Virus record (IMG/VR): IMGVR_UViG_3300046820_001085
Span: 1-57,048 of that record
Direction: 5' to 3' (one strand)
Source of the DNA: a virus
Length of the DNA stretch: 57,048 nt
Under the pieces are notes generated by a model. It was not told the origin of the DNA and searched no databases. It worked only from the letters and a program-made list of their open reading frames with translations. The position numbers were made by a program, and so were the translations under genes. Positions 1 to 57,048 of this stretch are shown here, piece after piece; within the stretch, counting starts at the first letter, position 1, and every line of letters starts with the position of its first letter.

Positions 1-143
1 GACCAAGTGATGCTGACTTAGATCTAAGCGGTGCTTTAGATTTAGGACCAGCAGAAGGTGAAGGAGCCGAAGGTGCACCAGAAGTAGGCGCACCGGGAGC
101 CGCAACACCAGCGGCCGCTGGCGGCGCCGCACCAGCGGCATAA
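1..143 (+). CDS. C-terminal end of a structural protein, probably portal gp20 (partial)
   Basis: The reading frame is open from base 3 to a TAA at 141-143 and is cut by the window edge. The visible tail of about 46 residues is rich in Ala, Gly, Pro and Glu and ends in GGAAPAA, which looks like a disordered C-terminal tail. No domain is visible. The portal assignment rests only on gene order: in T4-like phages the portal gene precedes the small core genes and the gp21-gp22-gp23 cassette found immediately downstream. It could instead be another core or scaffold protein. Confidence 0.5.
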   Translation, partial: PSDADLDLSGALDLGPAEGEGAEGAPEVGAPGAATPAAAGGAAPAA

Positions 144-155
144 ACTAAGATATCG

Positions 156-162
156 GTAAATA
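156..162 (+). promoter_or_regulatory. T4-type late promoter element (GTAAATA), leaderless spacing
   Basis: GTAAATA lies exactly 5 nt before the ATG at 168. T4 late promoters (TATAAATA) initiate about 6 nt after the last A, so transcription should begin at or next to the ATG. There is no Shine-Dalgarno sequence between element and ATG. Confidence 0.55.
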
Positions 163-167
163 GTGTT

Positions 168-374
168 ATGAGATTTAATGACTTAACTTTATTACAGAAT
201 GAAATCGAAGAGGAAGTAGACCCAGATGTTGCTTTCTTCGGTGACCTACGCAGAAAACGTCTAAGTCTAGAACATGTAAACAAATTAAGAAAGCTTAAAG
301 ATTTACGTGACTACGAGTCCAAACAGCGATTAAAACTTGTCAAACAGATGTACGCTAGGCCGCCAGCGGTTTAA
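168..374 (+). CDS. Small basic/acidic prohead-core-like protein
   Basis: This 68-residue protein has an acidic N-terminal part (EIEEEVDPD) and a Lys/Arg-rich helical C-terminal half (KLRKLKDLRDYESKQRLKL). It lies between the probable portal gene and the protease gp21, where T4 has the small prohead core genes 67 and 68. A core or internal-head role is therefore inferred from synteny only; I see no sequence signature that proves it. The ATG sits 5 nt after a GTAAATA late element with no ribosome binding site, so the mRNA is probably leaderless. Translational coupling to the upstream gene is possible because only 24 nt separate them. Confidence 0.6.
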   Translation: MRFNDLTLLQNEIEEEVDPDVAFFGDLRRKRLSLEHVNKLRKLKDLRDYESKQRLKLVKQMYARPPAV

Positions 375-465
375 CTTATCTTTCCTGTGATCTAAAGAAA
401 AACTCCGTTTTTTCTGCCATTTCTCCTTCTTTTGACTACGCCTTCTGTAAGTAGTTATTGGTAAA

Positions 466-481
466 GCACGTTAATACGTGC
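466..481 (+). promoter_or_regulatory. Perfect 6-bp inverted repeat in the leader of the next gene
   Basis: GCACGT-TAAT-ACGTGC forms a perfect hairpin with a TAAT loop about 25 nt before the ATG at 507. It is followed by a second short dyad (GCG..CGC) and the ribosome binding site AAGGAG. It may be an mRNA 5' stem that stabilises or modulates translation, or a protein-binding dyad. The 374-506 gap otherwise holds no open gene. Confidence 0.35.
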
Positions 482-506
482 GCCCCTTAGCGCAAGGAGA
501 ATATAA

Positions 507-1301
507 ATGACAAAAACAGTACTAGAGCAAGCGTTGGACCATCTTCTTAACAAAGAAGAAAGCAAAGCCGCCGCATTGTTACATGATTACTATGTTGGTG
601 TCGGCCGTCAAGTCTATGAAGACATTATGGCCGACGATATCGCTTTCGAAGACGAAGCCGAAATGGCCGCCAATGCGGTTGAAGATGTCGAATCTGATTT
701 AACAGAAGAAGGCAACGATGAGTTTGCTCCAGAAATGGGCGACGAAGAAGAAGCCACAGGCGACTTAGACGCTGAAATGGGTGGTGAAGAAGCCGCTCCA
801 GTTGACGCAGATGCCGCTGATGTTGCTGACGCTATGATGGATGTTGAGTCCGCATTAGCTAAACTAAAAGCAGAATTTGAAGAAATGGTTGGTGGCGAAG
901 AAGTTGAAGCCGCTGGCGAAGAAGGTGAGATGGACGGCGAAATGCCACCAGAAGACGAAGAATCACGTATTGGTGAAGCTTTAGAACTACAAAAAGTTTC
1001 TTTAGATGCCAACACAGAAGGTAGCCCAGTAGGTTCTGGTTCCGGCGCAAACAGCGTTACAGGTGCTACAAACACAACAAGCCCAGTTGCTAAACGTAAC
1101 CCAATGATGGCCCGTCCATCTACACAGTTCGGTGGTAGCACAAGCGGTGAAGGCACAGCTAGTGGTACAACACCAGCTAAGTCTCCTAAGTCACAAGACA
1201 TGGGCGGCACAACAAAGCCAGCATTAAGTAAAGTTGCTAGACCAGGTACAGCACCAGGTCGTGAAGGCGGCTCTAGCTCAAACGTATTACCTCGAGGTTA
1301 A
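507..1301 (+). CDS. Acidic core/scaffold-associated protein of unknown function
   Basis: This 264-residue protein has a helical N-terminus (about 1-45, MTKTVLEQALDHLLNKEE), a very acidic middle (about 45-155, runs of EEE, GDEEE and EEAAP) and a low-complexity Ser/Thr/Gly/Pro C-terminus. A strong AAGGAG lies 7 nt before the ATG. It sits directly upstream of the prohead protease, separated by 3 nt, in the head operon. The acidic composition suits a prohead core protein that is digested by gp21 during maturation; several [LI]-x-E tripeptides are present. It is not recognised as a named family. A 198-aa open frame on the opposite strand is a shadow of its repetitive codons. Confidence 0.7.
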   Translation: MTKTVLEQALDHLLNKEESKAAALLHDYYVGVGRQVYEDIMADDIAFEDEAEMAANAVEDVESDLTEEGNDEFAPEMGDEEEATGDLDAEMGGEEAAPVDADAADVADAMMDVESALAKLKAEFEEMVGGEEVEAAGEEGEMDGEMPPEDEESRIGEALELQKVSLDANTEGSPVGSGSGANSVTGATNTTSPVAKRNPMMARPSTQFGGSTSGEGTASGTTPAKSPKSQDMGGTTKPALSKVARPGTAPGREGGSSSNVLPRG

Positions 1302-1304
1302 ACC

Positions 1305-1946
1305 ATGATGAACCTACAGCCACTACGTGAAAATTTAAGTTTTGATCAAGCACAAATGGTTCTTGAGACTAAAGACACAGCCAGTGGCGGTAAGGATCTC
1401 TACATGAAAGGTGTTTTCATCCAGGGAGGTGTACGTAATCACAATCAACGTGTATACCCTGTAAACGAAATCACAAACGCTGTAGAGAGCATTCGTAAAC
1501 GATTAGATAGTGGCTTCTCTGTTCTAGGAGAAGCAGACCACCCAGACGATCTACAAGTAAACATTGACCGAGTAAGTCACATGGTTACTGAGATGTGGAT
1601 GGATGGCCCTAACGGTTATGGTAAGTTAAAACTTATCCCTACCCCAATGGGAAACATTATCAAAACATTGCTTGAAAGCGGTGTTAAGTTAGGTGTCAGC
1701 AGTCGCGGATCCGGCAATGTTACTGAATCAGGTAGCGTGTCGGATTTTGAAATTGTAACAGTTGACGTTGTAGCACAACCTAGTGCTCCAGAAGCCTACC
1801 CGACACCAATTTATGAAAGAGTAATGGGCAGTCGTAGACGTGCCGCTCTAATGGATGTGGCCTATGCGGCGACCTACGATAGGTCCGCACAAAAGTACCT
1901 CGAATCTGAGGTGTCTAGATTCATATCGAATCTAAAGAAAGTCTGA
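1305..1946 (+). CDS. 21: Prohead core protease (gp21-like)
   Basis: This 213-residue serine protease matures the prohead by cutting scaffold, core proteins and the capsid N-terminus after [LI]-x-E. Family-typical motifs are visible: GVFIQGGVRNHNQRVYP near residues 36-52, the catalytic His in GEADHP (about H79) and the nucleophile Ser in GVSSRGSG (about S132/S133). The size is close to T4 gp21 (212 aa). The gene starts 3 nt after the upstream stop; ATG codons lie at 1305 and 1308, and either could be used. It precedes scaffold and capsid genes, the standard T4 order 21-22-23. Confidence 0.95.
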   Translation: MMNLQPLRENLSFDQAQMVLETKDTASGGKDLYMKGVFIQGGVRNHNQRVYPVNEITNAVESIRKRLDSGFSVLGEADHPDDLQVNIDRVSHMVTEMWMDGPNGYGKLKLIPTPMGNIIKTLLESGVKLGVSSRGSGNVTESGSVSDFEIVTVDVVAQPSAPEAYPTPIYERVMGSRRRAALMDVAYAATYDRSAQKYLESEVSRFISNLKKV

Positions 1947-1956
1947 GGAAAAAACA

Positions 1957-3063
1957 ATGAGTAAATTTACAGAAATGTTAGGCAACTCTGTTTTATCCGA
2001 AGAGGTGCGTGAGAATATCAACGCCGCTTGGGAAAAACACTTGTCTGAAAGCCGTGAGGAAGTCACAGCAGAATTACGTGAAGAATTTGCTTCACGTTAC
2101 GAACACGATAAAGGTCAGCTAATTGAAGCTATGGATAAGCTAATGCAGGATACAATCTCTGCAGGTGCTACCGACCTAAAATCATTGCGTGAAAGCGCAT
2201 TAGCACAGCGTACAAAGTATGCCGCTAAAATTAAAGAAGATACAGCATTATTACAAAAGCTAGTTTTAGAAACTCTTTCAAAAGAAGTTGCTGAACTACG
2301 TAATGATCGCGCTACATCTAAAGCCGCTATTGCTCAACTTGAAGAGTTTGCATTACGTAAACTAACAGGTGAGTTAAGCGAATTGCATGAAGACCACAAG
2401 AGCCTAGTAAACGCTCGCGTTAAACTAGTTGCTGAAGGTCGTAAAGCAATTGAAGAAGCCAAGAGTGCATTTGTTAAGAAAGCTAGCGAAAAAGTTAACA
2501 CTATTGTTGCTGAAACTTTCAAGAAAGAAATCACTCAACTTAAAACAGATATCCGTGAAGCAAAAGAAAACAACTTTGGTCGTAAGATCATGGAAGCTTT
2601 TGCCGCAGAATTTATGGCATCTAAGTTTGCAGACGGTACAGCCGTTAGCCAACTTAACAAATCAATTATCGAAATTCAAGGTCAATTAAAAGAGGCTAAC
2701 ACAAAACTAACACAAAAAGAACAACAAATTAGCGAGTCGCTTCGTCGTCAGCGCATTGCGGAAGATCAAGCACAGCGAGTTCGCGTAATGCAAGAGTTGT
2801 GTGCTCCGTTGTCAAAAGACAAACGTGGCATCATGGAAGAGTTACTAGAAAGCACAGATACGTCTAAGCTAAAAGATCAATTCCAAAAGTTCTTGCCATC
2901 AGTCCTAAACGAAGAAGTTCGTCGTGAGAAGAAACAATTAGTTGAAGGACAACAATCGCAGAAGACTGTGATTACTGGTAACAAATCTCAAGTTGAGATC
3001 GTTGCCGCCCCAGCCGAAGCTGACGAAACTATTCGTCAACTACGTAAACTCGCTGGTATTTAA
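1957..3063 (+). CDS. 22: Prohead core scaffold protein (gp22-like)
   Basis: This 368-residue protein is highly charged and almost entirely coiled-coil-like, with Lys/Glu/Ala-rich heptads from about 20 to 320. It lies between protease and major capsid genes as in T4. Scaffold gp22 forms the prohead core and is degraded by gp21. A GAGGAAAAAAC ribosome binding region precedes the ATG, 10 nt after the gp21 stop. The extreme C-terminus reads IRQLRKLAGI, a short motif that recurs in two proteins near the terminase (see findings). Longer than T4 gp22 (269 aa). Confidence 0.9.
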   Translation: MSKFTEMLGNSVLSEEVRENINAAWEKHLSESREEVTAELREEFASRYEHDKGQLIEAMDKLMQDTISAGATDLKSLRESALAQRTKYAAKIKEDTALLQKLVLETLSKEVAELRNDRATSKAAIAQLEEFALRKLTGELSELHEDHKSLVNARVKLVAEGRKAIEEAKSAFVKKASEKVNTIVAETFKKEITQLKTDIREAKENNFGRKIMEAFAAEFMASKFADGTAVSQLNKSIIEIQGQLKEANTKLTQKEQQISESLRRQRIAEDQAQRVRVMQELCAPLSKDKRGIMEELLESTDTSKLKDQFQKFLPSVLNEEVRREKKQLVEGQQSQKTVITGNKSQVEIVAAPAEADETIRQLRKLAGI

Positions 3064-3083
3064 GATTAAATTAGGAGACAATT

Positions 3084-4289
3084 ATGTCACAAGCTCTATT
3101 TGAAGCTAAAAATTGGTCTGCTACTAAAGAAGCTTTAGTAGAAGGTCTAAGTGGTCAACGTAAGACTACAATGGAAGTTGTTCTAGAGAACACTAAAAAG
3201 TATTTGACAGAAACAGCTACAACTGGTGCTACTGCCAGCGGTAACGTTGCTGTTCTAAACAAGGTTATTCTACCAGTTATTCGTCGCGTTATGCCAACAA
3301 CAATCGCTAACGAATTAGTTGGTGTTCAACCAATGCAAGGTCCAGTTTCTCAGATTCACACTTTACGTGTTCGTTATGCAGAAGCTATGGCTGAGAAGAC
3401 AGGTGGTAGCGCAGGTGCCGTTATCGGTGGTGCAGTAAGTGCTAACGATGAAGCCCTAAGCCCATTCAAGATTGCTCAACAATATTCTGGTTCTGCCGCT
3501 GGTACAGGCGCCGCAACAAGCGCACTTGAAGGCGTTGGCGGCAAGAAGATGAACATCCAGATCTTGAAAGAGACTGTTGAAGCTAAGAGCCGTAAGTTAA
3601 GTGCTCGTTGGACATTTGAAGCCGCTCAAGACGCACAAGCCATCCACGGTGTTGACGTTGAAGCTGAAATCATGGCCGCTCTAGCACAAGAAATCACAGC
3701 TGAAATTGACCAAGAAGTTATTGGCTCTTTGATCAACTTAGCTGGTAGCGCATATGGTACATACGACCAAGCCGCTGTATCTGGTACAGCCAACTTCGTT
3801 GGTGACCAACACGCCGCTCTTGCAGTATTGGTAAACCGTGCCGCTAACGACATCGCTAGCCGTACACGTCGTGGTGCTGGTAACTACATTGTAGTTTCTC
3901 CAACAGCATTGACAATTCTACAATCTGCTACAACATCTGCTTTCGCTCGTACAACAGAAGGTACATTCGAAGCTCCAACAAACACAAAGTTCGTTGGTAC
4001 ATTGAACAGTTCAGTTCGTGTATACGTTAACCACTACGCAGGCGATGCGGCTCCGATCCTAATCGGTTACAAAGGTGCTAACGAAATGGATGCTCCAGCA
4101 TTCTACTGCCCATACATCCCATTGATGAGTTCTGGTGTTATCCTTGACCCAGCTACATTTGAACCAACTGTCAGCTTCATGACACGTTACGGTTATGTTG
4201 AACTAAGCAACAGCGCATCTTCTTTAGGTAACGCTGCCGACTACGTTAACACAATCGCTATCGATGCTGGTAACCTAAGCTTCATCTAA
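3084..4289 (+). CDS. 23: Major capsid protein (gp23-like)
   Basis: This 401-residue protein has the T4-like capsid signatures VLNKVILPVIRRVMPTTIA and ELVGVQPMQGP near residues 57-90, and a C-terminal segment (MSSGVILDPATFEPTVSF, MTRYGYVEL) typical of gp23. Ribosome binding site AGGAGA precedes the ATG. The N-terminal about 43 residues are likely a scaffold-binding peptide removed by gp21: LTE at 41-43 fits the [LI]-x-E cleavage rule, with LVE at 18-20 as a second candidate. It is followed directly by a strong terminator. At 401 aa it is shorter than T4 gp23 (521), as in many aquatic T4-like phages. Confidence 0.96.
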   Translation: MSQALFEAKNWSATKEALVEGLSGQRKTTMEVVLENTKKYLTETATTGATASGNVAVLNKVILPVIRRVMPTTIANELVGVQPMQGPVSQIHTLRVRYAEAMAEKTGGSAGAVIGGAVSANDEALSPFKIAQQYSGSAAGTGAATSALEGVGGKKMNIQILKETVEAKSRKLSARWTFEAAQDAQAIHGVDVEAEIMAALAQEITAEIDQEVIGSLINLAGSAYGTYDQAAVSGTANFVGDQHAALAVLVNRAANDIASRTRRGAGNYIVVSPTALTILQSATTSAFARTTEGTFEAPTNTKFVGTLNSSVRVYVNHYAGDAAPILIGYKGANEMDAPAFYCPYIPLMSSGVILDPATFEPTVSFMTRYGYVELSNSASSLGNAADYVNTIAIDAGNLSFI

Positions 4290-4315
4290 TCCCTAAAAAG
4301 GTTAGTAGAAACTCG

Positions 4316-4341
4316 AAAAGGGCTCTTGGGAGCCCTTTTCT
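4316..4341 (+). terminator. Rho-independent terminator after the capsid gene
   Basis: AAAAGGGCTC, a TTGG loop, then GAGCCCTTTT and further T residues form a perfect 10-bp stem 26 nt after the capsid stop. It should end the head-operon transcript. Confidence 0.85.
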
Positions 4342-4346
4342 ATTGG

Positions 4347-4353
4347 TTAAGTA
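4347..4353 (+). promoter_or_regulatory. Late-promoter-like element TTAAGTA, leaderless spacing
   Basis: TTAAGTA lies 4 nt before the ATG at 4358. The combination TAAGTA-4 nt-ATG recurs almost identically at 28327-28337 (TAAGTACAGTATG versus TAAGTATAGTATG), which supports a functional variant of the TAAATA late element. Confidence 0.4.
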
Positions 4354-4357
4354 TAGT

Positions 4358-4603
4358 ATGTTTACAGATATGAAAGTTCGCTTAGATAGAGCAAAAATAT
4401 GCCAAGGATGCGAGTACTATCGTCGTAGTACTAGGCAATGTACCGAGTGTGGATGCTTGGTTAATTTTAAAGTTATGATAGCAGATACAGAATGCCCAAA
4501 AGGTAAATGGGGCAAGGTTACAGAAGGCACAGATATGTTTGCTGAAATAGCCAATCAAGCTCAAAGGATATTCTTTAATAAAGAAGCAGGACCAAAAAAC
4601 TAA
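4358..4603 (+). CDS. Small cysteine-rich, probable zinc-binding protein
   Basis: The protein is 81 residues from the ATG at 4358; an in-frame TTG at 4343 overlaps the terminator's downstream end and was not used. Six cysteines are arranged C15-x2-C18-x9-C28-x2-C31-x-C33 plus C46, which fits two or more metal-binding knuckles (CQGCEYYRRSTRQCTECGC). Small proteins of this kind are common in aquatic T4-like phages next to structural genes, but their role is unknown. It lies between capsid and holin-like genes and is probably late. A nucleic-acid or protein-binding zinc ribbon is the best guess. Confidence 0.7.
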   Translation: MFTDMKVRLDRAKICQGCEYYRRSTRQCTECGCLVNFKVMIADTECPKGKWGKVTEGTDMFAEIANQAQRIFFNKEAGPKN

Positions 4604-4610
4604 GCCTCTG

Positions 4611-4617
4611 GTAAATA
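4611..4617 (+). promoter_or_regulatory. Late promoter element GTAAATA
   Basis: GTAAATA lies 18 nt before the ATG at 4636. A Shine-Dalgarno (AAGGAGG) sits between them, so this copy has a short conventional leader. Confidence 0.5.
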
Positions 4618-4635
4618 ACCGTAAGGAGGCCCAAT

Positions 4636-5082
4636 ATGCCAAAATTAGATGAATTTTTAGTAGCTGATAAAGCTGGTCCAATGAGTCCAGGTGCACAGGC
4701 TAGCATTGAAGCAAAAGTAGCCAGCGGTGGCTGGTCAAGTGCAGATGAAGCCGCAAAAACAAAAGCAGTAGCTGATGCGGCCGCACAAGTAGCAGTTCAA
4801 GGTGCTACAAACACATTAGAAACAGACGATAGATTCGGCAACTTTATTAACAGCAAGTGGCGCCCAATGATGGCGTTCATATATATGATTACATGTGCAA
4901 CTGACTTTGTTATATTCCCTGTATTATGGAGTGTATTACAAGCAGTTCAAGGTGGACAAGTTACGAGTCAATGGAGTCCACTAACATTGCAAGGCGCAGG
5001 TTTATACCACATTGCAATGGGTGCTGTTCTTGGTTTGGCTGCTTACGGACGTAGTCAAGAGAAAATTGCTGGTAAGTCATAA
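4636..5082 (+). CDS. Holin-like membrane protein
   Basis: This 148-residue protein has a soluble Ala-rich N-terminus (1-70) followed by SKWRPMMAFIYMITCATDF and a second hydrophobic span: predicted membrane segments about 78-101 and 117-137, then a basic tail (GRSQEKIAGKS). The WRP motif just before a transmembrane hairpin resembles the 3TM holin family (Pfam Phage_holin/GTA_holin_3TM), which permeabilises the inner membrane so that lysin can act. No endolysin is adjacent, so the lysis role is inferred. Strong AAGGAGG ribosome binding site; its stop overlaps the next start by one base. A structural membrane protein is the alternative. Confidence 0.6.
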   Translation: MPKLDEFLVADKAGPMSPGAQASIEAKVASGGWSSADEAAKTKAVADAAAQVAVQGATNTLETDDRFGNFINSKWRPMMAFIYMITCATDFVIFPVLWSVLQAVQGGQVTSQWSPLTLQGAGLYHIAMGAVLGLAAYGRSQEKIAGKS

Positions 5083-6194
5083 TGTCAATCAACACGAATC
5101 ACTCGCAGGAATCACTTACACCAGATTCTGGTGTCCTTACAATTAAAGGTACAGGTGCCTTAAAACTTCCTGCAGGTGGTTCGTCAGATCGTCCGTCAAT
5201 AAATGTTGGCGGCTACATCAGATTTGCTACAAACAATACAACCACAGAATATTTTGATGGTGCCAATTGGCAAACACTTACGTCTAAAGAATATGTTGAC
5301 AATGAACTCAACAATATTACATTAGACAAATTAGTTGATGTACAAAGTGCTACACCAACTGATGGACAGGTTATCTCTTATGATGCTAATCTTGGACAAT
5401 TTAGAACACAAACACAAGCATTAACTGTTATAACAAGATTGTTTTCAGGTACAGGTACAGCATTTGATTTTGATATCATTACAAGTGTTGGAAGTGTACA
5501 AAACTTAGTAGTAAGTGTTGATGGTATTCAACAAGAGCCGTTTTACAGCTATACATTAGTTGATGGCCACATTGTTAACTTTGACGAAGCACCAGAAGCT
5601 GGCGCACGTATTCAAGTTAAAATTTTAAAGAGTACTACTTCAACAGATAGAGCAAGACCTAGAGTTACTGGCGTAAGCTATAGCACTATTGGTCCTTACA
5701 CAACAATTTCTATTGTAGCAACAGACATTACATATGGCACTGGTGCTAGAATTGGTAATCAAGAAATCACACGCATTGATTACCCAACAGTTTCTACTAT
5801 GCAACTCATGGTAGAGACAAGTCGGGTCAGTGGTTCCTTATGGAATACTCCACAAGACTTGACACTGGTAGATACCAGCGGAAATGAATTTGTATTTCCG
5901 AATTTAATAAACTATGGCATGTCTAAGCCTTACTGGACTAATTCAAATTCCTATATCGGAACTTTTTCAGCCGGAGACACTATTAATTTTACACTTGGAG
6001 TAAATAATGCTACAAGTATTATAATTGATCCTGCTTATGCAGGTGAATCCGCAATTGGATGGTTATCCATCAGTAATGGACATATTGTAGGAACTGCTCC
6101 TAATAACAGCACTCCTAGTCGATATCAAATTACTGTCACTGCTAGCAACGGAAGCGTTAATATAACGAACAACTTCTGGTTACTAGTTATTTGA
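5082..6194 (+). CDS. Tail fibre/baseplate-associated structural protein with Ig-like C-terminus
   Basis: This 370-residue protein begins with a segment typical of aquatic T4-like virion proteins (LTIKGTGALKLPAGG, RPSINVGGYIRF, FDGANWQTL). A middle domain (about 125-185) has the fibre cap pattern 'V-DGIQQEP-YSYTLVDG-VNFDEAPEAG-I-VKIL', which is repeated near the C-terminus of the next giant fibre. Residues about 285-370 look like a putative Ig/cadherin-like (He_PIG) domain. The start codon overlaps the upstream stop by one base, so translation is coupled. An adhesin or fibre-connector role is inferred; exact identity is not recognised. Confidence 0.7.
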   Translation: MSINTNHSQESLTPDSGVLTIKGTGALKLPAGGSSDRPSINVGGYIRFATNNTTTEYFDGANWQTLTSKEYVDNELNNITLDKLVDVQSATPTDGQVISYDANLGQFRTQTQALTVITRLFSGTGTAFDFDIITSVGSVQNLVVSVDGIQQEPFYSYTLVDGHIVNFDEAPEAGARIQVKILKSTTSTDRARPRVTGVSYSTIGPYTTISIVATDITYGTGARIGNQEITRIDYPTVSTMQLMVETSRVSGSLWNTPQDLTLVDTSGNEFVFPNLINYGMSKPYWTNSNSYIGTFSAGDTINFTLGVNNATSIIIDPAYAGESAIGWLSISNGHIVGTAPNNSTPSRYQITVTASNGSVNITNNFWLLVI

Positions 6195-6237
6195 TTATTC
6201 TCTATGTTGGTCTGACACCATACTTAAAATGTCAACA

Positions 6238-6255
6238 AGACTTCACTAGAAGTCT
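6238..6255 (+). promoter_or_regulatory. Leader hairpin upstream of the giant fibre gene
   Basis: AGACTTC-ACTA-GAAGTCT is a perfect 7-bp stem ending 20 nt before the ATG at 6276 and just before the AAGGG ribosome binding site. It has no T-run, so it is more likely an mRNA 5' stem than a terminator. Confidence 0.4.
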
Positions 6256-6275
6256 AAACAAGGGAAAAAAATAAA

Positions 6276-9200
6276 ATGCCTTTAATTAAAGCACGGTCAA
6301 GTTCGATTATCAATGATATCGACTTGCGCGGTACCCCTACCAGCCCAACGGCTAACAAAGGTACCAACACTACTCAAATTGCTTCTACTAGTTTCGTTAC
6401 TGGTGCTGTTAGCGACTTGATTAACTCTGCTCCAGCTGTTTTAGATACACTATCTGAATTAGCAACAGCAATTAACGACGATCAAAATTTTGCAACCACA
6501 GTTGCTAATTCTATCGGAACAAAAGTTGCCAGAGCTGGCGACACATTAACTGGATTCTTAACACTTCACGCTGATCCATCGAATTTGATGCATGCCGCAA
6601 CGAAGAACTATGTTGACAGTCAAATCAACGCACAAATGATTTATAGTACAGATGATGTTCCAGAAGGTTCATTAAATCTATACTACACAGACGCTCGTGT
6701 TCGTGGTGCATGGTCTTTACAAAGCGACAACACTAGTGTACTAGATTATGATCTAGTAACTGGTGTATTGTCTTACAATCACCCACTAAGCGATGGTATC
6801 TTAGAAGGTTCAACAAACCTATACTACACTGACTCGCGTGTACGTAATGCCATTAGCTTGACATCTGATGATAACCAAATTTTTGGTTATGGCGCACAAA
6901 CAGGTGCGTTTACATTTACAACACCTAACACTGATAAAATTGTTGAAGGTTCAACAAACCTATACTTTACAACAGCTCGTGCTCGTAACAGTATTGGTAA
7001 CGGTTCAAATATTGATTATAATGCATCAACTGGTACAATCAGTACACAAGCCGCAGTTTGGAGTGTTAACACACAAACTCATGATGTAGTATTGGACACA
7101 GATGATATTAGCGAAGGTACTACTAATTTGTATTTTACAAATGGTAGAGCCACAGCCGCCATCAGCTTAATAACAGATAACAGTAACATTTTATCTTATG
7201 CTAGTGGTACAGGTGCGTTTACATTTGTAACTCCGAACACTGATGCAATCAGCGAAGGTAGCACAAACTTATATTATACAAATGCTAGAGCACGTTTAGC
7301 AATCAGCGACAACTCTAACTGGCCTAATGTAAGTTATGATAACACAACTGGTGCTATTACTGTTAATGCTCCAAGTACAGATGATGTAACTGAAGGCACA
7401 ACAAACCAATACTTCTTAAACAGCCGCGCTCGTAACGCAGTTAGTTTAACAAGTGACAATCAAAGTGTTTTAGCTTATGATCCTACAACTGGTGTATTCA
7501 CATTCAGCTTAGGTAATCAAACAACTGATGACGTAGCAGAAGGTACAACAAACTTGTACTTCACAACAGGTCGCGCTCGCGCAAGTGTTTCTGTTACTTC
7601 TAGCTGGAACCTATTAAGCTATAACAGCACAAGTGGTGAAATCACTTTAACAACTCCAGATACAGATGATGTAACTGAAGGTTCAACAAACTTATATTAC
7701 ACTAATACTCGTGCTCGTAATGCAGTAAGTGCTACTCAACCAAGTGGTGATGGTGCATTCAGTTACGACAACACAACTGGTGTATTCACATATACAGGTC
7801 CAGATGATGCTGACTACCGTCAAGCAGTTAGTGCATATCGTGCTAGCGGTGATGGCAACTTATCATATGATAGCATGACTGGTGTATTCACATACACAGG
7901 TCCAAGTTCTGCAGAAGTTCGCGCACACTTCAGTGCTACAACAAGTGGTACTGGTTATGGTGGCTTGACATATGATAGCGTAACTGGTGCATTTACATAC
8001 GCTAAAGTAACATCAAGTGATATTCGCGGTGAATTAAGTGCTACAACAAGTGGTACTGGTTATGGTGGCTTGACATATGATAGCGTAACCGGTGTAGCTA
8101 CATTTGCTAAAGTTACAGCCGCAAACATTCGCGGTGAACTAAGTGCTACAAGTGCAAGTGGTGTTACATATAACAGCACTACTGGTGTTATTAACTTAGC
8201 AAGTATTCCTAACAGCAGTTTGACAAACAGTGAAGTTACTGTTAACGGTCATGCTATTGCACTAGGTGCTAGCTATACATTAGACACAGACGATATTGGC
8301 GAAGGTGCTACAAACAAGTATTGGACACAAGCACGTTTTAATACAGCCTTAGCTGGTAAAACAACTGATGATCTAGCAGAAGGTGCAAACCTATACTATA
8401 CACAGGCTCGTTTCAATAGCGCATTTGCCGCTAAAGATACAAGTGGTTTAGCTGAAGATCCAAGTGCAACAGGTACAAGCGGTACGCAGTATTTTACAAC
8501 AGCTCGTGCTCGTAATACGCTAAGTGGTGGTACAGGTGTTACATATACAGCTGGTACTGGTGTTATTGAAATTGGTCAACCAGTTGCTACAACTGACAAC
8601 GTTACATTCAACGATGTAACAGTTAGCGGTGACTTAACAGTATTGGGTACATTAACATCTATTCAATCTAACACAGTTGAAATCAATGACTTGAACCTAA
8701 CATTAGCAAAAGGTAGTGCAAATGCCGCCCAAGCTAACGGCGCTGGTTTAACTATTGATGGTGCCGGTGCTACAATCACTTATGCAAGTGGTACTGACAG
8801 CTGGAACTTCAACAAAGACGTTAGCATTACTGGTGGTTTAAGTTTAACAACTACATTGACAGCTCCTAGCTTTGTTGGTGACTTAACTGGTAATGTAACA
8901 GGTAATGTAACTGGTAACTTAACTGGCAATGTTACAGGTAATGTAACTGGTGATATCACAAGTACAGGTACAAGTTCATTCTCTACAGTTGACATCAATG
9001 GTGGTAATATTGATGGTACAGTAATTGGTGGCGCAACAGCGGCAGCTATTACAGGTACTACAATTACTGCTAACACTGGCTTCAGTGGAAACTTAACTGG
9101 TAATGTAACAGGTAATGTTACAGGTAACGTAACTGGTAACGTAACTGGTAATTTAACTGGTAACGTAACAGGCCAAGTCAGTGATGTGAGTAATCACACA

Positions 9201-10919
9201 ACTGATGATATTGCTGAAGGTACGACAAATGTATACTACACAGACACTCGTGCAAGATCCGCTTTAAGTGGTGGAAACAGTGGCACAGGTCACGGTAGCC
9301 TAAGCTATAACAGTGGTACTGGTGCATTTACATTTGCTAAAGTTACTGCAAGTAACATTCGCGGTGAACTAAGTGCAAACAAAGTCAGCGGTGATGGTAA
9401 CTTTAGCTATGACAGTACAACTGGTGTATTCAGTTATACAGGTCCAAGTGCAGCCGATACACGTCAACACTTCAGTGCAGTTGATGCTGGTGGTGATGGT
9501 AGCTTCAGCTACAATTCTGCAACTGGTGAATTCACATACACAGGTCCAAGCGCAAGCGAAGTCCGTGCTCACATTAGTGCAGTAACAGCCGAAGGTGTGA
9601 CATTTAGTGCAGGTGGTGCAATTGGTTTATCCAACGTTCCTAACAGCAGTTTAGCCAACAGTGATATCACAATCAACGGAACAACTATTGCCTTAGGTGG
9701 TAGCAATTCAATCGATACAGATGATGTAACTGAAGGTTCAACAAATCAGTACTTTACACAGGCTCGTGCTCGTACATCTTTAAGCAAGACAACATCTAAT
9801 GCTTCTATTTTCGACTATGATAGCACAACTGGTGCGTTCACATTTGACTTAACAGCAATGGACACAGATGATGTAGCTGAAGGCGCAACAAACTTGTACT
9901 TCTTAAACAGTCGTGCTCGTAGTGCAATCAGTGCAAGTTCTAACTGGTCTAATGTAAGTTATGACAACATAACTGGCGTTATTACTGTTACTGCCCCAGA
10001 TACAGATGATGTAACTGAAGGTTCAACAAATCAGTACTTTACACAGGCTCGTGCTCGTACAAGCGTAAGCTTAACAAGTGACAACCAAAGCGTATTGGCT
10101 TATGACAATACAACTGGCGTGTTCACATTCAATATGGCTAGCACAACAACAGATGATGTAACTGAAGGTTCAACAAACCTATACTTTACAACAGCTCGTG
10201 CTCGTAACAGCATTGGTAATGGTTCAAATATTGATTATAATGCATCAACTGGTATTATAAGCACACAGGCCGCTGTCTGGTCAGTTAACACACAAACTCA
10301 TGATGTAGTATTGGACACAGATGATATTAGCGAAGGTAGTACAAACCTATACTTCACTGATGCTCGTGCTCAGGCCGCTATTACTTTAACAAGTGATAAC
10401 AGCAACATTTTAAGTTATGCCGCAGGTGTGTTTACATTTGTAACTCCAGACACTGATGCAATTGCCGAAGGTGCAGTAAACTTATACTACACTGACACTC
10501 GTGCAGATGGCCGTATCGCAGCCGCAAGTGTATTTGACTTGTCTGACGTTGATTTGGGTGGAAACACACTAACTGACGGTTACACATTGGTTTGGTCTAG
10601 TGCATTAGGCAACTTTGTTCCACAGAACATTGCTGTTACAGCTACTACACTAAACTTTACAGGAACTGGTTCACAAACTAGCTTCAGTACTGGTGTTGAA
10701 GTAAGTTCAATTGATAACACGCAAGTTTTTATTAACGGTTTGATCCAAGCACCTACATACTCATATACATTGAGTACAGTAAGTGGTGTGTCAAGCATTG
10801 TGTTTGATGCCGCTCCAGAAGCCAACGATTACATCTTTGTTCGCGTAAGCTCTACTAGCACATTGACAGCTGGTGGTGTTCTAAACGAATCAAGTAACAT
10901 CGACGGTGGTACATACTAA
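6276..10919 (+). CDS. Giant repetitive tail fibre protein
   Basis: This 1547-residue protein is built largely from imperfect repeats of about 40-60 residues with the core TDDVTEGSTNLYYT-ARAR-AVS and spacer SYDNTTGVFTYTGP, a pattern known from tail fibres of marine T4-like phages. An N-terminal part (about 95-115) has the fibre motif 'MHAATKNYVDSQI'. Two blocks of tandem GNVT/GNLT tetrapeptides occur (8888-8955 and 9096-9173). The C-terminus has a domain shared with the upstream protein (DNTQVFINGLIQAPTYSYTL, AAPEAND) and ends in NIDGGTY. It should form a trimeric host-recognition or baseplate fibre. Codon-level repeats make it prone to recombination; open frames inside it on other frames are shadows. 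Confidence 0.9.
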   Translation: MPLIKARSSSIINDIDLRGTPTSPTANKGTNTTQIASTSFVTGAVSDLINSAPAVLDTLSELATAINDDQNFATTVANSIGTKVARAGDTLTGFLTLHADPSNLMHAATKNYVDSQINAQMIYSTDDVPEGSLNLYYTDARVRGAWSLQSDNTSVLDYDLVTGVLSYNHPLSDGILEGSTNLYYTDSRVRNAISLTSDDNQIFGYGAQTGAFTFTTPNTDKIVEGSTNLYFTTARARNSIGNGSNIDYNASTGTISTQAAVWSVNTQTHDVVLDTDDISEGTTNLYFTNGRATAAISLITDNSNILSYASGTGAFTFVTPNTDAISEGSTNLYYTNARARLAISDNSNWPNVSYDNTTGAITVNAPSTDDVTEGTTNQYFLNSRARNAVSLTSDNQSVLAYDPTTGVFTFSLGNQTTDDVAEGTTNLYFTTGRARASVSVTSSWNLLSYNSTSGEITLTTPDTDDVTEGSTNLYYTNTRARNAVSATQPSGDGAFSYDNTTGVFTYTGPDDADYRQAVSAYRASGDGNLSYDSMTGVFTYTGPSSAEVRAHFSATTSGTGYGGLTYDSVTGAFTYAKVTSSDIRGELSATTSGTGYGGLTYDSVTGVATFAKVTAANIRGELSATSASGVTYNSTTGVINLASIPNSSLTNSEVTVNGHAIALGASYTLDTDDIGEGATNKYWTQARFNTALAGKTTDDLAEGANLYYTQARFNSAFAAKDTSGLAEDPSATGTSGTQYFTTARARNTLSGGTGVTYTAGTGVIEIGQPVATTDNVTFNDVTVSGDLTVLGTLTSIQSNTVEINDLNLTLAKGSANAAQANGAGLTIDGAGATITYASGTDSWNFNKDVSITGGLSLTTTLTAPSFVGDLTGNVTGNVTGNLTGNVTGNVTGDITSTGTSSFSTVDINGGNIDGTVIGGATAAAITGTTITANTGFSGNLTGNVTGNVTGNVTGNVTGNLTGNVTGQVSDVSNHTTDDIAEGTTNVYYTDTRARSALSGGNSGTGHGSLSYNSGTGAFTFAKVTASNIRGELSANKVSGDGNFSYDSTTGVFSYTGPSAADTRQHFSAVDAGGDGSFSYNSATGEFTYTGPSASEVRAHISAVTAEGVTFSAGGAIGLSNVPNSSLANSDITINGTTIALGGSNSIDTDDVTEGSTNQYFTQARARTSLSKTTSNASIFDYDSTTGAFTFDLTAMDTDDVAEGATNLYFLNSRARSAISASSNWSNVSYDNITGVITVTAPDTDDVTEGSTNQYFTQARARTSVSLTSDNQSVLAYDNTTGVFTFNMASTTTDDVTEGSTNLYFTTARARNSIGNGSNIDYNASTGIISTQAAVWSVNTQTHDVVLDTDDISEGSTNLYFTDARAQAAITLTSDNSNILSYAAGVFTFVTPDTDAIAEGAVNLYYTDTRADGRIAAASVFDLSDVDLGGNTLTDGYTLVWSSALGNFVPQNIAVTATTLNFTGTGSQTSFSTGVEVSSIDNTQVFINGLIQAPTYSYTLSTVSGVSSIVFDAAPEANDYIFVRVSSTSTLTAGGVLNESSNIDGGTY
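8880..9177 (+). repeat. Two clusters of 12-bp tandem repeats (N-[VL]-T-G)
   Basis: Units of GGTAAYNTAACH (Gly-Asn-Val/Leu-Thr) repeat about six times near 8888-8955 and again about seven times near 9096-9173, with synonymous drift. Both lie within the giant fibre gene and encode a low-complexity beta-type stalk. A single shorter run recurs in the next fibre gene at 13861-13885. Confidence 0.8.
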
Positions 10920-10938
10920 TTTTAACTGATTAGTACTC

Positions 10939-10967
10939 AAAGGGTGTAGTGAAAACTACACCCTTTT
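10939..10967 (+). terminator. Rho-independent terminator after the giant fibre
   Basis: AAAGGGTGTAG, a TGAAAA loop and CTACACCCTTT followed by TT make an 11-bp perfect stem 20 nt after the fibre stop codon. Confidence 0.85.
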
Positions 10968-10970
10968 TCA

Positions 10971-10977
10971 CTAAATA
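10971..10977 (+). promoter_or_regulatory. Late promoter element CTAAATA
   Basis: CTAAATA lies immediately after the preceding terminator and 33 nt before the ATG at 11011, which fits an independent late transcript. Confidence 0.55.
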
Positions 10978-11010
10978 ACGTATCGCTAAGAAGCACCAGG
11001 TTGCTAAAAA

Positions 11011-11511
11011 ATGCCAATTTTCCGCGGGAAAAACTTTGTAAGTGCTGTATCTGACTATAAAGATAGTGTCAGAGTCGCAGTTCGTTCCAATATAAACATA
11101 TCAGGAACCGTCTCTGTAGTTGACGGTGTTACTTTATCTGACAAAGATAGAGTGTTGGTTGCTGGCCAAAGTATTGCCACCCAGAATGGAATTTATGTAT
11201 GGTCCTCAGCAGATAGTAAACTAACCAGAGCAGAAGACGCAGATTCAATGTATGAATTAAGTGCCGGCAATCACATTTATGTTGAAGAAGGAAATACACA
11301 CTTAAAAAGTAATTGGGTTTTGATATCAACAGGTGTGATAGTTCCAGGTATTTCTAATATTGTATTTTCTAAAGAAAGCAGAGTTGGGCCAGTTGATTTG
11401 TCCGGCACATACGGCGCCGCAAATAAGTCTTTACAAATACAGTTAGAAGAATCTGGACAAGTTAACTCAATAACTGAAGTAGATATCGACTTAGATGGTG
11501 GTAGTTTCTAA
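11011..11511 (+). CDS. Tail fibre/attachment accessory protein
   Basis: This 166-residue protein carries the phage fibre module 'V-VVDGVTLSDKDRVLVAGQSIATQNGIYVW-RAEDAD-ELSAGNHIYVEEG-W', found in many phage tail and baseplate attachment proteins, across about residues 30-115. The C-terminus ends in DLDGGSF, similar to NIDGGTY at the end of the preceding fibre, suggesting a shared terminal tag. It is monocistronic, with its own late element before and a hairpin after. It probably binds or caps a fibre; function inferred. Confidence 0.65.
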   Translation: MPIFRGKNFVSAVSDYKDSVRVAVRSNINISGTVSVVDGVTLSDKDRVLVAGQSIATQNGIYVWSSADSKLTRAEDADSMYELSAGNHIYVEEGNTHLKSNWVLISTGVIVPGISNIVFSKESRVGPVDLSGTYGAANKSLQIQLEESGQVNSITEVDIDLDGGSF

Positions 11512-11538
11512 GATTACAATAGTATTACAACCATAATT

Positions 11539-11562
11539 AAACGGGCGTTTGAGCCCGTTTCT
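11539..11562 (+). terminator. Terminator hairpin between fibre genes
   Basis: AAACGGGC-GTTTGA-GCCCGTTT is an 8-bp perfect stem 27 nt after the stop at 11511, followed by only a short T-rich run. Confidence 0.7.
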
Positions 11563-11573
11563 TATAGATCCAG

Positions 11574-11580
11574 GTAAATA
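11574..11580 (+). promoter_or_regulatory. Late promoter element GTAAATA with structured leader
   Basis: GTAAATA precedes a 58-nt leader that contains GGGTAA...TTACCC flanking the palindrome TCTCGAGA (about 11590-11612) and then the ribosome binding site AAAGGGAG. The leader should fold into a stem before the ATG at 11639. Confidence 0.5.
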
Positions 11581-11638
11581 TTCACGAAGGGGTAATCTCG
11601 AGAAACTTACCCATTTCCGAAAGGGAGTATATACTCAA

Positions 11639-14600
11639 ATGGCCAATACAATTATTTTAAAGCGTAGTGCAACGCCAAGCAAAGTCCCAACGACTAGCCA
11701 GCTAGCATTAGGCGAAATTGCTATTAACACATATGACGGCTTGATTTACATCAAGAAAGATAATGGTACACCAAGTGTCGTTCAAATTGGTGGTGTTACT
11801 AGCGTAAACGGTGAAACAGGTTCAATTACATTATCCACTGATGATATCAGCGATAGTGGTCAAACCAACAAATGGTTCGCAAATTCTTTAGCTCGTGGCG
11901 CAATAAGTGCTGGTACAGGCATTAGCTACAACAGCGGTACTGGTGTTATCAGTACTGCACAAAGTATTACATCAAGTTCAAGCCCAACATTTGCTGGTTT
12001 AACATTAACTGGTAATATGGGCATTACTGGTAATATCATTCCAAGTGCAGACGTTACGTATGACTTAGGTAGTTCAACTAAGCAGTGGAAAGATATCTAC
12101 GTTGGTCCAGGTTCTTTGTATGTTAACGGACAGAAAGTTCTACAAGACGATTCTGGTACAATTACATTCAGTGCTGACGTGGACGAAAACATCCGTATCA
12201 AAACACTTGGTACAGGTATTTTACAATTAGGTTCTTCATCAACAACAATTCAAATTGATGGTACACTACAATTGTCAAGTGGCAAGCGTATTACTGATAG
12301 TGCTGGTACCAACGTTCAGTTCGGTAATCCGATCCACATGAACAGTAACAAGATTACTAACTTGGGTACACCGAGTTCTAATAATGATGCAGCCACAAAG
12401 GCTTATGTTGATACAGCAGTTAGCTCAATTAGTACAAGTACAATTAGCCAAGGTAACACTAACATTTCTGTTGTTGACACAGGTACAGGTCAAGTTCAAG
12501 TTAACGTTGACGGTACAACAGCTTTAACAGTTAGCGCAACAGGCGTTGTAGTTGCAGGTAACTTTACAGTTCAAGGTACAACAACAACTATTGAAGCCAA
12601 CACAATTAACTTGGCTGACAATATTATCACTTTAAACAGTGACACCACTGGTACACCAACACAAAACGCTGGTGTTGAAGTTGAGCGTGGCGACGAAGCA
12701 AATGTACAGTTACGTTGGAACGAAGGTTCACAAAAGTGGACATTCACTAACGATGGTGCAACTTATCAACCAATCGCCGCAACTACAACAGACTTGACAG
12801 AAGGTACAAACCAGTACTTTACTACAACTCGTGCTCGCGGTGCAGTAAGTTCAACTAGTGCAACTGGTGTTTCTTACAACAGTTCAACAGGTGTTATTAG
12901 TTTAGGTTCAATTCCAAACAGCGCACTAAGCAACAACAGCATTACAATCAACGGTACAAGCGTAGCACTAGGTGGCACACGTACTTTAGATACTGATGCA
13001 GTTAGCGAAGGTTCTACAAACACATACTTTACAAACACTCGCGCACGTGGTGCAGTAAGTGCTACAGCAGGCACAGGTTTAAGCTACAACAGCACAACTG
13101 GTGCATTTAGCTTGGCAAGTATTCCTAACTCAAGTTTGACAAACACAACAGTTACAGTTGGTACAACAGGTATTGCATTAGGTGCAACAAGTACAACACT
13201 AGCTGGTTTAACAAGTGTTACATCAACAGGCTTTACAGGTGCATTAAGTGGTAATGCTACAACAGCAACTACATTACAAAACGCTCGTACAATTAACGGC
13301 GTAAGTTTTGATGGTTCTGCAAACATTACAACATTGACAGCTGGTACAGGTATTAGCGTAAGCGGTACACAAGTTAGCTTAGACACATCAACATCTATTG
13401 ATAAGACAACTGCTCAAACATTGACTAACAAGTCTCTAAGCGACAGTTCAACATATATCATTGATGAAACTGATGCTACTAAGAAGTTACAGTTCCAAGT
13501 AAGTGGTATCACTACTGGTACAACACGTACACTAACAGCACCAGACGTAAGTGGTACAATTATCACAACTGGTGATACCGGTACAGTTACTAACACAATG
13601 TTAGCCGGTTCAATTGCTACAAGCAAGATCACTGGTTTAGCTACATCAGCAACAACTGATACAACAAATGCCGCTAATATTAGTTCTGGTACATTGCCAA
13701 ACGCACGTTTAGTTAGTGTTCCTGATAGCGCATTGGCTACAATTAGCACAGCTGGTAAAGTAAGCAATTCTGCTACAACAGCCGCAAGTGCTAATACAGC
13801 AAGTGCTATCGTTGCACGTGATGCAAGCGGTAACTTTACTGCTGGTACAATTACAGCTAATTTAACTGGTAACGTAACTGGTAATACAGCTGGTACACAT
13901 ACTGGTGCAGTAGTTGGTAACGCAAGTACAGCAACTACACTAGCAACAGCTCGTGCAATCCAAGGTGTAAACTTTGATGGTTCAGCGGCAATTACAGTTG
14001 TTACAGCTGGTACAGGTATTAGCGTAAGTGGTACAGCCGTTGCAGTTGATTCAACTATTGCTACTAAGTCTTACGTTGACTCAGCAGTACAAGGTAAAGA
14101 CAACACAGACGAAATCACTGAAGGTAGTACAAACCAATACTTTACAACAGCTCGTGCAAGAGCTGTAGTAAGTGCAAGTGGTGATTTAACTTATAGTAGT
14201 GCAACTGGTGTTATTAGTTTTACACAAAACAAAGCATGGAGTGTTATAACAGGTACACCAACAACAGTAGCTGGTTATGGCATCACTAATGCTTACACAA
14301 AAACTGAAGTTGATAGTGCTATTACTAACGCGGTTGCTGGGAAAGACAACACAGACGAAATTACTGAAGGTACAACTAACAAGTACTATACAGATGGTCG
14401 TGCAAGAGCCGCAGTAAGTGCAAGTGGTTCATTGAGCTACAACAGTTCTACTGGTGTATTCAGCTATACAACTCCAAGCACAAGTAGTATCAGTGAAGGT
14501 TCAAACTTGTATTACACAGATGGTCGTGCAAGAGCCGCAGTAAGTGCTGGTACAGGTATTTCTTACAACAGTTCAACTGGTGTTATCACTAACACAATTA

Positions 14601-15400
14601 CCAACAACAACCAACTTTCTAACGGTGCTGGTTATGTTACAAGTTCTGGTGTTACAGCAGTTACAGCAACTGGTCCAGTAGTATCAAGTGGTGGCACAAC
14701 TCCTGTAATTTCTATGGCAGCGGCAACAGCTTCTGTAGATGGTTACATGACGGCCGCATTTGCTTCTAAGTTAAACGGTATTGCCGCAGGCGCTACTAAC
14801 GTAACTAACACTAACCAGTTGACTAACGGCGCTGGTTATATCACTGGTATTACAAGTGGTAACGTAACAACAGCGTTAGGTTTCACACCATATAATAGTA
14901 CTAACCCAAGTGGATATGTCTCATCAAGCGGTGTTACCAGCGTTGCAACTGGTAACGGTTTAACTGGTGGTACAATTACTAGCACTGGTACACTAAGCCT
15001 AAGCGGTTCATACACTGGTACATGGGCAGTAACAGGTGGCATTACAGCTACTGGTGAAGTTACAGCTTACTTCTCTGATAAAAACTTGAAGAAGGATATT
15101 GTAGAAATTCAAGATCCAATTGCCAAGTTAATGAGCATTCGTGGTGTTACTTTCCGTCCTAACGAAACAGCTTTGGCTTTAGGTATTACTGATAAAGAAG
15201 AAGTTGGTGTTATTGCTCAAGAAGTTGAAGCAGTTTTACCACAATTAGTAACTCCAAGTGCTTTTGCAGGTTACAAAACTGTTAAGTATGACAAGTTAAC
15301 AGCATTACTAGTTGAAGCAGTAAAAGCGCAACAGCTACAAATCGATGCTTTAAGAGCAGAAATTGCTAAGTTAGGCGGTTCGGCGACAACTGAACTTTAA
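11639..15400 (+). CDS. Giant tail fibre with C-terminal S74 intramolecular chaperone
   Basis: The protein is 1253 residues from the ATG at 11639 (MANTIILKRSATP). An upstream in-frame ATG at 11549 lies inside the preceding terminator and was rejected; AAAGGGAG is the ribosome binding site. The body has repeats like those of the upstream giant fibre (TDEITEGSTNQYFTTARAR). The last about 110 residues are a Peptidase_S74 / intramolecular chaperone: YFSDKNLKKDI with Ser1146 and Lys1151 in the self-cleavage dyad spacing, EEVGVIAQEVEAVLPQLV, VKYDKLTALLVEAVKAQQ. Such domains assemble a trimeric fibre and then release themselves. The Ser-x4-Lys spacing suggests cleavage competence. Confidence 0.9.
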   Translation: MANTIILKRSATPSKVPTTSQLALGEIAINTYDGLIYIKKDNGTPSVVQIGGVTSVNGETGSITLSTDDISDSGQTNKWFANSLARGAISAGTGISYNSGTGVISTAQSITSSSSPTFAGLTLTGNMGITGNIIPSADVTYDLGSSTKQWKDIYVGPGSLYVNGQKVLQDDSGTITFSADVDENIRIKTLGTGILQLGSSSTTIQIDGTLQLSSGKRITDSAGTNVQFGNPIHMNSNKITNLGTPSSNNDAATKAYVDTAVSSISTSTISQGNTNISVVDTGTGQVQVNVDGTTALTVSATGVVVAGNFTVQGTTTTIEANTINLADNIITLNSDTTGTPTQNAGVEVERGDEANVQLRWNEGSQKWTFTNDGATYQPIAATTTDLTEGTNQYFTTTRARGAVSSTSATGVSYNSSTGVISLGSIPNSALSNNSITINGTSVALGGTRTLDTDAVSEGSTNTYFTNTRARGAVSATAGTGLSYNSTTGAFSLASIPNSSLTNTTVTVGTTGIALGATSTTLAGLTSVTSTGFTGALSGNATTATTLQNARTINGVSFDGSANITTLTAGTGISVSGTQVSLDTSTSIDKTTAQTLTNKSLSDSSTYIIDETDATKKLQFQVSGITTGTTRTLTAPDVSGTIITTGDTGTVTNTMLAGSIATSKITGLATSATTDTTNAANISSGTLPNARLVSVPDSALATISTAGKVSNSATTAASANTASAIVARDASGNFTAGTITANLTGNVTGNTAGTHTGAVVGNASTATTLATARAIQGVNFDGSAAITVVTAGTGISVSGTAVAVDSTIATKSYVDSAVQGKDNTDEITEGSTNQYFTTARARAVVSASGDLTYSSATGVISFTQNKAWSVITGTPTTVAGYGITNAYTKTEVDSAITNAVAGKDNTDEITEGTTNKYYTDGRARAAVSASGSLSYNSSTGVFSYTTPSTSSISEGSNLYYTDGRARAAVSAGTGISYNSSTGVITNTITNNNQLSNGAGYVTSSGVTAVTATGPVVSSGGTTPVISMAAATASVDGYMTAAFASKLNGIAAGATNVTNTNQLTNGAGYITGITSGNVTTALGFTPYNSTNPSGYVSSSGVTSVATGNGLTGGTITSTGTLSLSGSYTGTWAVTGGITATGEVTAYFSDKNLKKDIVEIQDPIAKLMSIRGVTFRPNETALALGITDKEEVGVIAQEVEAVLPQLVTPSAFAGYKTVKYDKLTALLVEAVKAQQLQIDALRAEIAKLGGSATTEL

Positions 15401-15430
15401 GATCTGGTAACTAGAAAAGGAGACTAAATT

Positions 15431-15622
15431 ATGGCAATCCTTCCAGCAACTGGATCAGCAATTACGTTTACAAACGTGCGTAAGGGTTATGGCAACACAA
15501 CCCCCGGCGCTGGCGCAAACGTAGCATTGCGTGGCACACTTGGCGGTTATGTTGGTATTAGCAGTGGTGCTATCAGTCTAAGTACAAACTTTGGCGGCAG
15601 AACAACTCCATACAATACATAA
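15431..15622 (+). CDS. Small Gly/Thr-rich protein after the fibre gene
   Basis: This 63-residue protein (MAILPATGSAITFTNVRKGYG...) is rich in Gly, Thr and Ser, with no membrane segment or cysteine. AAAGGAGA precedes the ATG and a strong terminator follows, so it ends the fibre transcript. Size, composition and place suggest a small fibre-associated or virion decoration protein. I do not recognise a family. Confidence 0.65.
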   Translation: MAILPATGSAITFTNVRKGYGNTTPGAGANVALRGTLGGYVGISSGAISLSTNFGGRTTPYNT

Positions 15623-15635
15623 TAAGGCAAAAGGT

Positions 15636-15666
15636 AAAGAAAGGGCGGCAACGCCCTTTCTTTTTG
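15636..15666 (+). terminator. Strong rho-independent terminator
   Basis: AAAGAAAGGGCG-GCAA-CGCCCTTTCTTT followed by TT is a 12-bp perfect stem with a GCAA tetraloop, 13 nt after the stop at 15622. Confidence 0.9.
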
Positions 15667-15715
15667 GATAAATTTAATATAACACTATTGATACATAGTT
15701 AACAAGGAGCTCACA

Positions 15716-16228
15716 ATGGCACTAACACAATACGAAATCCTGGCAAAAACAAGAAACTTGCTAGGTCAGACACCATACAGAACAACATTCGAACGTGAAA
15801 ATTTTGTTTATGGTAATCTGTCAGGTCCTCGTTTATTAATCGAGTTATGTAAAGAAATCGAAAGATTAAATTCTGTACTTGATAGTTCAAAACAAGAATG
15901 GGAACGTTCTGCAATCTTAACAGAAATGGGCATCATTAGTGCTAAGATTGATGAAGTACAAAAAGAAGTTGGCAAAAATGTTGCCAAGGCATTAGAAGAT
16001 GCAGAAGGCGAATACTGGGTAGGTGAGCTAGCACGTAAAGCCGCAGTCGAAGCCATTTGCCAAACTGTAACAACAGAAAACATGGGTCAAATGTTAAAGC
16101 TACCAGCAGAGTTGTATGAAGACGCAATTACAAAGTGCCAAACTTTTTTAAATGTTATTAACAAAACAACTCGCTTGGCCGAACGCAAAGCAAATGTTTC
16201 TAACGTTAAATCTGATTCAGAAGAATAA
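15716..16228 (+). CDS. Conserved-looking helical protein of unknown function
   Basis: This 170-residue protein is predominantly alpha-helical, with charged Glu/Lys segments (IELCKEIERLNSVL, KIDEVQKEVGKNVAKAL). No cysteine cluster or membrane span is visible. It follows a strong terminator and a degenerate late element (ATAAATT, 15668-15674), with AAGGAG before the ATG. Its last base is shared with the start of the glycosyltransferase gene, so the two are coupled. Function not recognised; a structural or assembly role is possible. Confidence 0.6.
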   Translation: MALTQYEILAKTRNLLGQTPYRTTFERENFVYGNLSGPRLLIELCKEIERLNSVLDSSKQEWERSAILTEMGIISAKIDEVQKEVGKNVAKALEDAEGEYWVGELARKAAVEAICQTVTTENMGQMLKLPAELYEDAITKCQTFLNVINKTTRLAERKANVSNVKSDSEE

Positions 16229-16884
16229 TGTTTGGTAAAAGCAAAAAAAACTTGTTTGATGTACAACCTGCACTAAGTGAGCAGGTTGTTATCTGCGTAC
16301 CAACAAATGGTATGGTACATTCGTTGTTTACATACTGTCTAGTTAATACTATACGTTATACTGAATCACAAGGTATTCCTGTTTTGCTAGACATGGACGC
16401 TGGCACGGTGTTAAGCAATCAGCGTCAAGTTTTACTAGATACCGCTATTAACAATCATCAAGCCGAACATATTATGTGGTTTGATAGTGATATGACGTTT
16501 CCAGAAGATGTTATTATTAAATTGTTGGAACATCGTAAAGAGGTAGTGTGCGCTACGTACTCAAAGCGAGTAGAGCCATTTCATCCCACAGCGTTTTCAA
16601 ACTTAGATCCAGTAGAAACAGTAGACACAAATGATCACGGGCTAGTGGAAGTAAGATATTCTGGTATGGGTTGCTTCTTAATGAAATCAAGTGCCGTTGA
16701 TGATATTCCTAGTCCGCATTTCCCGTTGACTTGGCATGCCCCAAGTGGCACTTGGCATGGTGAAGATATGGGATTATGTAACCTACTAGATGAGAATGGT
16801 ATTACAATTTATTGTGATTTAGATCTTAGTCGCGAGATTGGCCACATTGGTCAACAAGAGTTTTTTGTGAATCAGGCAAGCTAA
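16228..16884 (+). CDS. GT-A fold glycosyltransferase-like protein
   Basis: This 218-residue protein starts with a Rossmann-like strand (VVICVPTNGMVHSLF) and contains HIMWFDSDMTFPED with the DxD-type metal/nucleotide-sugar motif at D86-S-D88. It continues with VVCATYSKR and GTWHGEDMGLCNLL, a typical acceptor/catalytic-base region of family 2-like enzymes. It probably transfers a sugar to phage DNA, a virion protein or a host surface component; the substrate cannot be told. The start overlaps the previous stop by one base. The 3' end converges on, and overlaps by 59 bp, an opposite-strand gene. Confidence 0.75.
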   Translation: MFGKSKKNLFDVQPALSEQVVICVPTNGMVHSLFTYCLVNTIRYTESQGIPVLLDMDAGTVLSNQRQVLLDTAINNHQAEHIMWFDSDMTFPEDVIIKLLEHRKEVVCATYSKRVEPFHPTAFSNLDPVETVDTNDHGLVEVRYSGMGCFLMKSSAVDDIPSPHFPLTWHAPSGTWHGEDMGLCNLLDENGITIYCDLDLSREIGHIGQQEFFVNQAS

Positions 16885-17257
16885 CAAAAAACGCACACCA
16901 GCGATTTAGTTTTTTAAGATTAACAGCGGCTGATATTTGGTATTCTGGATATGAGTCGTTGTTAATAACATCTCTCATTAGTGCGCCATCAATGAATGTG
17001 CTTTTAACAAGATGTGTTTTTAGTCGTTGATCATACAAAGCACTTAGCAACAATGGATGGTCCCACATTTCTTCGTGAACCATTCTTCTTATTTCCAAAT
17101 ACCAACGCTCAGTATAGCATACACTACTCTTGTATAGCTGATTAAGCAACGGATTAATTAAGTTTGGAGACCAACAAGCAATATAGGAAAGTTGTTGGTG
17201 CGGTCCTGTATAGACTACATTTTCTTGCTTGGTAGAATTTTTAATTACCCTTAGCAT
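16826..17257 (-). CDS. Conserved hypothetical protein in the Nudix operon
   Basis: This 143-residue protein is rich in aromatic residues (YIACWSPNLINPL, CYTERWYLEIRRMVHEEMW). It begins inside the last 17 bases of the Nudix gene and ends inside the oppositely oriented glycosyltransferase gene. The overlap architecture suggests it is translated with the Nudix gene. Function unknown; no motif I can name. The tail-to-tail overlap could let antisense pairing affect both 3' ends. Confidence 0.6.
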   Translation of the reverse strand: MLRVIKNSTKQENVVYTGPHQQLSYIACWSPNLINPLLNQLYKSSVCYTERWYLEIRRMVHEEMWDHPLLLSALYDQRLKTHLVKSTFIDGALMRDVINNDSYPEYQISAAVNLKKLNRWCAFFVSLPDSQKTLVDQCGQSRD

Positions 17258-17672
17258 CTTCCAACAGACCTTCTAACGCTTCTCGGAACCCACGACTACT
17301 AAACATCTTTGCTGTGTTTCTATGTAAAGGTTGTGGCCAATGCCATAAGTCAACCCAGCAATAGCCAGCACTCTCATGATCTATGATAGGGACAAATTCA
17401 TCTTCACACAAAATTAGATAGCTAACATGTCTAAAGCGTTTGTCTCTTGTGGTAAATGTATACACATGACTTACAGCAAGTGTATTAGGAACAGCAGGAA
17501 AACCAAGTTCTTCGCAAAGTTCACGTTTTAATCCCTCTAAGTCGCCTTCATCGTTTTCAAGCTTACCGCCCCAAAGTCCCCAGCACATGCTATGCGACTC
17601 GCTAGGGCTTCGCAATTGCATCATTGCTCTGCCTGTTTTCTTGCTAACAATAACTGCTCCAACTGCTCTCAT
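17241..17672 (-). CDS. Nudix hydrolase
   Basis: This 143-residue protein has a complete Nudix box, G-x5-E-x7-R-E-L-x-E-E-L-G-F, reading from GKLENDE to CEELGF (about residues 36-58); all catalytic Glu and the Arg are present. Nudix enzymes cleave nucleoside diphosphate-linked compounds (oxidised dNTPs, NADH, capped RNA or nucleotide sugars). The neighbouring glycosyltransferase makes a nucleotide-sugar link conceivable but unproved. The ATG lies 5 nt after a CTAAATT element on the minus strand without a Shine-Dalgarno, so the transcript may be leaderless. Confidence 0.92.
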   Translation of the reverse strand: MRAVGAVIVSKKTGRAMMQLRSPSESHSMCWGLWGGKLENDEGDLEGLKRELCEELGFPAVPNTLAVSHVYTFTTRDKRFRHVSYLILCEDEFVPIIDHESAGYCWVDLWHWPQPLHRNTAKMFSSRGFREALEGLLEDAKGN

Positions 17673-17677
17673 ATATT

Positions 17678-17684
17678 AATTTAG
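17678..17684 (-). promoter_or_regulatory. Late-promoter-like element CTAAATT, leaderless spacing
   Basis: Read on the minus strand, CTAAATT is followed by 5 nt and the ATG of the Nudix gene at 17672. It overlaps the stop codon of gp15. The last base departs from TAAATA, so this call is weaker than the others. Confidence 0.35.
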
Positions 17685-19024
17685 TTAACAATGCGCCATT
17701 GGCCTTGCTCAAACGTACCTTCAACAGCTAATACCCAATCATTACCAGTGAAGAATAATTTCTTCATTGTATTAGCATTTGTTGTGTAAGCACTACTTGT
17801 TTGTTCAGAAGCATCAAAACTTACTATCCAATCAGTTCCGTTGTACTCAATGATGTCGTTTGCGCTGGCAATTAAATCTCCCCAGTTACCATTTTGTACA
17901 ACATCGTTGGCCAACAGATAGCGTTGACCACGAGCAACAGGTGGTAAGTTTCCTGCGCCTGGGAAACTGCTGACTGGATTAATAACGCCATTGATCATAA
18001 CAACAGTATCATTGGGCAACGTAGTAGTATCAAGCGAATAGCCCAAGATGTTTTCATTGCCATCTATTTCGGCCACTCGCAATATTACTTCCACTGGATC
18101 TACAGGATCTCCTAGCTTTAGTCTAATTTCGGTAATTCCATTGTGTATACTGCCATAGTGACTAAAGTGTTCTTTCCAGCTTAGTGTGCCACCAGTGCCT
18201 AAATTGTTAATACCATTTTTTTGGTTAAGCAGTTGAATGTAATCTTCTGTTACCTTAATGTGTCTATCCTCAAATGTAATCCATTGTCTAGTTTGCATAG
18301 ATGATTCATTTAAAATAATATCATCAATAAAGCCGTAGTTGGCACTAACGTTGTTAAGAATGCTATGAATAAGAACCTGGCGCTTGACTTTGGCAGGTGG
18401 GCTTAGATAGATTGGCAGTTGGAAGATTAAACTTGCAACGTCAATGATATCATCGGTGCCTTGTGGAATACTGCGAGCAGTCCATGTAATGTTAATAAGC
18501 TCTACAACAGCCAAGCTGGTCCAGTCGTAGGGATTTTGACTGCTTTGCAAGTTAACACTTGGATTGAATAACAGCAACAACTGTTCAAGTAGCTGTAGCT
18601 TTTGTTCTGTATTACTGGTCCATATATCAACGTTAATAGTCAAGTCATATGGAATAGGAGCATGACGTTCTAGTGTATAAGTTTCACCAATTTGGTCAAT
18701 GTATGTTCCTGCGTTAGGATCATATGTCTTTTCATAAACCTGTACGCTATCTTGGAAAGTTGGATTTAATCTACGTTCAGCGTTGGGCACAAGTTCAGCA
18801 ATGTAGCAACTGATAGCAGGAACACTTAAAATTGTGTTTTCACTGTTATTGCGTAAGATGTGTTGGCTCATGCGGTTAGTATCACCGTAACGAACAGGCA
18901 CTTGATGATAGATGTCAGCACCATTTGCGTCCTTGCCCATCTTAACACTGAAGCCACCAAACAGGCGCATGAACTGTAACAGCCAGCGTCTTATCTGTTG
19001 ATCATAAAAATATTGTTGTGCCAT
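17681..19024 (-). CDS. 15: Proximal tail sheath stabiliser (gp15-like) with extended C-terminus
   Basis: This 447-residue protein starts YFYDQQIRRWLLQFMRLFGGF-VKMG followed by VPVRYGD, matching the start of T4 gp15 (FYNSSFRRY...LFSNIQIKR...VPITYA); a PAISCYIAELVPNAERRLNP segment follows, as in gp15. T4 gp15 (272 aa) forms the hexameric ring that closes the tail top and joins head to tail. Here about 170 extra C-terminal residues include a module like that of phage tail DUF2793 proteins (ARGQRYLLAND...GNWGDLIASANDIIEYNGTDW). The start overlaps the gp14 stop by one base. Divergent from T4, so the assignment rests on the N-terminal pattern plus order 14-15. Confidence 0.7.
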   Translation of the reverse strand: MAQQYFYDQQIRRWLLQFMRLFGGFSVKMGKDANGADIYHQVPVRYGDTNRMSQHILRNNSENTILSVPAISCYIAELVPNAERRLNPTFQDSVQVYEKTYDPNAGTYIDQIGETYTLERHAPIPYDLTINVDIWTSNTEQKLQLLEQLLLLFNPSVNLQSSQNPYDWTSLAVVELINITWTARSIPQGTDDIIDVASLIFQLPIYLSPPAKVKRQVLIHSILNNVSANYGFIDDIILNESSMQTRQWITFEDRHIKVTEDYIQLLNQKNGINNLGTGGTLSWKEHFSHYGSIHNGITEIRLKLGDPVDPVEVILRVAEIDGNENILGYSLDTTTLPNDTVVMINGVINPVSSFPGAGNLPPVARGQRYLLANDVVQNGNWGDLIASANDIIEYNGTDWIVSFDASEQTSSAYTTNANTMKKLFFTGNDWVLAVEGTFEQGQWRIVN

Positions 19025-20127
19025 TAATTGTCTGCCTTAGGTTTAGTGAACACTCTACTTAGTGGCTGACGTTGATCAATGGTTTCTTTGCTACCACTCA
19101 TACCATTGACACTGGTTGTAGCAGTATTGTTAATAAACTTACCAGCATTGTATGTGGCTGTTGACCAACCAACTTGATTTAAGTTGTCCATAACTCTATG
19201 CCAGCGATTTCCTCGATAAACAAATAGTCTATTAGGATTAAAGTCAACACGCATAAACAAGTCGCCTTGACCTGGGCTACCCGGGAAAGTCAATCCAGTT
19301 GATACACCTGTACTATCTCCATGACTGGCAACATACTCGCTGGTCTTGACAGCAGTATTTGGTATTCCGTCAGGGTTACCATCAAAGCCTTTGATAGTGG
19401 GTGCAAACGTTGTCATGTCGGTTGTTGTATAACCAGCACTAGGTGTTAATACTTCAGCACTAGCTAGTATGGCATTGGAAATTGCTATTTCCTTTTGATA
19501 TGTGCTTAATGCGTTTTTCAAACTATCCTCATCTTCTGGATTGCCTAATAGGCTACGATACTCTTGTGCATCATTGATTGGGCTAGCTTTAATTCTCCAC
19601 AGGTGCGGCCACCAAGTTGGGCCAAAACCTTCTGCGGCACGTGCCGCATCCTGAATGGAATAAAACTTGTTAATGCTCTTTGCTGTAGCATCCAACAACA
19701 GATCATCATTCAAGTGTGGAATTTCAATTACATCGCCGGGCATGAGTTTACGACCAATACGTTCTACCATTTCGTTTGTATGGAATGTAATAAACAGCGT
19801 ATCAGCATTTAGGAACAGGCCAAATTGACTCAAGTCAAAGTCTTGGTCTGTTACGTTGTAAGTTCCACGTAGCTCGTAAATTGTGGTATCATACACGCGG
19901 TCTCGGTTTTCCATGAACAGTACGTCTTGAATGTCCATTTCAGATATCTCGCCTTTAGCGGCTAAATTGGGCCTGGCAGGATCAGAACCATCTTCTGTAG
20001 TCGCAGGACCAAGATACTTGTGTATCAGTATAGTTGTACCACCGGCACCTACCGCTTCACGTATGATTCGGTCCTGATAGTAGTAGTCGTTAGTTTTGGC
20101 GTTCTTCCAAAGCGATATTTTTGGCAT
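19024..20127 (-). CDS. 14: Neck protein (gp14-like) with extended C-terminus
   Basis: This 367-residue protein has features of T4 gp14: an early 'YELRGTY' strand, DFDLSQFGLFLNADTLFITFHTNEM, then RKLMPGDVIEIPHLND (compare PKEGDLIYFP in T4) and a KFYSIQDA segment. gp14 (256 aa in T4) is a neck component placed after portal closure. The extra C-terminal part contains FPGSPGQGDLFMRVD...RLFVYRGNRW, a P-G-D-x-x-K/R-x-Y-x-W module also seen in the sheath protein. It is read divergently from gp13, from a minus-strand late element through a 39-nt leader with a hairpin. Confidence 0.7.
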   Translation of the reverse strand: MPKISLWKNAKTNDYYYQDRIIREAVGAGGTTILIHKYLGPATTEDGSDPARPNLAAKGEISEMDIQDVLFMENRDRVYDTTIYELRGTYNVTDQDFDLSQFGLFLNADTLFITFHTNEMVERIGRKLMPGDVIEIPHLNDDLLLDATAKSINKFYSIQDAARAAEGFGPTWWPHLWRIKASPINDAQEYRSLLGNPEDEDSLKNALSTYQKEIAISNAILASAEVLTPSAGYTTTDMTTFAPTIKGFDGNPDGIPNTAVKTSEYVASHGDSTGVSTGLTFPGSPGQGDLFMRVDFNPNRLFVYRGNRWHRVMDNLNQVGWSTATYNAGKFINNTATTSVNGMSGSKETIDQRQPLSRVFTKPKADN

Positions 20128-20136
20128 AATGTCCTC

Positions 20137-20153
20137 AGGACCAAAATGGTCCT
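20137..20153 (-). promoter_or_regulatory. Leader hairpin next to the gp14 ribosome binding site
   Basis: AGGACCA-AAA-TGGTCCT is a perfect 7-bp stem within the minus-strand leader, ending 9 nt before the gp14 start codon. It could hide or present the ribosome binding site. Confidence 0.4.
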
Positions 20154-20165
20154 ATAATTGTAAGC

Positions 20166-20172
20166 TATTTAC
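20166..20172 (-). promoter_or_regulatory. Minus-strand late promoter element GTAAATA
   Basis: The plus strand reads TATTTAC, which is GTAAATA on the minus strand, 38 nt before the gp14 ATG. It is back-to-back with the plus-strand sigma70 promoter that starts at 20186. Confidence 0.55.
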
Positions 20173-20185
20173 CGGTTCTAAGCAC

Positions 20186-20214
20186 TTGACAGGCCCGCAA
20201 AGATAAGTTATAAT
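20186..20214 (+). promoter_or_regulatory. Consensus sigma70 (early) promoter
   Basis: TTGACA at 20186-20191, exactly 17 nt, then TATAAT at 20209-20214: a perfect match to both hexamers with optimal spacing. Predicted transcript start is near 20221, giving a 27-nt leader with TTAGGAG before the ATG at 20248. Confidence 0.9.
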
Positions 20215-20247
20215 AGACAAATCGCTTAACAACTTTTAGGAGTAAAA

Positions 20248-21456
20248 ATGGCTACAGCAACCAAAAAAGCACCTGTTAAAACTACACGGGTTACCAAAAA
20301 ACAAGTAACAGCATACAGGACCAAAACTGCCCGTGACAATAGCCCACATTGGGATGGTGCCCAAGACTGGGACGAGGCAAAATTTACTGGCCACTTCCGT
20401 ACAGCGATGTCTTATTATCGTCTTGAGTCTACTACAAAGGACCTGCGCCTAAAAGTTGTAGAGTGGATGGAACTAAACGGCTATGCCAAAGATGAAATTA
20501 ATACGTTCCGCAAACTCAAAGACAGTCGGTTGAATAGTACAATGTGTGCTATTGCCGCTTGCTTGCTTCGCGGTATGCCAGAAGTACATGAAAGCTTTAA
20601 CAGTGGTAAAGACACTGGTGCGTGGTTGCGCGGCGCCATTGCAGATTCTATTGCGTCCGGCACATATGATAACGATGAACCAGAGGAAGCAGTAGAAGCA
20701 AAGCCAGAAGTAAAGAAAGAAACAATTCAGGACCGTTTGGCAGAAAAGTTTGCGGAAGCAATGGGTGAGATTGAAGGTGCTATTGATGAGTTCCTTGCCA
20801 CAGGCAAAGAGTTTTCTGCGTACAAGTATTTGTCCGCACAAAATATTGCGGTGCAATACTCATCTAAGATTCCAGATATCATACAACAAAAAATTAATGA
20901 GATGAACGAGTTGCTGGAAGGTAAAGACGCCCAATTGCTTGAAGGTTACAAGCACATGGGCAAGCGTGAGATTAAGGCTTATGTCAAGTTCCTAGAAAAC
21001 ATTATTAATGATTCTGTAGCATACAAGACAAGTAAGCTTGCAACTCGTGCTAAACCCAAGCGCAAGCCAGTACCACCAGAGCGTCAAGTTAAAGGTCTCA
21101 AGTTCCTTAAAGAATTTGCAGAGCTTGGACTTAAGAGTATCAACCCAACAGAGATTTTGGGTGTAAGCGAGCTGTGGACTTACAATACTAAAACCCGTAA
21201 ACTAGGACGCTTTGTTGTTAGTATGCATGGTGACATGGCTATTAGTACACTTGGCGTTAAAGGTAGTGCTATCACAGGCTACGATGAGCTTAAGAGTACC
21301 TGCAAGACTTTGCGTAAGCCTGCAGAAAAGCTTGCAGAGTTTAAGACACAAGGCAAGCCTGGTTTGCGTAAGTTTATGGACACTATTAAGTCTGTAGAGA
21401 CCAAGCTAAAAGGACGCATTTCGCCAGAAACCATCTTGCTCCGAGCAATCAAGTAA
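20248..21456 (+). CDS. Early-expressed protein of unknown function
   Basis: This 402-residue protein has a basic N-terminus (MATATKKAPVKTTRVTKK), a helical charged middle and a Lys-rich C-terminus (KAKPKRKPVPPE region and KLKGRISPETILLRAIK). It has no catalytic motif I can name. It carries its own perfect sigma70 promoter although it is surrounded by late neck and tail genes, so it should be made early in infection. The basic ends suggest nucleic-acid or host-protein binding. Ribosome binding site AGGAG is well placed. Confidence 0.8.
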   Translation: MATATKKAPVKTTRVTKKQVTAYRTKTARDNSPHWDGAQDWDEAKFTGHFRTAMSYYRLESTTKDLRLKVVEWMELNGYAKDEINTFRKLKDSRLNSTMCAIAACLLRGMPEVHESFNSGKDTGAWLRGAIADSIASGTYDNDEPEEAVEAKPEVKKETIQDRLAEKFAEAMGEIEGAIDEFLATGKEFSAYKYLSAQNIAVQYSSKIPDIIQQKINEMNELLEGKDAQLLEGYKHMGKREIKAYVKFLENIINDSVAYKTSKLATRAKPKRKPVPPERQVKGLKFLKEFAELGLKSINPTEILGVSELWTYNTKTRKLGRFVVSMHGDMAISTLGVKGSAITGYDELKSTCKTLRKPAEKLAEFKTQGKPGLRKFMDTIKSVETKLKGRISPETILLRAIK

Positions 21457-21467
21457 GTTTTGCTACC

Positions 21468-21494
21468 AGTCTCCGGTAAATACTACCGGAGACT
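21468..21494 (+). promoter_or_regulatory. Perfect 11-bp inverted repeat enclosing a late promoter element
   Basis: AGTCTCCGGTA, AATAC, TACCGGAGACT: the GTAAATA late element (21476-21482) straddles the end of the left arm and the loop. It lies between the upstream early gene and gp13 (ATG 21498). In RNA read from upstream it forms a strong hairpin next to the gp13 start; a transcript started at the late element would contain only the right arm. Confidence 0.7.
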
Positions 21495-21497
21495 CTC

Positions 21498-22256
21498 ATG
21501 GCAGAACTAAACACAAATACAACACAACGGGCTAAAGCAATCAAGTACATCGAGTTAAACCTCGGTGGCGGTATGGTTGATATTGAGCTTGACAAAGAAC
21601 ATTATGACATGGCTCTTGATAGAGCCATTGGCTATTACCGTCAACGTAGTAGCAGGGCTGTTGAAGAAAGCTTTATGATTTTGCGCCTAAGCCCAGATCA
21701 AAGCAATTATAGATTACCCGATGAAGTCATTGAAGTTAGGGTAGTATATCGTAACAGCGCAGGCGGTGTAGGTAGCACAGCCACAAATTTTGAACCCTTT
21801 GAAGCTGGTTACTTGAACATGTACATGCTGAATGCCGCACGTGGGCAAGGTCTTGCCACATTTGAATTGTACATGGGACAGCGAGAAATGTTAGGCCGTA
21901 TGTTTGGTGCCAATGTAACATTTACATGGTCTAACTCATCTAAGATTTTAAACTTACATCGTAATGTCAAAACAGATGAAAGTACAGTACTACACACTTA
22001 TAACTATCGTCCAGATGAAAGCTTGTTTACAGATGTGTATGCTGGCCAGTGGCTAAGAGACTATGCTCTTGCAGTGGCTAAAATGAGTCTAGGACAAGCT
22101 CGTAGTAAGTTTGCTAGTTTAGCTGGTCCACAAGGTGGTGTACAACTTAACGGTAACGACTTGATCCAACAAGGCCAAGCTGAAAAAGACAAACTAGAAG
22201 AAGCATTGTTAAAGTACGAAGATGGTGGTACTCCATTAAGCTTTATCTTTGGCTAA
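21498..22256 (+). CDS. 13: Neck protein (gp13-like)
   Basis: This 252-residue protein matches the family pattern of T4-like head-completion/neck protein gp13: AIKYIELNLGGGMVDIELDKEHYDMALDRAIGYY at the N-terminus, RLPDEVIEVRVVYR in the middle, and WLRDYALAVAKMSLGQARSKF near residue 185, followed by a Gln/Gly loop. gp13 binds the portal after DNA packaging and works with gp14 to accept the tail. T4 gp13 is 309 aa. Its partners gp14 and gp15 lie just upstream on the opposite strand, an inversion compared with T4. Confidence 0.85.
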   Translation: MAELNTNTTQRAKAIKYIELNLGGGMVDIELDKEHYDMALDRAIGYYRQRSSRAVEESFMILRLSPDQSNYRLPDEVIEVRVVYRNSAGGVGSTATNFEPFEAGYLNMYMLNAARGQGLATFELYMGQREMLGRMFGANVTFTWSNSSKILNLHRNVKTDESTVLHTYNYRPDESLFTDVYAGQWLRDYALAVAKMSLGQARSKFASLAGPQGGVQLNGNDLIQQGQAEKDKLEEALLKYEDGGTPLSFIFG

Positions 22257-22263
22257 TTTACTA

Positions 22264-22292
22264 TTGATCTAGTTTAGCAATTGTGTTAAACT
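22264..22292 (+). promoter_or_regulatory. Sigma70-like promoter with leaderless spacing
   Basis: TTGATC at 22264-22269, 17 nt, TAAACT at 22287-22292. The predicted start falls at 22298-22299, on the ATG of the dNMP kinase gene. No Shine-Dalgarno is present upstream of that ATG. Confidence 0.55.
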
Positions 22293-22297
22293 AAATC

Positions 22298-22918
22298 ATG
22301 ACTACAATTATTGGCGTATGCGGCTTTATAGGTTCTGGCAAAGACACAGCCGCAGATTATCTTGTTAATTTCCACGAGTTTCGTAGAGATTCATTTGCCG
22401 CTACGCTCAAAGACGCGGTTGCCGCAGTTTTTGGTTGGGACCGAGAATTACTTGAAGGTCGTACCAAAGAAGCCCGAGAATGGCGCGAACAAGTAGATAC
22501 GTGGTGGGCTAAAAAGTTAAACATGACAAACTTAACACCACGTTGGGTGCTACAATATTGGGGTACAGAAGTTTGTCGTAAAGGCTTTCACGATGATATT
22601 TGGATTGCCAGTTTAGAAGCACGTTTGCGTAACAGCAAAGACAATATTGTTATTAGCGATTGTCGTTTCCCAAACGAAATTAAAGCTATTAAAGAAGCAG
22701 GTGGCAAGGTAATTTGGGTACAGCGTGGGGAGTTACCAAGCTGGCACATTATGGCAGGCAAAGCTAACAACGGTGATGCTTTTGCTAGGGAGAAGCTCAA
22801 GCACTTGGGTATCCATGCTAGCGAAACAGCCTGGGTAGGCACAGAGTTTGATGCCATCATTGACAATAATGGTAGCATTGACGACTTGTATAAACAGCTT
22901 GCCAACGTTGTCCAGTAA
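22298..22918 (+). CDS. 1: Deoxynucleoside monophosphate kinase (T4 gp1-like)
   Basis: This 206-residue kinase has an N-terminal P-loop GFIGSGKD (residues 9-16) followed by TAADYLV, then FAATLKDAV and the segment LEGRTKEAREWREQVDTWW and LTPRWVLQYWGTEVCRKGFHDDIW, which are hallmarks of phage dNMP kinases. ISDCRFPNEIKAIKEAGGKVIWVQR supplies the later nucleotide-binding strand. The enzyme phosphorylates dNMPs to dNDPs from degraded host DNA for phage replication. It sits alone between neck and sheath genes with its own early-type promoter. Confidence 0.92.
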   Translation: MTTIIGVCGFIGSGKDTAADYLVNFHEFRRDSFAATLKDAVAAVFGWDRELLEGRTKEAREWREQVDTWWAKKLNMTNLTPRWVLQYWGTEVCRKGFHDDIWIASLEARLRNSKDNIVISDCRFPNEIKAIKEAGGKVIWVQRGELPSWHIMAGKANNGDAFAREKLKHLGIHASETAWVGTEFDAIIDNNGSIDDLYKQLANVVQ

Positions 22919-22939
22919 AATTTAAAAGCAAGTATTCCG

Positions 22940-22975
22940 CTAAATAGGTCCAGAAACGCTTGTATGAGCTAAATA
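22940..22975 (+). promoter_or_regulatory. Two late promoter elements (CTAAATA) upstream of the sheath gene
   Basis: CTAAATA occurs at 22940-22946 and again at 22969-22975, 29 nt apart, before the sheath ATG at 23021. Duplicate elements fit the very high output needed for sheath protein. Confidence 0.65.
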
Positions 22976-23020
22976 TCTCTGAAGAAGGGCAAGAATCCCT
23001 TAAAGAATGGAGATATTATA

Positions 23021-25402
23021 ATGGCTCAGTTAGTTTCCCCAGGCGTAAGCGTATCGATTATCGATGAAAGCGCATACGCATCTGCAGGCAACGGTACCGT
23101 ACCAGTTATTGTTTTAGCAACACGATCAGGCAAAACAGCGCCTGATGGTTCATCTGCTCAATATACTACAGCACCTTTTGCTAAAAAACCCCTAATTGTT
23201 ACTAGCCAACGCGAGTTGGTACAACTATACGGTGAACCAAAGTTCACTATCGTTGACGGTACACCTGTACATGGTCACGAATTAAACGAATACGGCTTGC
23301 TTGCCGCTTATTACTACCTGGGTATTGCCAACCGTGCTATTTTAGTACGTGCTGACTTGAACATGGAAGAACTAGAGCCACAAGCAGAAGCACCAGTTGG
23401 TCCTCCAGCTAATAACCAATACTGGTTAGATACAAATGATAGCCAATTTGGTTTATTTGAATCTGTTGGCGGCAAGTGGGTTTCTAAAACTGTTACAGTT
23501 ACTGATGGCACCCCAGGTGCAGGCATTGGTGCCAATGGCAACTACGCACTTGATGCATCAAGCTCAACAAGAAAATACTACAAAAAAGTAGACGGCTCAT
23601 GGCGAGAAGTTACTTCTGCTAGCCTAGTAAAGACAGTTACAGTTGCTCCTCACTACCAAGTACCTGATGCAAGCGTAGCCGGTAACGTATGGTTAAAAAC
23701 AACAAGCCCAAATGCTGGTTTAAACCTACGTATCAAGAAATATGCTTCTAAAACAGAAAGCTGGACTGTACAAAAAATTGGTCCAAGCAAAGCTGATATG
23801 TTAGTTGGTTATGAAGATAATGCTACTGCTACTGCTGAATTTGGTTCTGCCTTAGTTACAAATAGTTTATACATTCAGTTTGATGAACCAACAGCCGCTC
23901 GCTTTACAGTTAAGCGTTGGGATGGCGCAAGCTGGATTACTTTAGATCCAAGCGCAAGTGATGCCGCACCAACAGGTCCTATTGTTGATGGCCGTTTATG
24001 GTATGATGCTGGTACAAACGTTGACGTTTATGTTAAGGCAACAGTTAACGATACACCAATTTGGACAGCCGTAGAAAGCATTCACGTTAACACAACAGAA
24101 CCAAGTAGCGCAAGCAATGGTGATGTATGGATTGACACAAACGATATGGCCAATTATCCAGTAATCAAGTTCTATGATGGTACTGATTGGGTAACACGCG
24201 ATAACGCAGACCAAACAACAGAAGAAGGTTGCTTATTTGTTGACTTAACAGCAACAGCCGGCGACAACACTGGTATTGAAGGTGGCGCAACAGCCATGGA
24301 CGATCAAGTTCCAAACCCAGCCTACTACCCAGATGGTATGCTATTATGGAACAGCGCAGTAAGCTCTGGTAACGTTAAGAAGTGGAATGCCGCTGAAGAA
24401 TTCTGGCAAACAGAATCTGGTAACGTTGACAGTGGTTTCAAAGCAGGTGCTCCATACATGTTTGAAAAAGCTCAACGCCGTGTAGTTGTAAAACGTCTAC
24501 AAGCCGCTTTAACAGACAACGAAGATTTACGTGCAGAAACATTAGACTTCAACCTAGTGGCAACACCTGGTTATGTTGAATGTATGGACGAAATGATTAC
24601 ATTAAGCTTTGACCGTAAAGAAACAGTATTCGTCATTGGTGACACTCCAATGAAGTTGTCAAACAGAATGAGTGCAGTTCACACATGGGCAATGGGTACA
24701 GAAGCTGGTACTAACGGCGCTGATGGTTTAACAACACGCAGTGGTAATGCCGCAATTTACTACCCAAGCGCATTGTCTACAGACTTAGACGGTAATGATG
24801 TTGCAGTTCCTGCAAGTCATGCAGTTCTACGTGGCTATGCTTACAACGACCAAGTTGCTTATCCATGGTTCGCTCCAGCTGGTTTAACACGTGGTGTTCT
24901 AAGTGGCGTAAGTAACCTAGGTTTAGTAAACGCTGAAAACGAGTTCTTACCATTGGCATTGAACCAAGGTCAACGTGATACATTGTATCAGGACAACATT
25001 AACCCATTGGTTAATTTCCCAGGACAAGGTTTGTTTACATGGGGTCAGAAAACATTGTATCCATTTAGCTCTGCCCTAGACCGCGTTAACGTTGCTCGCT
25101 TATTAGTATATCTACGTAAGCAGTTTGACATTATTGCTCGTCCGTTCATCTTTGAACCAAACGACAAGATTACACGTGACCGCGTAATTAAGGTGTTCAA
25201 TGGATTTATGGCTGACATGGTATCAAAACGTGCTGTCTATGACTTCTTGGTAGTTTGCGATGAGACAAACAACACACCAACAAGAATTGACAGAAATGAA
25301 TTGTACATTGATATTGCAATTGAGCCAGTTAAGGCAATTGAATTCATCTACATTCCAGTTCGAGTTGTAAACACTGGCGCGATCGCCAATAACACTAAAT
25401 AA
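23021..25402 (+). CDS. 18: Tail sheath protein (gp18-like)
   Basis: This 793-residue protein has the sheath N-terminus (LVSPGVSVSIIDES) and a conserved C-terminal half including NEFLPLALNQGQRDTLYQDNINPLVNFPGQG, GQKTLYPFSSALDRVNVARLL and the last domain with YDFLVVCDETNNTP and VKAIEFIYIPVRVV. The sheath contracts to drive the tube through the envelope. It is longer than T4 gp18 (659): residues about 115-480 contain several repeats of 'P-G-x-W-D-T...K-Y...W', probably surface domains. AATGGAGA precedes the ATG. Confidence 0.95.
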   Translation: MAQLVSPGVSVSIIDESAYASAGNGTVPVIVLATRSGKTAPDGSSAQYTTAPFAKKPLIVTSQRELVQLYGEPKFTIVDGTPVHGHELNEYGLLAAYYYLGIANRAILVRADLNMEELEPQAEAPVGPPANNQYWLDTNDSQFGLFESVGGKWVSKTVTVTDGTPGAGIGANGNYALDASSSTRKYYKKVDGSWREVTSASLVKTVTVAPHYQVPDASVAGNVWLKTTSPNAGLNLRIKKYASKTESWTVQKIGPSKADMLVGYEDNATATAEFGSALVTNSLYIQFDEPTAARFTVKRWDGASWITLDPSASDAAPTGPIVDGRLWYDAGTNVDVYVKATVNDTPIWTAVESIHVNTTEPSSASNGDVWIDTNDMANYPVIKFYDGTDWVTRDNADQTTEEGCLFVDLTATAGDNTGIEGGATAMDDQVPNPAYYPDGMLLWNSAVSSGNVKKWNAAEEFWQTESGNVDSGFKAGAPYMFEKAQRRVVVKRLQAALTDNEDLRAETLDFNLVATPGYVECMDEMITLSFDRKETVFVIGDTPMKLSNRMSAVHTWAMGTEAGTNGADGLTTRSGNAAIYYPSALSTDLDGNDVAVPASHAVLRGYAYNDQVAYPWFAPAGLTRGVLSGVSNLGLVNAENEFLPLALNQGQRDTLYQDNINPLVNFPGQGLFTWGQKTLYPFSSALDRVNVARLLVYLRKQFDIIARPFIFEPNDKITRDRVIKVFNGFMADMVSKRAVYDFLVVCDETNNTPTRIDRNELYIDIAIEPVKAIEFIYIPVRVVNTGAIANNTK
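25395..25401 (+). promoter_or_regulatory. Late promoter element CTAAATA inside the sheath stop region
   Basis: CTAAATA spans the last sheath codons and stop (ACT AAA TAA), 20 nt before the tube ATG, allowing separate tube transcription. Confidence 0.5.
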
Positions 25403-25421
25403 CGACAAGGAGAACTGAAAA

Positions 25422-25991
25422 ATGGCAGTCGATTTAAGTAAATTTAACGTACCAGGCGGGGCCGGTGGCCCTCTGGTACAGCCTAAGCTAAGTTATCGCT
25501 TTCGTGTCACACTCACTGGTTTCGGTGATGGCGATACATTGCAATTAACAAGCCAGGTAGTAAGTGTTGGCCGCCCAAGTTTAACACATGATGACGTTGT
25601 AGTAGACGTTTATAACTCACGTATTAACTTGGCAGGTAAGCACTCATGGGATCCAATCACATTAACTGTTAAAGATGATGTAACAAACGAAGTAGTTCGT
25701 GCTATTGGTTCACAGTTGCAAAGACAAGTAGACCACGCTAACCAATATTCTTCAAGATCTGGTGGCGGTTATAAGTTTGAAATGCTTATTGAAAACTTAG
25801 ACGGAAGTGAAGAAACACTTGACACTTGGACATTAGGCGGTTGCTACATCCAAAACGTAAACTACGGTGAAAACAACTACTCAACAAGTGATCCGTTAAA
25901 CATCACTATCGCTATCAAGTACGATAACGCTAACCATGAAGGCCAATTAGAAGGCACACAAGGTGGCGGCGATCTATCAACAGGTGGCTAA
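25422..25991 (+). CDS. 19: Tail tube protein (gp19-like)
   Basis: This 189-residue protein has the gp19 family pattern: 'F-V-TGFGDGDTLQLTSQVVSVGRPSL', DVYNSRINLAGKHSWDPITLTVKDD and a C-terminal WTLGGCYIQNVNYGENNYSTSDPLNITIAIKYDNA region. Tube protein stacks as hexamers inside the sheath. T4 gp19 is 163 aa. Ribosome binding site AAGGAGA. It follows the sheath gene as in T4 (18-19). A terminator lies downstream before a second tube-fold gene. Confidence 0.93.
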   Translation: MAVDLSKFNVPGGAGGPLVQPKLSYRFRVTLTGFGDGDTLQLTSQVVSVGRPSLTHDDVVVDVYNSRINLAGKHSWDPITLTVKDDVTNEVVRAIGSQLQRQVDHANQYSSRSGGGYKFEMLIENLDGSEETLDTWTLGGCYIQNVNYGENNYSTSDPLNITIAIKYDNANHEGQLEGTQGGGDLSTGG

Positions 25992-26059
25992 TAAAAGCTC
26001 ACTTTAATAAAGTGATAAGTAAGAGTAAGCAGAAATGCTTGCCCTTATTAGGAGAAAGA

Positions 26060-26087
26060 AATAAAGGGCGAGAAATCGCCCTTTATT
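26060..26087 (+). terminator. Strong hairpin terminator after the tube gene
   Basis: AATAAAGGGCGA-GAAA-TCGCCCTTTATT is a 12-bp perfect stem with a GAAA tetraloop. Its palindromic A/T flanks could terminate in both directions. It lies 7 nt before the next ATG. Confidence 0.8.
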
Positions 26088-26093
26088 ATTGAT

Positions 26094-27584
26094 ATGAATT
26101 ACTTCAAGTTTGAAAACGCGGCAACTAAAAAAATCCTTAACGGAACAGAGGTACATCCTGATGACACACCACTTGGCGATGGTTATCCTTACTTCAAGTT
26201 TGCGTATGAAGTAAAGTTCATAACCAGTGGAGGCGAGTATGGATTTGACACAACACCTGTGTTCTTAGCAAAAACATGCGAGCTTCCACGTTGGACTGCT
26301 GACACACAAGTAGTTAACGTATACAATCACAAAACATTGGTGCAAACTAAACTTACATTTGAACCAATTACAATGACCTTGTATGACCAGACTAACGATG
26401 CTGGTGATAAAATGATCTGGGCATGGGTACAAGAACAATTTGATTCAACTAATGGCAGTAAAGCCGCAAAGTTTAAACCATTTGAAGTTGAAATTAAGAT
26501 GAAAAATTTAAGTGCGCCAGGAGCAGGAGATAAAGTATACAAGTTGAAAAATGCATTTATTGTCGATGCCCAACACGATACACTAGATTACGCATCCAGC
26601 GAACCAGTTATGTGGTCACTTACAATACGTTACGAAGATTTAGAAGCGCCAGGCTTTACTGGACCAACACCAACTGCACCTGCACATATTAAGCCGTTGC
26701 CTAAACCACCAGCACCAGTCAAGCCAGCAGGCGGTAAGAAAACTCAAACTAGTACCTTTACACCAATTACAAAGCCTCCTAAGAAAGATGCAGTTAAAGC
26801 ACAAGAAGCTCCGGCTGAACAGCCAATGTACACTGACCCGATGGGTACAACAGATGGCGCCGCAATTATGAGTGTAGCTGGCACAGCACCTAGGAAAGAA
26901 ATATCTTGGCCAAGTTGGGTTCCTTTCCTTGGAAGGAAAAGTACAAATGGTAATATAACAAATAACACAGATGGCACGGTAAGGCCTGAAACATCTGCGC
27001 CTGTTTATAATAGCAATACTGGCACAGACAAAACAACATCCCCGACTAGACCGCCAGTTAGTCCAGCTACGGCAGATTTTATCTCTCGCCGAGAAAAAGA
27101 AATAAGCCAAGATGGTGGACTAAACCCTGAATATAAAAAAGCTTACATTGAAGCTCTTAAGAAAAATCCTCCTCTAACAAGTTCGGCTCAATCACAAGCT
27201 AGTGCGGATCAGCGAGCTCGGTTGATTGCTTTACAAACTGCTCCGCAGTATAAGAGTCAAACTAGAACAGTTGACAACGGAGTAATAGTAGATAAGTTAA
27301 ATGCAAACAATAGAGAACCATATGCACCGCCAGCCAGGGTAGGAAATACAAATACGAATGCCAATGTTAACGATAAGAAAGGCGATGCTATTGTTAATAG
27401 ACAAACGACACTTGAAAACAATGTTAGATCTGCTCAAAGCGTTAACGATCAAAATGCCGCACGTCAAGCATACTCGCAAGGCAAGTTAACACCATCACAG
27501 GTAGCCGAATACCAAAAAACTGGTAAGGTAACAGGCATCAAAGGTGCACCTGGCCATGACGCAAAAGATAAATCGGACTTCTAA
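26094..27584 (+). CDS. Tube-fold protein with a long disordered C-terminal tail
   Basis: Residues 1 to about 195 of this 496-residue protein follow the gp19 pattern (FAYEVKFITSGG, KTCELPRWTADTQVVNVYNHKTLVQTKLTFEPITMTLYDQ, AFIVDAQHDTLDYASSEPVMWSLTIRYEDLEAPG). After that come about 300 residues rich in Pro, Thr, Asn, Gln and Lys with no evident fold. T4 gp48, gp54 and gp19 share this tube fold, so it may be a tube initiator, a tail terminator or a minor tube protein carrying a cargo-like tail. The ATG starts directly after the terminator hairpin. Confidence 0.75.
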   Translation: MNYFKFENAATKKILNGTEVHPDDTPLGDGYPYFKFAYEVKFITSGGEYGFDTTPVFLAKTCELPRWTADTQVVNVYNHKTLVQTKLTFEPITMTLYDQTNDAGDKMIWAWVQEQFDSTNGSKAAKFKPFEVEIKMKNLSAPGAGDKVYKLKNAFIVDAQHDTLDYASSEPVMWSLTIRYEDLEAPGFTGPTPTAPAHIKPLPKPPAPVKPAGGKKTQTSTFTPITKPPKKDAVKAQEAPAEQPMYTDPMGTTDGAAIMSVAGTAPRKEISWPSWVPFLGRKSTNGNITNNTDGTVRPETSAPVYNSNTGTDKTTSPTRPPVSPATADFISRREKEISQDGGLNPEYKKAYIEALKKNPPLTSSAQSQASADQRARLIALQTAPQYKSQTRTVDNGVIVDKLNANNREPYAPPARVGNTNTNANVNDKKGDAIVNRQTTLENNVRSAQSVNDQNAARQAYSQGKLTPSQVAEYQKTGKVTGIKGAPGHDAKDKSDF

Positions 27585-27874
27585 TGATAACATATAAAGT
27601 AATACCACAAGTAGATTTTGATAAAGCAGTACAACGAGTACTATCTCTTGGACTGTCTAGAACACCAGCTGAAAATATAGTGTTAGCATTTTGGAAAGCT
27701 AGTCAAGACTTAAACTTAGATTTTAGATCGCTAATGGATGCATCAACTGAAAACGGAACTTTAGATGTTAGCCAAGACATTCTTGACAGATTAAATCTAA
27801 ACTTACCCGACACAATTAGATACTACAAAAATGTTCCTAAACCAGTATTACAGTTAGCCGCTAGGGAGTTTTAA
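27584..27874 (+). CDS. Small conserved-looking tail/head gene of unknown function
   Basis: This 96-residue protein (MITYKVIPQVDFDKAVQRVL...) is mostly helical, with no cysteines or membrane span. Start and stop each overlap the neighbours by one base (ATGA-type coupling), placing it in a single translational unit with the tube-fold protein and the gp4-like nuclease. It may be an assembly factor; no family recognised. Confidence 0.65.
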   Translation: MITYKVIPQVDFDKAVQRVLSLGLSRTPAENIVLAFWKASQDLNLDFRSLMDASTENGTLDVSQDILDRLNLNLPDTIRYYKNVPKPVLQLAAREF

Positions 27875-28323
27875 TGTCTAAGAATTATGCTCAGGGGTTT
27901 TATACTTTACTACACCCTGAAAAATATGTAGGCAAAGGGACTCCAAAATACCGCAGTGGCTGGGAATTGACTTTCATGCGATTCTGCGACAACCACCCCA
28001 GCGTTGTAAATTGGGCAAGTGAAAATGTACGTATACCCTATAGAAATCCTTTTACAGGCAAAGATACATTTTATGTCCCTGACTTCTTTGTAGTATATCA
28101 AAACGCAAGCGGTCGCAAAGCAGAGCTTATTGAAATTAAGCCCAAAGCACAGGCAGTAATGGAACTTGCTCGTAGTCAACAAGAAAAAGCCGCTGTAGCA
28201 CTTAATATGTGCAAATGGGCGGCTGCACGTATTTGGTGCAAGCAAATGGGTGCTACCTTCCGTATATTAACTGAAGAAGATATCTATAATAACACCAATC
28301 CGACTAAGAAACGCCGCAAATAA
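27874..28323 (+). CDS. 4: Head completion protein/nuclease (gp4-like)
   Basis: This 149-residue protein contains 'HPEKYVGKGTPKYRSGWELTFMRFCDNHPSVVNWASE', typical of T4 gp4 (gp50), then IPYRNPFTGKDTFYVPDFFV and LIEIKPKAQ. The arrangement E31...PD70...E87-I-K89 is that of PD-(D/E)xK/TnsA-like nucleases. T4 gp4 is 150 aa and is needed to complete packaged heads for tail joining, probably by trimming DNA. Coupled to the upstream gene by a one-base overlap. Confidence 0.9.
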   Translation: MSKNYAQGFYTLLHPEKYVGKGTPKYRSGWELTFMRFCDNHPSVVNWASENVRIPYRNPFTGKDTFYVPDFFVVYQNASGRKAELIEIKPKAQAVMELARSQQEKAAVALNMCKWAAARIWCKQMGATFRILTEEDIYNNTNPTKKRRK

Positions 28324-28324
28324 T

Positions 28325-28332
28325 CATAAGTA
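28325..28332 (+). promoter_or_regulatory. Late-promoter-like element CATAAGTA, leaderless spacing
   Basis: CATAAGTA lies 4 nt before the ATG at 28337 with no Shine-Dalgarno. It matches the TAAGTA variant at 4347 in sequence and spacing. Confidence 0.4.
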
Positions 28333-28336
28333 CAGT

Positions 28337-28843
28337 ATGACCAAAAAATTAGAAGAGGTGTTTGGCTTTCCACCGATTGAGGAAGTTAACACCAATCTAG
28401 ACACACAAGAAACTCAAGTGCCTGAAGAAATTCAAGATGAGCTAGATGTTGCTCACGCTACAATTGACATGGCAAACCGTGTTGATATTGCGTTGCCTAC
28501 TGTAACAGATATGGCAACAGCTGAACGTGAGCTTGATAAACTAGCCAATACTGCTCAAGAACAGAGCGAGCGTTTGATGGATTTGGGATTTAACGTTGAC
28601 GATAGAAATGCAGGTAAAATCTTTGAAGTAGCGGCACAATTGCTAAAAACAGCAGTTGATGCAAAAACAGCTAAAATTGATAAAAAGCTCAAAATGGTTG
28701 AACTACAGTTGCGTAAAGCACGTATGGACAAAGAAAAGGGCAATGAAGAGCCTAATGTACTTGATGTAAGCGATCAAGGACTTGTAGGAAACCGCAATGA
28801 TATTGTCAAAGCCATCCTAAACCGTGTGGGTCAGAATAAATAG
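28337..28843 (+). CDS. 16: Probable terminase small subunit (gp16-like)
   Basis: This 168-residue protein has an acidic N-terminus and a long central helical hairpin (about 60-140: LDKLANTAQEQSERLMDLG ... FEVAAQLLKTAVDAKTAKIDKKLKMVELQLRKARM), the architecture of T4-like small terminases, which form rings that recognise DNA and stimulate gp17. It lies three genes upstream of gp17. Size equals T4 gp16 (164 aa). The link is by architecture and position rather than by a catalytic motif, so moderate confidence. Confidence 0.65.
   Translation: MTKKLEEVFGFPPIEEVNTNLDTQETQVPEEIQDELDVAHATIDMANRVDIALPTVTDMATAERELDKLANTAQEQSERLMDLGFNVDDRNAGKIFEVAAQLLKTAVDAKTAKIDKKLKMVELQLRKARMDKEKGNEEPNVLDVSDQGLVGNRNDIVKAILNRVGQNK
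28835..28842 (+). promoter_or_regulatory. Late promoter element AATAAATA
   Basis: AATAAATA overlaps the gp16 stop codon and precedes a 21-nt leader with AGAGGA before the ATG at 28864. It is close to the T4 consensus TATAAATA. Confidence 0.55.
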
Positions 28844-28863
28844 TCTTATGAGAGGATTTAATT

Positions 28864-29490
28864 ATGCCCACACTATTAGAGTATATTAATCAATTACAAA
28901 AGGAGCATCGCTATCGCATCAAGATGGCGTTTGCCCCAAGTGAAAGACAGTTAGAAGTATTAGAGCGTCATATGAAAAAATATGATGCACTAGAAGTTAG
29001 CCGCCCAGAGAAGCTAATGCTACAAGCACAACCAATGGATTTTCCACAATTAGGTGGGCATGAAATTGTTATTGTTGATGTGGTAACACGTTTACCAGTA
29101 AGTATGCCAACATTAGAAACAGAGCTTCGTTCTTTGATGTTTATCAAAGATGGATTAATCAGAGTATTTGGTCGTGACGAACCTGTTGAGCAGGAAATCG
29201 AAGACGACAGCGAGCCAAATCATGAAGCTAAACTAGGCACAGACTACAGCAATGTTGAAGCTAATCCAGTCAAAGCTGAAGATGCAAGTGGCGACAAGTA
29301 TAACCAGAATTTGTTAAAAGAGCTTGATAAGAATCGTGCTGAAACAAAGGCTGGAATTGTTAAATCGTCTGCAAAGTCGGATGCTTCGGCCTGTGCCCCA
29401 ACATGGGAAGGCCCAGCAGATGGCAAAACTAGTCCGGTAAATTCTTCTATCAAGAATGAAATGCCAACAGCTAAAGGAATCAGACGATGA
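28864..29490 (+). CDS. Hypothetical packaging-block protein
   Basis: This 208-residue protein has a compact N-terminal part (1-105: YRIKMAFAPSERQLEVLERHMKKYDALEVSRPEK, GGHEIVIVDVVTRLPVSMPTLETELRSLM) followed by an acidic, disordered C-terminus ending KGIRR. A ferredoxin-like alpha/beta fold is suggested by strand-helix-strand order but is not proved. The stop overlaps the next start by 4 bases. Its location between gp16-like and gp17 suggests a virion or packaging role; function unknown. Confidence 0.65.
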   Translation: MPTLLEYINQLQKEHRYRIKMAFAPSERQLEVLERHMKKYDALEVSRPEKLMLQAQPMDFPQLGGHEIVIVDVVTRLPVSMPTLETELRSLMFIKDGLIRVFGRDEPVEQEIEDDSEPNHEAKLGTDYSNVEANPVKAEDASGDKYNQNLLKELDKNRAETKAGIVKSSAKSDASACAPTWEGPADGKTSPVNSSIKNEMPTAKGIRR

Positions 29491-30419
29491 AAACAAATAA
29501 ACAATTAAACGAAGGCATTCGTATTGCCAAAGAAGGCATAGAAGAATGTTGGGATGACATGGGAGGTCAAACTATGACACAAGGTAATGGCGAACAAATG
29601 TCAGTAACAATTTCTATGCCAGGAAAGAATATTAGTGTTACTACAGATAGTGCCGAAGAAATCGGTAGCATTTTACGTTTAGCAGGTATCAACATTGGTG
29701 GCGGTAGCGTTGCCGGTGATGTTGATGGTGACGGAGATCACGACATAGCAGACCATGCCGCAGAATTATCTGGCGGTGACGAAACAGTAATGTACGTTGG
29801 TGCAGGCAATCCTGAATCAGGTCCAGAAGAAATGTCTGAACCAGAAGAAATGTCTGAACCAGAAGAAGAACCACGTGAAGCAGTGGGAGATACTTCAACC
29901 ACACACAAAGGTGGCACAGTAACACAAACAGCAACAGGCTTAAAGCACCAAGCTGGTTCTGGTAGCTACGGTGGTAGCGATAAAGAAGAAGAAGACAAGC
30001 CTACTTCTATGTACAAGCAAAGTGCAATTCCTGATAAGGAAGTTGAAGAGTCTAAGAAGCCAGATGATGATGGTGACGGTGTTCCAAATTGGGCCGACAA
30101 GCACGAAGGCGAAGATGACCAAGACTTCAAAGAGTCTGCACGTATTCTTCAACTTGCTGGTGTAACTAACGAAGCACAAAGCGCCGCACAAAAGGCCGCA
30201 TTTGCAAAAATGATTGCAAAGAAAAGTGGCAAGTCTGATGATTCCAATGACAGCGGCAGTGATGCATCTGACGATATGGGCAGTGACAAAGACAAAGAAG
30301 TTAAGGAAGAAGCTCCTGCTACTAACTCTGTATTCGGTCAAGGTGTATACGAAGCAATGCGTAACACTGGCGACGACATAGATGACATGGTTGAAGATTA
30401 CCTAGACTATTTAGAATGA
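29487..30419 (+). CDS. Acidic protein with two calcium-loop motifs and LAG motifs
   Basis: This 310-residue, strongly acidic protein has two EF-hand/dockerin-like Ca2+ loops, DVDGDGDHDIADH (78-90) and DDDGDGVPNWAD (193-204), and two copies of a hydrophobic LAG motif, SILRLAGI (61-68) and ARILQLAGV (218-226). A perfect short repeat PEEMSEPEEMSEPEEE occurs near 113-128. It overlaps both neighbours by 4 bases. It is probably a virion or core component whose fold is stabilised by calcium; this is inference, and I know no named family. Confidence 0.7.
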   Translation: MKTNKQLNEGIRIAKEGIEECWDDMGGQTMTQGNGEQMSVTISMPGKNISVTTDSAEEIGSILRLAGINIGGGSVAGDVDGDGDHDIADHAAELSGGDETVMYVGAGNPESGPEEMSEPEEMSEPEEEPREAVGDTSTTHKGGTVTQTATGLKHQAGSGSYGGSDKEEEDKPTSMYKQSAIPDKEVEESKKPDDDGDGVPNWADKHEGEDDQDFKESARILQLAGVTNEAQSAAQKAAFAKMIAKKSGKSDDSNDSGSDASDDMGSDKDKEVKEEAPATNSVFGQGVYEAMRNTGDDIDDMVEDYLDYLE

Positions 30420-31141
30420 TGGACAAAAGCCGAGAAGAAGAAAAAGCAGAAATCCTGGCAAGTTTAGAAGCAGGACACTTGCATTCTAGCGAAATTGAGT
30501 ATGCGCTGTCAGGCACCAAGTGGGATCCACTTGCACCGCAAGGCGTAGGCGAAAGCCAAGCAGCTCGTATTATTGCATTGGCTGGCTTAGGTGAAGGCAA
30601 CGCATCTGCACACGACTATGTTGATTACAAAAACGCACGTGGTGAAGAACCACCAGAGCAATTGGTAATGCAACCTGGTGTTGAGTACGACCCTGACACA
30701 GGAATCATTTCAGTTAGAAATGCTACATCATTGGCAAACACGCATCGTTCAATTGAAGCGGCAGGTTGGCAAAAAGTACAAGGTGCGGCTCATCCAAATC
30801 CAGCAGGTGCCGGTAATGCACGTCAAGCAGGTGATACAGCTTATCAACTTGAAGCCGCTGAAGAAATGTCACGTATTGTTGCATTAGCAGGCTTAGACGA
30901 AGCACGTTTAATGAATGCTCCAGATGGCACAAGCATGCCAGAACCAAAAGAGTATACCATTACAAGCAAGCTAGGCAAAGGTGCAGGCCATAAAGACTAC
31001 GGTCAAAACCGTGCAAATGGCCAAGGAGAAAACCCAATGGGTATGCACACAGCAGACATTGACAGCGTTGAAGAAGCGTTTCAATCTGCTATGGGCGAAT
31101 ACCGCAAGTTTGTCGCTGAGAACGTTGCTCGTAAAAAGTAA
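30416..31141 (+). CDS. LAG-motif protein upstream of terminase
   Basis: This 241-residue protein carries two LAG motifs, ARIIALAGL (50-58) and SRIVALAGL (152-160), at about 100-residue spacing, within Gly/Ala/Glu-rich sequence. The start overlaps the upstream stop by 4 bases (ATGA); adjacent ATGs at 30416 and 30419 are both possible. It ends 12 nt before gp17. The shared motif with the preceding protein and with the scaffold C-terminus hints at a common binding partner in the head. No catalytic motif; function unknown. Confidence 0.65.
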   Translation: MMDKSREEEKAEILASLEAGHLHSSEIEYALSGTKWDPLAPQGVGESQAARIIALAGLGEGNASAHDYVDYKNARGEEPPEQLVMQPGVEYDPDTGIISVRNATSLANTHRSIEAAGWQKVQGAAHPNPAGAGNARQAGDTAYQLEAAEEMSRIVALAGLDEARLMNAPDGTSMPEPKEYTITSKLGKGAGHKDYGQNRANGQGENPMGMHTADIDSVEEAFQSAMGEYRKFVAENVARKK

Positions 31142-31153
31142 TAGGAGGCCCTA

Positions 31154-32704
31154 GTGGCTACTGAAAATACTTTTGTAAAGTCACCTTTCAAAGTAGAAAA
31201 GTTCACGGACGATCAAGTCCGTGAGCTTGCCTTATGTGCCCAAGATCCTGTGTACTTTATTGACACATACTGCTGGGTACAGCATCCAACCAAAGGTAAG
31301 GTACCTTTTAAACTATTTGATTACCAACGTGAACTAATTGATTGTTATCATAACAATCGTTATAGCATCAACATGCTGGGACGACAGATGGGCAAGACTG
31401 CATGTGCTGCCGCTTACCTTGTTTGGCGAGCTATGTTTATGTCGGATCAAACAATTCTAATTGCCGCGCACAAGTTTGCCGGTGCACAAGAGATTATGCA
31501 ACGTGTTCGTTATACGTACGAAACATTGCCAACTTTCTTAAAAGCTGGTGCTACTAGTTATAACAAGGGTAGCATTGACTTTGATAATGGTAGTCGTATT
31601 ATTTCAACTACCACAACAGAAACAACTGCTCGTGGTATGTCACTATCGCTAATCTATTGCGATGAGTTTGCATTCGTTAAGCCACGTATTGCTAGTGAGT
31701 TTTGGACTTCTATTTCACCTACATTGTCAACAGGTGGTAAGTGTATTATTACAAGTACTCCTAACCAGGATGATGACCAGTTTGCTCAGATCTGGAAGGA
31801 AGCTACAAAGAACATTGATGCGTTTGGAAACAAACAAGCACTTGGACGTAACGGCTTTGCCAGCATTAAATTTATCTGGAGCGACCACCCCGACCGCGAT
31901 GAAGCTTGGGCACAAGTTGAACGTATTAAGATTGGTGAAGAACGCTTCTTACGCGAACATGAATGTGAATTCATTATTGCAGATGAAACGTTAGTTAACT
32001 CAATGAAGTTGGTAACAATGGAAAGCCGCGAACCTAGTGGCAAGCTTGGACAAGTTAGAATTTTCAAATATCCAGAAAACCAAGGTGCGTATGTTATTGG
32101 CTGGGATCCGAGTTTGGGCACAGGCGGAGACCCTGCGGCTATTCAAGTGTTTAAGCTACCTGAGCTTGAACAAATTGCTGAATGGCAACATAACAAAACT
32201 GACATACAAGGACAGCTTAGAACTCTTGTTGCTATCTTAAAGTGGCTTAAAGATGAAACACATAACTCTGCTGAATTGTACTGGTCAGTGGAAAATAATA
32301 CAATTGGTGAAGCGGCACTTATTAGCATCCGTGAGTTTGGTGAAGAACATATTCCAGGTACGTTTGTACAGGAAGTTAGACGTGCAGGACAAAACAGAGG
32401 TCGCCGTGGATTTAACACAAGTCACAAAACTAAAATCTCTGCGTGTATGCGACTAAAGAACTATGTTGAAAGTGATAAGATGACAATTTACAGTCACAAC
32501 TTATTGCGTGAACTTAAGAACTTTATTGCCCGTGGAGCAAGTTTTGCGGCCAAAGACGGCGAAACAGATGACTTAGTAATGGCAACTATATTAACACTAC
32601 GTATGGTTGAAGTTATTATGACCTGGGATTCTAAAACATATGATAGGCTAATAAATGCCGGCACAGATGACGTTTTAAGACCTATGCCAATCGGCTTCTT
32701 ATAA
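31154..32704 (+). CDS. 17: Terminase large subunit (gp17-like)
   Basis: This 516-residue packaging motor begins at a GTG preceded by AGGAGG. ATPase domain: Walker A GRQMGKT (76-82), Walker B LIYCDE (166-171), coupling motif STPN (201-204). The C-terminal RNase H-like nuclease has IGWDPSLGTGGDP (D318), VENNTIGE (E380) and DGETDDLVMA (D472/D473). It translocates DNA into proheads and cuts headful concatemers. T4 gp17 is 610 aa; the shorter length is usual in aquatic relatives. All catalytic residues are present. Confidence 0.97.
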   Translation: MATENTFVKSPFKVEKFTDDQVRELALCAQDPVYFIDTYCWVQHPTKGKVPFKLFDYQRELIDCYHNNRYSINMLGRQMGKTACAAAYLVWRAMFMSDQTILIAAHKFAGAQEIMQRVRYTYETLPTFLKAGATSYNKGSIDFDNGSRIISTTTTETTARGMSLSLIYCDEFAFVKPRIASEFWTSISPTLSTGGKCIITSTPNQDDDQFAQIWKEATKNIDAFGNKQALGRNGFASIKFIWSDHPDRDEAWAQVERIKIGEERFLREHECEFIIADETLVNSMKLVTMESREPSGKLGQVRIFKYPENQGAYVIGWDPSLGTGGDPAAIQVFKLPELEQIAEWQHNKTDIQGQLRTLVAILKWLKDETHNSAELYWSVENNTIGEAALISIREFGEEHIPGTFVQEVRRAGQNRGRRGFNTSHKTKISACMRLKNYVESDKMTIYSHNLLRELKNFIARGASFAAKDGETDDLVMATILTLRMVEVIMTWDSKTYDRLINAGTDDVLRPMPIGFL

Positions 32705-32711
32705 CTAAATA
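32705..32711 (+). promoter_or_regulatory. Late promoter element CTAAATA, leaderless spacing
   Basis: CTAAATA begins at the base after the gp17 stop and is followed by 5 nt and the ATG at 32717, with no Shine-Dalgarno in that gap. Confidence 0.6.
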
Positions 32712-32716
32712 TAACT

Positions 32717-33568
32717 ATGTCAACAAAAGATGATTTAACCCGCGAAATTGCTGCCGCTGTAGCAGGAGTTAGCCATGATGCTAATTTCAAAGACGAAGAC
32801 GGCAAAAGTACACTTGATCAAAGTAATGCCATTTATCAGTATCTTCCAAAGCAAGGTGTAATGGTAATGGTTAACCACGAAAACACTGATGTTGAAGTTT
32901 GGTTTGATCCAGACAAAACAGACAAAGATTGGTTTGAAGAAAAACTAAAGCCAATGGTACAATCCATTGCCCGCCGTTACTTGTACGGCACAACTGTTCG
33001 TAGCTACGCTGGCGATATTACACCTAAGCAAATGGCTCACAGAACCGATGTACACGAAAGTCGCAACAGTTTAAAGATTAGCTATCATCCGCTAGGTAGC
33101 ACTAAAATTCGTGTGGCACACTCTAAAAGTGTTACAGAAGAAAAGCCAGGCGCACGTAGTCGTAACATTAAGGCCCTGTTCATTGAGAAAGATGGAGAGC
33201 GTTTTCGTTTCCCATATAATCATTTGTTAGGTGCTAGAGTAATGGCACTACATGTTGAAAGTGGTGGCAAGCCCTGGGATGATGCCGGTTCTAAGATTTT
33301 AGAAATCAGTCGCCGCCGCAAAGACATGATGGAACTACTACGCTGGAGCAAGAAAGTTGAAAACAATGTTCAGCTTGATGAAATTCGTAAACGTGGGCAA
33401 GATGAAGTTATTATGCTTCGTCGTATGATGGAACGTGCCGCACGTACAGGTGACCTCTCTGGCGTAGTTGATTATAAACTGCCAGATAAAAATGCTGTTA
33501 CTGAACAGTCTTATGTAAACGAAGCTGTTAGTGAATTAGACGCTACACTAGGTAAGTTACTAGGTTAA
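32717..33568 (+). CDS. Conserved phage protein of unknown function after terminase
   Basis: This 283-residue mixed alpha/beta protein includes AIYQYLPKQGVMVMVNHENTDVEVWF, KPMVQSIARRYLYGTTVRSYAG, LKISYHPLGSTKIRVAHSKSV and a long charged helix (about 200-250: SRRRKDMMELLRWSKKVENN). No catalytic motif is evident. It starts from a leaderless-type late promoter and is followed by a bidirectional terminator. It seems to be a soluble virion or packaging factor; not recognised as a named family. Confidence 0.75.
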   Translation: MSTKDDLTREIAAAVAGVSHDANFKDEDGKSTLDQSNAIYQYLPKQGVMVMVNHENTDVEVWFDPDKTDKDWFEEKLKPMVQSIARRYLYGTTVRSYAGDITPKQMAHRTDVHESRNSLKISYHPLGSTKIRVAHSKSVTEEKPGARSRNIKALFIEKDGERFRFPYNHLLGARVMALHVESGGKPWDDAGSKILEISRRRKDMMELLRWSKKVENNVQLDEIRKRGQDEVIMLRRMMERAARTGDLSGVVDYKLPDKNAVTEQSYVNEAVSELDATLGKLLG

Positions 33569-33588
33569 CTCAATTTAACTTCCAAAGA

Positions 33589-33612
33589 AAAAGCCCCTTG
33601 CGGGGCTTTTTT
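33589..33612. terminator. Bidirectional terminator between convergent genes
   Basis: AAAAGCCCC-TTGC-GGGGCTTTT with T/A runs on both sides lies between the plus-strand gene ending at 33568 and the minus-strand fibre ending at 33616. It can serve both. Confidence 0.85.
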
Positions 33613-33615
33613 GTT

Positions 33616-36567
33616 TTAAGGCTTGCCTAATGTATATCCTTGACTGTCTAGATATGCTAATTTAGCGGCTATTCGATTCAATGCTTCAGCTATTGTAGTA
33701 GGAGCTGGACTTGCCCAGTTAGCCGGAACTGCCGGAGCATAGCTACTACTACCACCTAATACACTTGCGCCGGTACTATCAACAATATCACCACCTGCTG
33801 GCAATGTTAAATCACCATCTGTGCCAAACTTCCAAACGCTGACTGTGCCTTCATTGATGCTGGAACCAATTTCAACACCTTGTGTGCTTGGTCCATAAAG
33901 TCCTGGCATCTTAACATAGTTGTAGTCGTCACCAAAGTATAAATCTGTTGAACTATTTTGTCCTGCTGGCCGCATAATGTGGAAGTGACTTGGGCCGCCG
34001 GGTTCTGGCAATGCACCAAACTCTAAACCACCACGACTTGTTACCATGCTCACAACACCATTTGTGCCCACGCTGACTGAATAGTTGTTAGTACCGTCTG
34101 TGTTTGTTATTTCGCTGATTGTTACAGCAGGAGCACTATCACCATATAAGCTGCCGGTGACAGCAACGCCATCGCCGTCAAAGCCGCTACTGCTGTTGTC
34201 GTTGCCATAGCCACCGTCCTCTCCGCTAGTACCAATAATGTTAATGTCAGCACCTGTGGCAAATACGCCAAAAATACCTGCTTGGTAGGTAACAACATAG
34301 TCACCACCGCCAAAAGCACTTGCGCCGGTCACTACATTGCCATCGTTATAACTAATTTCTGTTTCCAAATTGGTGTGAATGGCATTAGCACCATCGTATT
34401 CATCATCGCCGCCGTCATCGATACTATAATCTGGCCATATTTCACTAGGACGAGGCAATGTACCTGTTACAGTATAACTTAGAATTGCGCCAAAGCTCAC
34501 GCCAGTAATTGTTACAGTAACATCGTTGTCGGGTGTTAGCAGAAAATTGCCATTAGCATCTTGAATTGTGTTACCTGGAATGACATGCACATCGTTGACT
34601 TCGTGTGTATTTGGTGCACCTTGTCCCCAACTGCCTAGGTCCAGCGTGTCGTTGTTCATGTTATAGGATATACCACTAAAGCCAGCACCATCACCAGTAG
34701 TGTACTGAGGACTGATACTAAATTGATTATTAACATCGAAGAACTCTAGGTCAACTTTTGGATTGGGGATGATTGTGTTAAAGTTACTAAAGTTAGCGTA
34801 GAATGCTGTCTTCATTTCTGCGACATTATTATAAGTGCCTTCGGTGCCACCGTCTAAAATAACATTGTCAATCACTGCTTCGACAAATGTTTTTAATGTT
34901 GTTGTTTGTGTTTGAACATCCCAATCGGAACCATCACCGATTACAACTAACATTGCTACAATATCACTGCCAGTTAATCCTGTTACTTGGAAGTCATCAC
35001 TGTTAGTAGATGTGTCAATGGCACTAGTTGGTGTAACTGTATCTTTGTAAATTACTAGCTTGTTGATGGGACCGTTGTTATCATCGCCGTTGTTATACAT
35101 TGTACCATAGTGTGCTCTAAAGCCTTTGTATGGTGCTAGTAATCCGTTGCTGCCAGTAGTTGCTGAGATTGTAACTGTGCCATCACTTGAATTTGTTGTA
35201 ATAGCAATACCATCTCCTGCAACTAATGCTAATTCATTACCGGCTTCGTCGGCTAATACATCATCTTGGCCAAGCACAGCTACTTTAGTAAATCCACCAG
35301 CACTACTACCGCCGCCTAACACAGAGTTGCCATTACTGTCTTTGATGTCGCCACCTGCAGGCAGTGTTAGATTACCATCTGCGCCAAATGTCCATTCGTT
35401 TTGGTCACCGCTAAAATCTGTAGTTAAGATAATGTCAGTTGGTCTCAGGCTAAACTGTGTAGTTCTGTTGCCTGACTCCACATCACGGTTTTGTAGGCTC
35501 AGGGTTACGCCGCCTGGCTCGCCTTCGACTGTGGGATTGAATACTCTAAGATTCAAATCATTACCTTGTTGAGCAAAGATATGCCCAGGTGTAGTTAAAT
35601 TACCATCAGTTTCAAAACGCCAAACATTTTGATCGCCACCATTGTTATCATTGGTGCCAATCTCAACACCGTATGCTGGATTTTGACCATATGCGGCTGG
35701 GCGTTGAAGAACATAGTTGTAGTCGTCGCCAAAGTACAAGTCTGTGCCACCGCTGCCATTTTCCCCCATGGGTCGCATAATGTGGAAGTGTGTTGGGCCA
35801 CCTGGTTCTGGCTGTGCACCAAACTCCAGACCGCCGCGAGCAGTTACCATAGTAACAACACCATTAGTAGCCACACTAACCGAGTATGTACCTATGCCAT
35901 CTGTGTTGGTAATTTCACTTATATTACCGCTACTACCACCAGGTGTCACCCATTCAGTGTTGTAATCATCGCCGTCAATTTTAGCAAGAACTTGTCCAGT
36001 TGTACCTCCTGTTGGCACACCTTGGCCAGGTGCTCCATCATTGCCAGGTGCTCCATCGTTGCCGTTCATACCTGCGGCTCCTGTATCGCCTTTTGGTCCC
36101 TGTGCGCCTGCGGCGCCATCATTACCAGCAGGTCCCGTGGTCAATGTTGGCTTGCCAGTTAAGTCAGCATAAGCACCTGAGAACAATGTTGGCTTGCCAG
36201 TTAAGTCAGCATAAGCACCTGAGAACAATGCTGGCTTGCCAGTTACAGCGGTCCAGGCAACACTGGTAATAAACCCACTGTCGTTTGTTAAGTCGCTTAC
36301 TTTACTTGGGATACTTGGTTTGCTTGTTAAGTCAGCGTAAGATCCGCTTGTAGCAACAGCGGCAAAGCTTGGCTTGCCTGTAATGCTACTCCAGCTAGTA
36401 GGGCCTCCGCCACCACTACCTCCACCATTGATTAGTTCACCACCTGGGGTACTTCCGTTGTGGAAGTACAAATATCCGTCTCTATAGGTGATTTCACCAA
36501 AACGTCCCAAGTGGTCGTCGGGTGTTGTGTCGTTCACCCTGAACGTATAAATTTTACGAGCTGTCAT
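33616..36567 (-). CDS. Collagen-like tail fibre with duplicated HFHIMRP modules
   Basis: This 983-residue fibre starts with an N-terminal segment typical of fibres (GEITYRDGYLYFHNGSTPGGE), then SSITGKPS/YADLTGKPT repeats, a collagen-like Gly-X-Y stretch (residues about 145-183) and two copies of a large module: 'ISEITNTDG-YSVSV-TNGVV-MVT-RGGLEFGA-PEPGGP-HFHIMRP' followed by DLYFGDDYNYV and W-F-TDG-LT-P (near 205-320 and 830-950). The HxH in each copy could bind metal, as in T4 gp12. It is expressed from a minus-strand late element and is separate from the main fibre block. Plus-strand open frames inside it are shadows. Confidence 0.88.
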   Translation of the reverse strand: MTARKIYTFRVNDTTPDDHLGRFGEITYRDGYLYFHNGSTPGGELINGGGSGGGGPTSWSSITGKPSFAAVATSGSYADLTSKPSIPSKVSDLTNDSGFITSVAWTAVTGKPALFSGAYADLTGKPTLFSGAYADLTGKPTLTTGPAGNDGAAGAQGPKGDTGAAGMNGNDGAPGNDGAPGQGVPTGGTTGQVLAKIDGDDYNTEWVTPGGSSGNISEITNTDGIGTYSVSVATNGVVTMVTARGGLEFGAQPEPGGPTHFHIMRPMGENGSGGTDLYFGDDYNYVLQRPAAYGQNPAYGVEIGTNDNNGGDQNVWRFETDGNLTTPGHIFAQQGNDLNLRVFNPTVEGEPGGVTLSLQNRDVESGNRTTQFSLRPTDIILTTDFSGDQNEWTFGADGNLTLPAGGDIKDSNGNSVLGGGSSAGGFTKVAVLGQDDVLADEAGNELALVAGDGIAITTNSSDGTVTISATTGSNGLLAPYKGFRAHYGTMYNNGDDNNGPINKLVIYKDTVTPTSAIDTSTNSDDFQVTGLTGSDIVAMLVVIGDGSDWDVQTQTTTLKTFVEAVIDNVILDGGTEGTYNNVAEMKTAFYANFSNFNTIIPNPKVDLEFFDVNNQFSISPQYTTGDGAGFSGISYNMNNDTLDLGSWGQGAPNTHEVNDVHVIPGNTIQDANGNFLLTPDNDVTVTITGVSFGAILSYTVTGTLPRPSEIWPDYSIDDGGDDEYDGANAIHTNLETEISYNDGNVVTGASAFGGGDYVVTYQAGIFGVFATGADINIIGTSGEDGGYGNDNSSSGFDGDGVAVTGSLYGDSAPAVTISEITNTDGTNNYSVSVGTNGVVSMVTSRGGLEFGALPEPGGPSHFHIMRPAGQNSSTDLYFGDDYNYVKMPGLYGPSTQGVEIGSSINEGTVSVWKFGTDGDLTLPAGGDIVDSTGASVLGGSSSYAPAVPANWASPAPTTIAEALNRIAAKLAYLDSQGYTLGKP
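36145..36228 (-). repeat. 42-bp tandem repeat in the fibre gene
   Basis: Two adjacent near-identical 42-bp units encode LFSGAYADLTGKPT twice (residues 114-141), with diverged copies before them. Such exact repeats allow slippage that changes fibre length. Confidence 0.8.
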
Positions 36568-36606
36568 ATAATTATGTCCTATTTTGCCAAAGAGATGGCG
36601 TCCATA

Positions 36607-36614
36607 TATTTATC
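36607..36614 (-). promoter_or_regulatory. Minus-strand late promoter element GATAAATA
   Basis: The plus strand TATTTATC is GATAAATA on the minus strand, 39 nt before the fibre ATG at 36567. A TAGGAC ribosome binding site follows in the leader. Confidence 0.6.
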
Positions 36615-36700
36615 ACTTTGCATTAGTTGGCTCATTTGTCCAGAATGACAGAAATTCATTGATTTGGCTATTGCTTTTTGACCACGATCATAAGTACAAT

Positions 36701-36734
36701 ACAACACATGCAAGACAATTCAAGCATGTGTTGT
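36701..36734 (+). promoter_or_regulatory. 11-bp inverted repeat immediately upstream of the gene 32 promoter
   Basis: ACAACACATGC, 12 nt, GCATGTGTTGT: a perfect dyad ending at the base before the -35 hexamer at 36735. It could be a regulator-binding operator. If an upstream weak promoter (TTGCTT at 36671, 18 nt, TACAAT at 36695) is used, it could also act as an RNA stem in the gene 32 leader. T4 gene 32 is autoregulated through leader RNA structure, so a parallel is tempting. Confidence 0.6.
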
Positions 36735-36763
36735 TTGACTCAATAGAGACAAAACACTAACAT
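36735..36763 (+). promoter_or_regulatory. Sigma70-like promoter for gene 32
   Basis: TTGACT (36735-36740), 17 nt, TAACAT (36758-36763). Predicted start near 36770, giving a short leader with AAAGGA before the ATG at 36790. Confidence 0.6.
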
Positions 36764-36789
36764 TGGCTAATATATAAAGGAAAAACATT

Positions 36790-37776
36790 ATGGCTTCATT
36801 AGCAGAAATCCGCGCTCGCTTAGCCGAGCAAGCACAAAAATCCGGTGGTACTCAGCAGGGTACAGGCGATAACGCAATTTACGCACACTGGAATATCCCC
36901 GAAGGTACATCCGCAACGCTACGCTTCCTCCCAGATGGTGACGAAAGCAATACTTTCTTCTGGAAAGAGCGTCAGATGATCAAGATCGAGTTCCCAGGTG
37001 TTAAGGGACAAGACGAAAGCAAGAAAGTTGTTGTACAAGTTCCTTGCGTTGAGATGTGGGGCGAGACTTGCCCAATCCATGCTCAAATCCGTCCTTGGTT
37101 CAAAGATCCAAATATGGAAACACTGGGACGCAAGTATTGGAAGAAACGCAGTTATGTTTTCCAGGGCTTTGTTGTCAACAGCCCAATGGAAGAACAAAGC
37201 ACACCAGAAAATCCAATCCGTCGCTTCATCATCAGCCCACAGATCTTTACCTTGATCAAGCAAGCATTGATGGATCCAGACATGGAAGAATTGCCAACAG
37301 ACTACATGCGTGGCACTGACTTCCGTCTTAACAAGACACAAAAAGGTGGCTATGCTGACTACTCTACAAGTGGCTGGGCACGTAAAGAACGTGGCTTAAA
37401 CGAAGATGAGTTGCAGGCAATTGCCCAACACAACTTGTTCAACTTGAACGACTTTATGCCCAAGCGTCCTGGTACTGATGAGCTTCGTGCTATCGTTGAG
37501 ATGTTTGAAGCGTCAGTTGATGGTCAGTTGTATGATCCAGAAAAGTGGAGCAAGTTTTACCGTCCAAGTGGCGTTCAGATTGCCAACGCAACTGGCGCAG
37601 TCGCAGATCCGGATGAGGACACAGTAGCAAGCAAGCCGGCACCTGTTGCGGCCCGCCCTGCTCCAATTCCAGCACCTGCTCCACAGGCAACAACCACAGC
37701 CGCACCTGCCGCTGACGCAGGCGGTAAGCCCAGCGTTGACGACATCCTAAAGATGATTCGTAATCGTTCAAATTAA
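36790..37776 (+). CDS. 32: Single-stranded DNA-binding protein (gp32-like)
   Basis: This 328-residue protein shows the gp32 order: basic N-terminal self-association region (MASLAEIRARLAEQ), OB-fold core with YAHWNIPEGTSATLRFLPDG and a zinc-type patch (C86, C94, H97 in PCVEMWGETCPIH), KRSYVFQGFVV, and a C-terminal part that is Pro/Ala-rich before a short KPSVDDILKMIRNR end. In T4 the zinc ligands are His64, Cys77, Cys87 and Cys90; here three of four are evident. It coats ssDNA for replication, recombination and repair. Own promoter upstream and terminator downstream. Confidence 0.93.
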   Translation: MASLAEIRARLAEQAQKSGGTQQGTGDNAIYAHWNIPEGTSATLRFLPDGDESNTFFWKERQMIKIEFPGVKGQDESKKVVVQVPCVEMWGETCPIHAQIRPWFKDPNMETLGRKYWKKRSYVFQGFVVNSPMEEQSTPENPIRRFIISPQIFTLIKQALMDPDMEELPTDYMRGTDFRLNKTQKGGYADYSTSGWARKERGLNEDELQAIAQHNLFNLNDFMPKRPGTDELRAIVEMFEASVDGQLYDPEKWSKFYRPSGVQIANATGAVADPDEDTVASKPAPVAARPAPIPAPAPQATTTAAPAADAGGKPSVDDILKMIRNRSN

Positions 37777-37786
37777 TTGAACACAA

Positions 37787-37813
37787 AAGAGGGTAGTGAC
37801 CTGCCCTCTTCTT
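37787..37813 (+). terminator. Terminator after gene 32
   Basis: AAGAGGGTAG-TGAC-CTGCCCTCTT followed by CTT forms a 10-bp stem (one T-G wobble) directly after the gene. It may attenuate read-through into uvsX, which starts at 37833. Confidence 0.75.
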
Positions 37814-37832
37814 CATCTATAAGGATAATAAA

Positions 37833-38906
37833 ATGGCAAAAGCATTTGATGTCTCTAAATTTCGCAAGAGCATTACAAAATCAATTGAAGGCCTATCAGT
37901 AGGCTTTAACGACCCAACAGATTGGGTATCAACAAACAACTTTGCACTCAACTACCTGATCAGCGGTAGCTTTACCAATGGCATTCCATTAGGCAAGGTA
38001 ACAGTATTTGCTGGCGAGTCTGGTGCAGGTAAATCATTTATCTGTTCAGGTAACTTGGTTGCCAACGCACAAAAGCAAGGTATCTTCCCAATCTTAATTG
38101 ATACAGAAAACGCCCTGGATGAGAAGTGGTTACACGCACTTGGTGTAGACACAGCCGACGATAAGTTGTTAAAACTCAATATGGCCATGATTGACGACGT
38201 TGCTAAGATGATTAGCGAATTTGTTACGCAATACAAAGCCATGCCAGAAGACCAACGTCCCAAAGTCTTGTTTGTACTTGACTCGTTAGGTATGTTGCTA
38301 ACACCAACTGACGTTAACCAGTTTAACGCAGGTGATATGAAAGGTGACATGGGTCGTAAGCCTAAAGCACTTACAGCACTGGTTCGTAATTGTGTTAATA
38401 TGTTTGGTGACTTGAACTTAGGTTTGGTTGCTACTAACCACACATACGCATCACAAGATATGTTTGATCCAGATGACAAGATCTCCGGTGGTCAAGGCTT
38501 TATCTATGCCAGCAGTATCGTTGTAGCTATGCGTAAGTTAAAGCTCAAGGAAGACGAAGATGGCAACAAGATTTCAGAAGTTAAAGGTATTCGTGCCGCA
38601 TGTAAAATCATGAAGACACGTTATGCTAAACCTTTTGAATCAGTGCAAGTTAAGATTCCTTATGAAACAGGTATGAACCCCTACTCAGGCTTAACTGACT
38701 TAATCGAAGCCAAAGGCATGTTGAAGAAAGAAGGCAATAGTCTTGTTTACACAACAGCCGAAGGTGAGATTATTAAGAAGTTCCGTAAAGGTTGGGAACG
38801 CAATGACGACGGCTGTTTGGATACAGTAATGGCAAATATTACTGCTAATCCACATATCTTTGACAAGTCCGTTGCTGTAGAAGCTCCTGAAACAGTCGAG
38901 GAATAA
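37833..38906 (+). CDS. uvsX: RecA-like recombinase UvsX
   Basis: This 357-residue protein has Walker A GESGAGKS (61-68), a Glu/Asp-rich LIDTENALDEKW segment, Walker B VLFVLD (145-150) and VATNHTYASQDMFDPDDKISGGQG with the L2-like loop. T4 UvsX is 391 aa. It forms filaments on gp32-coated ssDNA and drives strand exchange, recombination-dependent replication and repair. The last base directly abuts the next start. UvsY and UvsW homologues follow within 4 kb, so the recombination set is complete. Confidence 0.96.
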   Translation: MAKAFDVSKFRKSITKSIEGLSVGFNDPTDWVSTNNFALNYLISGSFTNGIPLGKVTVFAGESGAGKSFICSGNLVANAQKQGIFPILIDTENALDEKWLHALGVDTADDKLLKLNMAMIDDVAKMISEFVTQYKAMPEDQRPKVLFVLDSLGMLLTPTDVNQFNAGDMKGDMGRKPKALTALVRNCVNMFGDLNLGLVATNHTYASQDMFDPDDKISGGQGFIYASSIVVAMRKLKLKEDEDGNKISEVKGIRAACKIMKTRYAKPFESVQVKIPYETGMNPYSGLTDLIEAKGMLKKEGNSLVYTTAEGEIIKKFRKGWERNDDGCLDTVMANITANPHIFDKSVAVEAPETVEE

Positions 38907-39344
38907 ATGTCATTTGACCATGAATCATGGTTGAGAACGCAAGGTGTAAAGATCATTGGTCGGCACACCTTGCGCCGCACAGTTAATCCTGGCTACATGG
39001 ACTGGGGCAGTAATTGGGTTGATGGCCGCATTGACTGGTCAGCTGAGCGATACACAGTACACGAAGAACAAGTATACCAGGTTGAACTTGATCAACAGAC
39101 CATTGAGCGGCTTGAACGCATGGAAGCTGACATACATCACGCTATCGACTATGCCAATCGCAAATATCATACAGCTCGAGGTTCGAGCGGATACAACGGC
39201 GGCCCAAGTGATGTAACTCAATTTTTTATTGACAACAAAGAACGTCACGAGGAATTGCTTAAAGAAAACTCAATGTACCGAGATGCTTGGAAACAGTTTC
39301 AATCCATTCGTGTCTTACTTGGTGAAAGTCCTCATTGGCCTTAA
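38907..39344 (+). CDS. Hypothetical protein after uvsX
   Basis: This 145-residue protein begins at the base after the uvsX stop; GAGGAATAA provides the ribosome binding site. N-terminal aromatic-rich segment (PGYMDWGSNWVDGRIDW) and a C-terminal helical region (LDQQTIERLERMEADIHHAIDYANRKYH). No metal or nucleotide motif is clear. Probably translated with uvsX; function unknown. Confidence 0.65.
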   Translation: MSFDHESWLRTQGVKIIGRHTLRRTVNPGYMDWGSNWVDGRIDWSAERYTVHEEQVYQVELDQQTIERLERMEADIHHAIDYANRKYHTARGSSGYNGGPSDVTQFFIDNKERHEELLKENSMYRDAWKQFQSIRVLLGESPHWP

Positions 39345-39363
39345 CAGCAACTTGTGCTATAAT
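39335..39363 (+). promoter_or_regulatory. Sigma70-type promoter placed for a leaderless transcript
   Basis: TTGGCC (39335-39340), 17 nt, perfect TATAAT (39358-39363). The expected +1 (7 nt after the last T) is 39370, the A of the next ATG. Confidence 0.65.
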
Positions 39364-39369
39364 AGTCAT

Positions 39370-39582
39370 ATGCAACTTAAACTCTTGATCGAACAACTGC
39401 AAACGCTATATGAAGCTGAAATGGTTCATGCAGATGTTATGGGTGAACCAGAAATTATGATTGACTGTTTTAAGAAAGTTGAACAAGGTGTATTTCACTA
39501 TGCTGGCTTTAATGATCAAATAAAGATTGAAAGAAGCATTGATGGGGTATATCCTATACTAAGTGGGTTTACAGATGATTAA
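39370..39582 (+). CDS. Small acidic protein from a leaderless-type promoter
   Basis: The protein is 70 residues from ATG 39370. A longer in-frame form beginning at 39229 overlaps the upstream gene out of frame and was rejected because the promoter -10 box lies inside it. Sequence MQLKLLIEQLQTLYEAEMVHADVMGEPE... with a compact alpha/beta look. Its stop overlaps the cupin start by 8 nt. Small proteins of this type (acidic, 60-80 aa) are common among phage early genes; function unknown. Confidence 0.65.
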   Translation: MQLKLLIEQLQTLYEAEMVHADVMGEPEIMIDCFKKVEQGVFHYAGFNDQIKIERSIDGVYPILSGFTDD

Positions 39583-40030
39583 AAAACTTATGCAACGGTT
39601 AGGCCGCCATAGAATTATCTTGGATAGGCAAAGCAATGAACCATTGCTTGAACGTTACTATGTGTTCCTAAAGGATCGCACATGGTTCCCGTTTAACATC
39701 TTTGTGCATAAGTTTCTTAAAAGTGATCCTGACGATGTTCATGATCATCCGTGGCCTTATGCCACACTAATATTGAAAGGTGGATACTATGAATGGATTC
39801 CTCAATTTGACAAGCAGGGCAACAAGTTCAGTGAAATCGCTGTATGGCGAGGACCCGGCAGTTTTCGTGTATGTGGCGCTAACAGCTATCATCGTATTGA
39901 GCTTGATCCTAGCGTAGAGTGCTGGACAATGTTCATGCCCGGCCCGCAAAAACGTGAATGGGGTTTCTTAGTAAAGAACAAATGGGTTCACAACGAAGAA
40001 TATCTCACTCAAATGGCAAAACAAAAATAA
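39575..40030 (+). CDS. Cupin-like metal-binding protein
   Basis: The protein is 151 residues from the ATG at 39575 (a GTG at 39563 is in frame but lacks support). Core: DDVHDHPWPYATLILKGGYYEW, then WRGPGSFRVCGANSYHRIEL and CWTMFMPGP. His56, His58, a downstream Glu (about E73) and His106 fit the two cupin motifs G-x5-H-x-H-x3,4-E and G-x-H. Cupins include dioxygenases, epimerases and sensors; the substrate is unknown. It lies between recombination genes and could modify host metabolites or nucleotides. Confidence 0.75.
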   Translation: MIKKLMQRLGRHRIILDRQSNEPLLERYYVFLKDRTWFPFNIFVHKFLKSDPDDVHDHPWPYATLILKGGYYEWIPQFDKQGNKFSEIAVWRGPGSFRVCGANSYHRIELDPSVECWTMFMPGPQKREWGFLVKNKWVHNEEYLTQMAKQK

Positions 40031-40079
40031 CTGATTGACTAAGTATCGCAGTCAACTAAATGACAAAAACGGAGATTAC

Positions 40080-40319
40080 ATGATAATGAATGATTCAGGA
40101 GAAATGCTGGTGCAGATGTGGCTAGCTTTAAAACCATACATTGACAAGAAAGAACGATCTGATGCTGCCTTGGCATTTTTACATGCCGCAGGCGATTATT
40201 TAGATTTAGAAGTTGCCCGTGAAGATGGTGAAGGTTCTGATAGCTCGCTTGATTCAGCATTTGCTGAAATCTTAGGCGATGAGGAAGTTGAAGAAGACGA
40301 ATCTGAAGAAGACTATTAA
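40080..40319 (+). CDS. Small acidic protein upstream of uvsY
   Basis: The protein is 79 residues from ATG 40080 with ACGGAGA upstream; an in-frame TTG at 40035 was rejected. A helical first half (MWLALKPYIDKKERSDAALAFLHAAGDYLDLE) precedes a very acidic tail (DEEVEEDESEEDY). Its last base is the first base of the next start. The acidic tail resembles DNA mimics or partners of DNA-binding proteins; function unknown. Confidence 0.7.
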   Translation: MIMNDSGEMLVQMWLALKPYIDKKERSDAALAFLHAAGDYLDLEVAREDGEGSDSSLDSAFAEILGDEEVEEDESEEDY

Positions 40320-40780
40320 TGAGTCAATGGTATAGAAAAGTTGTTGCTGATCTAAGTTGCCTTCCGGACTGTATCGAATGGTTTGAAGGCGAGCTTATTC
40401 AAGGCCGCATGGAATTAAAAATAGTCGGCAGCCTTGAAAAGGCCAGTAGAGAAATGCCAGGTATTGTTGAATACAGATTCAACCAGCTACAAGAAATTGA
40501 AGCTATACTTGAACAACTTAATATCCAACTTCGCAAAATTCGTAGTGCCAAGTTTAGACAGTTCACTGAACATTACAATCGTGCGCTAACAAGTCGTGAC
40601 GCAGAAAAGTATGTAGATGGCGAACCAGAAGTATGTGACATGGATGCCATTGTAAATGAGTTTGCTCTTGTTCGTAACAAGTTCTTGGGGCTTACAAAAG
40701 CACTTGACATCAAGCAATGGCAGTTGTCTAATGTTGTAAAACTGAGGGTAGCGGGCATGGAAGACGCAGAATTACGCTAA
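40319..40780 (+). CDS. uvsY: Recombination mediator UvsY-like
   Basis: This 153-residue helical protein has the UvsY layout: long helices with IVEYRFNQLQEIEAILEQLNIQLRKIRSAKF, a 'EHYNRALTSRDAEKYVDGEPEV' linker that parallels the D-I-x-K-Y-I-D-x-D segment of UvsY proteins, and a C-terminal helix with VRNKFLGLTKALDIKQWQLSNVVKLRVAG resembling the Phe/Gln-Ile-Lys-Asn end. T4 UvsY is 137 aa and loads UvsX on gp32-coated DNA. Position after uvsX supports it. Followed by a strong terminator. Confidence 0.7.
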   Translation: MSQWYRKVVADLSCLPDCIEWFEGELIQGRMELKIVGSLEKASREMPGIVEYRFNQLQEIEAILEQLNIQLRKIRSAKFRQFTEHYNRALTSRDAEKYVDGEPEVCDMDAIVNEFALVRNKFLGLTKALDIKQWQLSNVVKLRVAGMEDAELR

Positions 40781-40806
40781 TCTGCTTAAAAAATAGACAA
40801 TTTTTA

Positions 40807-40831
40807 GGGTAGTACTTAGTACTACCTTTTT
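40807..40831 (+). terminator. Rho-independent terminator after uvsY
   Basis: GGTAGTAC-TTA-GTACTACC followed by TTTTT is an 8-bp perfect stem with a T-run, 27 nt after the stop. Confidence 0.88.
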
Positions 40832-40843
40832 GTGGCTTAAAAA

Positions 40844-40888
40844 CCACAAAATTTACTATGGTATTCCCACAAAATTTACTTTGGTATT
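40844..40888 (+). repeat. 22-bp direct repeat, 23-bp period, upstream of a consensus promoter
   Basis: CCACAAAATTTACTATGGTATT (40844-40865) and the same with one change, A to T at the 15th base (40867-40888), lie in tandem 10 bp before the -35 box at 40899. The 23-bp period is about two helical turns, so two bound protein units would sit on one face of the DNA. Probable operator or activator site. Confidence 0.75.
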
Positions 40889-40898
40889 GTAAAATCAG

Positions 40899-40927
40899 TT
40901 GACATTTGGCTCAAGACCGCTTATAAT
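40899..40927 (+). promoter_or_regulatory. Perfect sigma70 promoter
   Basis: TTGACA (40899-40904), 17 nt, TATAAT (40922-40927). Expected +1 is 40934, the first base of a 13-codon open frame. Confidence 0.85.
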
Positions 40928-40933
40928 CAATAC

Positions 40934-40975
40934 ATGGACAGCAAAAAAGAGGGCAAAACAACCCGTGTTGCTTAA
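40934..40975 (+). CDS. Leaderless 13-codon minigene
   Basis: The ATG at the predicted transcription start opens MDSKKEGKTTRVA and a TAA stop. It is basic and hydrophilic. It sits between two sigma70 promoters in the control region of the AAA+ gene. It may be a leader peptide whose translation sets expression downstream, or a fortuitous frame. There is no Shine-Dalgarno, so only leaderless initiation could use it. I know no homologue. Confidence 0.35.
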   Translation: MDSKKEGKTTRVA

Positions 40976-40997
40976 AAACAACATAACAAAAAAGAGG

Positions 40998-41026
40998 TTG
41001 CAAAGTGTCCCAAAAGCGCATATAAT
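40998..41026 (+). promoter_or_regulatory. Second sigma70 promoter of the AAA+ gene
   Basis: TTGCAA (40998-41003), 17 nt, TATAAT (41021-41026). Predicted start near 41033, giving a 34-nt leader with AAAGGAA before the ATG at 41067. Confidence 0.75.
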
Positions 41027-41066
41027 AGACAGTATTGTTAAACCATTCCACGCAAAGGAAATTAAA

Positions 41067-42122
41067 ATGTCAGCATACATTACTATCAAAAACGGCACGT
41101 ACCGTAACTTCAACATTAACAACCAAACATTCCAACTTGTTGCCGACTATAAAGAAGGCACCAAAGGTGGTTATGTTACAGTTCTTGCAGATGAGTCACT
41201 TGGCATCTTTGCAGGACGTGAAGTTCGCGTTAAAGTAGATTCCATGCAAGACGTGGAACCTGCTAGTGCCGCAGATTGTGCTACCACCAGCATCGAAGCC
41301 AATTACGATACCCCAAAGAAAAAGGAATCTAAAGTGCAGGAAACTGACGAACAAGCTATTGAGCGTATCCGTGAACGTTTTGACATCTTGGAAGAGATGA
41401 CTGAAGGTGCTGTTGATGGTACTGTCCGTGCTATGATCGTTGTAGGCCCTCCAGGCGTAGGTAAAAGCTTTGGTGTTGAGAAGGTGCTTGACAAGAGTGC
41501 CATGTTTGACAAGATTGGTGGACGCCGCCCACGTTATGAAGTTGTTAAAGGTGCAATGTCGGCAATCGGCTTGTATTGCAAGCTTTACAACTACAGCGGC
41601 GAAGGCAATGTCCTAGTATTCGACGACTGCGATAGCGTGTTGATGGACGAGCTGTCACTTAACATCTTGAAAGCGGCTCTAGACAGTTCCAAGAAACGTA
41701 CAATTTGCTGGAACACAGACAGCCGTATGTTACGCTCAGAAGGCGTGCCAGATCGCTTCGAGTTCAAGGGCTCTGCAATCTTTATCACCAACATTAAGTT
41801 TGAGAACGTGCGTTCTGCAAAACTTAAAGATCACTTAGGTGCTTTGGAAAGCCGTTGTCACTATCTGGACTTGACACTTGACACGGCACGTGACAAGATG
41901 TTGCGTATCAAACAGATTATGTTGGACGGCATGTTGGATCACTACGAGTTTGAAGAAGGTGCCAAGCAAGAATTGTATGAGTACGTTGACACTAACAAAG
42001 ACAAATTGCGTGAACTGAGCCTGCGTACAGTTATTAAGATTGCAGACTTGAAAAAGATGTGCGGTCCTGGCAACGACAAGTGGAAGCGTCTTGCAGAGAC
42101 CACTGTTATGAAACGTGCATAA
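41067..42122 (+). CDS. AAA+ ATPase with N-terminal beta domain
   Basis: The protein is 351 residues from ATG 41067; the frame remains open upstream to 40899 but that stretch contains the promoters, so it is not coding. Residues 1-65 look like a small beta barrel (GTYRNFNINNQTFQLVADY), followed by a Lys/Glu linker. AAA+ core: Walker A GPPGVGKS (127-134), Walker B NVLVFDDCD (181-189), sensor-1-like ICWNTDSR, and ESRC (261-264) reminiscent of the SRC arginine-finger motif of clamp loaders. It is not a standard gp44. Two early promoters and a direct-repeat operator suggest regulated, strong expression. Role in replication or as a remodeller is inferred. Confidence 0.85.
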   Translation: MSAYITIKNGTYRNFNINNQTFQLVADYKEGTKGGYVTVLADESLGIFAGREVRVKVDSMQDVEPASAADCATTSIEANYDTPKKKESKVQETDEQAIERIRERFDILEEMTEGAVDGTVRAMIVVGPPGVGKSFGVEKVLDKSAMFDKIGGRRPRYEVVKGAMSAIGLYCKLYNYSGEGNVLVFDDCDSVLMDELSLNILKAALDSSKKRTICWNTDSRMLRSEGVPDRFEFKGSAIFITNIKFENVRSAKLKDHLGALESRCHYLDLTLDTARDKMLRIKQIMLDGMLDHYEFEEGAKQELYEYVDTNKDKLRELSLRTVIKIADLKKMCGPGNDKWKRLAETTVMKRA

Positions 42123-42164
42123 GGTTACCGACAGCTGACTATTTGCGTGGAATGTGGTCGGTGG

Positions 42165-42193
42165 GAAAGGGTTCTTTGGAACCCTTTCTTTTT
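42165..42193 (+). terminator. Rho-independent terminator after the AAA+ gene
   Basis: GAAAGGGTTC-TTTG-GAACCCTTTC followed by TTTTT, a 10-bp perfect stem 43 nt after the stop. Confidence 0.9.
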
Positions 42194-42327
42194 GGCAAAA
42201 ATATATTTTTAGGCCTGCTCAAAAAACCGGTGTTTTTACGGTAAGTATACGTAACCCCACTATCAGTTTCTCCGCTTTGGCATAATATGACTATACATTG
42301 CCGGCGGAGTGTGTTATTATAGATACT

Positions 42328-43785
42328 ATGCCAGGAATAACAAGACTAGAAATTAAAGACGAAGTAAATGTAAAGTTCCATGAACTGGATGCTAGTACAA
42401 GACGTCGTTGTGAGTCCAAATTAAAATACCAGTTGCCGTATGCTTACCACGTGCCTGCTTTCCGTTTAGGAAGGTGGGATGGTAAGATTGGATTTTTTAC
42501 TACTGCTGGAGCCACTTATATTAACTTACTGGATAGGATACTGCCTATCTTAGATGAGGAAGGTTGGCAAATTGAAATCGATGATCAAAGACAACAGCAC
42601 AATCTTAATTTTACAGAAGTTACCGAGGATACGTTTAGTCACATACTTTGGCCTAAAGGACACCCAGCAGAAGGTCAGCCAATTAAGATCCGTGACTACC
42701 AAGTAGAGTGTATCAATCGTTATCTTGCTAACCCGCATGGCGTCCAGGAAATTGCCACAGGCGCAGGTAAAACACTAATGACAGCGGCCATGAGTTTAAC
42801 ATGTGAGCCGTTTGGACGTACACTTGTTATTGTACCTAACAAAGACTTGGTTAGACAAACACATGCTGACTATGTTAACATGGGTCTGGATGTTGGTGTG
42901 TACTTTGGTGATGAGAAAGATCTAGGACATACACATACTATTGCAACATGGCAAAGTATTAACACACTTATCAAGAGACACAAGGAAGGTCTTAGTGAAA
43001 TAGGCATTGATGCTATTGTAGATGGTCTGGTTGCAGTTATTGTTGACGAAGTACACATGGCCAAGGCAGATGTGTTACGTACAATGCTAACTGGCCCGTT
43101 CGCACATATCCCAATTCGTTGGGGACTAACAGGTACTATCCCAAAAGAAGAACACGAGTACATTAGTTTGTTAGCATGTTTGGGTCCTGTGCTACACAGA
43201 CTACAGGCAAGCGAACTTCAGGACATAGGTGTTCTTTCTAACTGCCATGTCAAGGTATTACAGTTTGATGATAAAGTTGAATACAAAACTTATCAAGAGG
43301 AACTAACATACCTAACATCAAATGAAAAGCGCATGGACGAGCTTTCCAAAACAATTGATGCTATTAGTAAAACAGGCAATACACTTGTGCTAGTTGATCG
43401 TATTGCTTCGGGCAAGATGCTGGTTGAACGATTGCCAGAGAGTGTATTTGTTAGCGGCGCAATGAAAAGTAAAGACAGAAAAGACGAGTACGATGAAGTT
43501 ACCACTGCTGACAATAAAGTCATTGTAGCAACATATGGCGTGGCTGCTGTGGGTATTAACATTCCACGTATTTTTAATTTGGTTTTAGTAGAACCTGGCA
43601 AGAGCTTTGTGCGAGTAATTCAAAGTATTGGCCGAGGCATCAGGAAAGCACAAGACAAAGACTTTGTCCAAATATGGGACATAACAAGTACAGCAAAGTT
43701 TGCTAAACGGCATTTAGCCAAGCGCAAGAAGTTTTACGAAGAAGCAAACTATCCTTACCAAACAGAAAAGGTAATTTATAAATGA
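42328..43785 (+). CDS. uvsW: DNA/RNA helicase-ATPase UvsW
   Basis: The protein is 485 residues from ATG 42328; an in-frame TTG at 42298 has no support. N-terminal domain (1-115) with AFRLGRWDGKIGFFTTAG is typical of UvsW. SF2 motifs: Walker A ATGAGKT (143-149), DEVH (240-243), LTGT (267-270), ATYGVAAVGINIPR and QSIGRGIRK (motif VI). T4 UvsW (503 aa) unwinds branched DNA and R-loops and promotes the switch from origin- to recombination-dependent replication. A possible -10 box TATTAT (42315-42320) would give a near-leaderless mRNA, but the -35 is weak. Confidence 0.95.
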   Translation: MPGITRLEIKDEVNVKFHELDASTRRRCESKLKYQLPYAYHVPAFRLGRWDGKIGFFTTAGATYINLLDRILPILDEEGWQIEIDDQRQQHNLNFTEVTEDTFSHILWPKGHPAEGQPIKIRDYQVECINRYLANPHGVQEIATGAGKTLMTAAMSLTCEPFGRTLVIVPNKDLVRQTHADYVNMGLDVGVYFGDEKDLGHTHTIATWQSINTLIKRHKEGLSEIGIDAIVDGLVAVIVDEVHMAKADVLRTMLTGPFAHIPIRWGLTGTIPKEEHEYISLLACLGPVLHRLQASELQDIGVLSNCHVKVLQFDDKVEYKTYQEELTYLTSNEKRMDELSKTIDAISKTGNTLVLVDRIASGKMLVERLPESVFVSGAMKSKDRKDEYDEVTTADNKVIVATYGVAAVGINIPRIFNLVLVEPGKSFVRVIQSIGRGIRKAQDKDFVQIWDITSTAKFAKRHLAKRKKFYEEANYPYQTEKVIYK

Positions 43786-44288
43786 ACATTTTAACAGTAA
43801 ACAATCAGACATACGACTTAGATAGGTTGCCTGAGGAGATAGATGAGGATCTTCGTTACGGAGTACTAGACTACAGCAACAGTTCTGATGTTGACTATAT
43901 GTTTGTGCCATTGGTTTTCTTGGAAAGCTTCAGTTGCCCTGCGGCAGTACTACGAATAGGAAAGCATGAATTAAAGGTTCCACTGGATTGGTCACTGATC
44001 ATTGGCGAACCTGATCACGGAGAACCAGAAGTTATTAACGTAATGAGTTTGAACGACCGCGGCTTCTCGGCATTTGTGTTTAATCCCATCAATGGATACA
44101 AACCAGAGTGGCAAAAGGTTGAAGTAATCAACATCTATCAAGAAGTTAAATGGTATGTACCAAAGTTAAAGTTTGGTCATATCTTGGCTGTGCCACTTGA
44201 AAAGGGTGAGCAACCTATGTGTGCGTTCTTTCTCAAAGAGACAAATAAGATTCCAGAAGTACTTGACTTAAACAAGATTTGGTTTTAA
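43782..44288 (+). CDS. Hypothetical protein coupled to uvsW
   Basis: This 168-residue protein overlaps the uvsW stop by 4 bases (ATGA). It is rich in beta-strand-type sequence (VPLVFLESFSCPAAVLRIGKHELKVPLDWSLIIG) and ends with LDLNKIWF. No catalytic motif. The place between uvsW and other replication genes suggests an accessory replication role, unproved. Confidence 0.65.
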   Translation: MNILTVNNQTYDLDRLPEEIDEDLRYGVLDYSNSSDVDYMFVPLVFLESFSCPAAVLRIGKHELKVPLDWSLIIGEPDHGEPEVINVMSLNDRGFSAFVFNPINGYKPEWQKVEVINIYQEVKWYVPKLKFGHILAVPLEKGEQPMCAFFLKETNKIPEVLDLNKIWF

Positions 44289-44297
44289 AATACTAGC

Positions 44298-44789
44298 ATG
44301 GCAACTAAGAAAAAAGAATCTGCTAGTGCAAAATACAAAGTTCCAATTGATCAAATTATGGCGGCAGTAGACCTCCGCAACGGAGCGTATTACTCTAAAC
44401 TTGGTGATGAGGACAAGAAAACTGTAAGTACTTACATGGCTCAGCGTTGGGCAAGTCAAGTACAAGGTACTAGGGATGTACAGGAAGAATACTTGGTTAG
44501 TGTCAATGAGTACAGTAATGTTGACTATATTGCTACCACCAGCGCACATGAAGAACTGAGATGGCGAGCTCTTGCGCTATGCGGATTAGGCTTTAAACAA
44601 CGCCACGAGTTCATCCCACCAATTGGTGTAAAGAAGGACAAGTTAACAGAGTGGTTAATTAAACAGTTCCCATCGATGAGCAATGAAGAGATTGACTTGT
44701 TTAAAACAATCAACGGCACAGATGTGTTTGAGGACATTGCTGTTTCCCAAAACATGGGTAATAAAGAACTTAAAGATTTGTTTAAATAA
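44298..44789 (+). CDS. Replication-block protein, possible clamp-loader-small-subunit-like
   Basis: This 163-residue helical protein (MATKKKESASAKYKVPIDQIMAAVDLRNGAYY...). Its run 'VSVNEYSNVDYIATTSAHEELRWRALALCGLG' followed by 'KKDKLTEWLIKQF' and a C-terminal helix pair loosely resembles the order of features in T4-like gp62 (asparagine-rich loop, basic R/K cluster, final helices), but no diagnostic motif is present and no gp44 or gp45 is adjacent. I therefore call it unknown, with gp62 as a weak option. Stop overlaps the next start by one base. Confidence 0.6.
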   Translation: MATKKKESASAKYKVPIDQIMAAVDLRNGAYYSKLGDEDKKTVSTYMAQRWASQVQGTRDVQEEYLVSVNEYSNVDYIATTSAHEELRWRALALCGLGFKQRHEFIPPIGVKKDKLTEWLIKQFPSMSNEEIDLFKTINGTDVFEDIAVSQNMGNKELKDLFK

Positions 44790-45481
44790 TGACAATGGAT
44801 TATCAATGTAAATTTTGCGGTAAAGCTTTTACACGCGAACGTACCTTAAGTAGCCATATGTGTGAGAAAAAGCGCAGGTGGATGTGTAAGGACGATATGG
44901 ATAGTCGTATGGCGTTTAGTATTTGGACAGACTTTATGAAGTTTGTAAGTCCAAACACTAAGAAAGCCAAAACTGTCGAGGACTTTATACGTAGTCAGGA
45001 TTACATTGGTTTTGTAAAATTTGCTAATTACTTGATAGAGCTCAAGCCAGTTGAAAGTGACAAGTTTATACAGTGGATTTTTAAGATGGGAGTTCGATTA
45101 AGTGATTGGCAACGACCCGGGACCTATCAACTCTACGTTCAAGAAGCCGCTAAAAAAGAAACAGCTGAACGTGCTTTGGAAAGAGCCATACTCGTCATGA
45201 GAGAGTGGGGTGAGGCAACTGGACAAGACTGGCAAAAGTTTTTTAACAAGATTGCGCCTGTAACAGGAATGAACTTGATAGTCATGGGCAGAATTAGTCC
45301 ATGGATTATATATTCCACTGATGCGGCACAAACATTATTAGACAGGATGGAGCCAGGACAGGTTGATACAGTGGCAAAACATGTGGATACAGGATGGTGG
45401 ATAAAAAAACTAAAGACAAATCAGGACGAAGTCCAGTGGATCAACACCACGATGGCGCAAGCACTAGATACGCTATGCTAG
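44789..45481 (+). CDS. Zinc-finger protein of unknown function
   Basis: This 230-residue protein opens with a C2H2/C2HC finger, C7-x2-C10-x12-H23-x-C25 (CKFCGKAFTRERTLSSHMC), immediately followed by a basic stretch (EKKRRWMC). The rest is helical with many aromatic residues and includes LERAILVMREWGEATGQDWQKFF. The finger suggests DNA or RNA binding in the replication block. Start may be 44789 or the ATG at 44795. Its 3' end overlaps the next open frame by up to 88 nt. Confidence 0.75.
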   Translation: MTMDYQCKFCGKAFTRERTLSSHMCEKKRRWMCKDDMDSRMAFSIWTDFMKFVSPNTKKAKTVEDFIRSQDYIGFVKFANYLIELKPVESDKFIQWIFKMGVRLSDWQRPGTYQLYVQEAAKKETAERALERAILVMREWGEATGQDWQKFFNKIAPVTGMNLIVMGRISPWIIYSTDAAQTLLDRMEPGQVDTVAKHVDTGWWIKKLKTNQDEVQWINTTMAQALDTLC

Positions 45482-45597
45482 AAGCACGCCTAGCAGAGTT
45501 TATTTCTAAGTTTGACACCATGGCAGATGAGATGTCTGATATTAAGAAACAACAGGCCGACTTGATTGAGTTTGTTAAACAACAATTTAAAAAATGA
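45394..45597 (+). CDS. Small coiled-coil protein overlapping the zinc-finger gene
   Basis: The 67-residue frame (MVDKKTKDKSGRSPVDQHH...) contains a coiled-coil end (LEARLAEFISKFDTMADEMSDIKKQQADLIEFVKQQF). From its ATG it overlaps the zinc-finger gene out of frame by 88 nt. A shorter start at ATG 45475 (40 residues, ATGCTAG-type overlap with the upstream stop) is equally possible; neither has a clear ribosome binding site. Stop overlaps the next start by 4 bases. Function unknown; a multimerisation helix. Confidence 0.5.
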   Translation: MVDKKTKDKSGRSPVDQHHDGASTRYAMLEARLAEFISKFDTMADEMSDIKKQQADLIEFVKQQFKK

Positions 45598-46181
45598 ATT
45601 TACCTGACGTTGATATTGACTTTGCTGACAGAGAACAAGTTCTAAGATTATTAAATCATGTTCCTGCATTGCAGGCAATGCCCAACGGCACAAAGCAAAA
45701 GCACAAGACAGGGGTGTACTTTCATCCAGTACCAGTTAATCCCTTTACAGGTTGGTGTGATGTTGATTATCAACATGCAGAAGAGTTGGGATTCTTTAAA
45801 GTTGACTTACTCAATGTAAGTTTGTACCAACGTGTACAGAGCAAAGAACATCTTACACGTTTAGCTGATCAGGAGCCATTATGGGACTTACTTCAACAGG
45901 ACGACTTTGTAAATCTGTTATTTCATTTGAACGGGCACGGGGATATACTGAGGAAGACTTGCCCTACTTCCGTGGAACAATTATCTGCCGTCCTTGCTAT
46001 GATTCGCCCCGCCAAGAGATACTTGATTGGGAAGCCTTGGACGACGATTATGAAGGAAGTATGGAAGAAACCAGAGAATGGCGAGTACTACTTTAAGAAG
46101 AGTCATGCCACAGCTTATGCAGTTGCCATTGTGGCACAGATGAATTTGATCTGCGAACAGATCAGCTACGGATACAGTTAA
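45594..46181 (+). CDS. Miniature DNA polymerase III alpha (DnaE/PolC)-like protein
   Basis: This 195-residue protein condenses hallmarks of C-family polymerases. At the N-terminus LPDVDIDFADREQVLRLL (3-20) parallels the DnaE palm segment PDFDVDF...RDQVIEHV with its catalytic Asp pair. GFFKVDLLNVSLYQRV (66-81) parallels LVKFDFLGLRTLTII with the third Asp (D71). PTSVEQLSAVLAMIRPAKR (124-142) parallels the 'P-x-FEDMIALVALFRPGP' helix. YYFKKSHATAYAVAIVAQMNLI (165-186) parallels 'FNKSH-AAYA-VSYQT-L'. The PHP, most of the fingers, beta-binding and OB regions are absent. It is translated from a 4-base overlap with the upstream gene in the replication block. Activity is uncertain: a nucleotidyltransferase, a decoy of host Pol III or a polymerase-fold regulator are possible. 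Confidence 0.75.
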   Translation: MNLPDVDIDFADREQVLRLLNHVPALQAMPNGTKQKHKTGVYFHPVPVNPFTGWCDVDYQHAEELGFFKVDLLNVSLYQRVQSKEHLTRLADQEPLWDLLQQDDFVNLLFHLNGHGDILRKTCPTSVEQLSAVLAMIRPAKRYLIGKPWTTIMKEVWKKPENGEYYFKKSHATAYAVAIVAQMNLICEQISYGYS

Positions 46182-46552
46182 TTCATTTTACGCACTAGAC
46201 TAATTTGTCTGCGTTTGGTGCGTTTAGTGATAACATTGGTCAAGCTAGTTTGGTGTCCGTGTAGTACTTCAAAATCTTTGGTACTGTAAGTTTTAAGAGT
46301 ATACACAAATCTACGCATTGGTTCTTTTAGAACAATGTTAATTGGTATCAAACGGTTAGAACCCCACCACCATTCCTCGCCCATTTCGACGAATAGCATC
46401 TTGTCCGTTTCATCCTTGAGTAAGTTATAAACATACATAGTGACAACTACAGCATCACTATTTTGTATGATTCCTACCAATTCATTTTCCCCATAACGCA
46501 CCAAACTCATGAACGGGAAGCGTTCTAGGAATTCTTTTACTTTATTATCCAT
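46178..46552 (-). CDS. Hypothetical protein on the minus strand
   Basis: This 124-residue protein (MDNKVKEFLERFPFMSLVRYGENELVGIIQN...) has beta-rich aromatic segments (AVVVTMYVYNLL, GEEWWWGSNRLIPINIVL) and a basic C-terminus (VITKRTKRRQISLVRK). It converges on the Pol III-like gene with a 4-base overlap. A CTAAGTA element lies 6 nt before the ATG, so it may be read from a leaderless late transcript. The basic tail suggests nucleic-acid contact; unknown. Confidence 0.65.
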   Translation of the reverse strand: MDNKVKEFLERFPFMSLVRYGENELVGIIQNSDAVVVTMYVYNLLKDETDKMLFVEMGEEWWWGSNRLIPINIVLKEPMRRFVYTLKTYSTKDFEVLHGHQTSLTNVITKRTKRRQISLVRKMN

Positions 46553-46558
46553 TGCTTT

Positions 46559-46565
46559 TACTTAG
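46559..46565 (-). promoter_or_regulatory. Minus-strand late-like element CTAAGTA near the start codon
   Basis: The plus strand TACTTAG is CTAAGTA on the minus strand, followed by 6 nt and the ATG at 46552. It is the third case of the TAAGTA variant next to a start codon. Confidence 0.4.
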
Positions 46566-46586
46566 CATCGTAAAGATCCAGCTGTG

Positions 46587-46593
46587 CTAAATA
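46587..46593 (+). promoter_or_regulatory. Late promoter element CTAAATA, leaderless spacing
   Basis: CTAAATA is followed by ATGCT and then the ATG at 46599. No Shine-Dalgarno lies between. Confidence 0.6.
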
Positions 46594-46598
46594 ATGCT

Positions 46599-47402
46599 AT
46601 GGCAACATTAAACTTATCTATTCCTTCAGCTACCTTAAACTATGCAGGTGCAGGCACTGGTCCTAGCACTACAAGACAGGTTGCAAGCTACACCGACCAA
46701 CGTATTGTTTGGTTTAAAGGCGTTGACAATATACTTGATATTAGTATTATTGGCACTGATCGTAGACCAGTTAGCTTACTTCGTAGGGAAGTTACACTAA
46801 CCATGTGGGATAGAACAACAGGTAGCACTATTTTCCGTAGACGTGTTATCCCAACAATTGCTGAAAACGGACAAGCCCGCTTAACTGTATTTGCTCGTGA
46901 TTTGATGACTCTGGGAAGTGGTATCTATTCTTTGGGTGCAACATTTGTCAATGCTGAAGGTTTAGAAACAGCGTTAACCTGGAACCGTGCTATGCAAGGT
47001 GCGTTTGATGTAGAAGTAAAAGATGCAGTTGTTCCGACCAGCAGAGCAACAGCCGAAATTACAGAATACCTTCAAACGCAGACCGCTGGCACATGGATAT
47101 CAACATCAATGAATGGTCCGCAGTTCTTTAAAAAGGACAGCTCATTGTTTACAGTTGGTGTTTATGCCAGCAATTGGACAGGAAGTATTGTTGTACAAGG
47201 TACAATGGACGAGTCTATTGCTACTTCTACACTATGGGCTGACCTAAAGCCCCAAGACTACACCACAGCCAAATTAGACTTTAATGGATACACTGGCATA
47301 GACCCATACAACTATTATGGTGGTGTTCGTTGGTTGCGAATCAAACGCATAGATAACCTATCCAACGCAGGTACTCTTGACAAAGTTGTTGTAAGAGTGT
47401 AA
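46599..47402 (+). CDS. Virion structural protein (BppU-like N-terminal domain)
   Basis: The protein is 267 residues from ATG 46599; an earlier in-frame GTG (46584) overlaps the promoter and was rejected. Residues about 40-155 follow a baseplate BppU-like pattern: strands in 'IVWFKGVDNILDISI', 'VTLTMWDRTTGSTIF', 'GQARLTVFARDLMTLGSGIYSLGATFVNAEG'. The C-terminal part (170-267) is another beta domain (WTGSIVVQGTMDES, RWLRIKRIDN). It is a late gene, likely a baseplate or fibre-connector component, isolated inside the replication block. Confidence 0.65.
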   Translation: MATLNLSIPSATLNYAGAGTGPSTTRQVASYTDQRIVWFKGVDNILDISIIGTDRRPVSLLRREVTLTMWDRTTGSTIFRRRVIPTIAENGQARLTVFARDLMTLGSGIYSLGATFVNAEGLETALTWNRAMQGAFDVEVKDAVVPTSRATAEITEYLQTQTAGTWISTSMNGPQFFKKDSSLFTVGVYASNWTGSIVVQGTMDESIATSTLWADLKPQDYTTAKLDFNGYTGIDPYNYYGGVRWLRIKRIDNLSNAGTLDKVVVRV

Positions 47403-47414
47403 ACTGTACTCTAT

Positions 47415-48383
47415 ATGAGTATAGTTGAGACAACGTTACGGGCACACCTGCCTGCATTAAAATCAAACACAAACGGTTGGCTGACTATGAATTGCCCTAT
47501 GTGCATTCAAAATGGGCAAGCACGACCAGATACAAAGCATCGTGGTGGCATTAAGTTTGAACAGGATCGTGTAGGCTACCATTGTTTTAATTGCGGCTAT
47601 ACTACAGGATGGCGCCCGGGACAAAGGCTAGGTATCAAACTTATTAAGTTAATGCGTGTGCTAGGCATTGATGAAGGAGATATCCAACGTTTAAAAATAC
47701 AACTATGGGACCAAGTAGTTGAAGATGAAACGTTTGTAGTGGAGCCTTACAAAAAACCAGAATGGCCAGAAATAACTTGGCCATGGACCGTAAGAGATTT
47801 AAACTTAGAAGCCGCAGAGTATCTTGACAGCAGAGGTGTGTTAGAACTAAGCGACTGGTATACTAGTGCAAGCCCTATACAAGGTATGGACAATCGTGTT
47901 ATACTACCTTACATGAGTGATGGCAAGATTGTAGGATACACAGCACGTTGGATTGGTGATGTACCGGATAAGAAAACAGCAAAGATGGTCACAAGCAGAC
48001 CACCAAGCTTTGTATTCAATTTAGATCATCAAAGTCAATATCGCAAGTACACAATCGTAACAGAAGGCGAATATGATGCACTAACACTAGATGGTGTTGC
48101 GGTTATGACCAACAGCATCAGTCCAGAGCAAGCAAAGATTATTGAAGACATTGATAACGAACCAGTGGTACTACCAGACAAAGATCGAGCTGGCATGACA
48201 TTGGCATTGCAAGCGGCAGAATTGGGTTGGAGTGTTGCCTTTCCAGATTGGCCAGATGGAGTTAAGGATGCCAACGATGCGGCACAGCAGTTTGGAAGAG
48301 TTGCTACACTACAAAGTGTGTTATCGGCGATTGAGAGCTCACCATTAAAGATTAAATTATTAGCAAGGCGATGGTGTGTATAA
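47415..48383 (+). CDS. 61: DNA primase (gp61-like)
   Basis: This 322-residue DnaG-type primase has an N-terminal zinc ribbon (C27-x2-C30, C57-x2-C60 in CPMC and CFNC) and a TOPRIM domain with IVTEGEYDALTLDG (E218, D221) and VVLPDKDRAG (D255, D257), then GVKDANDAA. T4 gp61 is 342 aa and synthesises lagging-strand primers with helicase gp41, which is encoded two genes downstream. The C-terminus overlaps the following small gene by 8 nt. Confidence 0.93.
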   Translation: MSIVETTLRAHLPALKSNTNGWLTMNCPMCIQNGQARPDTKHRGGIKFEQDRVGYHCFNCGYTTGWRPGQRLGIKLIKLMRVLGIDEGDIQRLKIQLWDQVVEDETFVVEPYKKPEWPEITWPWTVRDLNLEAAEYLDSRGVLELSDWYTSASPIQGMDNRVILPYMSDGKIVGYTARWIGDVPDKKTAKMVTSRPPSFVFNLDHQSQYRKYTIVTEGEYDALTLDGVAVMTNSISPEQAKIIEDIDNEPVVLPDKDRAGMTLALQAAELGWSVAFPDWPDGVKDANDAAQQFGRVATLQSVLSAIESSPLKIKLLARRWCV

Positions 48384-48573
48384 AGTAAAGGTAGTCTGGC
48401 GGCTAGGACAAGACTCCAGTGAATGGTGGAACCAAGTTTGCATTTGGGCAATAGAAGAATTTGGATTACCAGGCAACAAGTATAAAACAGAACTAACAGA
48501 AGATTATATGATTTTTAATTTTGAAGAACAAGAAAATGCCGCCATAATGGCCTTGCGATGGGGGAATAATTAA
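48376..48573 (+). CDS. Small protein between primase and helicase
   Basis: This 65-residue protein starts at GTG 48376 inside the primase end. It includes SSEWWNQVCIWAIEEFGLPGNKYKT and YMIFNFEEQENAAIMALRWG, an alpha/beta pattern. Its stop overlaps the gp41 ATG by one base. Conserved neighbours of the primosome in aquatic T4-like phages look like this, but the function is unknown. Translational coupling with gp61 and gp41 suggests a primosome accessory. Confidence 0.7.
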   Translation: MYKVKVVWRLGQDSSEWWNQVCIWAIEEFGLPGNKYKTELTEDYMIFNFEEQENAAIMALRWGNN

Positions 48574-50048
48574 TGGATAAAGAATATAGTGTAAGTACGC
48601 AAACCTTGTACTTGCAGTTTCTAATTAGCAGTAGAGACTTAGCGGCAAGATGTAATAACATTTTGGATCCTGATCACTTTGATAGACGTATTAGGAAAGC
48701 CGCTGAGTTTATTAAAGACTATGTTAGCCAACATGGTGATATTCCAGATCCACTGCAAATTAAAGCAGTTGGCGGAGTTGATATTGAAAACATTGGACCC
48801 ACAGCCACACAACATAGCGCATGGTTCTTGGAAGAGTTTGAAAAGTTCTCAAGATACAAAGCATTAGAAAAAGCTATCTTGACAAGCTCGGATATGCTAG
48901 AGAAGCACGAGTATGGTGCAGTTGAGAAGTTAATTAAAGATGCAGTACAAGTTGGATTGCCAAAGACATTTGGTACAGACTACTTTGCAGATCCGGTAGC
49001 ACGCCTTAAAGCAATTAGAGACAACAATGGACAAGTGTCTACAGGCTGGAAAGACTTAGATGACAAACTATACGGTGGCTTTAACAAAGGTGAGCTAAAC
49101 ATTTTTGCTGGAGCATCTGGTGCAGGTAAAAGTTTGTTCTTGCAGAACTTGGCATTGAACTGGGCACAAGCAGGCATGAACACAGTTTACTTTAGTTTAG
49201 AACTTAGCGAGTTGTTGTGTAGTCAGCGTATGGATGCTATGTTAACTGACATGAGCACACGTGACTTGTACAAGCGACTAGATGAAGTTGAGCTCAAGGT
49301 TAAGTCTGCAGGTAAGAAGGGCGGCCTGCTACAAATTGTTCAACTTACCAATGGTATTACAGCCAACGATGTGTTGGCTTGGGTGCGTGAATTCCAAACA
49401 CAACGCAACATTAAAGTGGATGCTATCTTGGTCGACTACTTGGACTTGATGATGCCAGCAAGTCAAAAGATCAGTGTAAGTGACATGTTTGTCAAGGACA
49501 AGTTGGTAGCAGAAGAATTGCGTAACTTGGTTGTAAGCGAACATCTATTATTAGCAACCGCGTCACAGTTAAATCGTAGTGCTGTAGAAAGTGTAGAGTT
49601 TGACCACTCTATGATTGCAGGCGGCTTGAGTAAGATTCAAACAGCTGACAACGTGTTTGGTATCTACAGTACTCCCAGCATGAAAGAACGTGGCACAGTT
49701 CAAATCCAGTTTATGAAAACTCGTTCAAGTTCGGGTGTAGGACAAAAGATTGATTTGAGCTTTAATCCAGATACAATGCGTATCTCTAACTCAGTTGACA
49801 GCGGTGGCAGCACTACAACAAGTACTAAAGATTTGTATAGTAAGATTAGTAGAACAAGCAATATGGGCACAAGTGTTGCAACGCCAACAAGCAGTGGCCC
49901 AACGTCTTGGGAAAAGCCTCAGGCAAAAGAAGGGTTTGATATATCAAAACCAAATTCTGGATTGCCCACAGAAAAGCCCTCAAGTGCTCCAGTTGCTACT
50001 AATGCTAACAGAAACGCCTTAAGGGCTATTGTAAGTAGAGATCTTTAA
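48573..50048 (+). CDS. 41: Replicative DNA helicase (gp41/DnaB-like)
   Basis: This 491-residue helicase has an N-terminal helical domain (1-130) and a RecA-like motor with Walker A GASGAGKS (180-187), FSLELSELLCSQRMDAML, Walker B VDAILVDYLDLM (282-293) and ATASQLNRSA. T4 gp41 is 475 aa. The C-terminal about 80 residues are Ser/Thr/Pro-rich. It unwinds the fork 5'-3' in a hexamer with primase gp61. Start overlaps the upstream stop. Confidence 0.96.
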   Translation: MDKEYSVSTQTLYLQFLISSRDLAARCNNILDPDHFDRRIRKAAEFIKDYVSQHGDIPDPLQIKAVGGVDIENIGPTATQHSAWFLEEFEKFSRYKALEKAILTSSDMLEKHEYGAVEKLIKDAVQVGLPKTFGTDYFADPVARLKAIRDNNGQVSTGWKDLDDKLYGGFNKGELNIFAGASGAGKSLFLQNLALNWAQAGMNTVYFSLELSELLCSQRMDAMLTDMSTRDLYKRLDEVELKVKSAGKKGGLLQIVQLTNGITANDVLAWVREFQTQRNIKVDAILVDYLDLMMPASQKISVSDMFVKDKLVAEELRNLVVSEHLLLATASQLNRSAVESVEFDHSMIAGGLSKIQTADNVFGIYSTPSMKERGTVQIQFMKTRSSSGVGQKIDLSFNPDTMRISNSVDSGGSTTTSTKDLYSKISRTSNMGTSVATPTSSGPTSWEKPQAKEGFDISKPNSGLPTEKPSSAPVATNANRNALRAIVSRDL

Positions 50049-50477
50049 TTACTTTGGTTCGTATTCAATGTTTGGATTAACATCGGCAGCAATGTTTTTA
50101 TTATTAACTGGTTTTAATCCGACTGTGGCATCGTTATCGGGTGCATCGGCAAAGTCAGCAATATCATTGCGTAAACGACTCATTAATGAGCTATCACCTA
50201 CAATAATATCTGCCATGCTTACAAAAGCAGAAGTAATTAACTTTGCTTCGCTTGCTGTAACTGGCTGTTCAGTTGCAATTTTATTTAAAACCATCATAAA
50301 ACGGCTTTGCATATCTTTGTCAACTAACGAACGTAGTGTTACTTTTAAGCGACTTAACTCGCTAGATGTAATATCTGCGTCAGGTTCGCCAGTGTCTACG
50401 CGAGTATCGTACTCGCTAATTTGCTGTAATTTATTAGCCAAGTTTCTTAAATCTTGGGCGCTTGGGGAAAGTTGCAT
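50049..50477 (-). CDS. Helical protein of unknown function, minus strand
   Basis: This 142-residue protein (MQLSPSAQDLRNLANKLQQISEY...) is mainly helical with an acidic Asp/Asn-rich C-terminus. It converges immediately on the helicase gene. Read from GAATAAATA through a leader with CAGGAGC. An overlapping plus-strand open frame (50068-50514) has no ribosome binding site and was rejected. Late expression suggests a virion or assembly role. Confidence 0.65.
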   Translation of the reverse strand: MQLSPSAQDLRNLANKLQQISEYDTRVDTGEPDADITSSELSRLKVTLRSLVDKDMQSRFMMVLNKIATEQPVTASEAKLITSAFVSMADIIVGDSSLMSRLRNDIADFADAPDNDATVGLKPVNNKNIAADVNPNIEYEPK

Positions 50478-50501
50478 TTTTCTTCTTGCTCCTGTTGAGA
50501 C

Positions 50502-50517
50502 TATTTATTCATAAATA
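50502..50517. promoter_or_regulatory. Back-to-back late promoter elements
   Basis: GAATAAATA on the minus strand (50510-50502) and CATAAATA on the plus strand (50510-50517) share one base. They drive divergent genes (50477 on the minus strand, 50526 on the plus strand). The plus copy is 8 nt from its ATG. Confidence 0.65.
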
Positions 50518-50525
50518 TAATTATC

Positions 50526-50777
50526 ATGCGTAAACAAACCCGTAGTATACTTGACGAAATTACCGGATTGGTGCCAAAACAAGACAAGCACCTTTTAGTT
50601 GAAGGCTTGGCTACACAAGCTATAGCCCGTGTAATTAATCTGGTAGAAGTTATCCAGCAGAATTATCCCTCTCATCAAGCAGATGAGTTAGTTAGACGCC
50701 TACAGTTAGCTATTAAAAACGGTGATCCTGCCAAGTTTACCCGTGGAGTAAGATCCATTAAGGAAAACGAGCAGTGA
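50526..50777 (+). CDS. Small helical protein at the head of the late structural block
   Basis: This 83-residue protein (MRKQTRSILDEITGLVPKQDKHLLVEG...) has a basic N-terminus and helices LATQAIARVINLVEVIQQNYP and ADELVRRLQLAIKNGD. Late element 8 nt upstream, no Shine-Dalgarno. Its stop overlaps the next start by 4 bases. Unknown; perhaps a virion chaperone for the long proteins downstream. Confidence 0.7.
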   Translation: MRKQTRSILDEITGLVPKQDKHLLVEGLATQAIARVINLVEVIQQNYPSHQADELVRRLQLAIKNGDPAKFTRGVRSIKENEQ

Positions 50778-52054
50778 AAATCAACGAATTAAAAAGAACA
50801 ACTTTAGAAGAAGGGTTTTTAGATAATCTAATTTCTAAAGCTCAAAATATGGCAGGTGGTGACGGAGTAACTGGTTTCATCCGTGCTTTACGTGGCCAAG
50901 GCGCCGCCCTAAACAAAGTAGCAGATGGTATTGCTAATCAGGTTGAAGGCCCGTTATTAAAACAACTTGGCAACAGCGTCCAAGCAATCAAAGCAGGCCA
51001 AGCAGATGTACCTGTTGCCGCTATTATTAAGCTAGCCCTACAAGCAGGTGTATCTGTTTCACAAGCAGATAATAATGCTGTAAGTGCAGAACAAATTGTC
51101 GGCTACTTACGTGACAATAAGCAAAACGTAGTTCAGGTTGCTGGCGGTGGTGTCAACCAAGTTGCTGATACAATTGCAACAGTTGCCACAGGCGGCGAAG
51201 CAGGCCCCATTGGGTCAATGAACTTTGACCAAACTATTAAAAATGTTAGCTTGGCAATTGCATCTTCTATTATTTTATTACAAGCAGATTCACAAAGTGC
51301 AGGTCCTTTTCAAGTAGACCCAGCAGAGAAACAAAAGTTTGATCAGTTAGGACAGCAAGTCATTGATACTTTGTTTGATCCTACTAGCCAAGACTTTAGA
51401 GCACTTAAACCAAACGAAGCTCTTAAAGAAAACTTATCTGGCTTGGTTGTACACATTATCAACACAGTACAAAATAAGTTAGTAGACTTGCCAGCAGAAC
51501 GATTACAAGCATTAGCTGGTAATCCTCCCCCTATTGTTACTGCTACACAATTAAAAACTTTACTAGCCGGACATGATGCTAGCATTGATCCAAATGCTGT
51601 AAACAACATTGTAACAAAAGTTACTCCGTTGATTCAAGAACAATTAAAGGCTTGGATTGTTATTGCCGCTAAAGAACCTAAACAAGGTAAGCCTGTGTCA
51701 TTCCAGTTGTATAAAGATTGGGGCGGTGATGCATTTGGCTTAATTGACAATATGAAATTTGGTGCAGGAGCCCAAGCCGCTGGCGAAGCCCCTGCCGCAG
51801 GTGGAACACCATCAAGTCCTGAAACTGGTGGCACACCAGCAAGCGCCGAAACTGGAACAACAGCTACAACAGAACCACCACCAACAACCTCACCGCCACC
51901 TGGTGATGCGGCAATCTTTACAGATCCACAAGCACTACAAGCTGAATGGCAAAAGTTCCTGGACTCAAATGGCAGGTTGATTACTGAACCGCAAGTACTT
52001 GAGTTACTAAAAGATATGTGGAAGTATGCTGGCGGCGTAGGAAATTTCAAATGA
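50774..52054 (+). CDS. Large virion-type protein with PT-rich linker and C-terminal module
   Basis: This 426-residue protein has an Ala/Gln/Val-rich helical body (1-330), a Pro/Thr/Gly/Glu-rich linker (about 335-378) and a C-terminal module IFTDPQALQAEWQKFLDSNG (381-400) that is also found after the linker of the next gene. AVSAEQIVGYLRDNKQNVVQVAGGG and the hydrophobic SLAIASSIILLQ suggest possible membrane or core contacts. Overlaps the next gene's ATG by 4 bases. Function unknown. Confidence 0.7.
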   Translation: MKINELKRTTLEEGFLDNLISKAQNMAGGDGVTGFIRALRGQGAALNKVADGIANQVEGPLLKQLGNSVQAIKAGQADVPVAAIIKLALQAGVSVSQADNNAVSAEQIVGYLRDNKQNVVQVAGGGVNQVADTIATVATGGEAGPIGSMNFDQTIKNVSLAIASSIILLQADSQSAGPFQVDPAEKQKFDQLGQQVIDTLFDPTSQDFRALKPNEALKENLSGLVVHIINTVQNKLVDLPAERLQALAGNPPPIVTATQLKTLLAGHDASIDPNAVNNIVTKVTPLIQEQLKAWIVIAAKEPKQGKPVSFQLYKDWGGDAFGLIDNMKFGAGAQAAGEAPAAGGTPSSPETGGTPASAETGTTATTEPPPTTSPPPGDAAIFTDPQALQAEWQKFLDSNGRLITEPQVLELLKDMWKYAGGVGNFK

Positions 52055-55000
52055 AAATAAAACAATTAAACAAACTGACCGAGGCACTGATTGTTAGACA
52101 GCAGGTCTTAACTGAATCGTGCAAGGGGTTAACCAACGAGCAAGCATACGTTGTAAACAGAATCTACAAAGAATTTTCACCACTGGTTGAAGCTGTATTA
52201 ACACAAGATCAAATTAACAACATCTTTAAGGGCATTGAACAAGGTGCAACAGCAGGCGGCAATAACCGTACCATGGTTGGTAAAGGTGTTGATGTTGCTA
52301 AAGAAGTTAACAAGATTATGGACCAAGTTGGTACTTGGTTACAAGATACAGCACCTGTTCAGTTCTTTGACAAGAAATTTGAAGAACTAAAAACAAAAAT
52401 TAAAAGTGGACTTGGCGAAGACAGCAAAACCATGGGCTACATCAATGCGCTTGGGCAAGCCGCAAAAGATAATCCAGGAACAACCGCCGCAGTTATTGGT
52501 CTATTGACAGTTGTTGCTGGTTTAGTTGGAAGTCCTGCCGCTGCCACTTTAGTTGCTTATACATTACGATCAGGTGTTAGCTTAGTCAAAGGTGAAAAAC
52601 TTTCTACAGCAGTTGGACAAGGTCTAAAGACAGCCGCTATTACTTGGCTTACTGGTAAAGCATTTGAACTTGTCAAAGATGCTGTCATTGCAGTTGCAGA
52701 CAAACTAGTAGATCTTGTTAGCATTACTACAAATATTACGCCTGTCAATGATGTAATTGGTAATGTAAACATGAACGTAAACGTAGATGGGCAAAGCTAT
52801 ATCAACGTCACTGAAATGCCAATGCTTAAGGCAGACTACACTCAGCTAGACGGATTAAAACAATCATTCTATGATGCAATGCCTCCAGGTGGCAACGGAG
52901 CAGATGCGGCAACAGCACTACAAGCTTTCAATGCTAAGTTAGCAGAACTTACAACAGCTGAGTATGCACAAAAAGTAGCCGAAGCGGCTTCTGGCGCCGG
53001 AGCAGATAGCTCAACATTAGCCTTCACAACATACGACACAGTTCGTGACGGTATGAATCAAGTTGGCGATGCTGTAACAGCATTGGCACAAGGTGTTGCC
53101 GCAGGTGTTAGCGCAATGCCAAACAGCACAGACGCTACAACTACACCCGATACTACAACTACACCTGAACCACAAGGTACTACATTAGATACAGACGCTG
53201 GTAAAGAACAAAGTGGCCCAGGCAATCGAAAGGTCAATGATATTGTACAATTTGGCGCCAAAGGCGAACTAAGCAATGCTCGTTGGACAGGCGAAGAAGG
53301 AAAAGAATGGGAAATCATTGGTGGCTCATTGTTTAATAGAATTATTAACGATCCGTCCACTGATAGAATGAATAACATTCAACGTGATACATCTAGCAAG
53401 ATGCACAAGTTGTTTGTAGACAAAGATAGTGCTAAACGATTGTTTACTCTTGAAGGTAGACGTTTAGCACGTGGCCAACAACGAGCAGTATTTGAAGGCA
53501 TTCAATACATTTACGAAGAGCCCAACTTGCTTGCTAAGATTCAGCAAGGTGCTACAAACCTACTAGGAAAACTTGCAGTCAAAGGCGGCAACTTAACAAA
53601 TAAAGTTACAGCAGACAAGCTACAACAGGCTTGGGTTAAAGCTGGTAAGCCAATGGACAGTGATGACATCATGGACTTCTTGGTTAAACAAGGGGTTGAT
53701 AAAAACGTTGCTGGTTCTACATTTGACAGTTTAAGTATTCCAAGAACACAACCAGCGCAAAAGAAACCAGCACCAACGCCAGATACATCTACAACGCCTG
53801 CTACACCGGATGCTACAGCTACAACAGATGCTACTCCTGCCACTGACACACCAGCTACACCAGATGCTACAGCACCCGCGCCAGCAACAGCAGATGCTAC
53901 AGCAACAACTACTCCTGCTACTGACACGCCAGCAAAACCAGCCGCTCCTACAGGAAGTATCTTTAGCGACTTTAATAGACTACGTACAGCGTGGCAACAG
54001 TTCTCTGACTCAGGCGATAACAAATTACCTATCCAAGTTAAAGGTGTGCTAGGTGATATTCTTAAGACAGCGTTCAATACAGTTGAAAGTCGTCGTATCC
54101 TAAACAACAAGCTTATCAAGCTAACAGAAGCTAAAGCACGCATTGACCACCCAGAAGATTTAGTATTTGAAGAAGGCGCCGATGGTGCAATGCGAGCTCT
54201 TAATGCTATCAAGCACGCCGCAGTTGATCCAAAGTCAAACTCTGTAAAGTGGGATGGTACTCCTGCTATTATCTTTGGTCGTGATGAAGATGGCTTTATT
54301 ATGACAGATAAGGCAGGCTTTGGTGCCAAGAAATATGATGGTATGGCACGTAGTGCCAAGATGTTCCGTGACATGATTTACAATCGTAAGCCAGACGAGC
54401 AGGGACGATTAGAGTACTCTACACAAATTGCCAAACTATATCCAATGTTAGAAAAATTAGTTCCTGCTAAATTCCGTGGATTTATCCAAGGTGACATTAT
54501 GTGGATGAGCAAACCAGAAGTTCACGATGGTGCAATTGAAATCCAACCGTTAAAGGTAAAGTATACAATTGATCCAAGTAGTGATTTGGGTAAAAAGATT
54601 AAAGCAAGTAATGCTGGTATTGTTGTACACAGCTACTTTACAGATCGTGCAGAAGAAGAGCCACGTGCAATGACTCCTGCTGAAATCGAAGCTTTAAAGC
54701 CAAGCCCGGGCCTTGTAGTGTTAAGCCCTGTAATGCAAGTTAAGTCTGCACCATTTGAAATGGCACAAAGCGATATTCAAGTAATTGAAAACGAAATTGA
54801 AAAGAGTCGTGCTGGAATTAACAAGCTATTAGACAGCTTCTCTGTAAGTGCTTTAAAGATTTCTAACTTGTCTGATATCTTTAAAAGCTTCCTAAACTAC
54901 AAAGCGGGCATTGGCGAACACGGCCCAAGCGGCAAAGAGTTCCTGGATTGGTTGAAAGATCCAAGTAGAAGCAAGCTAACAACTAATAAGATTCAAAATG

Positions 55001-55233
55001 TACTTGATCATATCTCTAAGAATAAAGCAGGCTTTACCGCAGTATTCAAAATTGCCAATATGTTGGTTGAGTTAAAGTACAGATTGAAAGATCAACTTGA
55101 TGCACATGCTAGCCAAGGTGCCGCAGTTACAGCATCAGTTAGAGAACATCCTGGCCATGAAGGCTTTGTAGCAGACACACCACACGGTAAAATTAAACTA
55201 GTAAATAGACCTGTGTTTATGAAAAAGGTATAA
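52051..55233 (+). CDS. Large virion-type protein with C-terminal ligase-like nucleotidyltransferase domain
   Basis: The protein is 1060 residues from ATG 52051 (an in-frame ATG at 52018 lies within the upstream gene). Residues 1-245 are helical with hydrophobic spans (TTAAVIGLLTVVAGLVG), 245-560 mixed, 565-635 a Thr/Pro/Ala linker, 637-672 the IFSDFNRLRTAWQQF module. The C-terminus (about 690-1060) contains KWDG (K733-G736), the KxDG motif I of ATP-dependent ligases, GFIQGDIMW (810-818, motif III-like), EGFV (1037-1040, motif IV) and KIKLV (1047-1051, motif V). Such domains bind NTPs covalently through the Lys and seal or cap nucleic acid. Similar C-terminal domains occur in aquatic T4-like phages without assigned function (DUF6267-like). 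The fusion to a virion-type module is unusual. Confidence 0.75.
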   Translation: MKIKQLNKLTEALIVRQQVLTESCKGLTNEQAYVVNRIYKEFSPLVEAVLTQDQINNIFKGIEQGATAGGNNRTMVGKGVDVAKEVNKIMDQVGTWLQDTAPVQFFDKKFEELKTKIKSGLGEDSKTMGYINALGQAAKDNPGTTAAVIGLLTVVAGLVGSPAAATLVAYTLRSGVSLVKGEKLSTAVGQGLKTAAITWLTGKAFELVKDAVIAVADKLVDLVSITTNITPVNDVIGNVNMNVNVDGQSYINVTEMPMLKADYTQLDGLKQSFYDAMPPGGNGADAATALQAFNAKLAELTTAEYAQKVAEAASGAGADSSTLAFTTYDTVRDGMNQVGDAVTALAQGVAAGVSAMPNSTDATTTPDTTTTPEPQGTTLDTDAGKEQSGPGNRKVNDIVQFGAKGELSNARWTGEEGKEWEIIGGSLFNRIINDPSTDRMNNIQRDTSSKMHKLFVDKDSAKRLFTLEGRRLARGQQRAVFEGIQYIYEEPNLLAKIQQGATNLLGKLAVKGGNLTNKVTADKLQQAWVKAGKPMDSDDIMDFLVKQGVDKNVAGSTFDSLSIPRTQPAQKKPAPTPDTSTTPATPDATATTDATPATDTPATPDATAPAPATADATATTTPATDTPAKPAAPTGSIFSDFNRLRTAWQQFSDSGDNKLPIQVKGVLGDILKTAFNTVESRRILNNKLIKLTEAKARIDHPEDLVFEEGADGAMRALNAIKHAAVDPKSNSVKWDGTPAIIFGRDEDGFIMTDKAGFGAKKYDGMARSAKMFRDMIYNRKPDEQGRLEYSTQIAKLYPMLEKLVPAKFRGFIQGDIMWMSKPEVHDGAIEIQPLKVKYTIDPSSDLGKKIKASNAGIVVHSYFTDRAEEEPRAMTPAEIEALKPSPGLVVLSPVMQVKSAPFEMAQSDIQVIENEIEKSRAGINKLLDSFSVSALKISNLSDIFKSFLNYKAGIGEHGPSGKEFLDWLKDPSRSKLTTNKIQNVLDHISKNKAGFTAVFKIANMLVELKYRLKDQLDAHASQGAAVTASVREHPGHEGFVADTPHGKIKLVNRPVFMKKV

Positions 55234-55234
55234 T

Positions 55235-55984
55235 ATGGAAGACTTTAGTTTTATCACGGAGAACTGTAACGAAAGCAAGATGTTTCGTAACAATTACCTA
55301 TCGCAGTTGACTCTACGAGATGCAGTTGATAGCGTATTCCTTAACTTGCTTACTGTATACTTGTTAAGCAAAGAGTTTGAAACAAAACCATTTGCACAAG
55401 ACTATGCAAGACGTACAATGCAGTTTGGTAATTTTAATTTGCCAAGAGTAAGTGGAACAGATTTGTATCAAGGTCTTCACATTATATTGAATCCAGAAGG
55501 CGCCATGGCTGGCAAGTTAAAAGCACATGAACAGAATACAGCACTTGCACAAGAACTTAAAACTAATAAGAAAATGATCTTAGATTTTTTAAGAAACATT
55601 TCAACAGGTCGTGCTGATGCAACCGCTGCCATTCGCATCATGTATCGTTTGGAAGGACAAATGGGCATTGACATCAGTAACTACAAAAGCCTGCGTCGAT
55701 TGATCACAGATTGGGATAATTTGTCTACTCATCAACGCGAACTATGTGTAACTCGTTTATTACAATATTATAAAATTAGAGGTAAGCATAGTGAACTTTA
55801 TCCAGTATTAGATAAGTTGGCCTCTGGTAAAGGTTATGTATTGCATGGAGTTGAAAATGCTGAGTTGGCTGCACTAGGTGTTGGCGCAATAGCAGGTTCA
55901 AGGTCAAGCAACAGCTTCTTATCTAGTTTGGCCAAGGCGGCCGCCATGGGCGCCGCAGGTTACGCAATAGGTAGAAACCTTTAA
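55235..55984 (+). CDS. Hypothetical protein with hydrophobic glycine-rich C-terminus
   Basis: This 249-residue protein is mainly helical (SQLTLRDAVDSVFLNLLTVYLLSKEF) and ends with a Gly/Ala-rich hydrophobic stretch (about 212-245: LGVGAIAGSRSSNSFLSSLAKAAAMGAAGYAIG), which could insert in a membrane. It starts 1 nt after the ligase-domain gene. It may be an internal virion protein delivered with DNA. Unknown. Confidence 0.65.
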   Translation: MEDFSFITENCNESKMFRNNYLSQLTLRDAVDSVFLNLLTVYLLSKEFETKPFAQDYARRTMQFGNFNLPRVSGTDLYQGLHIILNPEGAMAGKLKAHEQNTALAQELKTNKKMILDFLRNISTGRADATAAIRIMYRLEGQMGIDISNYKSLRRLITDWDNLSTHQRELCVTRLLQYYKIRGKHSELYPVLDKLASGKGYVLHGVENAELAALGVGAIAGSRSSNSFLSSLAKAAAMGAAGYAIGRNL

Positions 55985-55987
55985 ATT

Positions 55988-56407
55988 ATGTCTGATAAAA
56001 AATCATGGATGGTGCCCGGGGCACATGTAGGTGCCGACCCAGAGTTCTTTACTGCCTGGACACTATTTGACATTGGTCCAGAATGTGAAGAAAGTCGCGG
56101 AAACTTAGCAGAGCTCATGAGTGTTATTGCCGCACGTGGGCAACCATTGCTGGCTGGTATTGAATGTATAGACAAACAGGATATTAGCAACAGCTTATTT
56201 GGGGAAAATGTAACAGGTGAGCATCGAGTATGGTGCTTCAAATGGATTGCAAGCGGTATTGGCCAAATGACAGAAGAAACACTTGCAAACGAATCAAATG
56301 GGCGCAAGTTAGCAACAGGTTTGTCCGAAACATATAACGGTGCCAACACAATTATAACAGAAGGTGCCGATACAAACACCTTTTTCATCCGTCACGATTC
56401 TTTTTAA
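55988..56407 (+). CDS. Hypothetical protein
   Basis: This 139-residue protein (MSDKKSWMVPGAHVGADPEFFTAWTLFDIGPEC...) has several cysteines, WCFKWIASGIGQMTEE and an acidic end. No motif recognised. Follows the previous gene by 3 nt without a clear ribosome binding site. The opposite-strand frame here is a shadow. Confidence 0.6.
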   Translation: MSDKKSWMVPGAHVGADPEFFTAWTLFDIGPECEESRGNLAELMSVIAARGQPLLAGIECIDKQDISNSLFGENVTGEHRVWCFKWIASGIGQMTEETLANESNGRKLATGLSETYNGANTIITEGADTNTFFIRHDSF

Positions 56408-56412
56408 TTCGG

Positions 56413-56419
56413 CTAAATA
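56413..56419 (+). promoter_or_regulatory. Late promoter element CTAAATA with long structured leader
   Basis: CTAAATA lies 113 nt before the ATG at 56533. The intervening region holds CACAAC-AAAC...GTTT-G-GTTGTG (56483-56507), a strong hairpin; a second copy of AATCACAAC (56442-56450) can pair with the same right arm (GTTGTGATT, 56502-56510). The leader could switch between two folds or be a short RNA. Confidence 0.45.
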
Positions 56420-56532
56420 TACTTAATTAAAACCCCCACGTAATCACAACTCACCCTGGCTCATTAGTATAAGACATATTTTCACAACAAACTTGAGTTT
56501 GGTTGTGATTTTGCACATGGATTAACCCATTT

Positions 56533-56814
56533 ATGATTACGGAACAAACAAGTCTGGAGATGCATGTTGAGCTATGTGCTGAACGTTACGGACGCTTAGA
56601 AGAAAAGTTTAAAACTGTAGAACATCGTCTTGATGCACTTCATGACGATTTTTCCACTTTTAAAACCGACAACCAAAAGAATCTTAGTGAAATTAAAAAC
56701 TTATTAAATGGTGCTAAGGACGAGAAGTTTAAGATAATGATTACTTCTACCGCTACAATTATTGTAGCACTTTTAGCAATGTTAGGTTATGTAATAACCC
56801 ACTTGCCCAAATAA
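56533..56814 (+). CDS. Small coiled-coil protein with C-terminal transmembrane segment
   Basis: This 93-residue protein (MITEQTSLEMHVELCAERYGRLEEKFKTVEHRLDAL...) has heptad repeats to about residue 60, then IMITSTATIIVALLAMLGYVI, a single membrane span at the C-terminus, and THLPK. The architecture resembles XhlA-like or other phage lysis accessory proteins and tail-anchored proteins. It could assist the holin-like protein at 4636 or anchor another factor. The gene has a long leader with secondary structure. Confidence 0.6.
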   Translation: MITEQTSLEMHVELCAERYGRLEEKFKTVEHRLDALHDDFSTFKTDNQKNLSEIKNLLNGAKDEKFKIMITSTATIIVALLAMLGYVITHLPK

Positions 56815-56839
56815 GTGGTAGTATTACACAAATAAGACG

Positions 56840-56846
56840 CTAAATA
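56840..56846 (+). promoter_or_regulatory. Late promoter element CTAAATA
   Basis: CTAAATA lies 16 nt before the ATG at 56863, with ACGGAGA in between as ribosome binding site. Confidence 0.55.
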
Positions 56847-56862
56847 GATCACGGAGAACATT

Positions 56863-57048
56863 ATGAAATTTAATGACATCACAACAACAATTACACCAGC
56901 ACAAGCGGCACGTTCTGCACTTCGCAAAGAAAGCATTGTAGTAGAATCATTAGGCGGTAAACGCTTACGTGAAGAATTAGCTCGTGTAAGTCGCGAAATT
57001 GACACATTAGCTAGCAAGGGTGGTAAAGAATACACTCGTGCTATCCTT
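56863..57048 (+). CDS. Start of a late gene of unknown function (cut by window end)
   Basis: ATG 56863 with CGGAGA upstream opens a frame that stays open for 62 codons to the window end: MKFNDITTTITPAQAARSAL... ELARVSREIDTLASKGGKEY. It is helical and charged. Too little is visible to assign. It follows a late promoter and is therefore probably structural. Confidence 0.6.
   Translation, partial: MKFNDITTTITPAQAARSALRKESIVVESLGGKRLREELARVSREIDTLASKGGKEYTRAIL

What the first reader, a model, noticed from the sequence alone, without database searches (positions are those of the whole stretch)
45594..46181. A 195-residue mini Pol III alpha: all catalytic palm motifs of DnaE/PolC without the rest
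Seen: LPDVDIDF (Asp pair), FFKVDLL (third Asp), PTSVEQLSAVLAMIRPAK and YFKKSHATAYA occur in the same order as in DnaE-type replicative polymerases, which are about 1100-1200 aa. Known: T4-like phages normally replicate with a family B polymerase (gp43) and have no family C enzyme. Inference: it may be a minimal nucleotidyltransferase, a phage-adapted subunit, a template-independent enzyme, or a decoy for host Pol III or its clamp and loader. I know of no characterised protein with this architecture.
Basis: partly seen in the sequence, partly recalled or inferred. Interest (0 to 1): 0.88.

Follow-up and report, generated by a model that had tools for sequence, protein, structure and literature searches.

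The report
Half of a split phage polymerase
This small phage protein is the metal-binding half of a stripped-down, two-gene version of the bacterial replication polymerase Pol III; the pair was predicted in 2021 in large phages that also carry a T4-type polymerase, and what it does there is still untested.

Summary
The ORF (45594-46181, 195 aa) and its motifs are real. It belongs to a known phage family, phrog_11778 "DNA polymerase" (E 8e-62), with 90 phage records and hundreds of IMG/VR contigs. D5/D7/D9 align with E. coli DnaE D401/D403/D405, K69/D71 with K553/D555 and H171 with H760. D5, D7, D9, H37, G40, K69, D71, R138, P139, H171 and Y175 are invariant in 67 distinct homologues, and dN/dS is about 0.07. 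An AlphaFold model (pLDDT 92) matches only bacterial Pol III alpha chains in the PDB. It is not the whole palm, however. The preceding DnaE segment with the Gly-Ser nucleotide-binding motif (DnaE 320-392) is a separate protein, phrog_11127, present in 12/12 cultured genomes tested; it ends where this one begins, without inteins. That gene sits beside the clamp loader; ours sits beside primase and helicase. A family B polymerase is also present in all 12. Thumb, most of the fingers, PHP, HhH and clamp-binding parts are missing. Iyer et al. 2021 (PMC7824862) already described this "split, minimal Pol III alpha". This is therefore a new member of a published but experimentally untested kind. Most likely it is a two-subunit nucleotidyltransferase working at the fork beside PolB. 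A decoy is unlikely.

The parts
45594..46181 (+). alphaC: C-terminal (metal- and template-side) half of a split minimal Pol III alpha, 195 aa, phrog_11778
45606..45620 (+). D5-x-D7-x-D9 motif = E. coli DnaE D401/D403/D405
   Evidence: invariant in 67/67; mapping; D401/D403/D555 metal ligands per PMC3919608
45702..45713 (+). H37..G40, counterpart of DnaE KHAGG (H511..G514)
   Evidence: invariant
45798..45806 (+). K69-x-D71 = DnaE K553-x-D555, third catalytic Asp
   Evidence: invariant
46005..46010 (+). R138-P139 = DnaE R639-P640 of FRPGP
   Evidence: invariant
46095..46106 (+). K168-K-S-H171 = DnaE N757-K758-S759-H760 of FNKSH
   Evidence: K168 66/67, H171 67/67
46178..46552 (-). phrog_11637, convergent gene of unknown function overlapping the alphaC 3' end by 4 bases
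   Evidence: convergent in 209 of 218 alphaC loci with room
44789..45481 (+). phrog_11058, 230 aa with an N-terminal C2H2-like zinc finger; conserved neighbour
   Evidence: 184 of 198 loci
44298..44789 (+). phrog_11758, unknown function, conserved neighbour
   Evidence: 138 of 184 loci
43782..44288 (+). phrog_11279, unknown function, conserved neighbour
   Evidence: 129 of 174 loci
42298..43785 (+). UvsW-like helicase
   Evidence: 41 of 43 loci
47415..48383 (+). DNA primase (T4 gp61-like place, Toprim)
   Evidence: 178 of 182 loci
48573..50048 (+). DnaB/gp41-like replicative helicase
   Evidence: 53 of 53 loci

Best explanation
The ORF encodes alphaC, one of two subunits of a phage-specific, minimal Pol III alpha. 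alphaN (phrog_11127, about 170 aa, encoded elsewhere in the genome next to the clamp loader) supplies the Gly-Arg-Gly-Ser nucleotide-binding segment. alphaC supplies the three metal-binding aspartates, the active-site lysine and a shortened fingers region. The two chains are proposed to assemble non-covalently into one Pol beta-like active site and transfer nucleotides in a Mg2+-dependent reaction at the fork, close to primase, gp41 helicase and clamp loader, alongside the family B polymerase that does bulk synthesis. Short primer extension or gap filling is the most likely job. Shown here: homology, invariant residues, purifying selection, exact complementarity of the split, co-occurrence, gene neighbours. 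Inferred: assembly, catalysis, role.
For: Family and motif evidence. DnaE numbering. AlphaFold pLDDT 91.9 and the first 16 PDB fold matches are all bacterial Pol III alpha, DnaE or PolC, before noise. alphaN matches E. coli DnaE 320-392 and ends 1-7 residues after the EFL counterpart in 20/20, while alphaC starts at the D401 motif. Both halves are found in 12/12 cultured genomes examined, and tallies by host genus match across 50,697 phage records. PolB is in 12/12. alphaN lies beside an RFC-like clamp loader in 20/20 IMG/VR loci. alphaC lies beside primase in 178/182. Median dN/dS 0.07. Distances of the two halves correlate at r 0.86 over 20 genomes (shared ancestry alone could give this). 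Same proposal in PMC7824862.
Against: No assay or complex structure exists. alphaC lacks the thumb (28 residues between D9 and H37, versus 106 in DnaE) and most of the fingers, including LRRAMGKK (33 residues from R138 to H171, versus 121), so polymerase activity of the pair alone is uncertain. The profile of alphaC finds no PDB chain at E<=0.01, and TM-scores to Pol III alpha are only 0.38-0.59. The alphaN model is poor (pLDDT 61, shallow alignment). One 280-kb contig with alphaC shows no alphaN, though it may be incomplete. The window itself (57 kb) holds neither alphaN nor PolB.
Confidence: 0.72

Rival explanations
1. alphaN and alphaC form a nucleotidyltransferase that is not a templated DNA polymerase, for example an end-adding or primer-making enzyme, or one that needs no thumb or fingers.
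For: Thumb and the fingers' LRRAMGKK segment are missing while metal ligands, K69 and the GS motif are invariant. The gene lies beside the primase.
Against: The fingers motifs RP and KSH, which belong to the template side in DnaE, are retained and invariant. All homology is to templated polymerases.
Confidence: 0.15
2. Non-catalytic regulator or decoy that binds the host Pol III or its clamp or loader.
For: Small size; large parts of the enzyme missing.
Against: Catalytic aspartates and lysine invariant in 67 distinct homologues down to about 36% identity, across phages of alpha- and gammaproteobacteria; dN/dS 0.07; a matching half that would be pointless for a decoy; fixed place among the phage's own replication genes.
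Confidence: 0.06
3. alphaN and alphaC are the core of a larger multi-subunit replicase in which conserved neighbours (zinc-finger phrog_11058, phrog_11758, phrog_11279, convergent phrog_11637) supply thumb or DNA-binding functions. This extends, rather than contradicts, the best explanation.
For: These genes keep their place next to alphaC in 74-96% of loci; the missing parts of DnaE need a substitute.
Against: No homology of these proteins to polymerase parts was found; neighbours in phage replication clusters may be conserved for expression timing. In Slicko01 and XacN1 these neighbours were not detected by tblastn.
Confidence: 0.2

Closest known systems
Split minimal Pol III alpha of 'group 2.2' jumbo phages (Iyer et al. 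2021, PMC7824862); PHROG families phrog_11778 (C half) and phrog_11127 (N half)
   Same: Same family, same split into an NTP-binding N protein and a Mg2+/template-binding C protein from distant genes, same coexistence with PolB.
   Different: Nothing in kind. Here the split point, invariant residues, gene neighbours and missing parts are measured, and the range is extended to 141-kb phages (Slicko01) and to large numbers of metagenomic phages.
DnaE-type Pol III alpha (C-family, e.g. E. coli DnaE)
   Same: Asp triad, K553, RP and KSH counterparts in order; D405 counterpart present (Asp as in DnaE, Asn in PolC).
   Different: Two chains; no PHP, thumb, most of fingers, HhH, clamp-binding or OB parts.
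Cyanobacterial split DnaE (own knowledge; intein-split cyanobacterial sequences mentioned in PMC3919608)
   Same: dnaE divided between two distant genes.
   Different: There the halves carry split inteins and are spliced into one chain; here neither half has room for an intein.
CBB_328 of phage CBB and gp316 of Atu_ph07, reported as (truncated) Pol III alpha (PMC5259590, PMC6102473)
   Same: Partner half of the same enzyme in relatives of this phage.
   Different: Those are alphaN; this ORF is alphaC. The passages of those papers read here do not pair the two.

Membership tests
phrog_11778 (minimal split Pol III alpha, C half) | Full-length profile match | tested here: met
   E 8.1e-62, residues 5-189 of 195 on 8-194 of 197
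phrog_11778 (minimal split Pol III alpha, C half) | Standalone about 190-aa protein starting at the DxDxD motif | tested here: met
   85 loci, stop-to-stop 192-213 aa where not truncated
phrog_11778 (minimal split Pol III alpha, C half) | Partner N half in the same genome | tested here: inconclusive
   Not in the 57-kb window, a fragment; present in 12/12 cultured relatives and in a 285-kb contig with 83% identical alphaC
C-family DNA polymerase (DnaE/PolC) | Invariant metal ligands D401, D403, D555 | tested here: met
   D5, D7, D71 invariant 67/67
C-family DNA polymerase (DnaE/PolC) | Asp at the D405 position (DnaE groups; Asn in PolC) | tested here: met
   D9 67/67; criterion from PMC3919608
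[quoted passage not shown]
   195 aa, no Pfam domain found; PF07733 not found in the window
C-family DNA polymerase (DnaE/PolC) | Complete palm including the Gly-Ser nucleotide-binding segment | tested here: not met
   Segment is in a separate protein in relatives
C-family DNA polymerase (DnaE/PolC) | Templated DNA polymerase activity | not testable with these tools
   Needs purified proteins
Split-intein DnaE | N- and C-intein halves at the junction | tested here: not met
   alphaN ends 1-7 residues after the EFL counterpart (20/20); alphaC has 0-24 residues before the motif

The most novel reading that the evidence does not exclude
A multi-part phage replicase: alphaN plus alphaC plus phage-specific neighbours act as a dedicated primer-extending polymerase between primase and PolB, giving these phages a mixed bacterial-type (family C) and archaeal/eukaryotic-type (family B) replisome built from minimal, perhaps ancestral, Pol III pieces.
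Probability: 0.2. Interest if true: 0.8.

Novelty: new member of a known kind. Interest (0 to 1): 0.45.

Why it matters
A family C active site divided between two small proteins, in phages that already own a family B replicase, is the smallest Pol III-like unit I know of. If active, it would show how much of the bacterial replicase is needed for catalysis, and would give a mixed replisome that can be tested in laboratory phages such as 121Q, RaK2 or Paride. Iyer et al. also use it as a model of an ancestral Pol III. The idea is published, but no assay was found in the papers searched.

Tried and rejected
Chance motif or artefact: rejected. Truncation of a full-length gene or frameshift: rejected, because the same short ORF is intact in 83 of 85 loci (the other two run off the contig), the 3' end is followed by a conserved convergent gene, and no second half lies nearby. 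Fusion of the two halves: the six-frame motif scan of the loci held at that point found none, so there is no fusion evidence for assembly. Split intein: rejected. Dead PolB compensated by this enzyme: motif searches show catalytic motifs A, B and C in nearly all PolB genes of the group, two interrupted by intein-like inserts at motif C, so PolB looks intact. Pfam gave nothing for the ORF; hmmsearch of the alphaC profile against PDB sequences gave nothing at E<=0.01. A search for diverged alphaN in incomplete contigs found nothing.

Full report
Observation. The window is a 57-kb virus record with T4-type genes: SSB, UvsX-like recombinase, UvsW, primase, gp41-type helicase and terminase. The ORF matches phrog_11778 "DNA polymerase" end to end at E 8e-62 and, weakly, full-length Pol III alpha models. 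Pfam gives nothing. It has 90 relatives among phage records (RaK2, GAP32, 121Q, PBECO4, CBB, Atu_ph07, Phosso, SCTP-2, XacN1, PA5oct, Paride, Slicko01 and others) and at least 447 in IMG/VR.

Anatomy. An alignment to E. coli DnaE, numbered from the solved chain, maps D5/D7/D9 to D401/D403/D405, H37 to H511, K69/D71 to K553/D555, R138-P139 to R639-P640 and H171 to H760. In 67 distinct homologues, down to about 36% identity, D5, D7, D9, H37, G40, K69, D71, R138, P139, H171 and Y175 do not vary, and K168 varies once. A second alignment of 59 gives the same picture. Timinskas et al. state that D401, D403 and D555 coordinate the metals and are absolutely conserved in the C family, and that D405 is Asp in DnaE but Asn in PolC (PMC3919608). 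By that criterion alphaC is DnaE-like. Close relatives show a median dN/dS of 0.07. AlphaFold gives mean pLDDT 91.9. In Foldseek against the PDB the first 16 matches are all bacterial Pol III alpha chains (DnaE or PolC), followed by noise. TM-scores are modest (0.38-0.59), as expected when thumb and fingers are cut out: DnaE has 106 residues from D405 to H511 and 121 from R639 to H760, alphaC has 28 and 33.

The missing half. In DnaE the segment just before D401 holds the Gly-Arg-Gly-Ser nucleotide-binding motif. alphaC begins at the D401 motif and lacks it. Atu_ph07 gp316 and its family, phrog_11127 (about 170 aa), supply exactly that segment. Their profile matches E. coli DnaE 320-392, and the proteins stop 1-7 residues after the counterpart of FERFL in 20 of 20 genomes. 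There is no room for an intein on either side. Both halves occur in 12 of 12 cultured genomes examined, in large IMG/VR contigs (4 of 5 of 280 kb or more), and in nearly equal numbers per host genus across the phage collection. The window is a fragment without alphaN, but a 285-kb contig with an 83% identical alphaC has it.

Surroundings. alphaC lies between a conserved set of unknown genes (phrog_11279, 11758, 11058 with a C2H2-like finger) and the primase and gp41 helicase genes; a convergent gene, phrog_11637, abuts or overlaps its 3' end. Counts over 232 loci (some contigs counted more than once, because overlapping searches fetched them again): convergent gene 209/218, phrog_11058 184/198, primase 178/182, helicase 53/53, UvsW 41/43. 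alphaN lies about 1-3 kb upstream of an RFC-like clamp loader in 20 of 20 IMG/VR loci. In Slicko01 the clamp loader is beside alphaC itself. All 12 cultured genomes also encode a family B polymerase, and 9 encode a DnaQ-type exonuclease. PolB motifs look intact, apart from intein-like inserts in two phages.

Mechanism. The simplest reading is a two-subunit nucleotidyltransferase whose active site forms when alphaN and alphaC meet. Its position among primase, helicase and clamp-loader genes, and the presence of PolB, point to a fork-associated secondary polymerase such as primer extension or gap filling. Lacking a thumb and most of the fingers, it is unlikely to be processive alone. Shown: homology, invariance, selection, exact complementarity, co-occurrence, neighbourhood. 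Not shown: interaction, catalysis, role. The decoy idea is disfavoured by invariant catalytic residues and the existence of the matching half.

Known or new. Iyer et al. [quoted passage not shown] PMC5259590 noted CBB_328 as a truncated alpha and PMC6102473 noted gp316. No experimental work was found in the searched library, which lacks most subscription journals. The finding is therefore a new member of a published, untested kind. What is added here is the residue-level invariance, the exact split point without inteins, the list of missing parts, the two conserved gene neighbourhoods, and the extension to 141-kb phages and abundant metagenomic relatives.

Noticed in passing
46178-46552 (-): A convergent gene of unknown function (phrog_11637) overlaps the 3' end of the polymerase half by 4 bases and keeps its convergent orientation just downstream in 209 of 218 loci, an unusual single reversed gene inside a replication cluster.
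   Followed up: partly
44789-45481 (+): 230-aa protein with an N-terminal C2H2-like zinc finger, phrog_11058 of unknown function, kept next to the polymerase half in 184 of 198 loci.
   Followed up: partly
L109 (Salicola phage SCTP-2) and L118/L130 (Pseudomonas phage Paride): Their family B polymerase genes carry intein-like inserts at the catalytic YGDTDS motif.
   Followed up: no
L115/L123 (Atu_ph07), L110/L120 (Slicko01): The family B polymerase is divided between two adjacent ORFs, with motif A and motif C in different chains.
   Followed up: no
L137-L156: The partner half alphaN is encoded about 1-3 kb upstream of an RFC-like clamp loader in all 20 loci.
   Followed up: yes
33616-36567 (-): 983-aa ORF with weak matches to collagen-like tail proteins, on the opposite strand to its neighbours.
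   Followed up: no
L170 (280-kb IMG/VR contig, G027): Has alphaC but no detectable alphaN, the only contig of 280 kb or more of this kind; may be incomplete or carry a diverged alphaN.
   Followed up: partly
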